DNA from: an uncultured Paracoccaceae bacterium
GTDB lineage: Bacteria > Bacteroidota > Bacteroidia > Flavobacteriales > Flavobacteriaceae
Assembly: GCA_943788135.1 (NCBI GenBank)
Contig: CALSPC010000006.1
Location: 1 to 64,000 of the forward strand
DNA length: 64,000 nt
Direction of reading: 5' to 3'
Part shown: positions 1 to 64,000 of the stretch, piece by piece
How the letters are laid out: every line of letters starts with the position of its first letter
How positions within the stretch are numbered: the stretch's first letter is position 1
Notes under the pieces: generated by a model
Databases searched by the model: none
What the model saw: only the letters and a program-made list of their open reading frames with translations
Told to the model about the DNA's origin: nothing
Program-made: the position numbers and the translations under genes

Positions 1-443
1 GATAACATACTATTTAATCCAGCATCCCCACTACTCTCTTCTTCTGCCGATGCTACGATAACTAAATTATAATTTAAATTTTTCTGGGCATAAAAATGCG
101 TGAATGTTGCCATCAACGCCACTAGACATCCTCCAGCATCATTACTTCCCAATCCAAATAATTTACCATCTTCAACTTGAGCTTTAAACGGATCTTTTGT
201 GTACCCATTATTTGGTTTCACGGTATCGTGATGGGAATTTAAAAGTAGAGTTGGTTTGGAGGGGTCGAAATCGGCATTAGTTGCCCAAATATTATTTTGA
301 GACCGCTGAAACGGAATCTTATAACTCGTGAACCAGGCCTCAATTCGTGCAGCCGTTAAATGTTCTTCCGATGAAAAGGAAGGAATTTCAATTAAATCTT
401 TTAATAATTGAATGGCTGATGCTGTTAAATTTTCTAGGGTCAT
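1..443 (-). CDS. argE: M20-family peptidase/deacetylase, N-acyl-ornithine/citrulline deacetylase type (partial, runs off the left edge)
   Basis: Minus-strand reading MTLENLTASAIQLLKDLIEIPSFSSEEHLTAARIEAWF...LLLNSHHDTVKPNNGYTKDPF...; ATG at 443 overlaps the argB stop by 4 nt (ATGA); last gene in view of the arg operon. Confidence 0.85.
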   Translation of the reverse strand, partial: MTLENLTASAIQLLKDLIEIPSFSSEEHLTAARIEAWFTSYKIPFQRSQNNIWATNADFDPSKPTLLLNSHHDTVKPNNGYTKDPFKAQVEDGKLFGLGSNDAGGCLVALMATFTHFYAQKNLNYNLVIVASAEEESSGDAGLNSML

Positions 444-1234
444 TGCATGGTAAGTGTTGTGAAAATTGCTTTGGAATCAAGCAACATTTCTGGTTTACCG
501 ATACATACTTTAGAAACCTGATGGTCCAAAGCATGGAAACAGTTGTTTAATTTTGGTAACATCCCAGAAAAAATTAGTTGGGCCTCTAATAATTTTTTAT
601 AGGATGATTTTGTAATATTTTGAATGACAGAATCGTCGTCATTAACATCTTTTAAAACGCCTTTTTTCTCAAAGCAATAGTACAACTCCACATCAAATTG
701 AGCTGCAAATGCAATGGCTAATTCAGAAGCGATCGTATCTGCATTGGTGTTTAAGAGTTGCCCATTTGTGTCATGAGTAATGGCACAAAACACAGGAGAA
801 ATGCCATGTTCTAATAGCACTTCCAAAGTAGAGGTCTCTACATTTTTGACATCACCTACAAATCCATAATCTAGGGTTGAGACCGGGCGTTTTTCAGAAC
901 GGATAGTATTGGCATCAGCACCTGTAAACCCAAGGGCATTGCACTGTAAAGCTTGTAATTGTGCTATAATTGTTTTGTTGATTTTACCCGCATACACCAT
1001 CGTAATCAGCTCTAAAGTCGCCGCATCAGTAATGCGTCTGCCCTCTACCATCTTCACTTCCAAACCTGTTTTTTGGGCTAAAGCTGTAGCAGATTTTCCT
1101 CCGCCATGCACCAAAACTTTTGGCCCTTCAAGAGATGAAAACACCCTTAGAAACGCAGCCAGTGCCTTGGGATCATCAATAACGTTTCCACCTATTTTAA
1201 TGATTTTGAGTGTATTCTTTTTATCCATTTTCAA
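440..1234 (-). CDS. argB: N-acetyl(succinyl)glutamate kinase
   Basis: KIIKIGGNVIDD...VLVHGGGKSATALAQKTGL amino-acid kinase motifs; arg operon context. Confidence 0.93.
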   Translation of the reverse strand: MKMDKKNTLKIIKIGGNVIDDPKALAAFLRVFSSLEGPKVLVHGGGKSATALAQKTGLEVKMVEGRRITDAATLELITMVYAGKINKTIIAQLQALQCNALGFTGADANTIRSEKRPVSTLDYGFVGDVKNVETSTLEVLLEHGISPVFCAITHDTNGQLLNTNADTIASELAIAFAAQFDVELYYCFEKKGVLKDVNDDDSVIQNITKSSYKKLLEAQLIFSGMLPKLNNCFHALDHQVSKVCIGKPEMLLDSKAIFTTLTMQ

Positions 1235-2156
1235 GAATTTTTTTCAACACCAATTGAGCTGCATAAGTTCTATTATTAGACTGTGCAATCACCACGGATT
1301 GATCACTATCCAATACCGCATCTTCGACCACCACGTTCCGTCGCACAGGCAAACAGTGCATAAACTTGGCAGAACCCAATTTTTCTTTGGTCATCATCCA
1401 ATTGGGATCTTGAGAGGTAATTGTTCCATACGCTTTATAGTTGCTCCAATTTTTGACATACACAAAATCAGCAGCTTTAAGCGCGTCTTCTTGATTATAA
1501 TTTACTGGGGTGTCTTTTACAATGTCTTCAGCTAACTCATAACCTTCGGGATGGGTAATACTAAAATCAACATCAATAGACTGCATCATTTCTATGAATG
1601 AATTGGCTACCGCATGAGGTAACACTTTAGGATGTGGCGCCCAAGAAAGTACAACTTTAGGGGTTTTCTTTGTTTTTAATTCTTCTATTGTAATGGCGTC
1701 AGCTAAAGCTTGAAGGGGATGCCCAGTAGCGCTTTCCATATTCACGATCGGGACTGTGGCATAAGTCTGAAAACTATTGATAATCCATTCCGAAAGATCT
1801 TTGGCCTTATCTTTAAGAGAAGGAAAAGCACGAACCGCTAAAATATCTGCATATTGCGAAATCACTTGGGCTGCTTCTTTGACATGTTCAGATTTATCTA
1901 GGTTCATAACTACTCCAGATTCAAACTCTAATTGCCAAGCATCTGTGACATTCAATACAATGACATCCATTCCTAAATTTTTGGCGGCCTTTTCGGTACT
2001 TAAACGGGTGCGAAGACTGGCATTAAAAAACAACATGACCAACGTTTTTTGTGCTCCTAAGTGTTTATGTTTATAGGGGTCCGATTTTAGAGCAATTGCT
2101 TCCTGTACTGCTAAAGTAATAGAAGGAAGGTCGTTTATTTTTGTGTACTGGTTCAT
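1221..2156 (-). CDS. argF: N-acetyl/N-succinyl-ornithine carbamoyltransferase
   Basis: LFFNASLRTRLSTEKAAKNLG and MHCLPVRRNVVVEDAVLDS transcarbamylase motifs; Bacteroidota-type variant. Confidence 0.9.
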   Translation of the reverse strand: MNQYTKINDLPSITLAVQEAIALKSDPYKHKHLGAQKTLVMLFFNASLRTRLSTEKAAKNLGMDVIVLNVTDAWQLEFESGVVMNLDKSEHVKEAAQVISQYADILAVRAFPSLKDKAKDLSEWIINSFQTYATVPIVNMESATGHPLQALADAITIEELKTKKTPKVVLSWAPHPKVLPHAVANSFIEMMQSIDVDFSITHPEGYELAEDIVKDTPVNYNQEDALKAADFVYVKNWSNYKAYGTITSQDPNWMMTKEKLGSAKFMHCLPVRRNVVVEDAVLDSDQSVVIAQSNNRTYAAQLVLKKILENG

Positions 2157-3277
2157 AATTCTTGTGCTAAAGCATTAAAAAAGGTGTCGATATGTGTGGT
2201 TTGAATTGTTAGAGGCGGTAAAATTCGAATCAAGTTGGGGTTTTTAGAACTTCCTGTAAATAAAAAGTGATCAAAAAGTAACTTTTTTCTGAGAGCAGCC
2301 ACTGGAAAATCAAATTCTAATCCGAGCATCAAACCGCGGCCTTTAAGCTGTTTGAGTTGTGGAATTGCTTTCGCTTTCTTCATAAAATAAGCTGACATAT
2401 CTTTCGCATTTTGCAGTAAATTCTCAGCGTCTAAAACATCCAAAACTGCTAGAGTCGCCGTGCTTGCCAAATGATTGCCTCCAAACGTAGTTCCTAATAA
2501 TCCGTAAGACGCCTTTATTGAGGGATGGATCAAAATACCTCCAACAGGAAATCCATTACCCATTCCCTTTGCCATTGAAATGATATGCGGTGTTAACCCA
2601 TGTTTTTGAAACGCAAAAAAATCACCCGTACGCCCAAAACCAGATTGCACCTCATCGGCAATTAAAGCCGTATTGTAGTTATGACAGAGGGCTTCAAGGC
2701 CTTTATAAAATGCTGTGGTACTTTCATCTAGACCACCAACCCCTTGTATACACTCAATAATTATGGCGCAAATAGGTTCAGATTTTAAGATATTTTCCAC
2801 TAACTCCAAGTCACCAAGTGGTAAAAACCGCACTTGTTGTTGCGCGTTTAAAGGGGCTACAATTTTTGGGTTATCGGTCGCTGCAACACAGGCTGACGTT
2901 CGTCCATGAAAGGAGTTATCAAACGCAATAACAGTAGCTTTGTTGGTATGAAAAGAGGCCAATTTCAAGGCATTTTCATTGGCTTCAGCTCCAGAACTAC
3001 ACATAAACAAGGCATAATCTTTACATCCAGATTGTTGTTCTAATTGCGTAGCTAATTGGGTTTGAATTGGATTTTGTACGGCATTACTGTAAAACCCGAT
3101 ATTTTGTAGTTGATTGGTTAGTGCCTTGACATAAGCAGGATGGGAATGCCCAATTGAAATTACGGCATGTCCCCCATAAAGGTCTAAATACTCAGTGCCT
3201 TTATCGTCATACACAAAAACATCTTTTGCTTTTACGGGAGTGACATCAAAAAGTGGATATACATCAAATAAACTCAT
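2153..3277 (-). CDS. argD: Acetylornithine aminotransferase family (class III PLP aminotransferase)
   Basis: SSGAEANENALKLA..., ALIADEVQSGFGRTG, MAKGMGNGFPVGG motifs; operon context. Confidence 0.92.
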   Translation of the reverse strand: MSLFDVYPLFDVTPVKAKDVFVYDDKGTEYLDLYGGHAVISIGHSHPAYVKALTNQLQNIGFYSNAVQNPIQTQLATQLEQQSGCKDYALFMCSSGAEANENALKLASFHTNKATVIAFDNSFHGRTSACVAATDNPKIVAPLNAQQQVRFLPLGDLELVENILKSEPICAIIIECIQGVGGLDESTTAFYKGLEALCHNYNTALIADEVQSGFGRTGDFFAFQKHGLTPHIISMAKGMGNGFPVGGILIHPSIKASYGLLGTTFGGNHLASTATLAVLDVLDAENLLQNAKDMSAYFMKKAKAIPQLKQLKGRGLMLGLEFDFPVAALRKKLLFDHFLFTGSSKNPNLIRILPPLTIQTTHIDTFFNALAQEL

Positions 3278-3279
3278 GT

Positions 3280-4074
3280 TTATTGGGTTTTAATACTATT
3301 AATTTTATCAAATGAGGCTACCATCCCTTGTATCAGTGATGAACTTAACCCTTTGTGTTCCATTTCATTGAGACCTTCAATGGTACAGCCATTTGGTGTG
3401 GTGACTCTGTCAATTTCTTGTTCTGGGTGATTTCCAGAAGTGATCAATAGATTTGCAGCTCCTTCGCAAGTATACATGGCTAAGTTTTGAGCTTCCTCAG
3501 CATCAAAACCAAGTTGTATTGCCGCTTGTGTAGTGGCTCGAATCAAACGCATCCAAAAGGCCACGCCACTTGCACAAACTACAGTTGCCGCTTGCATTTG
3601 TTGTTCTGGAATTGAAATGGTAGTACCTAAACGGTTAAATATAGCTTCTGCTACAGCTAAGCGCTGACTGCCTTTATCATTACTACACAAACAAGTCATC
3701 GATTTTCCTACGGCTATAGCAGTATTTGGCATGGCGCGGATGATAAACTGATCTGCGCCTACTAGACTTTCAATTCTTGAAATTGAAAACCCAGTAATCG
3801 TAGAAATCAAAACGTGTTTTTCGGTTAGAAAAGGTTGAGCATCAATTAAGATTTTTTCTAAATGTGCAGGCTGAACTGCTAAAATAATAATATCCGATTT
3901 TTTAATGGCTTCAGTATTGTCGGCCGTTAGAAAGACATTTTTGTAGCCTTCAAAATCTGCTAAACCACGTACATTTCTTTTTGTAAGGTATAGTGTTGTA
4001 ATTGCATTTGTTGTAATAAGTCCTTTAGCAATTGAACTTCCTAAATTCCCTGTGCCGATGATTGCTATTTTCAT
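3280..4074 (-). CDS. proC: Pyrroline-5-carboxylate reductase (start moved to the internal ATG at 4074: MKIAIIGTGNLGSSIAKGL)
   Basis: N-terminal Rossmann GxGxxG, IRAMPNTAIAVGKSMTCL motif; the ORF-track start at 4134 would overlap argC. Confidence 0.9.
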   Translation of the reverse strand: MKIAIIGTGNLGSSIAKGLITTNAITTLYLTKRNVRGLADFEGYKNVFLTADNTEAIKKSDIIILAVQPAHLEKILIDAQPFLTEKHVLISTITGFSISRIESLVGADQFIIRAMPNTAIAVGKSMTCLCSNDKGSQRLAVAEAIFNRLGTTISIPEQQMQAATVVCASGVAFWMRLIRATTQAAIQLGFDAEEAQNLAMYTCEGAANLLITSGNHPEQEIDRVTTPNGCTIEGLNEMEHKGLSSSLIQGMVASFDKINSIKTQ

Positions 4075-4084
4075 GTGTATAGAT

Positions 4085-5062
4085 TTAAAAATAATTAGCT
4101 TTAAGTTGTAATCCCAAATGTTCTTCAAAACCATACATTAAATTCATATTATGCACAGCTTGACCAGAAGCCCCTTTGAGTAAATTGTCAATCGCACTAG
4201 TGATGAGTAGTTTCCCATCATGCACTTCTAATTGAAGTAAGCATTTATTTGTGTTTACGACTTGCTTTAAATGGATGCTATTTTCTGAAATGATGGTAAA
4301 TTCTGCATCCTTATAGTAGGTTTCAAAAAGAGATTTAGCATCCTCTAAAGTGCCGTTGTATTTGGTGTAGACTGTGGCAAAAATACCTCTCGAGAAATTT
4401 CCACGATTTGGAATAAAATGAATCGCACTCTTTAACCCCTCTTGAAGCGCATCTACAGATTGATGAATCTCACCCAAATGTTGATGGTTAAAAGCTTTGT
4501 AATGGGAAAAATTATCAACGCGCCAAGTAAAATGTGTAGTTGCCGACAATGCAGTCCCTGCTCCTGTTGCACCAGTTACAGCATTGACATGAATGGCATC
4601 TTCCACCAAAGCATTTGCGGCTAAAGGCAAAATTGCCAATTGGATCGCTGTTGCAAAACATCCCGGATTTGCAATGTATTGTGCCGATTGGATGGCAGTT
4701 TTGTTCAGTTCAGGCAACCCATATACAAAGTGTTTGTCTTGAAATAGGGCATCTTGAGTAAGTCTAAAATCATTTGATAAATCAATAATTTTTGTCGTGC
4801 TTGAAAAGGTGTTTTTCTCTAAAAATGCTTTTGAATTGCCATGACCTAGACACAAAAATAAAATATCCACATCTGTGTTGATGGTGTCTGTAAACACTTG
4901 AGCGGTTGAGCCTACTAAGTCTTGATGAATAGCACTTAATTTTTTACCAGCACTTGAGGTACTAAACACAAAATTAATTTCAACTTTAGAATGCACGAGT
5001 AATAATCGAATCAATTCTCCTGCAGTGTAGCCTGCGCCGCCTATAATTCCTGCTTGTATCAT
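4085..5062 (-). CDS. argC: N-acetyl-gamma-glutamyl-phosphate reductase
   Basis: GIIGGAGYTAGELIRLL..., YIANPGCFATAIQLAILPL catalytic Cys motif. Confidence 0.94.
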   Translation of the reverse strand: MIQAGIIGGAGYTAGELIRLLLVHSKVEINFVFSTSSAGKKLSAIHQDLVGSTAQVFTDTINTDVDILFLCLGHGNSKAFLEKNTFSSTTKIIDLSNDFRLTQDALFQDKHFVYGLPELNKTAIQSAQYIANPGCFATAIQLAILPLAANALVEDAIHVNAVTGATGAGTALSATTHFTWRVDNFSHYKAFNHQHLGEIHQSVDALQEGLKSAIHFIPNRGNFSRGIFATVYTKYNGTLEDAKSLFETYYKDAEFTIISENSIHLKQVVNTNKCLLQLEVHDGKLLITSAIDNLLKGASGQAVHNMNLMYGFEEHLGLQLKANYF

Positions 5063-6252
5063 AATTCTGAATTTACGAGTTGATGAATTCTATTTTGATT
5101 GCCATTAATTTTAATGAATCCTTTTGCTTCCTCAGCCGTCCAACCGCTGTTGACTTCACCATAACTTCCAAACTTGGCATTCATTAAATCATGAGGTGAT
5201 GTAATACCATTAATTAAAAAATGATAGGGTTTCAAGACAATTTCCACCGTTCCTGATACATTGTGTTGACTGCTCGCTAAGAAGGCTTCCATATCGCGCA
5301 TAACAGGATCTAAATACTGGCCTTCATGCAAATGCATACCATAAAAATTAGACAAATAATCCTTGTGTTGAAGTTGCCATTTGGTTAGCGTATGTTTCTC
5401 TAGTAAATGATGTGCCTTCACAATAATCAAGGCTGCTGCGGCTTCAAAACCAACACGACCTTTTATGCCAACAATAGTATCTCCGACATGAACATCCCGT
5501 CCTATTGCATACTTTGACGCAATTTGATCGAGCATTTGAATGTTTAGCTCTGGAGTACGCTCAATACCATCAAGCGCAGTCAACTCCCCTTTTGTAAATG
5601 AAAGTGTTATAGTTTGAGGTGTTTCTGATTCTAACTGAGATGGATAAGCAGATTCCGGAAGCGCTAGATTAGAAGTCAACGTTTCATCGCCCCCAACACT
5701 GGTGCCCCAAAGACCTTTATTGATTGAATATTTTGCTTTTTCCCAATCCAAATCAACCCCATTTAATTTCAAATAAGCGATTTCTTCTTGGCGGGTCAGT
5801 TTTTGATCTCTAATTGGTGTGATAATTTCGATTTCAGGAGCGAGGGTTTGAAAAATCATATCAAAACGAACTTGATCGTTTCCTGCACCTGTGCTGCCAT
5901 GGGCAATATATTGTGCATCTATAGATTTTGCATATTCAATAATTTCTATGGCTTGAACGATACGCTCAGCACTGACCGATAGTGGATAGGTATTATTCTT
6001 TAGTACATTTCCAAAAATAAGATATTTCACTACTTTTTGATAAAACGTACTAACTGCTTGAATATTTTTATAGGTTGAAACACCCATTTTATAAGCATTT
6101 TGTTCAATAGTTTGAATATCACTATCCGTAAATCCACCTGTATTCACACTCACGGCGTGAACGTCATAACCAGCTTTTGATAAGGACACTGCACAGTACG
6201 AGGTATCTAAACCACCACTATAGGCAATGACTAATTTTTTTGAGTTTTTCAT
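5059..6252 (-). CDS. argG: Argininosuccinate synthase
   Basis: KKLVIAYSGGLDTSYCAVSL PP-loop motif; GRVGFEAAAA. Confidence 0.95.
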   Translation of the reverse strand: MKNSKKLVIAYSGGLDTSYCAVSLSKAGYDVHAVSVNTGGFTDSDIQTIEQNAYKMGVSTYKNIQAVSTFYQKVVKYLIFGNVLKNNTYPLSVSAERIVQAIEIIEYAKSIDAQYIAHGSTGAGNDQVRFDMIFQTLAPEIEIITPIRDQKLTRQEEIAYLKLNGVDLDWEKAKYSINKGLWGTSVGGDETLTSNLALPESAYPSQLESETPQTITLSFTKGELTALDGIERTPELNIQMLDQIASKYAIGRDVHVGDTIVGIKGRVGFEAAAALIIVKAHHLLEKHTLTKWQLQHKDYLSNFYGMHLHEGQYLDPVMRDMEAFLASSQHNVSGTVEIVLKPYHFLINGITSPHDLMNAKFGSYGEVNSGWTAEEAKGFIKINGNQNRIHQLVNSEL

Positions 6253-6866
6253 TTTTTATGTTTTTTAAGGAACAAGCTTTGCTTGATACTTTTTAGTCTT
6301 AAGAATGTTTTGTCTTTCACTTTTCCTGAAACAGTTTCTGATTTAGAATTTGGATCATATAACATCCCCGTGCACAAACACATACTTTGAGAAGTGCGTT
6401 GTAAGACATCATAATTTTTACAGGTTTGACAGCCTTTCCAAAATGAAGGTTCATCAGTAAGCTCGGAAAAAGTGACGGGTTTATAGCCTAAATCAGTATT
6501 CAGTTTCATTACGGCAAGACCGGTAGTAATGCTAAATATTTTTGCAAGTGGATATTTTGCTCTTGAATGCTCAAAAACTACGTTTTTGATTTTTTTAGCT
6601 AAGCCTTGATTTCTAAAATCAGGATGTACTATAAGACCCGAATTGGCCACGAATTTATCATGACTCCAAGTTTCTATGTAGCAAAAACCCGCAAAAGTTG
6701 AGCCCTCTAAGGCAATGACCGCATTGTGCGTTTCCATTTTGGAAATTATATAGTCTACGGAACGTTTTGCAATTCCAGTGCCTCTAACTTGTGCAGCAGC
6801 TTCGATGGCTTCACAAATTGTTTGAGCGTGAATTGTATGTGATTTATCTGCAATAATGATAGTCAT
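6249..6866 (-). CDS. GNAT N-acetyltransferase, first structural gene of the arg operon (possible N-acylglutamate synthase role)
   Basis: GNAT core GLIVHPDFRNQGLAKKIKN; 4-nt overlap with argG. Confidence 0.8.
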   Translation of the reverse strand: MTIIIADKSHTIHAQTICEAIEAAAQVRGTGIAKRSVDYIISKMETHNAVIALEGSTFAGFCYIETWSHDKFVANSGLIVHPDFRNQGLAKKIKNVVFEHSRAKYPLAKIFSITTGLAVMKLNTDLGYKPVTFSELTDEPSFWKGCQTCKNYDVLQRTSQSMCLCTGMLYDPNSKSETVSGKVKDKTFLRLKSIKQSLFLKKHKK

Positions 6867-6879
6867 TATCTAAGATTTA

Positions 6880-6935
6880 AGTTAAAAAAAAATTGAAAAA
6901 AAATTGAAGGATGAACCGGACACACCTAAGTTCAG
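6880..6935 (-). terminator. Candidate attenuator terminator region (hairpin 6912-6934 then two long U-tracts)
   Basis: mRNA-sense TGAACTTAGGTGTGTCCGGTTCATCCTTCAATTTTTTTTCAATTTTTTTTT; TGAAC/GTTCA stem extended by GG/CC. U-tract is offset about 8 nt from the stem, so this is tentative. Confidence 0.4.
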
Positions 6936-6951
6936 AAACTAATAGAACACC

Positions 6952-7050
6952 CTAAGGGCGACGACGTGAGATGCGGGGACGAGTAAAACCAGGGCTATAA
7001 GGAGTAGCCATTGAGGTAAATAAGGTTTTTAAATTCTGTTGGTCCATCAT
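6952..7050 (-). CDS. Putative arginine-rich leader peptide of the arg operon (attenuation): MMDQQNLKTLFTSMATPYSPGFTRPRISRRRP
   Basis: ATG ATG ... CGT CCC CGC ATC TCA CGT CGT CGC CCT TAG read from the minus strand; 5 Arg in the last 10 residues; lies 85 nt upstream of the first arg operon gene and is followed by a hairpin and U-runs. Confidence 0.75.
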   Translation of the reverse strand: MMDQQNLKTLFTSMATPYSPGFTRPRISRRRP

Positions 7051-7245
7051 AATTCTTATCAACGATAAAAAAATCGTCCTATAAATATGGGGTAAATATA
7101 AAAACTATTTGAAGTGAAGCGTAATTTGACTTGAAAAAAAATATGATTTTTTCGAAATTCTAAAAAATCAACAGTAATCACTATCAATAATTAAAATATA
7201 AATAACATTCTTCTAAAAAAACTCAGATTAGATCGCAATAAATGA

Positions 7246-8070
7246 TCAACGTCTTCTACGATTATTACGAAATTCTTTCATTTTTTCAGTAATGATATCT
7301 CGATATTCAATTTTAGAAACCTCTTTCCCTTTGCTAGGTGCTTCTATTTCGATAACTTCATCAGGGTTAATCACCAGTTTAGAGCAAAGCATTGTTGTAT
7401 TATCTGCACTAACTTCTAAGATTAAGCCTGGAAGTCCCCAATACTCTAATGGCCCATGACGCACTGGAATTTGAAGTGTATACCACGCCTCAACTTGTGT
7501 CATCTTAACCTCTTTAACAGCGGTAGAATCGGACGCTGTTGTTCTTCTTAACTTATCCCATGAAAATGAATACCATGTTAAGTCATCTGTTGGAATAGAA
7601 GCAGTCGCTTTAAAACACGAATAGTTTCCAATTTGTTTGGTTTCAGATTCTAGGCTCCATGCGATGGGTTGTAAAACATCATTCACTAAAAACTTTTTGC
7701 CGTAAAATTCTTGCTCTTGAAGTTGGGTGTTTGTTTTAACGTTTTTATATTGTTTGCCAGGTGCAAAATTTTTACCCCAAGAATCAGTTGCGCCAGAAAT
7801 AGCGTCTAATTGATCTTCCTCAATAAATACCGATTCTTCCTTATTAAAAGATAGAACATAACTTTTTTCAAGCCTGTTTTTCATTCGGGCCTCCACATTC
7901 TTTTTTTGAGCCTCACTGAGCCGAGCGCCCCACTTACCGAGATCCATTTTAGATTTTGAAAAATAATACGCTTTAGCCTGGAACTCTTGTCCCTTTTGTT
8001 TCTCAATGAAACTAGAAAAAACAAAAAAACCAAAAACGAGTACTAGAGATGTAATGACTTTTAATTTCAT
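7246..8070 (-). CDS. GLPGLI family protein
   Basis: Contains PLEYWGLPGLILEVS signature; N-terminal signal sequence. Confidence 0.9.
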   Translation of the reverse strand: MKLKVITSLVLVFGFFVFSSFIEKQKGQEFQAKAYYFSKSKMDLGKWGARLSEAQKKNVEARMKNRLEKSYVLSFNKEESVFIEEDQLDAISGATDSWGKNFAPGKQYKNVKTNTQLQEQEFYGKKFLVNDVLQPIAWSLESETKQIGNYSCFKATASIPTDDLTWYSFSWDKLRRTTASDSTAVKEVKMTQVEAWYTLQIPVRHGPLEYWGLPGLILEVSADNTTMLCSKLVINPDEVIEIEAPSKGKEVSKIEYRDIITEKMKEFRNNRRRR

Positions 8071-8295
8071 TTTTGAAGAATTTAGAGTTTTGTTTAATCA
8101 AATATAGTTTTTATTAAACAAAATTATTTAATGTTTATAAAAATATTAACCTTTTGACTGTCTATTCAATATGCTACAAACTACAAAATTTACACCTAAT
8201 CCCATAGCTTGTTAAAATTTAATTTAAAAGTTACTATTCAAAATAGTATATTGCAATTAAAAATTAATCCCTTTTAATTTAAAACGATCAACATC

Positions 8296-9273
8296 ATGAG
8301 TCAACCCGCTTTTATAAAAGAACTATCTATTCCTGCCATCGCAGCTCCTATGTTTTTGATATCAGGTCCAAAATTAGTTATTGAGTGCTGCAAGAATGGG
8401 ATTGTTGGCACATTTCCAGCATTAAATCAGCGGACAACAGCTGGTTTTGAAGATTGGTTAATCGAAATAAAAACAGCACTAGCTGATTTTGAAAAAGAAA
8501 CAGGGAAAAAACCTGCGCCTTATGGCGTTAATTTAATCGTACATCAATCTAACCCTCGTGTACAGGCAGATCTTGCGGTATGTATCAAACATCAAGTCCC
8601 TATTATTATTACATCTCTGGGTGCTGTACCACAATTGGTAGATGCTATTCACAGTTATGGCGGTTTAGTTTTTCATGACGTTATCAAAAAAAGGCATGCC
8701 GAAAAAGCAGCAGAGGCTAATGTAGATGGGCTAATTGTGGTTGCTGCAGGCGCTGGAGGGCATGCTGGAACATTAAACCCAATGCCGTTAGTTGCTGAAA
8801 TTAAAAGCTTTTTTAAGAAAACCGTAATTCTTTCAGGATGTATTAGTAATGGTCGTGACATCGCTTCGGCAATGCAAATGGGTGCCGATGTAGCATACAT
8901 GGGAACTCGATTTATCAATACTAAAGAAAGTAAAGCACCTAAAGACTATCGGGATATGATTATTTCAAGTGGCGCTAACGATGTCGTTTATACAGCTGCA
9001 ATTTCTGGAGTCGCTGCTAATTTCTTACGGCCTAGCATGGAAGCCATGGGAATTACAGAAGAAATGCTCAGTCAGCAAAAGAAAATCGACTTTGGAAAAG
9101 AACTTACAGCTCAAGAAAATGAAGCCAAAGCTTGGGCTACCATATGGTCCGCAGGACAAGGGGTCACGAGCATCCATGATTCGCCCTCTGTTGCTGAGCT
9201 TGTGGCAAACATGAAAACTGAATTTAAAGAAGCGATTAAAGCACAATACGCACTCTTAGAAACATACAAATAG
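8296..9273 (+). CDS. Nitronate monooxygenase (2-nitropropane dioxygenase family)
   Basis: AAPMFLISGPKLVIECCKNGIVGTFPALN, VVAAGAGGHAG, GADVAYMGTRFINTKES motifs. Confidence 0.9.
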   Translation: MSQPAFIKELSIPAIAAPMFLISGPKLVIECCKNGIVGTFPALNQRTTAGFEDWLIEIKTALADFEKETGKKPAPYGVNLIVHQSNPRVQADLAVCIKHQVPIIITSLGAVPQLVDAIHSYGGLVFHDVIKKRHAEKAAEANVDGLIVVAAGAGGHAGTLNPMPLVAEIKSFFKKTVILSGCISNGRDIASAMQMGADVAYMGTRFINTKESKAPKDYRDMIISSGANDVVYTAAISGVAANFLRPSMEAMGITEEMLSQQKKIDFGKELTAQENEAKAWATIWSAGQGVTSIHDSPSVAELVANMKTEFKEAIKAQYALLETYK

Positions 9274-9278
9274 CACAA

Positions 9279-9518
9279 TTAATTCGCTTTTACGAGCTGA
9301 CCTCTAGTGGGTTTTAGTGCAGATTTAATAACTTCTAAATGGTGTTTTTCAATTACAGCAAAGGTATAGTGGTGCACTTCATTCACAGGCTCAACTCCAG
9401 AATCTATGAAGCGTATTTTTTCGGAGGCAAAGAATTCTAATAAATGGATCTTAAAATGTGCTGCTGTTTGTGAGCTTGAGGGCCCTCTAAAATCCCATAT
9501 AAGTTTGATGTTTTCCAT
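9279..9518 (-). CDS. Small conserved-type hypothetical protein (79 aa)
   Basis: Uninterrupted ORF compactly placed between flanking genes; no recognised domain. Confidence 0.65.
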   Translation of the reverse strand: MENIKLIWDFRGPSSSQTAAHFKIHLLEFFASEKIRFIDSGVEPVNEVHHYTFAVIEKHHLEVIKSALKPTRGQLVKAN

Positions 9519-9538
9519 ACTGTAATTTTAGATTGAAT

Positions 9539-10162
9539 TTAAGGGGTTAATACTATAAAAATTGCAATTCCTAAAAAAACAACAATTTGAGTCCAATTTA
9601 GCACTGCTCCATAACGATGATTCGATTTTAGTACTGCTCCTAACGAACTTGAGAAAAACACTAGCATAGAAAATATTAGAAGTGAGGTGACCATAAATAA
9701 AAATCCTAGAATAAAAAACTGAAGGACTAAGGACTGAGTTTTACTAAACAAGAATGCGGGAAAAAAGGCCATAAAAAAAATGGAAACCTTTGGATTGATC
9801 ACATTCATAATAAACCCTTGTTTAAACAAATCTAATAACGATTTTTTTACTGTAGCTTTAGCTTTTGTGTCGATAATATTCGAAGATTTAAATACACGAT
9901 ATGCTAAAAAGAGCATATATCCAGCTCCCAAAAGTTTTAGAATAAAAAGGAATTTTACATTAGATTGAATTAAGGAAGACAACCCAAAAGCCACAAAGGA
10001 CGTATGGATTATGCAGCCCGACAGTAAACCAAAGACGACGGCCATTCCCTGTTTTTTACCATAAGTGATGCTTTGAATAAGAACAAAAATATTGTCTGGA
10101 CCCGGAGAAATTGCCAAGGTTGCTGTGGCGATTACAAATGAGATTAGAATATCGAAATTCAA
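9539..10162 (-). CDS. LysE/RhtB family amino-acid exporter
   Basis: ATLAISPGPDNIFVLIQSITYGKKQGM N-terminal LysE motif; multiple TM segments. Confidence 0.9.
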   Translation of the reverse strand: MNFDILISFVIATATLAISPGPDNIFVLIQSITYGKKQGMAVVFGLLSGCIIHTSFVAFGLSSLIQSNVKFLFILKLLGAGYMLFLAYRVFKSSNIIDTKAKATVKKSLLDLFKQGFIMNVINPKVSIFFMAFFPAFLFSKTQSLVLQFFILGFLFMVTSLLIFSMLVFFSSSLGAVLKSNHRYGAVLNWTQIVVFLGIAIFIVLTP

Positions 10163-10167
10163 ACCGA

Positions 10168-11211
10168 TTAATGTTTAAGAGTGGACTCCAAAAGTGCTTT
10201 ATTAATACGCTTAACAAGGGATGGACCTTCGTATATGAACCCCGTGTAGATTTGCACTAAATCGGCACCAGCCTCAATTTTTTCTAAAGCATCTTGTGCA
10301 GAATGGATTCCTCCTACTCCAATGATTGGGAATGCTTTTTTACTTTTATCTGCTAAATATTTTATGACTTGAGTACTTTTTTCTTTAATGGGTTGGCCAC
10401 TTACACCTCCATTTCCAATTGCCTCTAAAGTAGGTGTAGCTGTTTTAAGATGTGTTCTGGAGATTGAAGTATTTGAGGCGATGACCCCATCTAATTTGGT
10501 TAGCGACACTAGCTCAATAATTTCATCTAATTGGGTATCGTTTAGGTCGGGTGCAATTTTTAAAAGAATGGGTTTAGACTTTTCAAAAGTGGTATTTAGA
10601 GTTTGGACTGCTTTTATTAATTCCTCTAAATAATCTTTATCATTTAGTTTCGCATGACTTCCAACATTGGGACAACTCACATTTAAAACAAAATAATCTA
10701 CATACGGATGTAAGGATTTAAAACACTCTAAATAATCTGCCGTATATCCCTCCGCAGGAGTTTGGGTGTTTTTACCAATATTCCCTCCTATTATGAGTTG
10801 TTTTTTATTGGTTTTTAATTGATCGATTGCGGCTTCTAAACCCGCATTATTAAAGCCCATTCGATTGATAATCCCCTTGTCGTCCTGAAGTCTAAATAAA
10901 CGTTTTTTTGGATTGCCTTCCTGTGCTTTTGGTGTAACTGTTCCTATTTCAATAAATCCAAATCCAAAGTTTGCTAGTTCATTATATAGCACTGCATTTT
11001 TATCAAAACCCGCCGCAAGACCAACTGGGTTTTTAAATGTAAGTCCTAATAATTTACGCTCTAAGGCAGGATGATTAACTTGAAAAAATAATCTGATTAA
11101 AAAGGAAACACCTGGAATTTTAGATACTAATTTAATGGTGTCAAAGGTGAAATAATGGACAGCTTCTGGGTCAAATTTAAAAAGAATTGGACGAATGATC
11201 GATTTATACAT
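10168..11211 (-). CDS. pyrD: Quinone-dependent dihydroorotate dehydrogenase (class 2)
   Basis: [69 protein letters not shown]. Confidence 0.95.
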
Positions 11212-11323
11212 GAAGCTAAATTTGGATACAAAAATACGCTAAAAAGAGACAATACAAAAGAAAGTAAGCGAACTCTTGTGTTTGAGAGATGTGTTAATTA
11301 TTTTTGACCAAAGACAAAACGAT

Positions 11324-12565
11324 ATGTTAGATAAGACGCACATCCTAAACCGATTTATAAGCTACGTAAAAATTGATACGGAAAGCGATCCTAGTTCCAA
11401 CTCAACACCAAGCAGTGAAAAGCAATGGGACTTAGCCAACAAACTTGCAGATGAACTCAAAGCTATTGGTATGCAAAACGTTTCTATCGATGACAATGCC
11501 TACATAATGGCGACCCTGCCCTCAAACGTTTCACACACTGTACCGACTATCGGATTTGTATCTCATTTTGACACTTCACCAGATTTTACAGCTAAAAATG
11601 TGAACCCACAAATTGTAGAAAACTATGAGGGTTCGGATATTGTCTTAAACGCAAAAGAAAACATAGTGTTATCTCCGGATTACTTTGAAGATTTATTGCT
11701 ATACAAAGGACAAACACTAATCACAACAGATGGCACAACGCTTTTAGGAGCGGATGACAAAGCAGGGGTTTGTGAAATTGTTAGTGCTATGGAATACCTC
11801 ATACAACATCCCGAAATAAAGCATGGGACTCTTAAAGTAGGTTTTACGCCTGATGAAGAGATTGGCCGTGGTGCCCACAAATTTGATGTTGAAAAATTTG
11901 GCGCTGATTGGGCTTACACCATGGATGGCAGTCAAATTGGAGAACTGGAATATGAAAATTTTAATGCCGCTGCTGCCATCATAAAAGTTAAAGGCAAAAT
12001 TGTACACCCAGGTTATGCAAAAGGTAAAATGATCAATTCCATGTATTATGCTTCTAAATTTATTGAGGCACTACCAAAAGGAGAAACTCCTGAGCAAACC
12101 GAAGGCTATGAAGGGTTTTATCACCTTCACAACATAGAAGGTAAAGTTGAGGATACTGTTTTACAATACATTGTGAGAGATCATGATCGGAATAAATTTG
12201 AAGCTCGAAAGCAACATCTTATTTCATTGGTTGAAACCTTAAACACCAAATTTGGAAGTCCTATTTTTGAAATTGAACTCAAGGATCAGTATTACAACAT
12301 GAAAGAAAAGGTCGTTCCTGTAATGCATATTGTGGACATTGCAGAAGAGGCTATGAAAGCACTAAACATTAAACCTCTAATCAAACCCATTAGAGGCGGT
12401 ACGGATGGCTCACAATTAAGTTTTATGGGACTGCCTTGTCCTAATATTTTTGCTGGAGGTCATAACTTTCATGGACGTTATGAATATGTCCCATTAGAAA
12501 GCATACTTAGTGCAACAGAAGTTATTTGTAAAATCGCAGAACTCACTCAAGAACGTTATAAATAA
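11324..12565 (+). CDS. pepT: Peptidase T (tripeptide aminopeptidase)
   Basis: [22 protein letters not shown]..., [56 protein letters not shown]. Start chosen at internal ATG 11324. Confidence 0.95.
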
Positions 12566-12594
12566 AAAAAACCGCTAATAAGCGGTTTTTTTTA
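12566..12594. terminator. Bidirectional rho-independent terminator between pepT and yajC
   Basis: AAAAAAACCGCT-AATA-AGCGGTTTTTTTT. Confidence 0.88.
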
Positions 12595-12597
12595 CTA

Positions 12598-12891
12598 TTA
12601 TTTTTTCGCTGGAGGTGGCGAATTGAGCTTTTGACTCATTTCCATTGAAATAGCAGAACGATCAAATTTAATCTTACCTGCTAAAGTTTCAATCACACAT
12701 GAATTGTCTTTATCATTTAATTCAGCAATCTTTCCGTGCATACCACTCTTAGTAATGACTTTATTACCTTTTTTTAGTGCTGCTTCAAATGCTTTCTCTT
12801 TTTTGGCACGCTTCATTTGAGGAGCGATCATAAAAAAATAGACTACGACAGCCATTAAAATAAAGGGAGTATACTGACTAAGACCTTCCAT
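12598..12891 (-). CDS. yajC: Preprotein translocase subunit YajC
   Basis: VVYFFMIAPQMKRAKKEKAFEAALKKGNKVITKSGMHGKI. Confidence 0.92.
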   Translation of the reverse strand: MEGLSQYTPFILMAVVVYFFMIAPQMKRAKKEKAFEAALKKGNKVITKSGMHGKIAELNDKDNSCVIETLAGKIKFDRSAISMEMSQKLNSPPPAKK

Positions 12892-12921
12892 ATTGATGTA
12901 TTGTATTATTAGTGATTATTA

Positions 12922-13410
12922 TTAGTTCAATGAAGTTTTTGCTTGAGTTTTAACCGGTGCATTTGGATCAGGAGTGATAAAAGCAGAAATCTTAACTTGC
13001 TCATTTCCTCTTTCAGTATTTGTTGTTAACGTAATTGTTTTAGACACTTTATTTGCGCCTTTTCCGTTAAACTTAACTGTAAATTGGGATGAGGCTCCTG
13101 GCATTAAAGGTTCTCTACTCCAATCCTTAGGTACTGTACACCCACAGGTACTTTTGATATCTGTAACAACTAAAGGCGATTGCCCAGTGTTTGTATACGC
13201 AAAAACCGTTTCAACAGGCGTACCATTCATAATTTGACCAAAATCGTGTTCTGTTTTATCAAATGATAAGGTTGGAAAATCAGAAGACTGCGCATCTCTT
13301 TCAGCTGCTTTAGTAACGTTTTCTTGATTGATTTTTGCTTCTACATTTTTTTTACAAGACGTAAAGGCAACAAGACTTGCCACAGATAAAGTTAAAAATA
13401 TTTTTTTCAT
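12922..13410 (-). CDS. DUF1573 domain-containing protein (start at ATG 13410, MKKIFLTLSVASLVAFTSC)
   Basis: FDKTEHDFGQIMNGTPVETVFAYTNTGQSPLVVTDIKSTCGCTVP is the typical DUF1573 sequence; lipobox SLVAFTSC. Confidence 0.9.
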   Translation of the reverse strand: MKKIFLTLSVASLVAFTSCKKNVEAKINQENVTKAAERDAQSSDFPTLSFDKTEHDFGQIMNGTPVETVFAYTNTGQSPLVVTDIKSTCGCTVPKDWSREPLMPGASSQFTVKFNGKGANKVSKTITLTTNTERGNEQVKISAFITPDPNAPVKTQAKTSLN

Positions 13411-13479
13411 GATTACTATTTTAAGGTTATAATTTTGTTTTGCCCTCAAATAAATGAGCGGATAAATATAATTAAAAAT

Positions 13480-14424
13480 TTACATTAAACCTCGCCCGAT
13501 TTTGTTTAAGGTCTTATTTTCATCATACTCTTTAACAATTTTGTCTAAAACACCATTTATAAAAACATTACTCTTTGGTGTTGAATACTCCTTGGCAATT
13601 TCGATATACTCATTTATAGAAACTTTGGTCGGAATTGAAGGAAAATTATGAAACTCGCATATCGCCATTTGGAGTAATACAAAATCAATATCTGCAATAC
13701 GATCTTTATCCCAATTTTTAGTTTTTAAACTAATCTCGGCCGTGTAAGGCTCCAAATTTTTAATTGTGTTTTTCAAAAGACTCAATCCAAATGCTTTATC
13801 TTCATCGTCTTTGAAGAGTTGAGGTGTAAAATACGTTTCAAAATTATCTTCCTTCGATTTATTTAGAAGTTTCACTAGAGCTGTATTTACTACCGGAAGA
13901 TCATCAATCCAAGTTAAATTCCTATCCTCTAAGTAATTATATAATTTTTCGTTCGGAGCAATAATATCTTTAAATAGTTCTACTATAAATTGGCGATCTT
14001 TTTTATAAGATGACGACTCAGCAGCCATATACCGAGCGAAAAGATCACTCTCAAGTATAGACCTAAAAATAACTTCTACATACTCATTATCTAATTCCCA
14101 ATTTGTGATTTTATGTTTTTCAAATGCATTTTTAAGACATTGATTTTCAGACAACTGAACCAATAACGCATTACGAATAAACTTCATATTAGGATTTAAA
14201 TCCTCATTTGTGAGTAAATGTTTTTGTTGCGATTTTTCTTGCTGATCCTTGGCTTTATCATGTACTTTAACAAGAAGCGAAAGCATTAATAAATACAATG
14301 CGTACATACTCTCCATGCTCGAGTTTAGAAACTTTTCTTCAGAAGCCAAGTTCAACTCTTCTGATCGTTTTAGAGCGTAAATCACTTGCATTACTTTGGT
14401 CCGGATATGTCTTCTATTCAGCAT
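13480..14424 (-). CDS. nusB: Transcription antitermination factor NusB
   Basis: MLNRRHIRTKVMQVIYAL N-term, C-term SINEYIEIAKEYSTPKSNVFINGVLDKI. Confidence 0.93.
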   Translation of the reverse strand: MLNRRHIRTKVMQVIYALKRSEELNLASEEKFLNSSMESMYALYLLMLSLLVKVHDKAKDQQEKSQQKHLLTNEDLNPNMKFIRNALLVQLSENQCLKNAFEKHKITNWELDNEYVEVIFRSILESDLFARYMAAESSSYKKDRQFIVELFKDIIAPNEKLYNYLEDRNLTWIDDLPVVNTALVKLLNKSKEDNFETYFTPQLFKDDEDKAFGLSLLKNTIKNLEPYTAEISLKTKNWDKDRIADIDFVLLQMAICEFHNFPSIPTKVSINEYIEIAKEYSTPKSNVFINGVLDKIVKEYDENKTLNKIGRGLM

Positions 14425-14631
14425 GGTATAAAGAACTTATATATTTAAAATCAAAAGTATTGATTTAATTGGATTAAAATTAGAGCTATCAAAATAATAG
14501 CGTGACAAAAATAGTATTATTTTGCTTCTAAAAATCCAAAAAAATGTTTTTTTACACATGGCCTTTGTTCCTTAAAACAAGTATCTTTACGACATAACTT
14601 ATAGTCGACTCAACAAGGTCAAATTATTTCA

Positions 14632-16386
14632 ATGAAAGAACTTCAATTCTTAAATAAGTATTTTATAAAATATCGGTTTCGAATTATCTTGGGGATTCTT
14701 ATCACCATAGCTTCTAAGATTTTTGCATTATTCACGCCACAACTTATTGGAAAATCTATCACTTTGATATCTGATCAAATAAAAGCGCCTGTAGATACAG
14801 AAGTGTTTAGATATGAAATGAGTTTAAATATTTTATACATTATTGGTGCCGCTATCGCTACAGGTCTATTCACATTTTTAATGCGTCAAACCATTATAAA
14901 TGTATCACGATATGTTGAATTTGACTTGAAAAATGAAATCTATAATCACTATCAACACCTTTCGATTGCTTTTTATAAACGAAATCGCACTGGAGATTTA
15001 ATGAGTAGAATAAGTGAAGACGTTAGTAAAGTACGAATGTATATTGGCCCCGCGGTTATGTATACCATAAATACATTAACCCTTTTTATTGTAGCCTTGT
15101 TTTATATGTATAACAAAGCGCCGTCACTCACCCTTTATACAATTTTACCACTTCCTGTTTTATCAATTTCTATATACTTTTTAAGTAAACTGATCCACAA
15201 ACAAAGTACAATAGTTCAAGCACATTTATCCACACTTTCATCATCAACACAAGAATTTTTTAGTGGGATTTGGATTACAAAAGCCTATGCCCTGGAGACT
15301 CAAACTGAAGAAACATTTAGCAATTTGGCTAATGCTCAACGCGAAAAACGTTTGGGGTTATCTAAAATACAAGCCGTATTCTATCCTTTAATGCTATTAT
15401 TGATCGGCGCTAGTAATCTTTTAGTAATATATATTGGAGGCCAACAATATATGGATGGTCAAATTCAAGATTTAGGAACTATTGCAGAATTTATTATTTA
15501 TGTCAATATGCTCACCTGGCCAGTGGCTTCTATCGGTTGGGTCACCTCGCTTGTCCAAGAAGCAGAAGCCTCACAGAAACGAATTAATGAGTTTTTGAAA
15601 GAATCGCCTTCAATTCAAAGTCCTAATGAAACACCAAGCTCTATTGGAGGTGAAATCGTTTTCAAGGATGTCTATTTTACTTACGAAGACACCAATATAG
15701 AAGCCTTAAAAGGCGTAAGTTTTGAAGTTAAAAAAGGAAAAACACTAGCTATTATAGGAAATACAGGTTCTGGAAAATCAACTATTTTAGAACTCATCGG
15801 ACGTCTATATGATGTGGATCGCGGAACTATTGAGATCGATAGAAAATCCATCAAAACATTAAATCTAAATTCATTACGTTCAAACATCGGATTTGTCCCA
15901 CAAGACCCTTTCTTATTCTCTGATACTTTAAAAAATAACATCAAATTTGGAAATCAAAACGCAACTGATCTCGAAGTCATAGATGCCGCAAAAAAAGCCG
16001 TTGTTCACGAGAATATTCTAAATTTTAAAAAAGGATATGACACTATTTTAGGAGAGCGTGGCATCACCCTTTCTGGAGGTCAAAAACAACGCGTTTCCAT
16101 CGCTAGAGCTTTTATCAAAAAGCCTCAAATTCTTCTTTTAGATGACTGTCTTTCTGCTGTGGATACAGAGACCGAAGAACAAATTTTAAATAATATTGAA
16201 TTGGTGACAAAAAACAAAACCACAATTATTGTTAGTCATCGGATTTCATCTGCTAAAAATGCAGATTCAATTGTTGTTCTAAATGATGGAGTCATCACTC
16301 AAAAAGGCACACACGATGCACTCATTAGTGTTGAAGGATATTACAAAGAACTTTATCAAAAACAATTGAGAGAATCCTCTAATTAG
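14632..16386 (+). CDS. ABC transporter, fused permease/ATP-binding protein
   Basis: Walker A GNTGSGKSTILE, signature LSGGQKQRVSIARA, Walker B ILLLDDCLSAVD. Confidence 0.95.
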   Translation: MKELQFLNKYFIKYRFRIILGILITIASKIFALFTPQLIGKSITLISDQIKAPVDTEVFRYEMSLNILYIIGAAIATGLFTFLMRQTIINVSRYVEFDLKNEIYNHYQHLSIAFYKRNRTGDLMSRISEDVSKVRMYIGPAVMYTINTLTLFIVALFYMYNKAPSLTLYTILPLPVLSISIYFLSKLIHKQSTIVQAHLSTLSSSTQEFFSGIWITKAYALETQTEETFSNLANAQREKRLGLSKIQAVFYPLMLLLIGASNLLVIYIGGQQYMDGQIQDLGTIAEFIIYVNMLTWPVASIGWVTSLVQEAEASQKRINEFLKESPSIQSPNETPSSIGGEIVFKDVYFTYEDTNIEALKGVSFEVKKGKTLAIIGNTGSGKSTILELIGRLYDVDRGTIEIDRKSIKTLNLNSLRSNIGFVPQDPFLFSDTLKNNIKFGNQNATDLEVIDAAKKAVVHENILNFKKGYDTILGERGITLSGGQKQRVSIARAFIKKPQILLLDDCLSAVDTETEEQILNNIELVTKNKTTIIVSHRISSAKNADSIVVLNDGVITQKGTHDALISVEGYYKELYQKQLRESSN

Positions 16387-16518
16387 ATTCTTTAAATTTA
16401 AAAATTAGAAATTTCTCGAAAAGAAAATTGAAAAATAGTTGGTGTGTTAATTTATTTTTTAGACTTTTGAATAGCGTAACAGCTACTATTAGTTTGTTCG
16501 TATTGACACTATAAAGTT

Positions 16519-16878
16519 ATGGAACAAGAAGAAATCTATTCAAAAGTTTTAAGAGCAGGGCGACGCACCTATTTTTTCGATGTCAGAGCCACAAAGGCAG
16601 GAGATTATTATTTAACTGTAACGGAAAGTAAGAAGTTTACAAATGATGATGGATCTTTTCATTACAAGAAACATAAAATCTATCTGTACAAAGAAGATTT
16701 TACTGAATTCAATGCCATTTTAGGTGAAATGACAGATTACATTATTAATGAAAAAGGGCAAGAGGTTATTAGTGAACGTCATCAAAAAGATTACGTTAAG
16801 GAAGACCAACCGTCAGATAACTCAAAAGATGAAACATCGACAGGAAGTTTCACAGATGTAAATTTTGATGACATTTAA
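16519..16878 (+). CDS. DUF3276 family (PUR-alpha-like) protein
   Basis: SKVLRAGRRTYFFDVRATKAGDYYLTVTESKK. Confidence 0.88.
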   Translation: MEQEEIYSKVLRAGRRTYFFDVRATKAGDYYLTVTESKKFTNDDGSFHYKKHKIYLYKEDFTEFNAILGEMTDYIINEKGQEVISERHQKDYVKEDQPSDNSKDETSTGSFTDVNFDDI

Positions 16879-16907
16879 GTTGTACCTCAAACACTTATAA
16901 ATAAATT

Positions 16908-16938
16908 CCGCTACTTCGATGAGTAGCGGTTTTTTTTA
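16908..16938. terminator. Rho-independent terminator
   Basis: CCGCTACT-TCGATG-AGTAGCGG-TTTTTTTT. Confidence 0.9.
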
Positions 16939-16949
16939 TTCTAATAGGT

Positions 16950-17285
16950 TTAACGAATGGGCGTCCCATTTGGGACCTGTTGTTCTGGTGATAGCAAAAT
17001 AACCTTTGAATTATCCACAGCACCAACCACCAAACACTGACTCATAAAATTAGCAATTTGTTTTTCAGCAAAATTGATATTGGCCACAACTTGTCGGTTT
17101 AGTAATTGAGCTTTAGTATATAAGGTCGTAATCTGAGCGGATGTTTTTTTTAGACCTAAATCTCCAAAATCAATAGTTAATTGATAGGCTGGTTTATGCG
17201 CTTTAGGAAAATCATTAACCTCAATTATAGTACCTACTCTAAGATCAATTTTAGAAAAATCTTCAAATGTAATCGTTTTGTTCAT
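16950..17285 (-). CDS. tRNA-binding domain protein, CsaA/YgjH-like
   Basis: FEDFSKIDLRVGTIIEVNDFPKAHKPAYQLTIDFG; C-term MSQCLVVGAVD. Start set at second Met (17285). Confidence 0.88.
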   Translation of the reverse strand: MNKTITFEDFSKIDLRVGTIIEVNDFPKAHKPAYQLTIDFGDLGLKKTSAQITTLYTKAQLLNRQVVANINFAEKQIANFMSQCLVVGAVDNSKVILLSPEQQVPNGTPIR

Positions 17286-17389
17286 AAGTATTCGTTCCAA
17301 ATTTAGCTATGAAGATATAACTTTTGGAGCTTTTGATTGATAAAAAGATTCAAATATTTATATATTTGAGAAGACTAAACCAAAAAAAA

Positions 17390-17944
17390 ATGGCACTTAC
17401 GCCTTCAAACATGCTTCCTCTAGATACTGAAGCGCCTCATTTTGAATTATGGGATTCTGTTTCAAATTCTACGAAAACATTAAACAATTTAAAAGGCGCT
17501 AAAGGGACGTTAGTAATGTTTATCTGTAATCATTGTCCGTTTGTAATTCACATCAATACCGCCCTAGTATCGCTAGCAAATTCCCTACAGAACAAAGGAA
17601 TTAGCACGATAGCTATTTCTAGTAATAATGCCGAAAGCTACCCTCAGGACGGTCCAGAACAAATGCGAATACATGCGGCAAATCAAAATTATTCTTTTCC
17701 CTATTTGTATGATGAAACTCAAGCTGTAGCCAAAGCATATGACGCCACATGTACACCTGATTTTTTTCTTTTCGACGCCAATTTAAAACTCGTATATCGT
17801 GGGCAATTGGACGATTCAAGACCTGGAAATGGTATTCCTGTTGATGGCGATGATGTGATGCATGCCAGTCAATGCTTACTGGAAAACAAAGAAAATACAC
17901 GCCCACAAAAACCGAGTATTGGCTGTAGTATTAAGTGGAAATAA
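17390..17944 (+). CDS. Thioredoxin-like (AhpC/TSA, redoxin) family protein
   Basis: MFICNHCPFVIHINTALVSLANSLQNKGISTIAISSNNAESYPQDGPEQM; start at MALTPSNMLPLD. Confidence 0.88.
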   Translation: MALTPSNMLPLDTEAPHFELWDSVSNSTKTLNNLKGAKGTLVMFICNHCPFVIHINTALVSLANSLQNKGISTIAISSNNAESYPQDGPEQMRIHAANQNYSFPYLYDETQAVAKAYDATCTPDFFLFDANLKLVYRGQLDDSRPGNGIPVDGDDVMHASQCLLENKENTRPQKPSIGCSIKWK

Positions 17945-18069
17945 ATTTATTTATCCGATTAAATATATCAGGTTTCAAATTCAATTTACAGATATAGTAT
18001 TTAGTATAAAAAATTTGTTTTTTTCCTAAATTCTACTACATTTGGAGTAGAATCCCAAATTCTAAACCT

Positions 18070-18960
18070 ATGAAACCTATACTCATTATGGTACTATGTA
18101 CCGTTTTCACTTACTCCTATTCTCAAGACATTAATTTTTACAAAAACGCAAAAGGGGATACCCATATTTGTGGCGAATTTAATTTAGACTATCTCGAACA
18201 CGACAGTATATATAGCCGTTGGTTTAAAAAAAATTATTCTGCGTTAAAACTCCCAAATAAACGATTAAAGCTAAAATCTAAGTTAAAAAAAACAACTGTA
18301 GATATCTACTTAGGGACTTGGTGCGGGGACAGTAAAAAGTGGGTTCCTCAATTTGTCAAATTGTGGGACGAACTTGGACTAAAGAGGAGTCAACTACGAT
18401 TTATTGGTCTCTATACATGACAAGAACGCTATAAGACCTCCCCAGGTGGAGAAGAAAAAGGACAGCAAATTCATCGTGTACCAGCATTTATATTTAAATC
18501 TGACAACATAGAATATGCACGAATTGTTGAGTCGCCAAAAAATGATTTAATAACAGATATTGCTCAAATTGCTTTAGGATTTCCTTCAAAACCAAACTAC
18601 GAAGGAGCTAATTATTTGTTCGAATTATTTGACACAGTCTCTTTAGATACACTAAACGAAAATTTTAATTTGCATTACAAAATCCTTAGACGCAAGACAC
18701 GCCAAAGCAAAGAATTAAATACCTTAGGCTATGTATTGTTGCGGAGTAATCGCATCAAAGAAGCTTTGTTTTGTTTTGAACTAAATACCTATTTATTTAA
18801 ATATGACCCCAATGTCTATGATAGTTTTGGAGAAGCACTAGCACTAAATGGAGAGCACTTAAAGGCTTTAAATATGTATAAAAAAGTTTTAGTGTTAGAC
18901 CCTGAAAATAAAAATGCAAAAACACAAATCAAAACCCTAGAGGCATTGACAACCTTTTAA
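18070..18960 (+). pseudogene. Thioredoxin-domain plus TPR-like protein interrupted by one in-frame TGA (18418-18420)
   Basis: ORFs 18070..18420 and 18616..18960 are in the same frame; the codons between them are open (QERYKTSPGGEEKGQQIHRVPAFIFKSDNIEYARIVESPKNDL...). WCGDSKKWVPQF thioredoxin-like motif upstream. Confidence 0.8.
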
Positions 18961-20899
18961 TCTTGAATTTTTATAATATGTAAATCTTCGTATTTAAGAA
19001 TATAACCTGCTTCATTTTTATATCCTCCATAAGGTTGCGAAAAATATTGAAATTTATTTTCTAAATAAGCGGTTTGAAAATTAAAATTCTGTGTATATAA
19101 TGTCCCGTATTTAGATAATCGTAATAAAATATCCATTGTTAAATCAAATCCTCTGATGGCATATTTATTTGGAAAGGTACCAAATTGGGTAATATATTTT
19201 TGTTCAAAATCTTCAGAAATTTGAGAATTAAAATTAACTGAAGGGTACTGGAAATTTAAATTTGACAAATCATAATTGGACACATTTACGCCATCAAAAG
19301 CTCTGTTTTTCGAGGTTGTCATTAAAATAATCTCTCTATCTATTTCCGTTTCATTTTCCTCCTCATCTAATAAAATAGTGATACCATTCATTGCATTTAG
19401 CATACTTGTTACATTTGAGACAAATCCTTCGTTATTTGACTCTAGAAACACAATTGTGCGTCCAGGTAAAAGCACGGGCTGAACGGCGTCCAACATCAAG
19501 TAAAACTGTTCGCTACCATCCTCGTTTTTTTCAGAAGTCAATAAAGCAGCATCCGGAAGAGACGCTTTTAAATACTTTGCTGTGGCTATGTTCTTAGCAT
19601 CATAAATAATTAATGTGTTGTGCGGTATGGTATCTGATTTTACATAATTAATCATTTTAGTGCGCATCCAGTTTTCATCAGGAAGCGTCTGAAATAAATT
19701 GGAATGTACAGCCTTGGTTTTCACAAAAGGTGACACTACAGGAACATTATCTTTTTTAGCATATTTGGCTGTTAACTCCAGATTTTGAGGGGTGATTGGC
19801 CCTAAAATAGCATCAAAATTTGACAAATCTGTCTGTAATAAGTGAGTCTTTAAATCTAAAGGACTGGCGTTCGTGTCAAAGACGTTTAATTTGGTAGAAA
19901 TTCCTAGACGTTTAGCAGAATCGATAGCCATAACTACACCTGCATAAAAATCTGTAGAAATATTAATATATCCATCTCTCTTAAGCTGTTCCTTTAGAAA
20001 GTTTAAGAGAATCAAAATCAATACTTTTAGCTTTAAACGGTAACAAAAGAGCTATATTTTTTGTGGAAAAGTTAACTAAACTATCGGCTAGATTAACTGC
20101 TGGAAAAAATTCAGAAGCAATATTTTGAACACTCGTCTTTGGAATCTTTAAAACCATACCCAATTTCAATCCTTGTTGAGACGAGTTCAGGATTTAAAGC
20201 TTCCAATTGAACTTTTGTTAACCCTAATTTTTTTTCGAGTCTATAAAATCCTTCTTTGGCCTTAACGGTATAATAGCTAAACTGCTTGTCTTGGATAGTT
20301 TTTTCTTCTGACTCTGCAATATTTGGAACATTCAAAATTTCGCCGGCTTGAGGATAAAGTCCCATATTCGGATTTAGAGCTTCAAGTTCTGGAACCGAAA
20401 TTCCAAATTTGTATGCAATTCGCCACTTACCTTCTTTAGCCAAGACGGTATATTTCTGAATTATATTTACTGAAGGCTTAGGGATCAATTTAAATTTAGG
20501 AATATAAATTTTGTTCCCAGAGCGTAAGTTTTTAGAATACAACTCTTTGTTATGTGCTTTTATATCCTCGACAGTTAAATCGTATTTTTGGGCAATACTA
20601 AACAAGGTTTCTTTACGTCTTACCCTATGAACTTTGTATGAAACCAATTCTTTTGTAGTGCTTGTAGAATTTGATTGGTGCAAAAAAGCTTCGGGAATGA
20701 TTAAAACCATATCGACAGAAAAATCAGATTTTGCATCTGGATTTAAAGCATAAATATCTGCTACAGTGATTTTATAAAAACTAGCGATCGTCTTAACCGA
20801 TTCTCCAGCTTGAACAGTGTGCATTTTTAAATTTTGAGCATAGCCAAAATAACTAAAAGCAACAATTCCAAAAACAAATACAAACTTTTTCATACTCAA
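18957..20899 (-). pseudogene. LysM repeat plus periplasmic binding-protein-like (LppC-type) protein, split by two frameshifts
   Basis: Three ORFs (20111..20899, 19981..20169, 18957..20021) form one continuous homology: LysM repeats, then GLKLGMVLKIPKTSVQ...NIALLLPFKAKSIDFDSLKLSK, then EQLKRDGYINISTDFYAGVVMAIDSAKRLG. Confidence 0.82.
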
Positions 20900-20931
20900 A
20901 ATTACTGGTTTTCTGAAGTAAGATTACTCCT

Positions 20932-22473
20932 TTACTCCCACTCTATCGTTGCAGGTGGTTTTGAACTAATATCATACACCACTCTGTTTACTCCTTTAAC
21001 TTTGTTAATGATCTCATTTGAGGTTTTTTGCAGAAATTCATAGGGTAAGTTTACCCAATCAGCAGTCATTCCATCGGTGCTTTCTACAGCTCTCAAAGCG
21101 ACACATTTTTCATAGGTACGTTCATCACCCATAACGCCTACACTATTTACGGGGAGCAGCATAGCACCTGCTTGCCAAACTTTGTCATATAAATCCCAAT
21201 CTCTAAGACCATTAATAAATATGGCATCTACTTCTTGTAAGATACGAACTTTTTCTGGAGTTATATCGCCTAAGATACGTATAGCAAGCCCAGGTCCAGG
21301 AAAAGGATGACGTCCTAATAACTTGGGATCAATACCCATAGAAGCCCCAACACGTCTGACTTCGTCCTTAAACAATGCTCTTAACGGTTCTACAATATCT
21401 AATTTCATAAAATCAGGTAATCCACCAACATTGTGATGACTTTTTATTGTGGCACTTGGTCCACCTGTAGCTGACACACTTTCTATGACATCTGGGTAGA
21501 TTGTACCTTGCGCTAACCATTTTACATCTTTTATCATTTGTGCTTCATCGTCAAAAACTTCAATAAACACACGTCCAATGGCTTTACGTTTGAGTTCTGG
21601 ATCTTCGAGACCTGATAATGCTTCCAAAAAACGTGCCGAAGCATCAACACCTTTAACATTAAGACCCATTCCCTCATATTGGGTTAAAACACTCGAGAAC
21701 TCATCTTTTCTTAACAGTCCATTATTCACGAATATACAATACAGATTTTTCCCAATTGCTTTGTGTAATAATATTGCGGCAACTGTTGAATCTACACCTC
21801 CAGACAATCCAAGTACTACTTTATCATCTTGGATTTTAGATTTTAAATCTGCAACAGTCTCTTCAACAAACGAATCAGGAGTCCAATCTTGTTGAAGCCC
21901 AGCAATAGTTACTAAAAAATTGTGAAGCAAAGTTTTCCCATCAGTAGAATGATACACTTCGGGATGAAATTGAATGGCATAAGTGGTTTCGCCTTCAATT
22001 TTATAAGCCGCATTTTCTACGTCGTGAGTGCTCGCCAATAAAACGCCGTTAGTTGGCAATTGTTTTATGGTATCACTATGACTCATCCAAACTTGGCTAC
22101 CTGAACTAACGCCTTGAAAAAAGGGCTCATTGTCTTTTACAAAAGACAAATTAGCACGGCCATATTCTCTTGTGTTTGATGGCGCAACTTTTCCACCCGA
22201 AAAATGGGCTAAATACTGCGCACCATAACACACCGCTAACATGGGCTTATGGCCTCGGATTTCTGATAAATCTGGGTGCAAAGCATCATCGCCTCTTACA
22301 GATTGCGGACTGCCCGAAAGCACAATGGCTTTGAATTCGTCTAAATTGGTTGGAATTTTATTAAAGGGGTGAATCTCACAATATATATTGAGCTCCCGTA
22401 CACGGCGCGCTATTAGTTGAGTATATTGAGATCCAAAGTCGAGAATTAATACCTTATCATGTTGCATGGTCAA
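20932..22473 (-). CDS. guaA: GMP synthase (glutamine-hydrolysing)
   Basis: [56 protein letters not shown]-term [11 protein letters not shown]. Confidence 0.97.
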
Positions 22474-22516
22474 AAGTAATATTTATTACTAAATTGACCC
22501 GCATATTTTTAAACTT

Positions 22517-24128
22517 TTAAAGGGTTAAAACATGAAATTTTTGATTTAGAGGATCGAGCTCTAATTTGAGGCGTTTTATAAGCTCATCGCCGTGGTCCAT
22601 ATAAAACTCTGAAAAATTCGTGAACCGCTCTTGCAGACTCCCATTCGGAAACAATGCTAAGTGAAGTGCTTCCAATCGGTTGAGGTAATCTTTATGCATT
22701 TTTTTTTCAGCTTTTTGAAGGCGCTTTTCTAAAACCTTCAACCCTTTTATTTGCTTTTTTTCTTGTGCTGAAACAGCACCTAAAAAAGACTTATCTGTTT
22801 GATTAGCAAGAGTATATAAATACTTAAACTGTTGGGCTAAATGCTGTTTTTGAATTGAAAAATCAATTGGTAATGCTGCTATTTTTTTGAGCTGAGAATT
22901 CATTAAGGACTGTTTGTCTAAAAGAATATCAGAAACAGACAGTTTTAATTTTTCTAATTTTTGCTGCTGTTTTTTACTTATTAATAGCACAGAATTTCGA
23001 TGTAAAAGAATCGGAAACTGTAGCTGTTCAGAATCAAAATAAGATTTCAATTGCAGCCAATATGATAATTCACCACCACCGCCAATATAACATAGGTTTG
23101 GCAAAATAGTTTCTTGATACAATGGACGTAGGATTACATTTGGAGAAAAGCGCTCGGGGTGTGCATCCAGTTCTTCCAAAATACCAGATAAATCCCAAGA
23201 GAGGCTGGTATTTAGTACTGAAAAAGTAGCTTCTTTTTTAATGATACGCTCTCTCAAATTATCTTTTAAATAAAATAAATTTAATTCACGTGGATTAACT
23301 TGTGGTTTGTAAGAATCATCAATAGCTTTAAGACATTTATTAGTTGTACTAACATAGTTAAAGGACTTTTGATGTGTTAGCTCGGATTTGATGTGTGGGA
23401 TACATAAGCGCTTTAAGGTACTGTCATCGCCATCAATACACAGTAATCCATCTGAACCAAATAAGGTATGAACCAAAAAACGTGTGGCATCTGCCAAATT
23501 TGTATGTAGTAGTATACGCATTTGTGATCAATGTTTTAAGTTCTAAAGCATGACTAGAATTACCCAAAGCTTTAGAAAACACCTCTATAAACTCTGTAAG
23601 ATTTGAAGTCGATAATCGACCGACGGCTCCAGAAGTATTTTGTGTCCATTGAAAGCGTTTATTTTGAAAATTGAAATGATTTATTTCATCAAAATCATGA
23701 TCCTCAGTAGCCATCCAAAAAACAGGAACAAAATTTTGTTGTGGATAGGTGCTTTTTAACGTTTTTGCTAAATTAATGGTCGAAATAATTTTATACAAAA
23801 AGTATAATGGACCACCCATTAAGTTTAATTGATGCCCTGTAGTTACGGTAAAGGTATTCTTATTTTCAAGGGATTTAATAACCTTAGTCGTCAATGCTGT
23901 GGTTTGAAACTGGCTATATTGTGCCGTTAAAGTCTTCACTAAAACTGCTCTTTTATCAGAACTAAAAGTGGATTGTTTGGCTTCTAACTGGGCTTTAAAG
24001 TTCTCTATAGTGGGAAAACGATTATAGAGCGATTTCAGTTCCGCGCGGTTTTCTACATAATCGCAGATTAGCTTCGATACATAGGCAGTGTTACGGAAAG
24101 AAATACAATCTGTTGGCATAGCATTCAC
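22517..24128 (-). pseudogene. bshC: Bacillithiol biosynthesis cysteine-adding enzyme, split by one frameshift near 23504
   Basis: N-part 23433..24128 ([45 protein letters not shown]) continues in another frame as [33 protein letters not shown]. Confidence 0.85.
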
Positions 24129-24175
24129 TTAATGGATGTAAAGATACTTTATTTCTTTTGTACTTGAAAAGTGCA

Positions 24176-25477
24176 TTATACAACTTCAGCATACAAGTCA
24201 AAATCGGCAGCTTCGGTGACTTTAACAGTGGCAAACTCACCCGTTTTAAGATATGTTTGTGAAGCCTTAATAAGCACCTCATTATCAACGTCAGGCGAAT
24301 CAAATTCAGTACGACCCACAAAGTATTCACCTTCTTTACGATCGATAACAACTTTAAAAGTTTCTCCTATTTTAGCTTGATTCAATTCCCATGAAATTTG
24401 AGATTGAATTTCCATAATTTCATTAGCTCGTGCCATCTTCACCTCTTCTGGCACATCATCCTCTAAATTAAAAGCATGTGTGTTTTCTTCGTGTGAATAC
24501 GTAAAACATCCTAAACGCTCAAAACGCATGGCTTCTACCCAAGTTTTTAAAGTTTGATAATCTTCTTCTGTTTCTCCTGGGTACCCCACAATTAAGGTTG
24601 TTCTGATGGTCATTTCGGGAACAGCAGCTCTAAATTGTTTGAGAAGTTTAGTTGTTTTTTCTTGGGTTGTTCCACGACGCATACTTTTGAGTATTTTATC
24701 AGAAATATGTTGTAATGGAATATCTAGGTAATTACAAATTTTTGGTTCGCGTTTCATCACATCTAAAACATCCATCGGAAAGCCTGTTGGGAAGGCGTAA
24801 TGTAAACGAATCCATTCGATACCTTCTACCTTTACTAGGGCTTCCAAAAGCGTTGCAAGGTTGCGTTTTTTATATAAATCTAACCCATAATAGGTTAAAT
24901 CTTGTGCAATTAAAACTAATTCTTTCACGCCAGAAGCTGCCAACTTCTCGGCTTCTATGACTAAGTTTTCAATGGGGGTCGATTTATGTTTTCCACGCAT
25001 AAGTGGAATTGCACAAAAACTACAGGGACGATCACAACCTTCTGCAATTTTTAGATAGGCATAATTTTTTGGTGTAGTGGTCAAACGCTCTCCGATCAGC
25101 TCATGCTTATAATCCGCTCCTAATGCTTTAAGGAGTTGAGGCAATTCAGTCGTTCCAAAATACTGATCAACATTTGGTATTTCTTTCTGTAAGTCTGGCT
25201 TATAACGCTCGCTTAAACATCCGGTTACATAGACTTTATCGACGTCTCCATCCTCTTTTTTCTGCATGTAGTCTAGGATGGTATTAACGCTTTCTTCCTT
25301 GGCATTATTAATAAAACCACAGGTATTGATTACTACAATATTACCATCGTCTTCATGAACAACTTCTTTGCCACTTGCCTTGAGTTGCCCCATTAACACT
25401 TCACTGTCGTAGACGTTTTTACTACATCCTAAAGTGACGACATTTATTTTATTTTTCTTAAGTGTTTTGGTTCTCAT
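24176..25477 (-). CDS. rimO: Ribosomal protein S12 methylthiotransferase
   Basis: VTLGCSKNVYDSEVLMGQL, KIAEGCDRPCSFCAIPLMRGKHKS radical-SAM Cys motif, C-term TRAM domain. Confidence 0.95.
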   Translation of the reverse strand: MRTKTLKKNKINVVTLGCSKNVYDSEVLMGQLKASGKEVVHEDDGNIVVINTCGFINNAKEESVNTILDYMQKKEDGDVDKVYVTGCLSERYKPDLQKEIPNVDQYFGTTELPQLLKALGADYKHELIGERLTTTPKNYAYLKIAEGCDRPCSFCAIPLMRGKHKSTPIENLVIEAEKLAASGVKELVLIAQDLTYYGLDLYKKRNLATLLEALVKVEGIEWIRLHYAFPTGFPMDVLDVMKREPKICNYLDIPLQHISDKILKSMRRGTTQEKTTKLLKQFRAAVPEMTIRTTLIVGYPGETEEDYQTLKTWVEAMRFERLGCFTYSHEENTHAFNLEDDVPEEVKMARANEIMEIQSQISWELNQAKIGETFKVVIDRKEGEYFVGRTEFDSPDVDNEVLIKASQTYLKTGEFATVKVTEAADFDLYAEVV

Positions 25478-25500
25478 GAAGCACTATTGTGTATTATAAT

Positions 25501-26454
25501 TTATTTAAAGAAAGAATCTACAAATTCAAATTTATTAAAAACTTGAAGGTCTTCTAGACCTTCGCCAACGCCAATATAGCGGACAGGAATTTGAAATTCA
25601 TCGCTAATTCCAATGACAACGCCGCCTTTGGCAGTACCGTCTAATTTTGTAATTGCTAAAGCTGAAACTTCAGTTGCCGCAGTAAATTGCTTCGCTTGTT
25701 CAAATGCATTTTGTCCAGTAGACCCGTCGAGTACCAATAAAACTTCATGAGGCGAATGGTCTACAACTTTTTGCATCACACGTTTGACTTTACTCAATTC
25801 ATTCATTAAATTAACCTTGTTGTGTAAACGCCCTGCGGTATCAATAATAACAACATCAGCATTTGAGGTCACTGCACTTTGGAGGGTATCAAATGCTACA
25901 GAAGCAGGATCACTACCCATGGATTGTTTTATGATGGGCACACCCACACGATCTGCCCAAACTTGTAATTGATCAATGGCAGCCGCTCTAAATGTATCGG
26001 CAGCACCTAACACAACGTTTAAGCCTTGTTTTTTGAGCTGATAGGCAAGCTTGCCAATAGTAGTGGTTTTACCAGCACCATTAACCCCTACAACCATAAT
26101 AACGTAAGGTCTATGAGTGTCTGGAATCGAAAATTCGGTAGCTTCTCCAGCATTAGTTTCAGATAAAAGCCCGGCAATTTCTTCGCGTAAAATCAGATTT
26201 AAAGCTTCAGTTCCGACATATTTATCTTGGGCAACACGAGCTTCTATTCTGTCAATGATTTTTAAAGTTGTATTAACACCAACATCACTTGTAACCAGCA
26301 CTTCTTCTAAATCATCTAAAACATCTGCATCAACCTTAGATTTTCCTACAACAACTTTACTTAACTTATCAAAAAAGGAGGATTTAGATTTCTCTAAGCC
26401 TTTATCAAGCGTCGCTTTTTTATCGGATGAAAATATGTTTTTAAAAAAACTCAT
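25501..26454 (-). CDS. ftsY: Signal recognition particle receptor FtsY
   Basis: VVGVNGAGKTTTIGKLAYQL, GAADTFRAAAIDQLQVWADR, DTAGRLHNKVNLMNEL. Confidence 0.96.
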   Translation of the reverse strand: MSFFKNIFSSDKKATLDKGLEKSKSSFFDKLSKVVVGKSKVDADVLDDLEEVLVTSDVGVNTTLKIIDRIEARVAQDKYVGTEALNLILREEIAGLLSETNAGEATEFSIPDTHRPYVIMVVGVNGAGKTTTIGKLAYQLKKQGLNVVLGAADTFRAAAIDQLQVWADRVGVPIIKQSMGSDPASVAFDTLQSAVTSNADVVIIDTAGRLHNKVNLMNELSKVKRVMQKVVDHSPHEVLLVLDGSTGQNAFEQAKQFTAATEVSALAITKLDGTAKGGVVIGISDEFQIPVRYIGVGEGLEDLQVFNKFEFVDSFFK

Positions 26455-26504
26455 AAGTCAACTATTTATCTATTCACAAAAGTAGCATTAAAAGTAAGGA
26501 AAGT

Positions 26505-26537
26505 AAAAAAAAAGCTGCTTAAAAATAAAGCAGCTTT
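26505..26537 (-). terminator. Rho-independent terminator (minus strand) upstream of ftsY
   Basis: mRNA-sense AAAGCTGCTT-TATTTTT-AAGCAGCTTTTTTTTT. Confidence 0.8.
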
Positions 26538-26561
26538 GTAGGGGATATTAATGGCGTAAAT

Positions 26562-26714
26562 TTATTTCTTACTTAAAAACTCATTTACCTTTTCAGGTGC
26601 CATTATAGATTCAACAAAAATGTAAGCTCCTGATTTTGGAGACTTCACCATTTTGATCGCTTTTGTTAAACGCTTTGATCCTGTTTGTAAGGATGCTACT
26701 GATTTCTTTGCCAT
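26562..26714 (-). CDS. DUF4295 family small protein (50 aa), absent from the supplied ORF track
   Basis: Minus-strand reading MAKKSVASLQTGSKRLTKAIKMVKSPKSGAYIFVESIMAPEKVNEFLSKK*; conserved position between rpmG and ftsY in Bacteroidota. Confidence 0.88.
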   Translation of the reverse strand: MAKKSVASLQTGSKRLTKAIKMVKSPKSGAYIFVESIMAPEKVNEFLSKK

Positions 26715-26761
26715 GAGTCAAATGTTTTACATTTGAAATTTTACTAGTGTAAAATTTCTAA

Positions 26762-26944
26762 TTATTTAATTTCTTTGTGAACCGTCATTTTCTTTAGGAT
26801 TGGATTAAATTTCTTAATCTCCATACGATCCGGTGTATTCTTCTTGTTCTTAGTTGTAATATATCTTGAAGTTCCTGCTTTTCCAGAATCTTTGTGCTCT
26901 GTGCATTCTAATATTACTTGAACTCTATTTCCTTTTTTTGCCAT
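26762..26944 (-). CDS. rpmG: 50S ribosomal protein L33
   Basis: [52 protein letters not shown]. Confidence 0.97.
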
Positions 26945-26968
26945 TTTACAATGCTTTTAATGTTAGGT

Positions 26969-27205
26969 TTATTTTAAAAACCCTTTAGACTTTGCTTCTT
27001 TTATTGCAGCAGCAATACCAATTTTATTGATCGTTTTTAAGGCTGCAGCAGAAACCCTTAACGTTATCCAGTTATCTTCTTCTGGAATGTAGAAACGTTT
27101 TTTGATTAAATTGACATTAAATCTACGTTTCGTTCTATTTAAGGCGTGAGAAACATTGTTTCCAAACATTGCTCTTTTACCTGTTAGTTCACAAATTCTT
27201 GACAT
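26969..27205 (-). CDS. rpmB: 50S ribosomal protein L28
   Basis: [33 protein letters not shown]. Confidence 0.97.
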
Positions 27206-27284
27206 TTTTCTTAACTTTAATTGTTTTGTTGTTTCAAAACGAGGTGCAAAAATACGAATTCTTTAGAAGTACACAAGCTTTATA

Positions 27285-28535
27285 TTAGCATTTTTTAAAA
27301 ATTTCTTTTTGAAACAAGGTAAACGCCATAGTTACTGCTTTTTGAACCACCCTAAGTCGTTGTGTTCCAAAGTTAAATTTTTGAGAATAAACGCCTTTAG
27401 GCGTAGCAATAGCAATAACAACCGTCCCCACCGCTTCGTCTGAATCTCCTTTAGAAGGTCCTGCATTTCCCGTTGTTGCGATACCATAATCCGAATCAAA
27501 TACACGCTTAACGTTCTCAGCCATTGCTTCTGCAACTTCAGAACTGACAACCGAATGCTTTTCAATTAGGTCTTCATCTACTTTCAAAATATTGATTTTA
27601 GACGCTGTGGAATAGGCTACCATACCGCCCTTAAAGTACGTCGATGCTCCTGGATAAGCAGTGATGTTTTCAGCGATTTTACCTCCAGTACAGCTTTCTG
27701 CAATGGCAAGGGTCTTTCCAAGTTTGACAAGTTGATTACCAATAATCTGCTCAATTGAAGACTGCTCTTCAAAACCAACAAAAATATCATTAATCAAAGG
27801 CAATAATGCAGTCACTTGTGCTTCGACAGCTGCACTAATAACTGCTTCGTCAAATCCCGTAGATGACAACCTCAAACGCACTCTACCAAGATTTGGAAGA
27901 TAAGCTAGTTTAATTGAAGATGGCAAGGCTGCTTCCCAATCTTTGATACGCTCTGCAATAACACTCTCTCCTAACCCATAGGTCAGTAGCGTTTTGTGTA
28001 ATATAAAAGGGCAATCAAATTTTTCTGAAATTCGGGGTAAGACCTCTTCATTCATTAAGCCTTTCATTTCATAAGGGACGCCAGGTAGCGAGATAAAAAC
28101 CGTATTGTTCTTCTCAATCCACATGCCTGGAGCACTCCCCGACTTATTCATCAAGGCAGTAGCTTTAGACAAGACTAGTGACTGGTCGATATTCACTTGC
28201 AAAAGTGGTTGTTTAACAAAGTTTTTCCATAAGTACTTAATATTAGCCAAAACAGCGTCGTCATAGACCAATGTATCTTCAAAGTAGTGGGCTAACGTTG
28301 TTTTTGTAATATCATCTTTGGTCGGTCCTAATCCCCCAGTTATAATCACAATATCTACATTTCTTTCCGCATTTTCAAAAGCGTTTAAAATATGTACCTT
28401 ATCGTCTTGAACAGACGTGATTTGATATACTGAAACCCCAATTTTATTTAAGGCTTTGGCGATAAATGCAGAATTGGTATCTACAATTTGACCAATTAGA
28501 ATTTCATCTCCAATGGTTATTATTTCTGCTTTCAT
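27285..28535 (-). CDS. cinA: CinA family protein (competence/damage-inducible, NMN amidohydrolase domain)
   Basis: AEIITIGDEILIGQIVDTNSAFIAKALN, TGGLGPTKDDITK, C-term AESCTGGKIAENITAYPGAS. Confidence 0.94.
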   Translation of the reverse strand: MKAEIITIGDEILIGQIVDTNSAFIAKALNKIGVSVYQITSVQDDKVHILNAFENAERNVDIVIITGGLGPTKDDITKTTLAHYFEDTLVYDDAVLANIKYLWKNFVKQPLLQVNIDQSLVLSKATALMNKSGSAPGMWIEKNNTVFISLPGVPYEMKGLMNEEVLPRISEKFDCPFILHKTLLTYGLGESVIAERIKDWEAALPSSIKLAYLPNLGRVRLRLSSTGFDEAVISAAVEAQVTALLPLINDIFVGFEEQSSIEQIIGNQLVKLGKTLAIAESCTGGKIAENITAYPGASTYFKGGMVAYSTASKINILKVDEDLIEKHSVVSSEVAEAMAENVKRVFDSDYGIATTGNAGPSKGDSDEAVGTVVIAIATPKGVYSQKFNFGTQRLRVVQKAVTMAFTLFQKEIFKKC

Positions 28536-28538
28536 ATT

Positions 28539-29151
28539 TTATTTAACTTTGATCGAAAAGAATTCGTCTTCCCCAATATACCCTTTCAAAGTATCATCAG
28601 GCTGCCACGCGACTCACGCCCGATGGCGTTCCCGTGAAAATTACATCTCCAATCTTTAGCGTAAAAAACTGAGAAACATAAGCGATAATTTCATCAATAG
28701 TCCACAACATATCCTTTGTGGAGGAAGACTGAACAATTGTATTGTTTTTATGAAGACTAAAGGGAAGATTGCTAAGGTCATCAAAACTTGATTTTGAAAC
28801 CCATTTCCCTACAACGGCTGAACCATCAAAGGCTTTCGATTTTTCCCAAGGCAAGCCTTTATCTTTCAGTTTTTTTTGAAGATCTCGAGCTGTAAAATCA
28901 ATTCCTAAGCCAATTTGGTCGTAGTATTTATGCGCAAATTTTGAATCGATATGTTTTCCAACACGATTGATTTTTACTAGAACCTCAACTTCATGGTGTA
29001 CCTCATCTGAAAAATCTGGAATAAAAAAGGGTTGTTTTTTTAAAAGGATTGCAGTATCAGGTTTCAAAAAAATTACCGGTTCGGATGGTTTTTCATTTTT
29101 GAGTTCTGATATGTGTTGCGCATAATTACGCCCAATACAAATGAGCTTCAT
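28539..29151 (-). pseudogene. Fumarylacetoacetate hydrolase family protein; C-terminus frameshifted near 28600
   Basis: ICIGRNYAQHISELKNEKPSEPVIFLKPDTAIL...GDVIFTGTPSGVSRVAA; removing one C restores DDTLKGYIGEDEFFSIKVK* ending at 28539. Confidence 0.82.
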
Positions 29152-29928
29152 TAGTGGAGTTTATTATTGAACGCTCTTAATTTGATAGCCGTTAATACTT
29201 TTTTGGTGTAGAGTGGGAAATCCGCTGAAAGTAGCCATCCAAAATATCCTGGTTCTTTGTCTAGAATTTCAGTCACTTTTTTGCCGTTGTGTTTTCCAAA
29301 AGAAAAACACTCATCACCATCTTTATCATAAGCAATAAAACCAGCAAAATCAGCAATTTTTTTACGCGAACTAAAGTCGGCTAAAAATGTGGTGTCATTT
29401 TCTAAATTTTCATAACGGTCTAGTTGCGCTTTTAAAACCTCGTATGTTGCCATAGTATCAGCTTCAGCGCTGTGAGCATCGTCTAAACTTCTATCACAGT
29501 AGAACTTAAATGCCGCCGATAGCGTGCGTTGTTCCATTTTGTGAAAAATAGTTTGCACATCAATAGACTGTCTGTTTTTCATATCAAAATCAACACCTGC
29601 TCTTAGCATTTCCTCTGCTAGTAAAGGAATATCGAAACGGTTAGAATTAAACCCTCCTAAATCTGAATCTTTAATCCATGAATGAATTTCTTTTGCCAAG
29701 CGATTTAAATGTGGGGGCATTAGCTACTTTTTCATTTGTAATCCCATGAACGGCAACAACCTGAGGAGGAATGTCCATTTCTGGGTTTACTAACCATGTT
29801 TTTTTGTCTTCAGAACCATCGGGATTTACTTTTAAAATAGAAATTTCAACAATTCTATCTTTAGTGATACTGATGCCTGTCGTTTCTAAATCAAAGAAAC
29901 AAATCGATTTATTTAGATTTAATTGCAT
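29151..29928 (-). pseudogene. 3'-5' exonuclease (DnaQ-like), split by one frameshift near 29696
   Basis: FFDLETTGISITKDRIVEISILKV...HGITNEKVANAPTFKSL | AKEIHSWIKDSDLGGFNSNRFDIPLLAEEML; removal of one G restores the frame. Confidence 0.85.
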
Positions 29929-29930
29929 GT

Positions 29931-31241
29931 TTATAGTGTTCTGTTTTCATCCCAAGCTTCGAGATACTCTTTGATTGTTTTTATAAACTGCCCGCCTAGT
30001 GCACCATTAACTACCCGGTGATCGTAGGAATGTGATAAAAATAATTTTTGTCTAATCCCTATAAAATCGCCTTCGCTAGTTTCAATAACAGCTGGCACTT
30101 TTCTAATAGCGCCAAGGGCCAAAATACCAACTTGTGGTTGATTGATGATTGGTGTACCCATAATACTTCCGAAACTTCCAACATTAGTTACGGTATATGT
30201 ACCATCTTGAATATCATCCGGTTTCAATGTATTGGTTCGTGCACGATGCGCTAAATCATTCACGCTTTTAGTCATACCAATTAAGTTTAATTGATCTGCG
30301 TTTTTAATTACTGGTACAATTAAATTACCATCGTCCAAAGCCGCAGCCATTCCGATATTGATATTTTTACGTTTGATTATTTTACCGTCCTGTAGCGAAA
30401 TATTAAGCATAGGATGCTGTGTGAGCGCATAGGCAACAGCTTCTAAAAATATAGGAGTAAAGGTCAAGTTTTGTCCCTCACGAGCTTTGAAAGCTTCTTT
30501 TATTTTGAGTCTCCAATTCCAGATTTTGGTAACATCAACTTCGATAAAAGACTGTACATGTGCTGCGGTCTGTAAAGACTGCGTCATGTGTTTAGACACG
30601 AGTTTACCCATACGAGATAACTCAATAATTTCATCTTCTCCACGACTGATTACTGGTTGAGCCGTGGTTGAATTTGCGGCAACTGAAACCTGAGGCGGTT
30701 GTGGAGTTTTTATTTCTTCTGATTTCGAATTTGATCTGTTAGACAAATAAGACAAAATATCATTTTTGGTAACTCTACCTTCCTTACCAGACCCAACAAT
30801 CGCATCTAATTCTGCTTGTGAAACACCTTCTTTTTTAGCAATGTTTTTTACTAATGGCGAATAAAAACGGGCGTCGTTAGAGCGTGTTGAAGTTAGTGTC
30901 TCTTGAACTTTATCAATTGAAGCTTCTAACTGTTCAACTTCTACTGGTTCAGGAGTTTGTAGTGTTTCCTTGGGCTGCTCTGTACTAACCGAATCGTTGC
31001 CCGCTGTTTCAATAATTGCAATGGTTTGACCAACTTCGATGACAGCATCAACCTCAAAAAGTTTTTGAATAAGAACACCTTCAACTTCACTTGGAACCTC
31101 ACTATCAACCTTATCCGTCGCGATTTCTAAAACAGCCTCATCAGCTTCAATTGTATCACCTACATCCTTGAGCCATGCCGTTAAAGTGGCTTCTGCTACA
31201 CTCTCACCCATTTTGGGTAATTTAAGTTCAAATTTTGCCAT
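29931..31241 (-). CDS. Dihydrolipoamide acyltransferase (2-oxoacid dehydrogenase E2)
   Basis: Lipoyl domain EIATDKVDSEVPSEVEG; peripheral subunit-binding domain; C-terminal LFLSHSYDHRVVNGALGGQFIK. Confidence 0.94.
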   Translation of the reverse strand: MAKFELKLPKMGESVAEATLTAWLKDVGDTIEADEAVLEIATDKVDSEVPSEVEGVLIQKLFEVDAVIEVGQTIAIIETAGNDSVSTEQPKETLQTPEPVEVEQLEASIDKVQETLTSTRSNDARFYSPLVKNIAKKEGVSQAELDAIVGSGKEGRVTKNDILSYLSNRSNSKSEEIKTPQPPQVSVAANSTTAQPVISRGEDEIIELSRMGKLVSKHMTQSLQTAAHVQSFIEVDVTKIWNWRLKIKEAFKAREGQNLTFTPIFLEAVAYALTQHPMLNISLQDGKIIKRKNINIGMAAALDDGNLIVPVIKNADQLNLIGMTKSVNDLAHRARTNTLKPDDIQDGTYTVTNVGSFGSIMGTPIINQPQVGILALGAIRKVPAVIETSEGDFIGIRQKLFLSHSYDHRVVNGALGGQFIKTIKEYLEAWDENRTL

Positions 31242-31312
31242 AGTTTTATGCGATAGGGTATATTGTTATAGAGCACAAAATTAACTAAAATTGATGAAAC
31301 AATTTGAAAAAT

Positions 31313-32401
31313 TTAAAATTGTATGACCTCGCCTACACTATCTGCAGAATTACTACCCAGTATATAGTGGCAATTTTTAGGTTGTATCTTAAAAATAGAA
31401 GTCTTTACTTTAGGATCTTGCATCTGATTAATAATAGCTTTAAACGACAGTATTGAGGCATCAAAAATTAATTCAGAACTGGAATTTAATTCTTCTAAAG
31501 AAGCAATCACAGACGGATTCAATGTGTTCACTAATCGCGCTTCAGGATGTGTTGAAATTAATACCAATTTTTTCTTGTGTTCAGGGTGCTGCTTATTCAT
31601 CGGCATTACCCGAACTAATAACTTAACTGCTATACTAACCAGGAGATCAAAACACCTATTATATTTAAAGTGTTTTTTATAAAATATTTGCATGGCACCA
31701 TAAAACCGTTTTAGATACACCGCATTCCTTTGCGTACTTTCACCCTTATAATGAATCACAGATGTAGATCCAAAATAGTAATTATTAAACCCTTTTTTAT
31801 GAGCTTTAAAAGAGAAATCAATATCTTCTCCGTACATGAAATAATCTTCATCAAACCCGTCTAGGCAATTATATAGTGAGCGCTTCAAAAACATAAAGGC
31901 ACCAACTAAGACCTCTACTTTTGCAGTATCAAATTCATTGATATGATTGGCATAATAGGCCTTAGAATTTCCAAATATTTTTTTAACTGCAATTTTAATT
32001 ACTGGAATATTGCGTTTACTTTCAGGAAGAAATTTACCCGCTCCATCAATTAAACGACAACCTATAATCCCTAAATCTATTTGTTGTTCTGCAAAATCAA
32101 GAAGCGATTGAAACGTATCTTCTGCCACTACTGTATCTGGGTTCAAAATACAAACATACTCCCCTTTAGCTACTTTAACGGCTTGGTTATTGGCTTTTGA
32201 AAATCCGACATTTGATGCATTTTCAATTAAAGTTACTGATGGAAATTTTTCCTTTACCATGGCGCAACTTCCATCTTTAGAATCGTTGTCTATAACAATA
32301 ATTTCTGAATCAATACCATCTAATGCAGCCCCTACACTTTGCAGACACAGTTCAAGAAAATAGCGCACATTATAATTTAGTATGACAACGGATAGTCTCA
32401 A
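31313..32401 (-). CDS. Glycosyltransferase family 2
   Basis: SVVILNYNVRYFLELCLQSV, EIIVIDNDSKDGS, ILNPDTVV, FDEDYFMYGEDIDFSFKAHKKG. Confidence 0.92.
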   Translation of the reverse strand: MRLSVVILNYNVRYFLELCLQSVGAALDGIDSEIIVIDNDSKDGSCAMVKEKFPSVTLIENASNVGFSKANNQAVKVAKGEYVCILNPDTVVAEDTFQSLLDFAEQQIDLGIIGCRLIDGAGKFLPESKRNIPVIKIAVKKIFGNSKAYYANHINEFDTAKVEVLVGAFMFLKRSLYNCLDGFDEDYFMYGEDIDFSFKAHKKGFNNYYFGSTSVIHYKGESTQRNAVYLKRFYGAMQIFYKKHFKYNRCFDLLVSIAVKLLVRVMPMNKQHPEHKKKLVLISTHPEARLVNTLNPSVIASLEELNSSSELIFDASILSFKAIINQMQDPKVKTSIFKIQPKNCHYILGSNSADSVGEVIQF

Positions 32402-32407
32402 AAAAAA

Positions 32408-33025
32408 TTACGATTTAAAAGAAAGTTCGAATGGAATTCTATTGGTTATGCTTCGTCCAAGGGTGACTTCGTCGGCATATTCTAATTCGTCTCCTACAGA
32501 AATTCCACGAGCAATGGTAGAAATCACTACTTCCATGTCTTGAATTTGTTTAAAAATATAAAAGTTGGTTGTATCGCCCTCCATTGTTGAGCTTAACGCA
32601 AAAATAAGTTCTTTTGTATGGCCAGACCTAACTTTTTCAATTAAACTATTTATTTTTAAATCGTGTGGACCAACACCATCCATTGGAGAAATTTTTCCAC
32701 CCAACACATGGTACACCCCTCTATACGAGGCCGTACTTTCGATAGCCATCACATCTCGAATGTCTTCAACTACACATATTACGTCTTGATTTCGATTGGA
32801 ATTGCTACAAATTTCACATAAATCTGAATCACTAATATTGTGACAGTTCTTACAGAAATTAATATTTTGACGCATTTGTTGCAAGGCTTCTGTTAAATGA
32901 AGTGTTTGCGACTCAGGCTGACGCATCAGATGAAGTACAAGTCGTAGTGCCGTACGTCGTCCTATTCCTGGCAGTTGCGCCACTTCATCTACGGCACTTT
33001 GTAATAATTTTGAAGAAAATTCCAT
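32408..33025 (-). CDS. recR: Recombination mediator RecR
   Basis: [16 protein letters not shown], Cys4 zinc finger [16 protein letters not shown], Toprim [12 protein letters not shown]. Confidence 0.96.
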
Positions 33026-33097
33026 TAGACAAATTTAGATAAAATTAAACGACTTCAAGTCATGAAGTTTAACATCTCTTCACACTAAAAACAGAGC

Positions 33098-36000
33098 TTA
33101 GTTTATAATTAATTTTTTAGTGATTTCCCGATTTAATGTATTTACTTTTAGAAAATACAAGCCTTGTGGAGCCTCTAATTGAATTTCTGAGTTTTGAGAT
33201 AAATCTCTGTTTTTTTCATAAAAAACCAACTTTCCAAGTGTATCATAAATTTTTATGGTCACTTGAGTATTTAATTTCCAATTTAGCTTAAATATTCCAG
33301 TGGATGGATTTGGCGATACGATCAGCTCAGAAATTTGTAAGTCATCAACTCCTAAGGCTGATGGATTATATAAATTAACACGCCACAGTCCACGACCATA
33401 TGTTGCGACATACAACTTATTATCTGCCGTATTGATTTCTAGTTCATTGACTTTAACATTGGGCAACCCCGTATTATAAGAGGTCCAAGAGGTGTCATTC
33501 GCTCTGAGGTAATAAATCCCATAATTCATCCCGAGGTACAATATATCTTCGTTATAAGTGGTATCCCAAACCAAAGCTAAGGCACTAAAATTAGGCAAGT
33601 CTTGTTTTGTAATACTCCATGTTTGGCCACCATCGATTGAAACATAAACTTTATTTGAAGAACTTGTGGCAATGGCTAGTTTATTTGAATTTGTAGGATG
33701 TATGGCTATTGAATTAATATTGCCTGCAAACCCTGTCTGCTGTACCCAATCTCCATTGGAGCCCCCATTTGTTGTTTTATAAAGATTACTCCCAAATGCA
33801 GCATACATGGTATTACTATCGGAAGGTGCTATTTTAAGATGGTTTGCAGCGCTACCAAAATCTTGTGATATAGCAGTCCAATTATCCCCTGCATCAATGG
33901 ATTTCCATATTTTGCTGTAACCAGAATAGAGAGTCGTCGCAACATTAGGATCTTGCTCAAAAGGAGTGACCCATTGACCATCTGGATTTCCATCGTTATC
34001 AAAATCGCCATGATTTAAAGTACTTCTGCTATTTCCTTGATCGACTGATTTATATAGTCTCCCGCCTTGAGAAGTTCCATACAAAATATCAGGATTAGAA
34101 TGGTCCACAAAAGTTTCCATACCGTCGGCTCCTAACCAATCATACCAAATACCATCTGCCCTATAAACCGAGGTTCCATTATCTTGTGAGCCTCCGGAAA
34201 CAATAACTGGATCTGTTTGACTAATTCCAATTTTATAAAATTGACGTATTCCCAAACCAGCACTTAAATCGGAATAATAGCTACTACTGACATTTAGCGG
34301 GTCATTGGCTACAAAAATACCACCATCACTAGCCACATATATTTTGTCATTATGATAGATCATCATATCAATATCGGCATGGCAATAGCCTATGTTTTCA
34401 GATGAAGCATTTTGAGGTATCCATTGAGAGGTTACATTAAAATCCGTACCGCCATTTGTTGAACGCCATGATAAAATACCCGCAATGTGCACGTCATCTG
34501 CATCAGAAGGATTGACAATAATGTCCATATCTCTAGGTGCTTGCCCTCTGTCATCACTTGCATCTGATTGATAACCAAAATAATTTTTCCCGTCGTGGGC
34601 TAGTTTAGAAAAACTAGAACCATCATCTAAAGATTTATAAAACCCTCCAAATAGACCACTATTAGCTTCAAGTAGATAGACAACATCTGGGGCGTTCGCA
34701 GAAACACCTATCATTTTTGGGTTTGCACTAAAGTTTTCTACACTAGACGGCACAATAGCATCAAAATTATCTGAAAACAAGACGCCTTGTGTTGGACTTT
34801 CTACGGAAACATCATCTAATGTGACTTCACTTGCATAAAAGGAATGCCCTTCGATAGCTATATAATAGTCTGCTGTTGGATCTGGCAAATCAATTGAGAC
34901 GTCTTCCCATGCTGAAAATTCATTGGAGATAGTACTCAATAAAATCCATGTTTCAGAAAGTCCAGTTTTATAAAATATTTTAAGAGGATTAGCAGGATTA
35001 TCTGGAAATCGAAGATTTACATTTGTAAAAGAAAATTTTAATGTTGCATCTGAAATCCCACTAAGATTGATTGCAGGTGTAATTAATTTTGTAATCGAAT
35101 TAGCTGCAGAATATAGTTTTAAAATTGCTAATTTTGAGCCGCTTTTAGCAGTTACTGAACTATTGTAGTTAGATTCAGCTAGGGCCCATTTAGTAGTCTC
35201 AGACACATATTCTTGACTCCAAAAACGTGGTGTTCCTGGATAATAAGGGATTACAGTATACTGTTGAGTTTTTGTAAAACTCTGACCGCCATCTGTTGAT
35301 TTAAAAAACGAATCCCCAGAAGCATATATCGTATTGACATCTCCAGGCTTAAACTCTATATCATAACCTCTAGAAGATTCTGAGTGAATTTTGACCCAAT
35401 TGGCACCACCATCCAAAGATTGAAAAATTCCAGAATTTTGGGTTGAACAAAATAGTTGATTTGTATTTGTTGGATTGATTAAAATTTTATTAACACTGCC
35501 ATTTCCTGTATCCGCTAATTCGTTCCAAGTCGCTCCAGCATCTGTGGATATAAAGATAACACCACTAGTACTTCCCCAATAATAGATGTCAGAATTCGTA
35601 GGGTGTATGGTTAAAGCATACACACCAATATTCGAAAGATTATCTGTCAGTACAGACCAGCTAGCACTGCCATCAGTGGTTTTCCAAACCCCACCTCCTG
35701 GAGATCCAACAATAATATGATCGTCATTAGAGGGATCTATTGCAATACTAGTAATCCGTCCAACACCTGGATTCCATCCTGAAGTTTGATTCCAGGTTGA
35801 AGGTCCTAATTGCTCCCAATTGGCAACACTACGCATTCGTCCTAATGGCGACGCATTATTTTGGTAAGAATTGTACCGTTCAATTTCATTATAGTAAAAT
35901 GAAGGCGACTTTAATAGTCCACGCTCATCTTGCATACGAAGCGCATCATACTCCCAACGTTTATAACTTTTATAACCAGTACCTCTACCTTTATCTCTGT

Positions 36001-36139
36001 TTAAAAAGTAAGCATCAGCACTAGTCTGTATTTCCTGAACTGTATATTGCCCAGAATTGATCATCTCTTGATACTCTTGAGCTTCAATAGAAAAAAAACT
36101 AATTGCAAAAACGCCTAAAATGATCACAAATTTTTTCAT
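33098..36139 (-). CDS. Large secreted protein with VPS10/sialidase-like (BNR/Asp-box) repeats and T9SS type A sorting domain; start set at 36139
   Basis: Many STDGG/SxDGGxxW repeats; C-term ELIVSPNPSTGIFKLNWKLN...GLYFLKVNTLNREITKKLIIN; signal peptide MKKFVIILGVFAISFFSIEAQ. Confidence 0.92.
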   Translation of the reverse strand: MKKFVIILGVFAISFFSIEAQEYQEMINSGQYTVQEIQTSADAYFLNRDKGRGTGYKSYKRWEYDALRMQDERGLLKSPSFYYNEIERYNSYQNNASPLGRMRSVANWEQLGPSTWNQTSGWNPGVGRITSIAIDPSNDDHIIVGSPGGGVWKTTDGSASWSVLTDNLSNIGVYALTIHPTNSDIYYWGSTSGVIFISTDAGATWNELADTGNGSVNKILINPTNTNQLFCSTQNSGIFQSLDGGANWVKIHSESSRGYDIEFKPGDVNTIYASGDSFFKSTDGGQSFTKTQQYTVIPYYPGTPRFWSQEYVSETTKWALAESNYNSSVTAKSGSKLAILKLYSAANSITKLITPAINLSGISDATLKFSFTNVNLRFPDNPANPLKIFYKTGLSETWILLSTISNEFSAWEDVSIDLPDPTADYYIAIEGHSFYASEVTLDDVSVESPTQGVLFSDNFDAIVPSSVENFSANPKMIGVSANAPDVVYLLEANSGLFGGFYKSLDDGSSFSKLAHDGKNYFGYQSDASDDRGQAPRDMDIIVNPSDADDVHIAGILSWRSTNGGTDFNVTSQWIPQNASSENIGYCHADIDMMIYHNDKIYVASDGGIFVANDPLNVSSSYYSDLSAGLGIRQFYKIGISQTDPVIVSGGSQDNGTSVYRADGIWYDWLGADGMETFVDHSNPDILYGTSQGGRLYKSVDQGNSRSTLNHGDFDNDGNPDGQWVTPFEQDPNVATTLYSGYSKIWKSIDAGDNWTAISQDFGSAANHLKIAPSDSNTMYAAFGSNLYKTTNGGSNGDWVQQTGFAGNINSIAIHPTNSNKLAIATSSSNKVYVSIDGGQTWSITKQDLPNFSALALVWDTTYNEDILYLGMNYGIYYLRANDTSWTSYNTGLPNVKVNELEINTADNKLYVATYGRGLWRVNLYNPSALGVDDLQISELIVSPNPSTGIFKLNWKLNTQVTIKIYDTLGKLVFYEKNRDLSQNSEIQLEAPQGLYFLKVNTLNREITKKLIIN

Positions 36140-36192
36140 AATAGTAGTATAATTGGTTAATATTGTAAAGATAATAAATACTATTTTAACGC

Positions 36193-37650
36193 ATGAGCTC
36201 CTTTTTAATATTAACACTCCTTATCAGTTATTTTTTAGTTTTGATCCTGATCTCTTACATCACAGGAAAAAACGACTCCAATGTGGACTTTTTTAAAGCC
36301 GGTAAACAATCGCCTTGGTATCTGGTTGCTTTTGGAATGATTGGTGCGTCGTTATCTGGAGTTACCTTTATTTCGGTTCCGGGTTGGGTCGAGGCCTCTC
36401 AGTTTAGTTATTTTCAAGTCGTTTTGGGCTATATGGTGGGCTATGTGGTAGTCGCTTATGTCTTGCTCCCTGTGTATTATAAATTAAATCTAACTTCCAT
36501 TTACGAATATCTACTTCAGCGGTTTGGAGTTGTAAGTCACAAAACGGGCGCCTTTTTCTTTTTTATATCAAGAGTTTTAGGTGCGGCTTTCCGTTTATAT
36601 CTAGTGGCTATTGTGTTACAACAGTTTGTATTTAGCGACTGGAATGTACCTTTCGAAATAACTGTGATTATTTCTATTCTTTTAATTTGGATATACACCT
36701 TTAGAGGCGGCATTAAAACCATTGTTTGGACCGATACGCTTCAAACCTTATTCATGATTACGGCAGTGGTTTTATCCATCTATTTTATTACTGATAATTT
36801 GGGCTGGAGTTTCAAAGGGTTTTTGGCTTCTGATGAATTAAAATCTTATAACACTATTTTTAATACCGCTAATATCTTAGAGAAAAACTACTTTCTGAAA
36901 TCCTTTTTTGGAGGGCTATTTATTACTATTTGTATGACGGGACTGGATCAGGATATGATGCAAAAAAATCTAACATGTAGGTCGCTTAAAGACGCTCAAA
37001 AAAACATGCTTTCTTTTAGTGTTGTACTCACTTTTGTGACCTTTCTGTTTATGCTTCTCGGAGCACTTTTATTTATTTATGCCAAGAAAAACAATATCGC
37101 GATTCCGCTACTAGACGGCAAACCTAAAACCGATTTATTATTTCCAGAAATCGCTTTGAATAGCGGTTTGGGGATCACCCTAGGAATTACGTTTATTTTG
37201 GGATTAATTGCCGCTGCATACAGCAGTGCCGATAGCGCTTTAACCTCTTTAACAACCTCATTTTGTGTGGATATTTTAGATCTAAAAGATAAATCGGAAG
37301 ACGAGCAAAAATCAATTCGTAAAAAAACACATATTGGCATGAGTATACTTTTGGTGGTGGTCATCATTGCCTTTAAATACATTTTAAATTCTAATGTGAT
37401 TAATAGTTTATTAACCGTTGCAGGCTACACTTATGGACCGCTTTTAGGCTTATATGCCTTTGGAATATTCACCAACTATAAGATCAAAGACCGCTATGTT
37501 TGGTTGGTGGCGTTAGCTTCAGTGAGTATCGTGTTTTTTCTAGGTTCAATACCTCCAAGCTATATAGGAGGCTATGTCATTGGCTATGAACTTCTCCCTT
37601 TAAATGGGCTCTTGACTTTTTTAGGATTAATACTGATTCGTCGAAAGTAA
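36193..37650 (+). CDS. Sodium:solute symporter (SSS family)
   Basis: [34 protein letters not shown]; ~13 TM segments; [23 protein letters not shown]. Confidence 0.92.
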
Positions 37651-37992
37651 TACCAAGGTGCACGCAACTTCAAAATTAATAGAGGCTGACTCTAAACGTT
37701 TATAAAACTCAGGGTTTTCAGTTCCGGGATTAAAGATTACACGGGCTGGGTTTAATCCTATAATATACTCATAATACGCTTGTTGGCGTTTTGGATTTAA
37801 GTACAAGGTAACAGTATGAATAGCGTTATAAGGCTGTAATTCGGTATCGATTTTTATACCACAAATTTCTCCTGCTCTTAAACCAAACGCTTTAACTTCT
37901 AAGCTATGAGCACATAAGCGGTGTATGGCTATATTGGAATAACGTTCAGGATTCAAAGAGGCTCCGAGAACTAGTGTTTTTTTAGATGACAT
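37627..37992 (-). CDS. CoA-binding domain protein (YccU-like)
   Basis: [23 protein letters not shown]; overlaps the end of the symporter ORF tail-to-tail by about 24 nt. Confidence 0.88.
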
Positions 37993-38074
37993 AGATTATT
38001 TTGAATTAAATCGTAACAAAAATAGTGTACAGTCGTCTAATCTACAAAAGCATACTAATTATATCCCCAAATAA

Positions 38075-40541
38075 ATGAAAAACATTATAACTTTACTCGC
38101 TTTACTTTTGTTTTCAGGCCAAGCCCTTTCAGCAAAAAACTCTACAGTAGAAGGAAGTATTAGCGGTCGAGTAGTTGACTCTAAAACCTCCGAACCCCTA
38201 CCTTATGTAAATATCATTATCACATCTGTTTCAGGAGAACTAATTACGGGAACCATCACAAACGATGACGGTATTTTTGAAATCTCAAATATCAAAGACG
38301 CTACATTTACAGTCTCCGTACAATTTATTGGGTATAAGACCATAAACAAAGAGTTGGTCATAAATCACAGACACTAATAAACTAGATTTAGGAACGCTTT
38401 TTTTGGAAGAAGATAACACGGCATTAGATGAAGTTACAGTAATTGCAGAAACCTCAAGCATTCAACAAAAAGTCGATCGCAAGGTAATCACTATTGGAAA
38501 AGATTTAGCCGCTAGTGGAACAGCGTCTCAACTCATGGTCGGTATTCCCTCTGTAAGTGTGGACACACAAACAGGAGATATTAGTTTAAGAGGAAATACA
38601 AATGTTCGGGTCATGGTCGATGGAAAACTGTCAAACATCCCAACAGCGCAGCTTTTAAAACAAATTCCATCTACTGCTATTAAATCTATAGAACTTATTA
38701 CCAACCCATCCGCAAAATACAATCCTGAAGGCTTGAGTGGTTTGATAAATATTATTTTACATAAAAATACAATGTTGGGATTCAATGGGAATTTAAGCAT
38801 GGGACTAGCGCATGAAAGAACCCCTAAATTTAATAGTGCCCTGATTACTAATTACCGCAACGGAAAGCTTAATGTGTTTGCTAATTACAGTAATAACATC
38901 TCTAAAAATAAAAATAACGGAATTATTGAAAGGCCTGAAAATAACTCAAAACAATTGTTCAAATTCAATGACAACTCCAAAAATAATTTGGTCAAATTTG
39001 GATTGGATTATTATATTAACGACAAAAATACGCTCTCGGTTTTCACCAGTTTAAATACCTCAAATTCTAAAACAAACGGAGAGTCTAATGCGATTTATGC
39101 CAATGACAACTCCCTTAACCAAACCCAGTTATGGTTTGATGACGGCGAAGATTTTACAGCCCAATATAACTTTGATTATAAAATTGACTTTAACGATGAA
39201 GGTCATAATCTTGAACTTGAAATAGACCACAACATTTATGAACGAACTAGCGATGTTGATTTTTTATTTACTGAAGGTGAAAGCACTGACTATATTGATT
39301 TTAACGACGTTGACCGTAAACGAACCACAATAAACCTAGATTATGCGAATGCTTTTGATGAAAAAACTAAGCTTGAAGCTGGTTTTCAATCCAACTTATT
39401 CAGTTCATTAATTGGTTACTCCTCTACGGGTGAGACCTATGTCCTATCGGGTGATTTAGAACCAACTCCTGCAACAGATTTTGAATACACTCGAAATATT
39501 CATGCACTATATGGCAGTTATAACAAAAAAATTAATGAAAAATGGTCTTATCAAGTCGGCTTACGTCTAGAAAATGTTGAAGTAACTGCCTTAGCTGTAC
39601 AAACAAGTCCGATCGAAACTTTAAATACAGAGGTTCCGTTTTCAAATGATTATTTTGAATTCTACCCCACCGCATTTGTTTCCTATGCACATTCTGAAAA
39701 AAACTCCTTTCAACTCAATTACAGCAGACGCATTGATCGCCCTGGAATAGGACAAGTGAACCCTATAAAAGAATGGAGTACGCCTTTGGTATCCTCTTTT
39801 GGAAACATTAATTTACAACCCCAGTTTACCAATTCTGTGGAGTTTAACTACACCCGTAATCTAAAAGGTGGTAGTGTGACTTTTGGAACTTTTTTCCGAC
39901 AAATTTCCAATGAAATTAACAGAGCACTGTTTGTCGATCGCTCGGATGTAAACTCGGGACGCTTAATTTTAACCCATGATAATTTTGACGACTCCACAGC
40001 CTATGGTGTCGAACTTTCAAGCAGCTTAAAACCTGCAAAATGGTGGAGTTTAAACGGTAGTTTTGACCTCTACTCAAGAACACTAAAAGGAATTGCAGAA
40101 CGTCTAGGGGCTCCTATTGAGACCGCTACTATTGAGGATATTATTACCGAAACAAGAACAGTTGATAATATTGCTTGGAGTTTTAGGCTTTACAACAGCT
40201 TAAAAGTGAATAAAAAAATAAGCCTAACCGCCTTTGGATTTTACCGAGGACGAAATGCAAATTTACAATTTAACATCGAGCCGATGTATTTTGTCAATAT
40301 TGGGTCACGTGTAAGTTTTGATAAAGGCAAAGGAAGTTTCAGTCTTAATTATAATGACATCTTTAATACGATGAAATTTGCTTTTGACGGCACAAGTCCA
40401 TATGTCCAAGAAGGCGAATTTAATTGGGAGAGTAACACCATTTACCTAGGGCTTACCTATAGATTTGGAAACAGCAAATACAGTGCGAAATCTCGAAAAA
40501 ATAGAGCTAACGATGAAAAATCTGGTGGTGGATTTTTATAA
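38075..40541 (+). pseudogene. Outer-membrane beta-barrel/TonB-dependent receptor-like protein with carboxypeptidase-like regulatory N-domain, split by one frameshift near 38366
   Basis: N-part GSISGRVVDSKTSEPLPYVNIIITSVSGELITGTITNDDGIFEISNI; continues in next frame TDTNKLDLGTLFLEEDNTALDEVTVIAETSSIQQKVDRKVITIGKDL... Confidence 0.85.
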
Positions 40542-40548
40542 TTTTAAA

Positions 40549-41559
40549 TTACCATCTAATAATCACACTACCCCAAGTAAACCCACTTCCAAAGGCCGCT
40601 AAAACAACCGTATCACCAGCATTGATCTTGCCTTGTTCATGCGCTTCAGACAAGGCTATTGGAATAGAAGCTGCCGTTGTATTGCCGTAGTTTTGAATGT
40701 TATTATACACCTGATCGTCCGACAATCCGAAACGCTTTTGAATGAATTGAGAGATGCGCAAATTGGCTTGATGTGGGATGAGCATATCAATATCTGAAAC
40801 GTCCAAGCTATTTTTTTGTAAGCCTTCGCTTATCACCTCACTGAAACGTTTAACAGCATGTTTAAACACAAATTGTCCATTCATATACGGTCGGTAACTA
40901 AAGTCTTCAGGATCATTATCTTTGATAATATCGGTTACCCAACGCGTTCCCATGCCCGGTGCTTCGGTTGCTAACTCAAGCGCATGTTTGCCTTCAGAAT
41001 GTATATGTGTAGACAAAATCCCTTTTGTTAAGTCTTCTTCTCGTGTCAATACCGCAGCACCAGCACCATCTCCAAAAATAACTGAAATGCTTCGACCACG
41101 CGTCGATTTATCAATCCCATGCGATTGCAATTCACTTCCAATTACAAGAACATTTTTATACATTCCTGTTTTGATAAATTGATCGGCTACTGAAATCGAA
41201 TACACAAATCCTGAGCACTGCGCTCTAATATCTAAAGCTGCAACAGTATCAATTTCTAACGCTTCTTGAATTTGCACGCCAGGCCCAGGGAAGTAATAAT
41301 CTGGACTTAAGGTTGCAAATACTATCAAATCAATTGCTTCTTTTTCGATTCCAGAGTTGGAAATCGCCTTTTTGGCGGCTTCCAAGCCCATTGTAAACGT
41401 AGATTGTCCATCGCCTGGCTTTGCCCAACGGCGTTCTTTGATTCCCGTACGTTCTTGAATCCATTCATCTGTGGTATCCATGATTTTAGACAAATCGTCA
41501 TTAGTGACAATGTTTTCTGGCACATAATGGCCTAAACCAATAATTTTTGAATTGTACAT
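40549..41559 (-). CDS. fabH: 3-oxoacyl-ACP synthase III
   Basis: TTDEWIQERTGIKERRWA, ALDIRAQCSGFVYSISVAD, GNTTAASIPIALSEA, AFGSGFTWGS. Confidence 0.93.
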   Translation of the reverse strand: MYNSKIIGLGHYVPENIVTNDDLSKIMDTTDEWIQERTGIKERRWAKPGDGQSTFTMGLEAAKKAISNSGIEKEAIDLIVFATLSPDYYFPGPGVQIQEALEIDTVAALDIRAQCSGFVYSISVADQFIKTGMYKNVLVIGSELQSHGIDKSTRGRSISVIFGDGAGAAVLTREEDLTKGILSTHIHSEGKHALELATEAPGMGTRWVTDIIKDNDPEDFSYRPYMNGQFVFKHAVKRFSEVISEGLQKNSLDVSDIDMLIPHQANLRISQFIQKRFGLSDDQVYNNIQNYGNTTAASIPIALSEAHEQGKINAGDTVVLAAFGSGFTWGSVIIRW

Positions 41560-41678
41560 GCTTTAAGTTTGTGTGAAAGTGAGACAAATATAAACTAAAA
41601 TGTCAGTTTGTCACGTTTTCATATTTGGTATTTTTTTTGACTATAATGATCAAATATAACTTAAAAACAACTATAATT

Positions 41679-43592
41679 ATGTCAAAAGGAACGATTAATG
41701 TATCGGTAGATAATATTTTTCCACTGATTAAAAAATTCCTCTATAGCGATCACGAAATATTTTTACGTGAATTGGTGAGTAATGCAACAGATGCAACCTT
41801 AAAACTAAAACACCTTACTAATATTGGTGAAGTTAGTGTTGAATATGGAACACCAAAAATCGAAATTAAAATAGATAAAGAAGGAAAAAAACTTCATATC
41901 ATCGATCAAGGTTTAGGGATGACTGCGGAAGAAGTTCAAAAATATATTAATGAAGTTGCGTTTTCTGGAGCAGAAGAATTTTTGGATAAATACAAAGACA
42001 AAGTTGATGATGCTGGAATTATAGGTCATTTTGGTTTAGGGTTCTACTCGGCATTTATGGTCGCTGAAAAAGTAGAAATTATTACCAAATCTTTCAAGGA
42101 CGCCCCTGCTGCACATTGGACTTGTGATGGCAGTCCAGAATACACATTAGAGGCCGCAGACAAAACAGAACGAGGAACAGAAATTATCTTACATATTGCT
42201 GAAGACTCGACAGAATTTCTTGAAGACAGTCGAATTACAGCGCTTCTAAATAAATACAATAAGTTTATGCCGATTCCAATTAAATTTGGAACTAAAGAAA
42301 TCAATGATGAAACGCATGAACCAAAAACAACGACTGACAAAGACGGTAAAGAAACAACAGAACCGCAACGAAAAGTTACGGTTGATAATATCATTAATAA
42401 CCCAACACCCGCTTGGACTAAGCAACCGTCAGAATTAGAAGATACCGATTATAAAGACTTTTACAGGGAATTGTATCCAACCCAGTTTGAAGAGCCTTTG
42501 TTTAACATTCATTTGAATGTTGATTATCCGTTCAATTTGACAGGTATATTATATTTCCCAAAAATGGGGAACGATATGAATATCCAAAAAGACAAAATTC
42601 AACTGTATCAAAACCAAGTATTTGTAACTGATAATGTAGAAGGTATTGTTCCAGAGTTTTTAACCATGCTTCGTGGTGTGATTGATTCTCCAGATATCCC
42701 ATTAAACGTTTCACGTTCTTACCTTCAAGCGGATGGTGCGGTTAAAAAAATATCTTCATACATCACCAAAAAAGTGGCTGATAAAATGAAATCGCTATTC
42801 AATACTAATAGAGCAGATTTTGAAGCCAAATGGAATGATATTAAAATTGTGATCGAATACGGAATGCTTTCCGAAGATAAATTCTTTGAAAAATCAGATG
42901 CTTTTGCATTGTATCCATCTGTCGATGGCACTTATTATACCTATGAAGAGTTGTATAATAAAATCAAAGCGAATCAAACCGATAAGGATGATAAATTAGT
43001 CATTTTATATGCGTCTAATAAAGATGAACAACACAGTTATATTGAAGCTGCAAAAACAAAAGGCTATGAAGTACTGTTATTAGACTCTCCTATTGTATCT
43101 CACTTGATTCAAAAACTAGAAAGTGAAAAAGAAAATACGTCATTTGTACGAGTAGATTCTGATCATGTTGATAATTTAATCAAAAAAGACGACACCACTG
43201 TTTCGAAGCTTAGTGAAGACGAAAAAACAACTCTTGAAACAATTTTGAAAACAGTTGTTCCTTCTGAAAAATTCACCGTTCAGCTAGAAACTATGGACAG
43301 TAACGCTGCCCCATTTATGATTACACAACCGGAGTTTATGCGTCGAATGAAAGAAATGCAGCAAACCGGCGGTGGAGGCGGTATGTTTGGAATGGGCAAT
43401 ATGCCAGAAATGTACAACCTTGTTGTGAACACCAATGCTGATTTGGTTAGTGAAATTTTAAACACCAAAACAAAGAAAAAACAAGAGCGCTTAATTTCTC
43501 AAAGCTTAGATTTAGCACAATTGTCTCAAGGGCTTCTTAAAGGAGAAGCATTGACCAATTTCATTAATCGAAGTTATGAAATGATCAAATAA
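41679..43592 (+). CDS. htpG: Molecular chaperone HtpG (Hsp90); start set at 41679
   Basis: HEIFLRELVSNATDATLKLKHL, DQGLGMTAEEVQKYINEVAFSGAEEF, HFGLGFYSAFMVAEKV. Confidence 0.96.
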   Translation: MSKGTINVSVDNIFPLIKKFLYSDHEIFLRELVSNATDATLKLKHLTNIGEVSVEYGTPKIEIKIDKEGKKLHIIDQGLGMTAEEVQKYINEVAFSGAEEFLDKYKDKVDDAGIIGHFGLGFYSAFMVAEKVEIITKSFKDAPAAHWTCDGSPEYTLEAADKTERGTEIILHIAEDSTEFLEDSRITALLNKYNKFMPIPIKFGTKEINDETHEPKTTTDKDGKETTEPQRKVTVDNIINNPTPAWTKQPSELEDTDYKDFYRELYPTQFEEPLFNIHLNVDYPFNLTGILYFPKMGNDMNIQKDKIQLYQNQVFVTDNVEGIVPEFLTMLRGVIDSPDIPLNVSRSYLQADGAVKKISSYITKKVADKMKSLFNTNRADFEAKWNDIKIVIEYGMLSEDKFFEKSDAFALYPSVDGTYYTYEELYNKIKANQTDKDDKLVILYASNKDEQHSYIEAAKTKGYEVLLLDSPIVSHLIQKLESEKENTSFVRVDSDHVDNLIKKDDTTVSKLSEDEKTTLETILKTVVPSEKFTVQLETMDSNAAPFMITQPEFMRRMKEMQQTGGGGGMFGMGNMPEMYNLVVNTNADLVSEILNTKTKKKQERLISQSLDLAQLSQGLLKGEALTNFINRSYEMIK

Positions 43593-43610
43593 ATTGTTCT
43601 TAGTAGCTAC

Positions 43611-43639
43611 AAAAAGCTGTCCATTTGGGCAGCTTTTTT
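43611..43639 (+). terminator. Rho-independent terminator after htpG
   Basis: AAAAAGCTGTCC-ATTT-GGGCAGCTTTTTT. Confidence 0.85.
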
Positions 43640-43723
43640 GGTTTAGGTTAAACAGTTCTATAAAAAATAATTAAAATAACGCTCAAGTCAAAACTTTGAT
43701 TATTTTTATAGCAAACTTTACGC

Positions 43724-44329
43724 ATGGCTTTGTTTGGTTCATCCGAAACTATAAATCTTCAACTTCAAGATGCAGAAATTGACTACATCCCTCAGTTTAT
43801 AAACGAGGAGGAGGCTGTGCTTCTTTTCAAGGAATTAATGCTTAATACGCCTTGGCAAGAAGATGATATTCGAGTGTATGGAAAACTCTATAAGCAACCA
43901 CGGTTAACCGCTTTTTTTGCAAACAACCAAAAATCCTATGGCTACGCGAACATTACAATGACGCCGCACCACTTCACCCCTGTTTTAAAAACTTTAAAAC
44001 ATAAAATTGAAGCGGCTACAAATACCGCCTTTACATCTTGTTTACTAAACTTATATAGAGACGGTCAAGACAGTAATGGATGGCATGCCGATGACGAAAA
44101 AGAGCTGGGAATAAACCCCGTAATCGCTTCTTTAAGCTTAGGAGCTGAACGCGTATTTCACTTGAAACATAAAACCAATAAGGCCTTAAAACACAAACTC
44201 GTTTTACAAAACGGAAGTTTACTAATTATGAAAGGTAGCACGCAACACCACTGGCTTCACCAAATTCCAAAAACAAAAAAACCAATTGGAAAACGAATAA
44301 ACTTAACTTTTAGATTTCTAAATCCATAA
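43724..44329 (+). CDS. alkB: AlkB-like 2OG-Fe(II) dioxygenase
   Basis: LLNLYRDGQDSNGWHADDEKELGINPVIASLSLGAERVFHLKHK, STQHHWLHQIPKTKKPIGKRINLTFR. Confidence 0.93.
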   Translation: MALFGSSETINLQLQDAEIDYIPQFINEEEAVLLFKELMLNTPWQEDDIRVYGKLYKQPRLTAFFANNQKSYGYANITMTPHHFTPVLKTLKHKIEAATNTAFTSCLLNLYRDGQDSNGWHADDEKELGINPVIASLSLGAERVFHLKHKTNKALKHKLVLQNGSLLIMKGSTQHHWLHQIPKTKKPIGKRINLTFRFLNP

Positions 44330-44333
44330 GACT

Positions 44334-45278
44334 ATGATCAAACACCTCTATCCCTTAGCTTTCATTTTTGTAAGTATGGTTACGGTTAGCACAGCGCAGA
44401 ATTTTTCAGCCACAGAGCTGTCCATAAATCGACATGTTGACGGCACCTTGTTGACTCCAGATGGCATAGAACAACCTCCATTAGTCATTTTCATTGCAGG
44501 ATCAGGACCAACCGATAGAAATGGCAATCAGGCTTTGATGAAAAATAATATGCTAAAGAAACTAGCGGAAAGCCTATCTGAGAGGGGTATTGCTACATTT
44601 AGATATGATAAACGGGTTGTGAAACAATTGCGCACACGAAACTTAGATAAAAATATCCGGTTTGATGATTTTGTAACCGACGCAAAATCTGTTATCAATC
44701 ATTTTAAAAGCACCTATTCAAATCTAATTGTTGCGGGGCATAGCCAAGGGAGTTTAGTAGGCTTACTTGCTCTAGATGCAGGAGCAAATGGATTTATTTC
44801 TTTGGCTGGAGCAGCTAATTCTATAGATCAAATTATTTTAGAACAAATCTCGAAATCTGCGCCTTTTTTCACAGCCGATACCAAACGGGTGTTAGACCTG
44901 CTCAAAAGTGGGCAAACAACAACAGATTTTCCGCCTGCGTTAAGCTCAATATTTAACTTAGACTTACAACCCTTTATGAGTAATTGGATGCAATACAACC
45001 CCAAAGACCTCATCAAAAAATTAGAAATTCCTGTACTCATTATTAATGGCACAAAAGATTTACAGGTTGCAATCACGGAAGCACAACAACTAAAAGAGGC
45101 AAAAGAAGAGGCTCAATTGGAAATCATAGAAAACATGAATCATCTTTTATTTGAAATTAATGGCGATGATTTGGTGAATTCAAAATCGTATAACGACAAC
45201 TCCTACGTTGTGATGCCTCAAGTTATTGAAATTATAACCGCTTTTATTACAAAAGAAAAAAGCACCACTAAGAAATGA
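44334..45278 (+). CDS. Secreted alpha/beta hydrolase
   Basis: VIFIAGSGPTDRNGNQ, VAGHSQGSLVGLLAL nucleophile elbow. Confidence 0.9.
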   Translation: MIKHLYPLAFIFVSMVTVSTAQNFSATELSINRHVDGTLLTPDGIEQPPLVIFIAGSGPTDRNGNQALMKNNMLKKLAESLSERGIATFRYDKRVVKQLRTRNLDKNIRFDDFVTDAKSVINHFKSTYSNLIVAGHSQGSLVGLLALDAGANGFISLAGAANSIDQIILEQISKSAPFFTADTKRVLDLLKSGQTTTDFPPALSSIFNLDLQPFMSNWMQYNPKDLIKKLEIPVLIINGTKDLQVAITEAQQLKEAKEEAQLEIIENMNHLLFEINGDDLVNSKSYNDNSYVVMPQVIEIITAFITKEKSTTKK

Positions 45279-45401
45279 TGCTTTTAACTATTAACCAACC
45301 AAATATATTACTAACAAAATAATATAAAAACTTAGTTTCAACTTCCGTGCCAGAAATTTAAAATTATTATATTTTAACTTAACTTTCACATACTAAAGCT
45401 G

Positions 45402-45423
45402 GACTGTTAACAATTTAACAGTC
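45402..45423. repeat. Perfect 9-bp inverted repeat (hairpin) in the intergenic region before the DUF819 gene
   Basis: GACTGTTAA-CAAT-TTAACAGTC followed by TTTTG. Confidence 0.8.
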
Positions 45424-45536
45424 TTTTGAAAGCAATTAATTTAATGTTATAAAGATTTCAAGTACTAATGCTCCTTTGCAATAGTCGTGCTAAAAACTAT
45501 TTTTATCTATATTTGAAAACCATAAACTAAAAATTC

Positions 45537-46853
45537 ATGATAGATACTACTCCATTATTCACAGACGACACCATTGTTTTTGGTTTACTCATGTCGGCCA
45601 TTGCCTTGATTTTTTACACAGAATCGCGTCCTACAGGATTTTGGCATAAATTTTATAAAATTGTTCCTGGACTATTTATGGCTTATATGATCCCAGCACT
45701 ATTTACCACCTTAGGCTGGATTGCACCTGATTGGGAAAGTCTATCACCAACCGGCGAACGGACTCAACATAGCAGCAGTTTATATTATGTTGCAAGTCGT
45801 TATTTATTACCTGCTGCCTTGGTTTTGATGACTTTAAGCATTGACTTAAAAGCTGTTTTTAATCTCGGATGGAAAGCCTTGATTATGTTTTTCACAGGAA
45901 CTATAGGCATTATCATTGGTGGGCCTATTGCTATCTTATTAATTTCGTTTATCTCCCCAGAAACGGTGGGTGGTGTGGGACCCGATGCCGTGTGGAGGGG
46001 ACTTTCAACTTTGGCAGGAAGTTGGATTGGTGGTGGTGCCAACCAAACTGCCATGCTTGAAATTTATGGTTATAATCCTAAACTATTTGGAGGCATGGTG
46101 TTTGTAGATATTGTAGTGGCTAATATATGGATGGCACTTTTATTAATTGGAATCGGAAAATCGGAGCGCATTAACAACTGGTTCAAAGCCGATACCTCAG
46201 CGATTGAAACCCTTAAAGAAAAAGTCTCAACCTTCACTGAAAGTGTTAAACGCACTCCCTCACTTACAGATATTATGATTATGGTCGGTATAGCTTTTGG
46301 AACGGTCAGTTTTTCGCACCTAGCATCTAGTTTTCTTGCACCGTTTTTTAGGGACTTTGTCTCCACCATTGAATCTGAAACTTCAAGAAATATCTTTACC
46401 TTTTTAGGGTCTTCGTTCTTTTGGTTAATTAGTTGTGCTACTCTCATAGCAATTGGGCTTTCATTTACAAAAGCAAAAAATTATGAAGGCGCTGGCGCTA
46501 GTAAAATAGGCAGTGTTTTTATCTATATTTTAGTGGCTAGTATCGGTATGAAAATGGATCTAACATTAATCTTTGACAATACGGGATTGATTGCTATTGG
46601 TGTGGTCTGGATGACTATTCATGCGGTATTATTAATCACGGTCGCAAAACTAATTCGAGCTCCCTATTTCTTTTTGGCTGTGGGCAGCCAGGCCAATGTT
46701 GGTGCCGCCGCCTCTGCTCCTATTGTCGCTGCAGCCTTTCACCCCTCCTTAGCCAGTGTAGGTGTGCTCTTAGCAGTCTTAGGCTATGCCATCGGAACTA
46801 TTGCTGCTATTGGCTGTACAATTCTTATGGAATTAGCAGCGACAACAGTTTAG
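45537..46853 (+). CDS. DUF819 family integral membrane protein
   Basis: Multi-TM; LAGSWIGGGANQTAMLEIYG; AVGSQANVGAAASAPIVAAAFHPSLASVGVLLAVLGYAIGT. Confidence 0.9.
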   Translation: MIDTTPLFTDDTIVFGLLMSAIALIFYTESRPTGFWHKFYKIVPGLFMAYMIPALFTTLGWIAPDWESLSPTGERTQHSSSLYYVASRYLLPAALVLMTLSIDLKAVFNLGWKALIMFFTGTIGIIIGGPIAILLISFISPETVGGVGPDAVWRGLSTLAGSWIGGGANQTAMLEIYGYNPKLFGGMVFVDIVVANIWMALLLIGIGKSERINNWFKADTSAIETLKEKVSTFTESVKRTPSLTDIMIMVGIAFGTVSFSHLASSFLAPFFRDFVSTIESETSRNIFTFLGSSFFWLISCATLIAIGLSFTKAKNYEGAGASKIGSVFIYILVASIGMKMDLTLIFDNTGLIAIGVVWMTIHAVLLITVAKLIRAPYFFLAVGSQANVGAAASAPIVAAAFHPSLASVGVLLAVLGYAIGTIAAIGCTILMELAATTV

Positions 46854-46892
46854 AAATAATTATATTTGAAATCAAAAATTAACCCTTTTTAC

Positions 46893-46945
46893 CACATCTA
46901 AAAAACACGCTTATACAAGGCATGTTTCACAAACTATTAGATGTG
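46893..46945. repeat. Inverted repeat CACATCTAA...TTAGATGTG with imperfect nested arms
   Basis: Outer arms 46893-46901 and 46937-46945; inner AAACACGC / GCATGTTT with one mismatch. Confidence 0.7.
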
Positions 46946-46963
46946 AGCACAAATTAAAATCTT

Positions 46964-47653
46964 ATGAAAAATAACATCTTTTTAATCCTTATCTTTTTAG
47001 CAACAGCCTGTAGTCAACCCTCAAAAACAATGACGGTTAATGGATCGATTAAAGGATTTCAAAAAGGAACATTGTATCTTCAACGTGTAGATGATGGCCG
47101 TTTTTTAACTTTAGACTCTTTAGCCATGAACAGCACTACCGATTTTGAATTGGGCTACGATTTGGAGGAAGCTGAGCTTTTATTCCTAAGTTTTTCTGAA
47201 GACATAAATGCAGAACGCATCTCTTTTTTCGCTGACAAAGGGGTTACCACTATAAACACAAGCTTGAAACGTTTCAAATATGACGCTCAAATTGAAGGCG
47301 GAACACAGCAGAAACTGTTAGACACCTACTACAAAAACATAGGCCGTTTCAAAGACCAACGCTTAGAGGCCATGGAGGGCCAACTAAATGCAGAAAAAGA
47401 GGGCAACCAAGATCAAGCAGACTCGCTTTTAGCGGTAATGGACAACATCACAAAGCGTAGCTATTTATATACGGTTAATTTTGCGATCAATAATAAGGAT
47501 AGTGAAGTAGCGCCTTTTGTGGCAGTATCTGAAATTTACGATGCAAATGTGAAGTTCTTAGACACCATAAACAATGTATTGCCCCCAAAAATTGCAAATT
47601 CCAAGTACGGAATTATTTTGGAGGCCTATATTGAGACTTTAAAATCTGAGTAA
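46964..47653 (+). CDS. Lipoprotein with DUF4369 domain
   Basis: Lipobox FLATAC; VNGSIKGFQKGTLYLQRVDDGRFLTLDSLAMNSTTDFEL. Confidence 0.85.
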   Translation: MKNNIFLILIFLATACSQPSKTMTVNGSIKGFQKGTLYLQRVDDGRFLTLDSLAMNSTTDFELGYDLEEAELLFLSFSEDINAERISFFADKGVTTINTSLKRFKYDAQIEGGTQQKLLDTYYKNIGRFKDQRLEAMEGQLNAEKEGNQDQADSLLAVMDNITKRSYLYTVNFAINNKDSEVAPFVAVSEIYDANVKFLDTINNVLPPKIANSKYGIILEAYIETLKSE

Positions 47654-47654
47654 T

Positions 47655-47921
47655 TTAAAGCGCATTAACCTTTTCGATTAAGGCTTTTCCTTTTGCTTCT
47701 AAATCTTTAGCAATGCCTTTGAAATGTGCTTTTTGATTGTCAACATTTTTAGCGTTAACCTTTTCAATCAACTCATCAAAAGCTGAAATTGCTTCATCAA
47801 TTATTGCTTCACTTTTTTTGGTGTCTTTATCGGCATTGGCATATTCCCAAATGTATACTGCTTCAATGATGTCTCCTAAGACGTAATTGATATCTTTTTT
47901 TAAATTTCTAACGTTAGCCAT
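47655..47921 (-). CDS. Small conserved-type hypothetical protein (88 aa)
   Basis: MANVRNLKKDINYVLGDIIEAVYIWEYANADKDTKKSEAIIDEAISAFDEL; compactly placed, uninterrupted, predicted helical. Confidence 0.8.
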   Translation of the reverse strand: MANVRNLKKDINYVLGDIIEAVYIWEYANADKDTKKSEAIIDEAISAFDELIEKVNAKNVDNQKAHFKGIAKDLEAKGKALIEKVNAL

Positions 47922-47956
47922 TATTTTAATTTTTGTTTTTGCAAAATTACGTAATT

Positions 47957-48925
47957 TTAAATATAAACTTCTAAAAGTTTCGCATGATTTGATGAAATTG
48001 AAAACGTTTCAATACAGGCGGGAATTAAAACCGTTTCCCCCATTGAAAATTCAGTGACAATGCCATCAACTTCCAAATTAGCCTTTCCTTCTACACACAT
48101 ATAAATCACAAATGAATCCTGGGTGTTTTGTTTTGATATGGTTTCAGTTACTTCGAGAACATTGGTTGTAAAGTAGGGACAACTGACCAGTTCTGTAGAA
48201 ACGTTAGACTTTGGAGCATACTGCACGCGGAAATTATCGGGCATATCAAAATCAAACGCTTCTAGAGCGATATCGTTATGCAACTCGCGTTCATTCCCAT
48301 CAGCATCCACACGATCCCAATCATATACGCGATAGGTAATGTCGCTGGTTTGCTGAATTTCGGCTAAAAGAACCCCTGCGCCAATGGCATGAATACGCCC
48401 CACTTCAATGAAGTAAGTATCACCTGCTTTAACAGCATCAAAATTCAAAATACTTTGTAGTGTTTTGTCTTCTAAGTGTTTCACATACAACTCTGGCGTC
48501 ATCTCTTGATTAAATCCAACAATCAAATTAGACGCTGGATCGGCTTGTACCACATACCACATTTCGGTTTTTCCAAAACTGTTATGTCGGGCTTTGGCCA
48601 ATTTATCATTGGGATGCAACTGCACCGATAAATCCTGCTTCGCATCTATAAACTTAATAAGCAAGGGAAATTTGTTTCCAAACTGACGAAAATTCTTCGC
48701 ACCCATCAAATCTGAAGTGTAAGTGTCCATGAGCGTTTTCAAAGACGTCCCTTTCAAAGGCCCATTGGCTACGATGGAGGTATCGCCTTCAACGTCGCTA
48801 ATTTCCCAACTTTCTCCTGCTTTTGTCGAGGAGGTTGATTTATGTAAAAGCTGTTGCAATTTTTGTCCACCCCAAATTTTGTCTTTTAGAATGGGTTGAA
48901 ATTTTAAAGGATATAATGGTGTCAT
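47957..48925 (-). CDS. manA: Mannose-6-phosphate isomerase (type I, class I-like)
   Basis: PILKDKIWGGQKLQQLL, FPLLIKFIDAKQDLSVQLHPNDKLA, KTEMWYVVQADP, IPACIETFSI. Confidence 0.93.
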   Translation of the reverse strand: MTPLYPLKFQPILKDKIWGGQKLQQLLHKSTSSTKAGESWEISDVEGDTSIVANGPLKGTSLKTLMDTYTSDLMGAKNFRQFGNKFPLLIKFIDAKQDLSVQLHPNDKLAKARHNSFGKTEMWYVVQADPASNLIVGFNQEMTPELYVKHLEDKTLQSILNFDAVKAGDTYFIEVGRIHAIGAGVLLAEIQQTSDITYRVYDWDRVDADGNERELHNDIALEAFDFDMPDNFRVQYAPKSNVSTELVSCPYFTTNVLEVTETISKQNTQDSFVIYMCVEGKANLEVDGIVTEFSMGETVLIPACIETFSISSNHAKLLEVYI

Positions 48926-48928
48926 TTT

Positions 48929-49339
48929 TTAATTTCCAGAGTAGGTTACAAAATTACGAGCCGTTTCATAAAGGGTGACTTCCAAATCTAAATTAGAATC
49001 AAGCACTTTTTTTAGCTTATCATAAATAACCACCACAATATTCTCAGCCGTCGGATTTAAGTTCTTAAATTCAGGCACATCAAGGTTTAAGTTTTTGTGA
49101 TCAAACGCCTCTTCCACTTCCGACTTAATAAAGTCTTTTAGGATTTTAACGTCCATCACAAAACCTGTTTCAGGATCTATTTCTCCTGTCACACTCACTG
49201 TGAGGTCGTAGTTGTGCCCGTGATAATTAGGGTTGTTGCATTTCCCAAATATGGCATCGTTTTTCTCAAAACTCCAATCGGGGCGGTACAATCTATGGGC
49301 GGAATTAAAATGTGCTTTTCTACTGACGGTGACTCTCAT
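48929..49339 (-). CDS. queD: 6-carboxytetrahydropterin synthase
   Basis: FNSAHRLYRPDWSFEKNDAIFGKCNNPNYHGHNYDLTVSVTGE. Confidence 0.92.
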   Translation of the reverse strand: MRVTVSRKAHFNSAHRLYRPDWSFEKNDAIFGKCNNPNYHGHNYDLTVSVTGEIDPETGFVMDVKILKDFIKSEVEEAFDHKNLNLDVPEFKNLNPTAENIVVVIYDKLKKVLDSNLDLEVTLYETARNFVTYSGN

Positions 49340-49859
49340 GGCTGGTGTTTATATGTTCGTAAAATTTTTCAAATATGATTTTAAACCATTCGGTATAAAG
49401 TTCGGGTTGCTGCTTTATATCGGCTTTCACCGCTTCTAAAGGCATCCATTTCCAGGCTTCGACTTCCTCGGGGTTAATGACGGGTTCAGCCTCGTAATGC
49501 CCTACCATAATATGGTCCAATTCGTGTTCGGTAAGGCCATTGTCAAAAGGGGCTTTATAGATAAACCAAGTGGTTTCTTTGAGGGGTGTCACAAAGCCCA
49601 TTTCTTCTTGTAAACGGCGACTGCCAGCTTCCAAATTGGATTCACCTACACGTTGGTGCGAACAACAGGTGTTGGTCCACAACAAAGGCGAATGGTATTT
49701 ATGGGCGGCACGCTGTTGCAACATCAATTCGTTTTGAGCATTGAATATAAATACCGAAAACGCACGGTGCAAAACCGCCTTTTCATGCGCCTCCATTTTG
49801 GGCATGGTACCAATTTGTTCGTCTTGTGTATTGACAAGAATGACCTGTTCTTCCATCAT
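49320..49859 (-). CDS. idi: Isopentenyl-diphosphate delta-isomerase
   Basis: HRAFSVFIFNAQNELMLQQRAAHKYHSPLLWTNTCCSHQRVGESNLEAGSRRLQEEMGF. Confidence 0.95.
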   Translation of the reverse strand: MMEEQVILVNTQDEQIGTMPKMEAHEKAVLHRAFSVFIFNAQNELMLQQRAAHKYHSPLLWTNTCCSHQRVGESNLEAGSRRLQEEMGFVTPLKETTWFIYKAPFDNGLTEHELDHIMVGHYEAEPVINPEEVEAWKWMPLEAVKADIKQQPELYTEWFKIIFEKFYEHINTSHESHRQ

Positions 49860-49977
49860 GACACAAAAATATCAACTATATCTTTAAGTTTTACTAATTT
49901 CTTGCTAAAAAATTAAGAGCAAACCCACACTAAAGTTAACAACTCATGTATTGTGTGATGAACCTACCCTACGATGC

Positions 49978-50010
49978 TATAAATAGGTTTTAAAATGCAA
50001 CCTATTTATA
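49978..50010. repeat. Perfect 12-bp inverted repeat (9-nt loop)
   Basis: TATAAATAGGTT-TTAAAATGC-AACCTATTTATA. Confidence 0.9.
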
Positions 50011-50310
50011 ATCAAGTGCTTAGGTGTTACTTTTTTGGGATTATTCTAGGTATTTTAAAAATTATGTTATAGTTTTATACTTTGATTGTAACCCCAAGTC
50101 TACATCTTCAAAAAGAATTTGACCGGAGATTTAGATTTTATTGTATTGAATACTGTATTGGAAAGGTTCCGATATACTGTAGTTGGCAAAAATTAAAACA
50201 CAATACTCAATAACAAATAAGAACCTCCGTTAGAGGATAAAACAGAAAACTTGTAATTGAATGTATAACCCTAAATTATCTGCCTATGAGATAGACAAAA
50301 AGACCCCGCT

Positions 50311-50334
50311 ACCGCACGAATCCTTTCGTGTGGT
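50311..50334. repeat. Strong hairpin 1 of a GC-rich pair
   Basis: ACCGCACGAA-TCCT-TTCGTGTGGT (10-bp stem, one G:U pair). Confidence 0.85.
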
Positions 50335-50356
50335 GATACAAAAGTAAAACCACCGC

Positions 50357-50382
50357 TCCGCAAAGCTCGCTGACTTTGCGGA
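50357..50382. repeat. Strong hairpin 2 of a GC-rich pair
   Basis: TCCGCAAAG-CTCGCTGA-CTTTGCGGA (perfect 9-bp stem). Confidence 0.9.
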
Positions 50383-50435
50383 ACATAAAAAAGTAAAGTA
50401 TTGCTCCAAATCGGAAGTCTTTGCGACACATCCAT

Positions 50436-52442
<2,007 letters not shown>

Positions 52443-52535
52443 CTAACTTAAGTTTTAGCAATACTAAGATATGAAAATGCATGGTACACAAAAGTGAAAA
52501 AGGAAGAATTTATCAGCAATTTAGTCAACAACACA

Positions 52536-53384
52536 TTAGCGTTTTGTAGCGCGTAACATGCGGGGTTTTCCAAAAATATCAGATTTTAATGTAAGCCCGT
52601 CAAAATCCTCTAAAGACAAAAGCGCTTTGGTAGCTTCTCCCAAGTATTCGTTGATTTCAAAATAGAGTAAACCATTCGTTTTCAAGGTTTTCTTGCTCAA
52701 TTCGACTATGGCTTCATAAAATACCAAAGGCTTATCATTATCAACAAATAGTGCCAAATGCGGTTCATGATTCAAGACATTAGGCGCCATTTGTGTTTTT
52801 TCGAGCTCACGAACATAGGGCGGATTGGACACAATGAGATCAAACTCTAGTTCAGTGGTGGACCATTCTAAAACATTGGCTTCGATACTGTTTAGCTGTA
52901 CCTGATGTTGCTGGGCATTGTACTGCGCAATTTCTAAGGCTTTAGGACTCACATCCAAAACAGAGACGGAGGCATTGGGCAACTGTGTTGCTAAGCTAAT
53001 TGCAATACAGCCAGAACCAGTACCAATATCTAAAATCTTAAGAGGGGTTTTGGTGTTGGCATGTTTTAAAATCCAAGCGACTAATTCTTCGGTTTCAGGA
53101 CGTGGGATCAACACATTGGGATCAACCTTAAAGTCCAAGCCAAAAAATGAGGTTGTTCCTAATATGTATTGAATCGGCTCATAAGTGAGTAATCGACTGA
53201 TCACGTCTTCAAAATATTCAAAATTTTGAGTTGTAATAATTGCATCCGCTTTGAGGTGGACCTCTATACGTTTGAGTTTCAAATGGTGTTCGCAGATTCT
53301 ATAAAAAAAAGCGGAAATCTCTTCTTTAGGATAATAGCCTAAGAGTCCATTTTGAAAAAAAACTTGAAGTGATTTTAAGTGCAT
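52536..53384 (-). CDS. prmC: Peptide chain release factor N5-glutamine methyltransferase
   Basis: LIPRPETEELVAWIL, ILDIGTGSGCIAISLA, DLIVSNPPYV. Confidence 0.95.
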   Translation of the reverse strand: MHLKSLQVFFQNGLLGYYPKEEISAFFYRICEHHLKLKRIEVHLKADAIITTQNFEYFEDVISRLLTYEPIQYILGTTSFFGLDFKVDPNVLIPRPETEELVAWILKHANTKTPLKILDIGTGSGCIAISLATQLPNASVSVLDVSPKALEIAQYNAQQHQVQLNSIEANVLEWSTTELEFDLIVSNPPYVRELEKTQMAPNVLNHEPHLALFVDNDKPLVFYEAIVELSKKTLKTNGLLYFEINEYLGEATKALLSLEDFDGLTLKSDIFGKPRMLRATKR

Positions 53385-53860
53385 TACAAGGTTTTTATCA
53401 TTCTAATTCCACAAGAGCTATGCCCAGTGTTTCCAATCGCAGTGTTTAGGTATTCAAAGCCATAGCGCTTATACAATTCTTGAGCGGCTTTGAGTTCAGA
53501 AAGTGTTTCTAAATAACACTGTTTATACCCCATTGACTTGGCAGCTTCTAAACATACTTTCATGAGTTTTTTGCCATACCCTTTTCCTCTCATATCGGGA
53601 GCAAGGTACATTTTTTGAAGCTCACAAACGGAAGTCTCCTCGCCCGCTAAGGCTTTAATGCCAGCGCCACCTTTGACAAGTCCGTGATCTTCTACTACAA
53701 GATAAATAGCTGCATCGTCTTGATACGATTCAAACATTTGTGTGGTTTCTACATCTTCGTAAACCGTCCCTGTTAAAGGCAATTCAAGCTCTAAAAACGT
53801 AGTTTTTATAAGGGCTTCTAGTTGTGAATTATCCCCGAATTGAATTTCTCTAATACGCAT
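53384..53860 (-). CDS. GNAT family N-acetyltransferase
   Basis: LQKMYLAPDMRGKGYGKKLMKVCLEAAKSMGYKQCYLET. Confidence 0.9.
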   Translation of the reverse strand: MRIREIQFGDNSQLEALIKTTFLELELPLTGTVYEDVETTQMFESYQDDAAIYLVVEDHGLVKGGAGIKALAGEETSVCELQKMYLAPDMRGKGYGKKLMKVCLEAAKSMGYKQCYLETLSELKAAQELYKRYGFEYLNTAIGNTGHSSCGIRMIKTL

Positions 53861-53861
53861 G

Positions 53862-53893
53862 TTGTAAATACAAATTAATAAATCTTATTTTTG
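53862..53893 (+). promoter_or_regulatory. Candidate Bacteroidota-type promoter (TTG-N21-TATTTTTG) upstream of the LEA-ribD unit
   Basis: TTG at 53862-53864 and TATTTTTG at 53886-53893, matching the TANNTTTG -7 consensus known from Bacteroidota. Confidence 0.4.
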
Positions 53894-53924
53894 TTGTTCG
53901 AAGATACACATAATACCCAAAAAA

Positions 53925-54389
53925 ATGATAAAAAATTTTACGATCCTACTTTTACTAGCTTTCACAACGCGTTGCACTTTAAAGCAAAAACCAGAGTTCA
54001 TCAAAGTCGATGCCATTCAGTTGGTGGACGCCAATTCTAGACAAATCAATCTAAGTGCAAATGCCGTATTTAATAACCCAAACAGTGTTGGTGGACGATT
54101 AAATACTGAGGGCGTAAGTGTACTTGTCAATGGTGTTGATTTTGGATTTATTAGCGCTGAAGAATTTAAAGTCCCTGCAAAAGACAAGTTTACGGTGCCA
54201 CTTCAAATTGTTATAAAGACCAAAGAACTGCTAGGAAAAGATCCAAATGGGTTTTTAAATGGCTTACTGAATAGTGTGCTCAACAAAAATTTAGAAGTAA
54301 CATATAAAGGAGTTATTGAATTTAAGGCCTTAGGGTTTACTTATGAATACCCTATTGATAAAACAGAATCCGTTAACATCAAATTATAA
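53925..54389 (+). CDS. LEA type 2-like lipoprotein
   Basis: VDANSRQINLSANAVFNNPNSVGGRLNTEGVSVLVNGVDFGFISAEEFKVPAKDKFTVPLQI. Confidence 0.8.
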   Translation: MIKNFTILLLLAFTTRCTLKQKPEFIKVDAIQLVDANSRQINLSANAVFNNPNSVGGRLNTEGVSVLVNGVDFGFISAEEFKVPAKDKFTVPLQIVIKTKELLGKDPNGFLNGLLNSVLNKNLEVTYKGVIEFKALGFTYEYPIDKTESVNIKL

Positions 54390-55387
54390 TCACACACGAA
54401 GATTACATAGCACGTTGTATTGAAATCGCCAAAGGTTTGGGCACCACAGCGCCAAACCCAATGGTAGGCTGTGTTATTGTGGTTGATGCTCAAATTATTG
54501 CTGAGGGCTATACAAGTCCGTATGGCGGACCGCATGCCGAAGTCAATGCCATTAAAGCGGTGAAAGATGTGAGCTTACTCGCCAAAGCGACTTTATATGT
54601 AACCCTAGAACCGTGTGCCCACTTTGGAAAAACACCCCCTTGTAGCGATTTGATAATCGCCCATAAAATTCCTAGAGTAGTCATTGGATGTATTGACGCA
54701 CATGCTAAAGTCTGTGGCAAAGGCATTGCAAAACTAAAAGCTGCTGGTTGCGAAGTGACTGTTGGTGTTTTGGAAGCGGAATGTAAAGCACACCACAAGC
54801 GTTTTTTTACATATCATAACAAAAAGCGTCCTTATATAATACTAAAATGGGCAGAAAGCACTGATGGCTTTATGGCACCACGGACAAAGTCTGAAACGAA
54901 ACCGGTTTGGATTAGCAATACCTATTCAAGACAACTTGTCCACCAATGGCGTGCAGAAGAACAAGCGATTTTGGTAGGCGCCAATACAGTCGTTCAAGAT
55001 AATCCTAGCTTAACAACACGAGAAGTGGAAGGGCCCAACCCTATTCGAGTGGTTATCGATCTGAAACATTCGTTAGCAGAATCCTATCAGGTGTTTAATT
55101 CCGAAGCAAAAACAATCCGATTAACCGCTAAAGACATTGATGCACAACTTCCGCTTGCTTTTCAGGTGTGCAAGGCGTTACACAGCCACCATATAACGTC
55201 GGTGATTATTGAGGGTGGTCAAAAAACATTACAGGCATTTATTGACGAAAATCTTTGGGACGAAGCCCGTATATTTGTGGGAGAACGCCCGTTGAAATCG
55301 GGAATTTCAACGCCAAAAATCAAAGGTACACTAGCCTCGGAACATTCTATTAAATCTGATTCTTTAAAACTACTAATAAATGATTAG
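54383..55387 (+). CDS. ribD: Bifunctional deaminase/reductase for riboflavin biosynthesis; conserved N-terminus lacks an ATG/GTG/TTG start (first canonical start is TTG 54437)
   Basis: ITHEDYIARCIEIAKGLGTTAPNPMVGCVIVVDAQIIAEGYTSPYGGPHAEVNAI...TLEPCAHFGKTPPCSD...WAESTDGFMAP. Start uncertain. Confidence 0.88.
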   Translation: MIITHEDYIARCIEIAKGLGTTAPNPMVGCVIVVDAQIIAEGYTSPYGGPHAEVNAIKAVKDVSLLAKATLYVTLEPCAHFGKTPPCSDLIIAHKIPRVVIGCIDAHAKVCGKGIAKLKAAGCEVTVGVLEAECKAHHKRFFTYHNKKRPYIILKWAESTDGFMAPRTKSETKPVWISNTYSRQLVHQWRAEEQAILVGANTVVQDNPSLTTREVEGPNPIRVVIDLKHSLAESYQVFNSEAKTIRLTAKDIDAQLPLAFQVCKALHSHHITSVIIEGGQKTLQAFIDENLWDEARIFVGERPLKSGISTPKIKGTLASEHSIKSDSLKLLIND

Positions 55388-55997
55388 TACAATTATATTT
55401 GACTTTGGGGATGTATTTATCAACTTGGACAAACCAGCAATTGAACGTGAATTAGTTAAGCTAGGAGTAGAAACAATCACAGCAGACATGTATCAGATTG
55501 CCCTTCAATATGAAAAAGGGTTGATAAGCACCGAAGATTTTGTAACGGCTTTTACAACTAAATATCCTAGAATTTCAGCCGAACAGTTCAAAAAGGCTTG
55601 GAACGCAATTATTTTAGATTTTCCAGAATATCGTTTAAAGTTTATAGAAAAACTCTCAACAAATAAATCGTATAAACTCCTATTATTGAGCAACACCAAT
55701 GCACTACATATCGAACAAGTAATTAAAAATATGACTTTTAGTAGATACGAGCGCTTCAAAAAATGTTTTGATCAATTTTATTTGTCTCATGAACTCCAAT
55801 TACGAAAGCCTGATGTTTCGATTTTTAAGTATATTTTAGACAAAAACCAGCTCATTGCTGAGCATTGTCTTTTTATTGATGATACCAAAGAAAATACTGA
55901 GGCCGCAGCACAGCTTGGAATCCACACTTGGAATAATGACCCCCTAAAAGACGATGTTATCAATTTATTTAATCATCCACTAATTAAGAATTCGTGA
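55380..55997 (+). CDS. HAD-superfamily hydrolase
   Basis: TIIFDFGDVFINLD motif I, LLLLSNTNALH, CLFIDDTKENTEAAAQLGIHTW. Confidence 0.92.
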   Translation: MISTIIFDFGDVFINLDKPAIERELVKLGVETITADMYQIALQYEKGLISTEDFVTAFTTKYPRISAEQFKKAWNAIILDFPEYRLKFIEKLSTNKSYKLLLLSNTNALHIEQVIKNMTFSRYERFKKCFDQFYLSHELQLRKPDVSIFKYILDKNQLIAEHCLFIDDTKENTEAAAQLGIHTWNNDPLKDDVINLFNHPLIKNS

Positions 55998-56608
55998 ATT
56001 CTGTAACGACGTATAAAACGCTGAAAAACCCTTCTGAACCAGTGCTTTACAAGGACAAGGGAAGTAAGTTTATCGGATATGCATTTCCTATAGAATCAAA
56101 GGACGACTTTAAAGCACATATCGATAAGCTCAAACAGGAACATTCAAGTGCAGGGCATTTTTGTTTTGCATACCAGTTGGGCATTGACACGCCATATCAC
56201 AGATCTTCCGATGATGGAGAACCCTCAAACAGTGCCGGCTTACCCATTTATGGACAATTACTAGCCTTTGGCGTTACAAATGTGCTGGTTGTAGTTGTGC
56301 GTTATTTTGGCGGCACAAAACTTGGTGTTGGAGGACTAATCAGTGCTTATAAAACAACGGCAAGACTAAGTTTAGAAGCGAGTTATATTCAGACCCTTGA
56401 TATTTTAATTCCGCTAAAACTCACATTTGCTTACAAGGAATTAAGTCAAGTCATGCGGATTATTAAAAAGTATCAGCTTGTTTTAAAAACTCAGTCCTTA
56501 GAATTGGATTGTGAAATTGTGATTTTGGCAAAAAAAATAAGCCTAAATTCTATTATGACTACTTTTGAAGCCTTTCATAAAATTAAAGTTGAAGCATTAA
56601 ACGATTAA
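55994..56608 (+). CDS. YigZ/IMPACT family protein
   Basis: DKGSKFIGYAFPIESKDDF, SSDDGEPSNSAGLPIYGQLLAFGVTNVLVVVVRYFGGTKLGVGGLISAYK. Confidence 0.94.
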   Translation: MNSVTTYKTLKNPSEPVLYKDKGSKFIGYAFPIESKDDFKAHIDKLKQEHSSAGHFCFAYQLGIDTPYHRSSDDGEPSNSAGLPIYGQLLAFGVTNVLVVVVRYFGGTKLGVGGLISAYKTTARLSLEASYIQTLDILIPLKLTFAYKELSQVMRIIKKYQLVLKTQSLELDCEIVILAKKISLNSIMTTFEAFHKIKVEALND

Positions 56609-57003
56609 ATCTGCAGTTTATCTAAAATATAATGCGGACAACGCATTGGAGAATTCGATTTCATGTTAACAAACACCAATTTCGTATTGGCTGTGGTGAG
56701 TAATTCACCGCTAGAATTATGAATTTCATAATTAAATTCGATAGACACAGTCGGCGGCTTTAAAAGTTGAGTTGAAACCGTTAAAATATCATCGTAAAGT
56801 GCTGGTTTTTTGTAACTTAAGCTCATAGAAACCACAGGTAACATAATCCCTTCTGCCTCCATTTCCTTATATGAAATTCCAAGAGCAGAAAGCCACTCTA
56901 AACGTCCAATTTCCAGATACTGAGCATAGTTAGCATGGTGAACAACACCCATTTGATCTGTTTCTGCATATCTTACTTTAATTTGTGTTTGGTGTGCTTT
57001 CAT
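56605..57003 (-). CDS. Acyl-CoA thioesterase (4HBT hotdog fold)
   Basis: VRYAETDQMGVVHHANYAQYLEIGRLEWLSALG. Confidence 0.92.
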   Translation of the reverse strand: MKAHQTQIKVRYAETDQMGVVHHANYAQYLEIGRLEWLSALGISYKEMEAEGIMLPVVSMSLSYKKPALYDDILTVSTQLLKPPTVSIEFNYEIHNSSGELLTTANTKLVFVNMKSNSPMRCPHYILDKLQI

Positions 57004-57189
57004 TAGTAATTAGTTGTATATTTATAAGCTGTTTAAGTATGCGAAAAAATAATTAAATATTCTATTGAATTTCATTTTTTTTTTTAGAATTTTGTTCACA
57101 TATTTGTATTGAAAATTTAGAATAATTTATGTCCCAACAATTATTGTAATTTTTTAGATTACTAACCAAACCAAAAACTAAGTATTAAA

Positions 57190-58617
57190 ATGAATAACAC
57201 TGCGCAATCGGCATGGGAAAACTGTCTAAATTTTATAAAAGACAATATTCAGCCGCAAGCCTATAAAACATGGTTTGAGCCAATCGTAGCTGTTAAACTC
57301 GACAAGCATGCGCTAAGCATTCAAGTTCCGAGTAAATTTTTTTACGAATGGTTAGAAGAACATTACGTTAAAATTCTAAAAGTAGCACTCACAAAAGAAC
57401 TGGGTATTAATGCCAAACTGGTGTACATCATCAAAATGGAGAATACTTATGGCAATAAACAGCCGTTTACCGAAAAAATTCCAAGCTCGAACCGATCAGC
57501 AGTGTTTTCTCAACGTGTAGACATCCCTTTAAAAAACATAAATCCCGAATTAAAAAACCCATTTGTCATTCCTGGGATCAGAAATGTAAAAATTGAATCA
57601 CAACTCAATCCAATTTACACTTTTGATAATTTTTTAGAAGGGGATTCAAATCGACTCGCCCGAAATGCAAGTATTGCGGTGGCGAATAAGCCTGGAGGCA
57701 CGTCTTTTAACCCTTTACTCATATTTGGAGGTGTTGGGTTAGGAAAGACCCATTTAGCACATGCTATTGGTGTAGATATCAAAGACAAGTATCCCGAAAA
57801 AACAGTGCTCTATATTTCAGCTGAAAAATTCACACAACAATATATAGAATCGGTTAAGAAAAATAACCGTAATGATTTCATTCACTTCTATCAAATTATA
57901 GATGTTTTAATTATTGATGATGTTCAATTTCTCTCTGGAAAATCAGGTACTCAAGATGTATTCTTTCATATTTTCAACCACTTACACCAAAACGGGAAAC
58001 AAGTTATTTTAACAAGTGACAAAGCGCCTGTGGACATGCAAGACATTGAACAACGCTTACTTTCAAGGTTCAAGTGGGGCTTATCGGCAGAACTTCAAAA
58101 TCCAGATTTTGAAACTCGAGTATCTATCGTAAAAAACAAATTGTATCGCGACGGTGTTGAAATGCCAGAAGACATTATTGAATACCTTGCCAAACATATC
58201 ACATCAAATGTGCGAGAATTAGAAGGTGCCATCATTTCCTTAATTGCACAATCTTCATTTAATAAAAAAGAAATAACGCTTTCCTTAGCTAAGGAAATAG
58301 TTGAAAAATTTGTTAAGAATACAAAACGTGAAGTCTCAATTGACTACATCCAAAAAGTGGTCTCAGATTATTTTCAAATGGATGTGGATACCTTACAGTC
58401 CAAAACTCGAAAACGCCACATTGTTCAAGCTCGTCAACTGGCTATGTTTTTTGCCAAAAAATTCACTAAAGCATCTTTAGCTAGTATCGGATCCCAAATT
58501 GGAAAACGAGATCACGCTACGGTTTTACATGCCTGCAAGACGGTAAACAACCTTTCTACAACAGATAAACAGTTTAGAAAGTATGTAGAAGACCTGACAA
58601 AGAAGTTGTCAATCTAA
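57190..58617 (+). CDS. dnaA: Chromosomal replication initiator DnaA
   Basis: Walker A FGGVGLGKTHLAHAIG, DVLIIDDVQFLSGK, DnaA signature GKRDHATVLHACKTVNNL. Confidence 0.97.
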   Translation: MNNTAQSAWENCLNFIKDNIQPQAYKTWFEPIVAVKLDKHALSIQVPSKFFYEWLEEHYVKILKVALTKELGINAKLVYIIKMENTYGNKQPFTEKIPSSNRSAVFSQRVDIPLKNINPELKNPFVIPGIRNVKIESQLNPIYTFDNFLEGDSNRLARNASIAVANKPGGTSFNPLLIFGGVGLGKTHLAHAIGVDIKDKYPEKTVLYISAEKFTQQYIESVKKNNRNDFIHFYQIIDVLIIDDVQFLSGKSGTQDVFFHIFNHLHQNGKQVILTSDKAPVDMQDIEQRLLSRFKWGLSAELQNPDFETRVSIVKNKLYRDGVEMPEDIIEYLAKHITSNVRELEGAIISLIAQSSFNKKEITLSLAKEIVEKFVKNTKREVSIDYIQKVVSDYFQMDVDTLQSKTRKRHIVQARQLAMFFAKKFTKASLASIGSQIGKRDHATVLHACKTVNNLSTTDKQFRKYVEDLTKKLSI

Positions 58618-58704
58618 AAACGCCTGATATACTGAAGAATTCTAGAGTTATACTCCTTATTTTTTGTAACTTCTTGTAATAAACAAACCACAAAACGCCT
58701 AAAA

Positions 58705-59412
58705 ATGACTGGAAAATTATATCTTATTCCTACTGGCTTAGGGGATAATGCGCCTTTAGAAGTACTACCTATTTCCGTCAAAAAAATCATTGAACACATA
58801 GACACTTATATTGTCGAAAATGAAAAGGCTGCTCGAAAGTTTATTAAAACAATAAGTTCAGGGAAATCTCAAGCAAGTTTAAACCTGTTTAGTTTAAATA
58901 AATTCACAGATCCCCTTGAAATTCCTTCATTTTTAGAAGAATGTTTAGCAGGAAATTCCATAGGATTATTATCCGATGCTGGCTGTCCAGGCGTAGCTGA
59001 TCCAGGCGCTGAAGTTGTGAAAATAGCACACCAAAAACACATTCAAGTTATTCCTTTGGTAGGGCCATCATCTATACTTTTAGCAATGATGAGCTCTGGG
59101 ATGAACGGTCAAAATTTTGCTTTTAATGGCTACTTACCTATTGATAAAGCAGATCGAAAATCTAAACTGAAACAACTCGAAAAACGTTCGTTTGACGAAC
59201 AGCAATCGCAACTATTTATAGAAACGCCTTATCGAAACAATAGTATTTTAGAAGATTTAAGTACCGTACTTCATCCCCAAACTCGAATTTGTGTGGCTTG
59301 TGACTTGACACTTCCTTCTGAATATATTAAAACACAAACGGCAAAAGACTGGAAGCTCTCCAAAATGGATTTCCACAAACGGCCTGCACTATTTATTATT
59401 CAAAAAGATTAA
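58705..59412 (+). CDS. SAM-dependent methyltransferase (tetrapyrrole methylase / RsmI-like)
   Basis: GKLYLIPTGLGDNAPLEVLP, IGLLSDAGCPGVADPGAEVVKIAHQ, VGPSSILLAMMSSGMNGQNFAFNGYLP. Confidence 0.9.
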   Translation: MTGKLYLIPTGLGDNAPLEVLPISVKKIIEHIDTYIVENEKAARKFIKTISSGKSQASLNLFSLNKFTDPLEIPSFLEECLAGNSIGLLSDAGCPGVADPGAEVVKIAHQKHIQVIPLVGPSSILLAMMSSGMNGQNFAFNGYLPIDKADRKSKLKQLEKRSFDEQQSQLFIETPYRNNSILEDLSTVLHPQTRICVACDLTLPSEYIKTQTAKDWKLSKMDFHKRPALFIIQKD

Positions 59413-60056
59413 GGTAAAGCGAGATCGGGCTTTTTTTGAGCGGTGACAAAAGAGGTGTTATAATTGGAAAATTTGCGCATATACGAACTAATATCTGTGC
59501 CATACGCATCTTTTGTTCCTATAGCACCATAACTCCTTAAATAGCGTTTTATATTTCCAGGACCCGCTAAATGTGCCGCTGCTAAGATTCCAGATTCAGT
59601 AATTAGTATTCCATTTATTTTTTTACCCACAAAGCGTTTTATATCACGTCGTAAAACCCATTTATTTCTTTTGGTATTGACTAAAAAAGCTTTTTCTTGA
59701 AGTGCAGGAGAATTTAGAAATACTCGTGGATTTTTGATCCCTAATAGTTCTAAAGTAGATACACCAAACTGATATTTTCCTAAATACCCTAGTGTATTTA
59801 CGGCGCCGTACTTCCCTTGAGATTCCTTAAAAGCAAGCGCTTCTTTAAAAGCAACATATGAATTGTCTAAAAATGGAATTTCTGTATTGGGTTGAGACGT
59901 CTTTAATTGGGATGGGTAGTCTAGAACAGTATAAAATAACATGGAAGTCACTGCTAGATCAGAAGTAACTATTTTTGGTTTAGGTGAAAATGAAATCAAC
60001 AACCAAAACGTTAAAAGTAGAGATCCTATAAATAAAAATGAATGTTTAAAATTCAT
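59409..60056 (-). CDS. Lytic transglycosylase-like / peptidoglycan-associated secreted protein
   Basis: N-terminal signal anchor; FKESQGKYGAVNTLGYLGKYQFGVSTLELLGI and AAAHLAGPGNIKRYLRSYG resemble SLT-like fold. Confidence 0.65.
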   Translation of the reverse strand: MNFKHSFLFIGSLLLTFWLLISFSPKPKIVTSDLAVTSMLFYTVLDYPSQLKTSQPNTEIPFLDNSYVAFKEALAFKESQGKYGAVNTLGYLGKYQFGVSTLELLGIKNPRVFLNSPALQEKAFLVNTKRNKWVLRRDIKRFVGKKINGILITESGILAAAHLAGPGNIKRYLRSYGAIGTKDAYGTDISSYMRKFSNYNTSFVTAQKKPDLALP

Positions 60057-60142
60057 ATGTGTTTTATTTCTAACTCTTGTGTGTTTTAAAAACAGTGCAA
60101 ATATACAACTAATTTTAATTATCTGTCTATTAACAACTTAGC

Positions 60143-61186
60143 CTATTCTCTTATACCTTGAAGATTCAAATAGGATTGGTAATTTCTAGCATTTCGATTG
60201 TGACCGTTTAAAGTTTTTGCAAACCGATGAAACCCTGGGTTTTTGGCATCTGCAGCAAAATAAAAATAGGAATGTTTCTCGTAATTTAAAACCGCTTCAA
60301 TCGCCGTTAGATCGGGCATTGCAATTAAACCCGGTGGTAAGCCTTTGTACATATAAGTATTATAAGGAGAGTCAATAGATTTATGTTTGTTCAGAACGCG
60401 TTTAATAATAGTGTTTTGATACTGTGGTAATTGGTAAGCCGCAAATTTAAGTGTAGGATCTGCTTGTAAAGGCCAACCCTTATTTAGGCGGTTGATATAG
60501 ACTCCAGCAATTCGCGGCTGTTCAGATGCCTGTTTGGACTCTTCATGAACAATCGCAGCTAGTGTCATGACTTCGAGTGGTTTAAGACCTGCTGACTTTG
60601 CCTTCTCTAAGCGAGAAGCATTCCAAAATCGATTATATGCTTTTAACATTCGTTTTCGAAAACTTTTCGCCGAGGTATTCCAGAAAAATTCATAGCTATT
60701 AGGGAGGTACATTCCAAGGGCATTAGCTTTAGTAAAATCATGAGACTCTAAAAAATCATCATCTGTAAAAGCGGTAATTAAGGCGGTGCTATCGGCCTCA
60801 ATTTGGCTTGAAATTCGTACCGCTAAATCTTCTAACGAATGCTGATTATTGAATGCTAACTGAATTGGTAAATTACGACTTCGAATAGAATTAATAATAT
60901 CATTATTAGTCATCCCTTTTGTAATTCGAAACCGCCCTGCTTTGATATTATTTACATATTTTTTCTGCTTAGCAAGTGTCTCAAATGTGGACATGTCTTT
61001 TAATAGAGGTTCTAAATCTGATCGGACCTCTTCAAAAGTTGCATTAGAGCGCACAAAAATATACGCCTCTTTAGAGTTGAAACTCGTATTAGGCACCAAC
61101 ATCACCGAATAAATATAGTAGGAGAAAATTCCGGCTCCTATCAATCCAATTAACACAATGGCAATGGCTATCTTTTTAAAGTACAT
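60143..61186 (-). CDS. mltG: Endolytic transglycosylase MltG
   Basis: LAAIVHEESKQASEQPRIAGVYINRLNKGWPLQADPTLKFA, SPYNTYMYKGLPPGLIAMPDLTAIEAVL. Confidence 0.95.
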   Translation of the reverse strand: MYFKKIAIAIVLIGLIGAGIFSYYIYSVMLVPNTSFNSKEAYIFVRSNATFEEVRSDLEPLLKDMSTFETLAKQKKYVNNIKAGRFRITKGMTNNDIINSIRSRNLPIQLAFNNQHSLEDLAVRISSQIEADSTALITAFTDDDFLESHDFTKANALGMYLPNSYEFFWNTSAKSFRKRMLKAYNRFWNASRLEKAKSAGLKPLEVMTLAAIVHEESKQASEQPRIAGVYINRLNKGWPLQADPTLKFAAYQLPQYQNTIIKRVLNKHKSIDSPYNTYMYKGLPPGLIAMPDLTAIEAVLNYEKHSYFYFAADAKNPGFHRFAKTLNGHNRNARNYQSYLNLQGIRE

Positions 61187-61703
61187 GATTTATATATTGA
61201 AGTAAATATTCATTTTTATAGGATCCATTAAAGAAACGCCATTCTTTTTTTTGTCCAACATTTTGAAATCCAACAGATTCAAATAAACGTAGACTTGCTG
61301 TATTCTCTTCTAAAATATTACTATACAATTGATGCAGTGCTAAGGTTTTAAAACTATGTTCCATCAACACTTTGAGAGCATCTTTACCGAACCCTTTGTT
61401 GCGATGAGCTGCCGTAATCACGATACTCACTCCAGCCCTATTGTTTTGTGCATCAAAATCAAACAAATCAATAAAACCTAAAGACTCATTAGACAAGGAT
61501 GTAATAACTAGCCGCAATTGCTTTGTGTCTTTAATATCGCCTTGAGATGTTTCTAAATAATTTTTTAGGATTTCTTTAGAAAATGGCGTTTTGGTTTGAC
61601 TTAATTCCCATAAAGTTATGTCATTTTCAATCACATACAAAAATGATAAATCATTCAGCTCTAATGGTCTTAAGATCACACGACTTCCTTGCAAAACTAC
61701 CAT
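61176..61703 (-). CDS. GNAT family N-acetyltransferase (RimJ/RimL-like)
   Basis: GSRVILRPLELNDLSFLYVIENDITLWELSQTKTPFS, HRNKGFGKDALKVLM. Confidence 0.9.
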   Translation of the reverse strand: MVVLQGSRVILRPLELNDLSFLYVIENDITLWELSQTKTPFSKEILKNYLETSQGDIKDTKQLRLVITSLSNESLGFIDLFDFDAQNNRAGVSIVITAAHRNKGFGKDALKVLMEHSFKTLALHQLYSNILEENTASLRLFESVGFQNVGQKKEWRFFNGSYKNEYLLQYINHVL

Positions 61704-62476
61704 TCTAATTCCGCTTTAAAAACCTGTTGAGTTGGTCCGCACAACCACACCTCAGTATACGATGATGAAAGAGGTTCAAATCGAACTTGTAACCGTCCCC
61801 CTTGAGTATTTAAATTAATAGATTTTGATGCCGTTTGATTAGAATGAAACATGGCAATAGCAACGGCTGTTGCGCCTGTGCCACAAGACAAGGTTTCTGC
61901 TTCGACGCCCCGTTCATAGGTTCGTATAGCAAAGGTTGTAGCATCGATTTTTTCTGCAAAATTCACATTAATACCGCTATTATTAAAGGGCTTACTGTAA
62001 CGAATTTTAGCACCCTCTATATTCATGTCAATAGTCTCTAATCCCGGCTTAAGCGCCACATAATGAGGAGAACCTGTATCCAATACGTGATAGTGATCTG
62101 TGGAGGTGAGGGTTAAAACGTCTTGCATTTTCAACTCAACATAGCCCTGATCGATACGTGCTAAATGTGGGCCATCAATGGCTAGAAACGAAGCCTTATT
62201 GTCTATAAGTTCTAAAAATTTTGCAAAAGCGACAATACAGCGACCTCCGTTACCACACATGGTACTTTCATTACCATCGGCATTAAAATATACCATTTTA
62301 AAATCATATCCAGGTTCAGATTCTAAAAGAATCAAACCATCTGCGCCGACTCCAGTACGGCGATTACAGAAATGTGCAATCAAAGGCGTATTGCTTTTAT
62401 CAAAAACGCCCGATCGATTATCGATCATCACAAAATCGTTCCCTGTCCCTTGGTATTTATAAAATAATTGCTTCAT
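61697..62476 (-). CDS. dapF: Diaminopimelate epimerase
   Basis: FYKYQGTGNDFVMIDNR, NADGNESTMCGNGGRC, AETLSCGTGATAVA. Confidence 0.96.
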   Translation of the reverse strand: MKQLFYKYQGTGNDFVMIDNRSGVFDKSNTPLIAHFCNRRTGVGADGLILLESEPGYDFKMVYFNADGNESTMCGNGGRCIVAFAKFLELIDNKASFLAIDGPHLARIDQGYVELKMQDVLTLTSTDHYHVLDTGSPHYVALKPGLETIDMNIEGAKIRYSKPFNNSGINVNFAEKIDATTFAIRTYERGVEAETLSCGTGATAVAIAMFHSNQTASKSINLNTQGGRLQVRFEPLSSSYTEVWLCGPTQQVFKAELEW

Positions 62477-62599
62477 ATATAGAACAAATATAAGAATATT
62501 AAACTGTATGTTGAGGTGTTAAATCAGCGTTAAAATTGAATTTTGAATTCAATAAAAAATTAATTTTAAAGTTTAAAGTAAAACATTAACACTAAAACT

Positions 62600-63997
62600 A
62601 TGAGAAAAATACTCAAACTTGTATGCGTTTCTGTATTGGGTGGTGCCCTAACGCTTACCGCATACAAACACTTTTTTGAAAACACTTCAGTTCCTCAAAC
62701 AATTGAAAATAAGTCTAATACTACACTTTTTCCTGTAAGTTACACCCCTTCCTTAGGAGGTGGAACTAATGTTGATTTCACGACAGCTGCTGAAAAAGCA
62801 GTCCACGCTGTGGTGCATGTTAAAAACACAACACTAAGTAAAAGTTATACGAGTTTTGAAGATTTATTTTTTGGAAGATCGCAACAACGCGAACACATCG
62901 GAACAGGTTCTGGTGTCATAATTTCGCCTGATGGTTATATCATTACAAATAACCATGTTATAGACGGTGCACAATCTATTGAAATCACAACTAATGCCAA
63001 CAAAACATTTGATGCTGAACTCATTGGTACAGACCCCAATACAGATATTGCATTATTAAAAATTGAGACCGATGAAACCTTAGATTATACCACATTTGGT
63101 GATAGTAATTCCGCGCGTATCGGTGAATGGGTTCTGGCGGTTGGAAATCCTTTTAATTTAAATTCTACCGTGACGGCAGGCATTATTAGTGCCAAATCAC
63201 GAGATTTATCAGGACAAAACACACAATCGTTTATCCAAACAGATGCTGCGGTAAACCCAGGAAATTCTGGTGGGGCATTAGTGAATATTAATGGTGAATT
63301 AATTGGCATCAATACTGCGATTTCATCACAAACAGGGTCTTATATAGGTTACTCCTTTGCAGTGCCTAGTAATATTGCTCGTAAAGTTGTTGAGGATTTA
63401 ATGGAGTATGGAAATGTACAAAACGGAATTTTAGGAGTTATTGGTGGTGAATTAAACAGTAAAAATGCTAAAACATATGGTGTTGACCAAACCGAAGGAT
63501 TTTTTATAACAGAAATTCAAAAAGGAACAGGTGCTGAAAAAGCAGGACTAAAAAAGGGCGATATTATTCAACGTATTGATGGGATTTCTATTTCTAAATT
63601 CTCTGATTTAAAAGGCTTTTTAAATACCAAAAGACCAAACGATCAAGTTGATGTCGAAGTTTTAAGAAAGGGCCATAAAAAAAATTTAAAGGTCATCTTA
63701 GAAAAACGTACAACAATCAACATTCCTATAATTGGAATTTTGCAAGAACCTACAAAAGACGATTTAAAAGATTTAAATATAAAGCATGGCTTAAAGCTTT
63801 CTGAACTTTCAGAAATGCACCGTAAAGATTGGGAGATGGATGGTATTTCAGAAGGCAGTATAGTTACCGCAATCAATGATATCAAAATTAATTCTATCAA
63901 TGATGCCCAGCGAGCGCTAGAAAAATACTCCAACAATGTTCTAAGACTAGCTTTGGTTAAAAACAACGGCGAAAAAGTGGTCTATAGATTTAGATAA
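62600..63997 (+). CDS. HtrA/DegQ-type trypsin-like serine endopeptidase with PDZ domains
   Basis: GTGSGVIISPDGYIITNNHVIDGAQ, DPNTDIALLKIE, FIQTDAAVNPGNSGGALVNINGELIGIN; PDZ domain. Confidence 0.95.
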   Translation: MRKILKLVCVSVLGGALTLTAYKHFFENTSVPQTIENKSNTTLFPVSYTPSLGGGTNVDFTTAAEKAVHAVVHVKNTTLSKSYTSFEDLFFGRSQQREHIGTGSGVIISPDGYIITNNHVIDGAQSIEITTNANKTFDAELIGTDPNTDIALLKIETDETLDYTTFGDSNSARIGEWVLAVGNPFNLNSTVTAGIISAKSRDLSGQNTQSFIQTDAAVNPGNSGGALVNINGELIGINTAISSQTGSYIGYSFAVPSNIARKVVEDLMEYGNVQNGILGVIGGELNSKNAKTYGVDQTEGFFITEIQKGTGAEKAGLKKGDIIQRIDGISISKFSDLKGFLNTKRPNDQVDVEVLRKGHKKNLKVILEKRTTINIPIIGILQEPTKDDLKDLNIKHGLKLSELSEMHRKDWEMDGISEGSIVTAINDIKINSINDAQRALEKYSNNVLRLALVKNNGEKVVYRFR

Positions 63998-64000
63998 AAT

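Follow-up and report, generated by a model that had tools for sequence, protein, structure and literature searches.

A candidate arginine-responsive leader-peptide attenuator upstream of the arginine operon in Flavobacteriaceae

Results

The arginine operon and its leader region

The window, by which we mean the whole stretch of 64,000 nucleotides that was analysed, carries an arginine operon on its minus strand with the gene order GNAT-argG-argC-proC-argD-argF'-argB (Table 1), in which argF' is similar to N-acetyl/succinylornithine carbamoyltransferases. The matches of argC, proC, and argB lay above the curated NCBIfam cut-offs, and those of argG, argD, and argF' were full-length and below cut-off. 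No NCBIfam equivalog was found above cut-off for the first gene, the GNAT acetyltransferase, which is a candidate to supply the missing N-acyl-glutamate-forming step. In genome G026 and other genomes of family f15 (0.6 Mb), which probably represent Blattabacterium, the GNAT match is part of an open frame about 600 codons long, which would point to a fusion with a neighbouring gene.

Upstream of GNAT, the short reading frame described in the initial annotation is present at positions 7050-6952, encodes MMDQQNLKTLFTSMATPYSPGFTRPRISRRRP, and ends in RRRP before its stop codon. Its five Arg codons (CGT CGC CGT CGT CGC) were also confirmed. The start that is kept in relatives is the second ATG, at 7047, giving the leader peptide MDQQNLKTLFTSMATPYSPGFTRPRISRRRP. 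Farther upstream lies the sequence TATATTTA, which fits TAnnTTTn and which we take, by its general consensus, to be a Bacteroidota-type -7 promoter box; the transcription start predicted from it would be expected at about 7089-7085, that is, upstream of the leader. In 48 loci, 4-9 nt separate the end of such a box from the first leader ATG; in the genus of the window, this distance is about 42-45 nt. The small hairpin that had been noted between box and leader is real, and its stem is maintained with altered loops in most close relatives; in L237 it is exchanged for a different perfect stem (AGATACT..AGTATCT), in L228 it is weakened, and in L231 it is broken.

Table 1. Features of the arginine operon and of its leader region in the window.
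Feature	Coordinates	Strand	Basis
argG, argC, proC, argD, argF', argB	440..6252	-	NCBIfam best matches
GNAT acetyltransferase, first gene of the operon	6249..6866	-	PF00583
P2 hairpin TGAAC-TTAGG-TGTGT-CC-GGTTCA	6912..6934	-	Covarying stem, p=2e-4; UNNGY loop
P1 hairpin CGCCC-TTA-GGGTG, over last Arg codon, Pro, and stop	6948..6960	-	Covariation
Leader peptide ORF, MDQQNLKTLFTSMATPYSPGFTRPRISRRRP and stop	6952..7047	-	Conservation in genus and family; a further in-frame ATG at 7050
Regulatory codons CGT CCC CGC ATC TCA CGT CGT CGC CCT (R P R I S R R R P)	6955..6981	-	CGY bias
P0 hairpin GGCTA..TAGCC, within the leader and immediately 5' of the Arg codons	6993..7009	-	Folding z, matched-pair test
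5' UTR hairpin ACGAT-N6-ATCGT	7062..7077	-	Stem preserved in most genus members, with differing loops
Predicted Bacteroidota-type -7 promoter box TATATTTA (TAnnTTTn)	7093..7100	-	Sequence; predicted

Conservation of the leader in the family and genus

A family set of 81 loci was assembled from the window and from 80 Flavobacteriaceae or near loci retrieved with the GNAT query. An Arg-rich frame is found at a fixed place before GNAT in 81/81 loci, and in every family locus it lies just 5' of the core GGTGWGTCC, which is located about 56-112 nt before GNAT. When the frames were anchored on hairpin P1, none of the 81 was interrupted within its last 14 codons, which on average include 4.2 Arg. Strict Arg-rich ORFs, defined by an ATG start and by 4 or more Arg among their last 16 residues, were detected in 52/81 upstream regions versus 0.65 in shuffles; when GTG and TTG starts were also accepted and 3 or more Arg sufficed, the count rose to 79/81 versus 8.3. 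Some family leaders have only GTG or TTG starts or no obvious ATG, and in a minority of loci the stop is shifted a few codons 3' of P1, yet remains before P2. CGY codons account for 331/340 (97%) of the leader Arg codons versus 214/464 (46%) in the comparison set, the 39 long ORFs of the window.

At the genus level, 15 loci from the genus and near relatives were aligned end to end, of which 12 had an exact P1 anchor. The ending RPRxxRRRP-stop is kept in these 12 rows, bar one Arg-to-Cys exchange. In their last 12 leader codons, 5, 2, and 9 columns are variable at codon positions 1, 2, and 3, respectively; codons drift synonymously, with a dN/dS of 0.42. The Arg codons outside P1 are kept with C/T drift, and outgroups retain leader Arg through CGA, AGG, or AGA in a different sequence. 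The comparison across Flavobacteriaceae that had been proposed as a check thus returned an Arg-rich leader at every locus and, within the genus, drift of the coding type. A role for proline, also considered in the initial annotation, is not borne out: the frame ending at P1 reads RP in 74 of the 81 loci, RT in 5, and RL in 2, and Arg persists.

In 20/81 loci (L005, L008, L011, L014, L020, L028, and 14 others), a second Arg-rich ORF, often ending in RRRR or NRRR, lies farther upstream, about 215-275 nt before GNAT; an example is MITSKNKTHIVYIAPPVRRRR. Many of these ORFs start a few nt 3' of a TAnnTTTn box, and often a U-rich stretch follows the ORF. They may constitute a possible tandem attenuator.

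RNA hairpins of the leader region

Three hairpins were delimited in the leader region, of which P0 and P1 were absent from the initial annotation, and P2 corresponds to the downstream hairpin described there, which exists and is conserved. P2 consists of a stem with a 5' bulge and of invariant GG/CC pairs around a UGWGU loop. In P1, compensatory changes to CGCAC..GTGCG occur in four rows of alignment A1. Paired cells amount to 93% for P1 and 96-97% for P2; in 64 sequences, P1 and P2 together reach 95.4% paired cells versus 60.2% for the best slid version. Their covariation score is 0.234 versus 0.123 after shuffling, a comparison that does not amount to a probability because the 64 sequences are related. 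The mean folding z of P0 is -1.37, compared with 0.04 for a control stretch, and the centres of its loops concentrate at 30-40 nt 5' of P1.

Matched and between-species duplex energies were compared in a matched-pair test comprising ten permutation tests on 67 dereplicated loci. The stems of both P0 and P2 gave p=2e-4. Pairing of P0 with the loop and 3' arm of P1 gave p=8e-4 in one of the ten tests. The evidence for this alternative helix as a switch is only suggestive, because a wider segment around the same parts gave p=0.15 and six other pairings were null in the 67 loci.

The distance between P1 and P2 is 11-13 nt in 71/79 loci, and the end of this spacer is U-rich and followed by G. This geometry resembles that of a hairpin-stabilised RNA polymerase pause. 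The stretch of RNA that joins P2 to the GNAT ATG lacks structure (mean z +0.56), and the matched-pair test detected no covarying pairing of this region with the upstream parts.

P2-like hairpins with UNNGY pentaloops follow 13/41 outgroup leaders versus 0.8 in shuffled sequences (maximum 4), and the next best loop class reaches 3; across the class, the closing pairs vary between CC/GG and GG/CC. The locus has no Rfam match at gathering score, with matches only at chance level at E up to 10. Five copies of the sequence AGGTGWGTCC are present in the genome of the window, and only the one at the arg locus lies in a leader setting.

Several other roles for P2 were considered and discarded. Against a generic attenuator part, by inspection the other four AGGTGWGTCC copies have no leader and apparently lie within coding sequence. 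Complementarity of its core to the 16S 3' end (AGGUGA) is not kept by the class-wide loops (CC-UACGY-GG). A T-box-like bulge binding tRNA-CCA finds neither a UGG motif nor an Rfam match, and pairing of the Arg codons with P2 (CGCC:GGUG) does not covary (p 0.27-0.98). The frame that would make P2 a coding stretch, MEIGES-like in some loci, is broken in others.

Distribution of ArgR and of the leader

To learn about the distribution of ArgR, genomes were searched with PF02863, and a Bacteroides control was positive. ArgR was found in 0/198 Flavobacteriales genomes, including the genome of the window, and in 10/197 Bacteroidia genomes. Seven of these ten hold a GNAT ortholog. In six of them, argR is located immediately 5' of it, and families f45 and f68 show this arrangement; the seventh, G297, has only a marginal ArgR match, which lies away from GNAT. 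Arg-rich leaders with an ATG start precede 40/57 GNAT operons of the class without adjacent argR, versus a shuffled mean of about 5, and 0/6 of those with argR directly upstream, a figure that is weak alone as it concerns six genomes. Families f5, f15, and f30 have neither ArgR nor a clear leader, so that loss of ArgR is not always paired with a leader.

A covariance model of P1 and P2, named R1, matched in 17/198 Flavobacteriales genomes, once in each and always just upstream of GNAT. Outside genus g2, which is probably Flavobacterium, all genomes of the family with GNAT had an R1 match but one; within the genus of the window, matches were found in 14/19 genomes, many of them incomplete. Genus g2 mostly lacks the Arg leader and P2. 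Its locus L121 keeps an RRRFRP-stop leader, and five others (L120, L122, L124, L128, and L132), without P1 or P2, have a different conserved short ORF at about -240 that ends in TSPEVRML before its stop and is possibly a leader with another signal.

The off-step of the proposed attenuation

No hairpin with an adjacent U-run was found between leader end and GNAT in 77/81 loci, and at most 3 T occur in the 8 nt after P2 in 53/79. P2 therefore does not hold up as the intrinsic terminator it had been proposed to be. The two U-runs reported after it are present about 10 and 20 nt downstream and are conserved in the genus only. Likewise, the proposed pairing of GTTC after the leader stop with the GAAC arm of P2 can be drawn in the sequence of the window, but most relatives lack the GTTC, which is not fully kept within the genus either, and a GTTC-GAAC antiterminator was accordingly rejected.

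Complete terminators do occur elsewhere. In the genome of the window, the his leader MKTNIVIHHHSLTGCQAR, located upstream of hisG (L220, contig C7 near 227 kb), is followed by the terminator GGACCCGTTTGAGCAATCAAGCGGGTCTTTTTTT, and an antiterminator is also present. In family f50, the arg leaders MKQVLLNYRSLRRRPYAAG, ending in RRRPYAAG-stop, have a complete antiterminator and terminator; L180, with the ending SLRRRPYAAG-stop, and L191 carry this canonical arg attenuator about 200 nt before GNAT, and its intrinsic terminator is strong. Judged by their sequences, the his leader and the f50 arg leaders look like textbook terminator/antiterminator attenuators, showing that the attenuation logic exists in the class for both amino acids. 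The arg system of Flavobacteriaceae would differ from both in its off-step.

Discussion

Our findings suggest that the leader upstream of GNAT is, as we consider likely, an arginine-responsive, ribosome-mediated leader-peptide attenuator. That it senses Arg codons is the part held with high confidence; control is rather probably exerted on transcription and not on translation, and the balance leans towards an off-step that is non-intrinsic in this family, carried out by Rho or by a P2-dependent factor. The initial view of an Arg-codon leader peptide before the arg operon is upheld by its conservation, coding-type drift, arg-specific location, and the lack of ArgR in the lineage. The leader very probably acts as a sensor by which arginine synthesis is switched on under arginine shortage, and the attenuator, very likely a functional one, is old and occurs widely in Bacteroidia.

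In the mechanism that we propose, the transcript would begin just 5' of the leader, which would be translated by ribosomes, and the position of the ribosome would set which RNA structure forms. When Arg-tRNA for CGU and CGC is scarce, ribosomes would stall at the C-terminal Arg codons; a ribosome on RRRP would mask the 5' arm of P1, so that neither P1 nor the helix of P0 with the 3' arm of P1 forms, and RNA polymerase would proceed into the arg genes. With ample arginine, ribosomes would reach the stop codon and then depart. P1 could then form 11-13 nt behind the U-rich/G site as a putative pause hairpin, P2 would form after it, and early termination would be favoured. As a tentative extension, transcription in Flavobacteriaceae and several other families might be ended by this class-old attenuator not through an intrinsic terminator but through the P1, 11-13 nt, P2 (UNNGY) arrangement being recognised by a new factor, the attenuator holding the place that ArgR has elsewhere.

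A specific form of the attenuator reading, possible though doubtful, is Rho-dependent termination similar to that of tnaC or speF, in which free leader RNA would load Rho, a stalled ribosome would shield it, and P1 and P2 would pause the polymerase. The absent intrinsic terminator, the C-rich Arg and Pro codons, and the pause geometry of P1 are consistent with it, as is the precedent of Arg codons combined with Rho in speF (PMC6386406), but Rho alone leaves the conservation of the P2 loop unexplained.

That conservation could be accounted for if P2 were itself the main switch, specifically recognised by a protein, by RNA polymerase, or by a small molecule, and the leader provided a second input. 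The invariant GG-UGWGU-CC, the class-wide enrichment of UNNGY loops despite swapped closing pairs, and the single occurrence of the core in such a setting in the genome agree with this proposal; nevertheless, it is unlikely, given that Rfam holds no match and the partner is only hypothetical.

Less probable still is the textbook attenuator favoured at the outset, with P2 or P1 as intrinsic terminator and an antiterminator formed on stalling. It draws on the U-rich stretches after P2 in the genus, on a scan that rates P1 as terminator-like, and on the use of this design by the f50 relatives and by the his operon of the same genome. Against it stand the scarcity of adjacent U-runs across the family, the poor conservation of GTTC-GAAC, and the lack of covariation in pairing of the linker with P2.

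Control of GNAT translation or mRNA stability instead of transcription appears similarly improbable. It has precedents in Staphylococcus aureus rbfL (PMC13009471) and in speF with RNase G (PMC6386406), but the unstructured RNA between P2 and the ATG and its lack of covarying pairing with upstream parts give no sign that the start site is occluded in a conserved manner.

Lastly, it is very improbable that the Arg-rich ORF merely reflects a conserved CG-rich RNA structure and is not a translated sensor: P1 overlaps the last codons, so part of the constraint is structural, but the Arg codons outside P1 are retained, outgroups encode Arg by other codons, the frame is open in 81/81 loci, and dN/dS is 0.42.

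The attenuator that we favour offers a candidate answer to how arginine synthesis is regulated in a large environmental group apparently without ArgR. It would extend amino-acid leader attenuation to arginine biosynthesis, for which we found no earlier description in the open-access literature, nor, for Bacteroidota, a description of such a leader attenuator in open-access full texts. The lineage combines a his attenuator of textbook form with an arg one that departs from it, which makes P2 directly testable as a novel kind of regulatory signal.

Comparison with known systems

Like hisL and trpL of Escherichia coli, the arg leader is a short ORF rich in codons for the product of its operon and is accompanied by several hairpins, one of which covers the regulatory codons and is likely a pause hairpin. 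Unlike them, it would sense arginine, and most members lack an intrinsic terminator. To our knowledge, the conserved UNNGY hairpin P2 and the fixed spacing between P1 and P2 are not part of his/trp-type attenuators. Control by ArgR has the same target operon but uses a DNA-binding protein, whose gene is missing from all the Flavobacteriales genomes searched.

Within the same family, a transcriptome study of Flavobacterium psychrophilum suggested leader-peptide attenuation upstream of amino-acid operons, and its main text names neither an arg leader nor a P1/P2 element (PMC9723704). The S. aureus leader peptide rbfL contains Arg codons and senses the supply of Arg-tRNA, but, unlike the arg leader proposed here, it blocks the ribosome-binding site of rbf, thus acting on translation, and represses under starvation (PMC13009471). 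In the Salmonella speF leader, consecutive Arg codons of orf34 sense arginine and Rho-dependent termination takes place without an intrinsic terminator. It differs from the arg leader in its target, ornithine decarboxylase, in its long 5' UTR, and in an unrelated peptide and RNA, with two Arg codons at positions 12-13 versus a C-terminal run, and both have in common consecutive Arg codons within a short ORF (PMC6386406).
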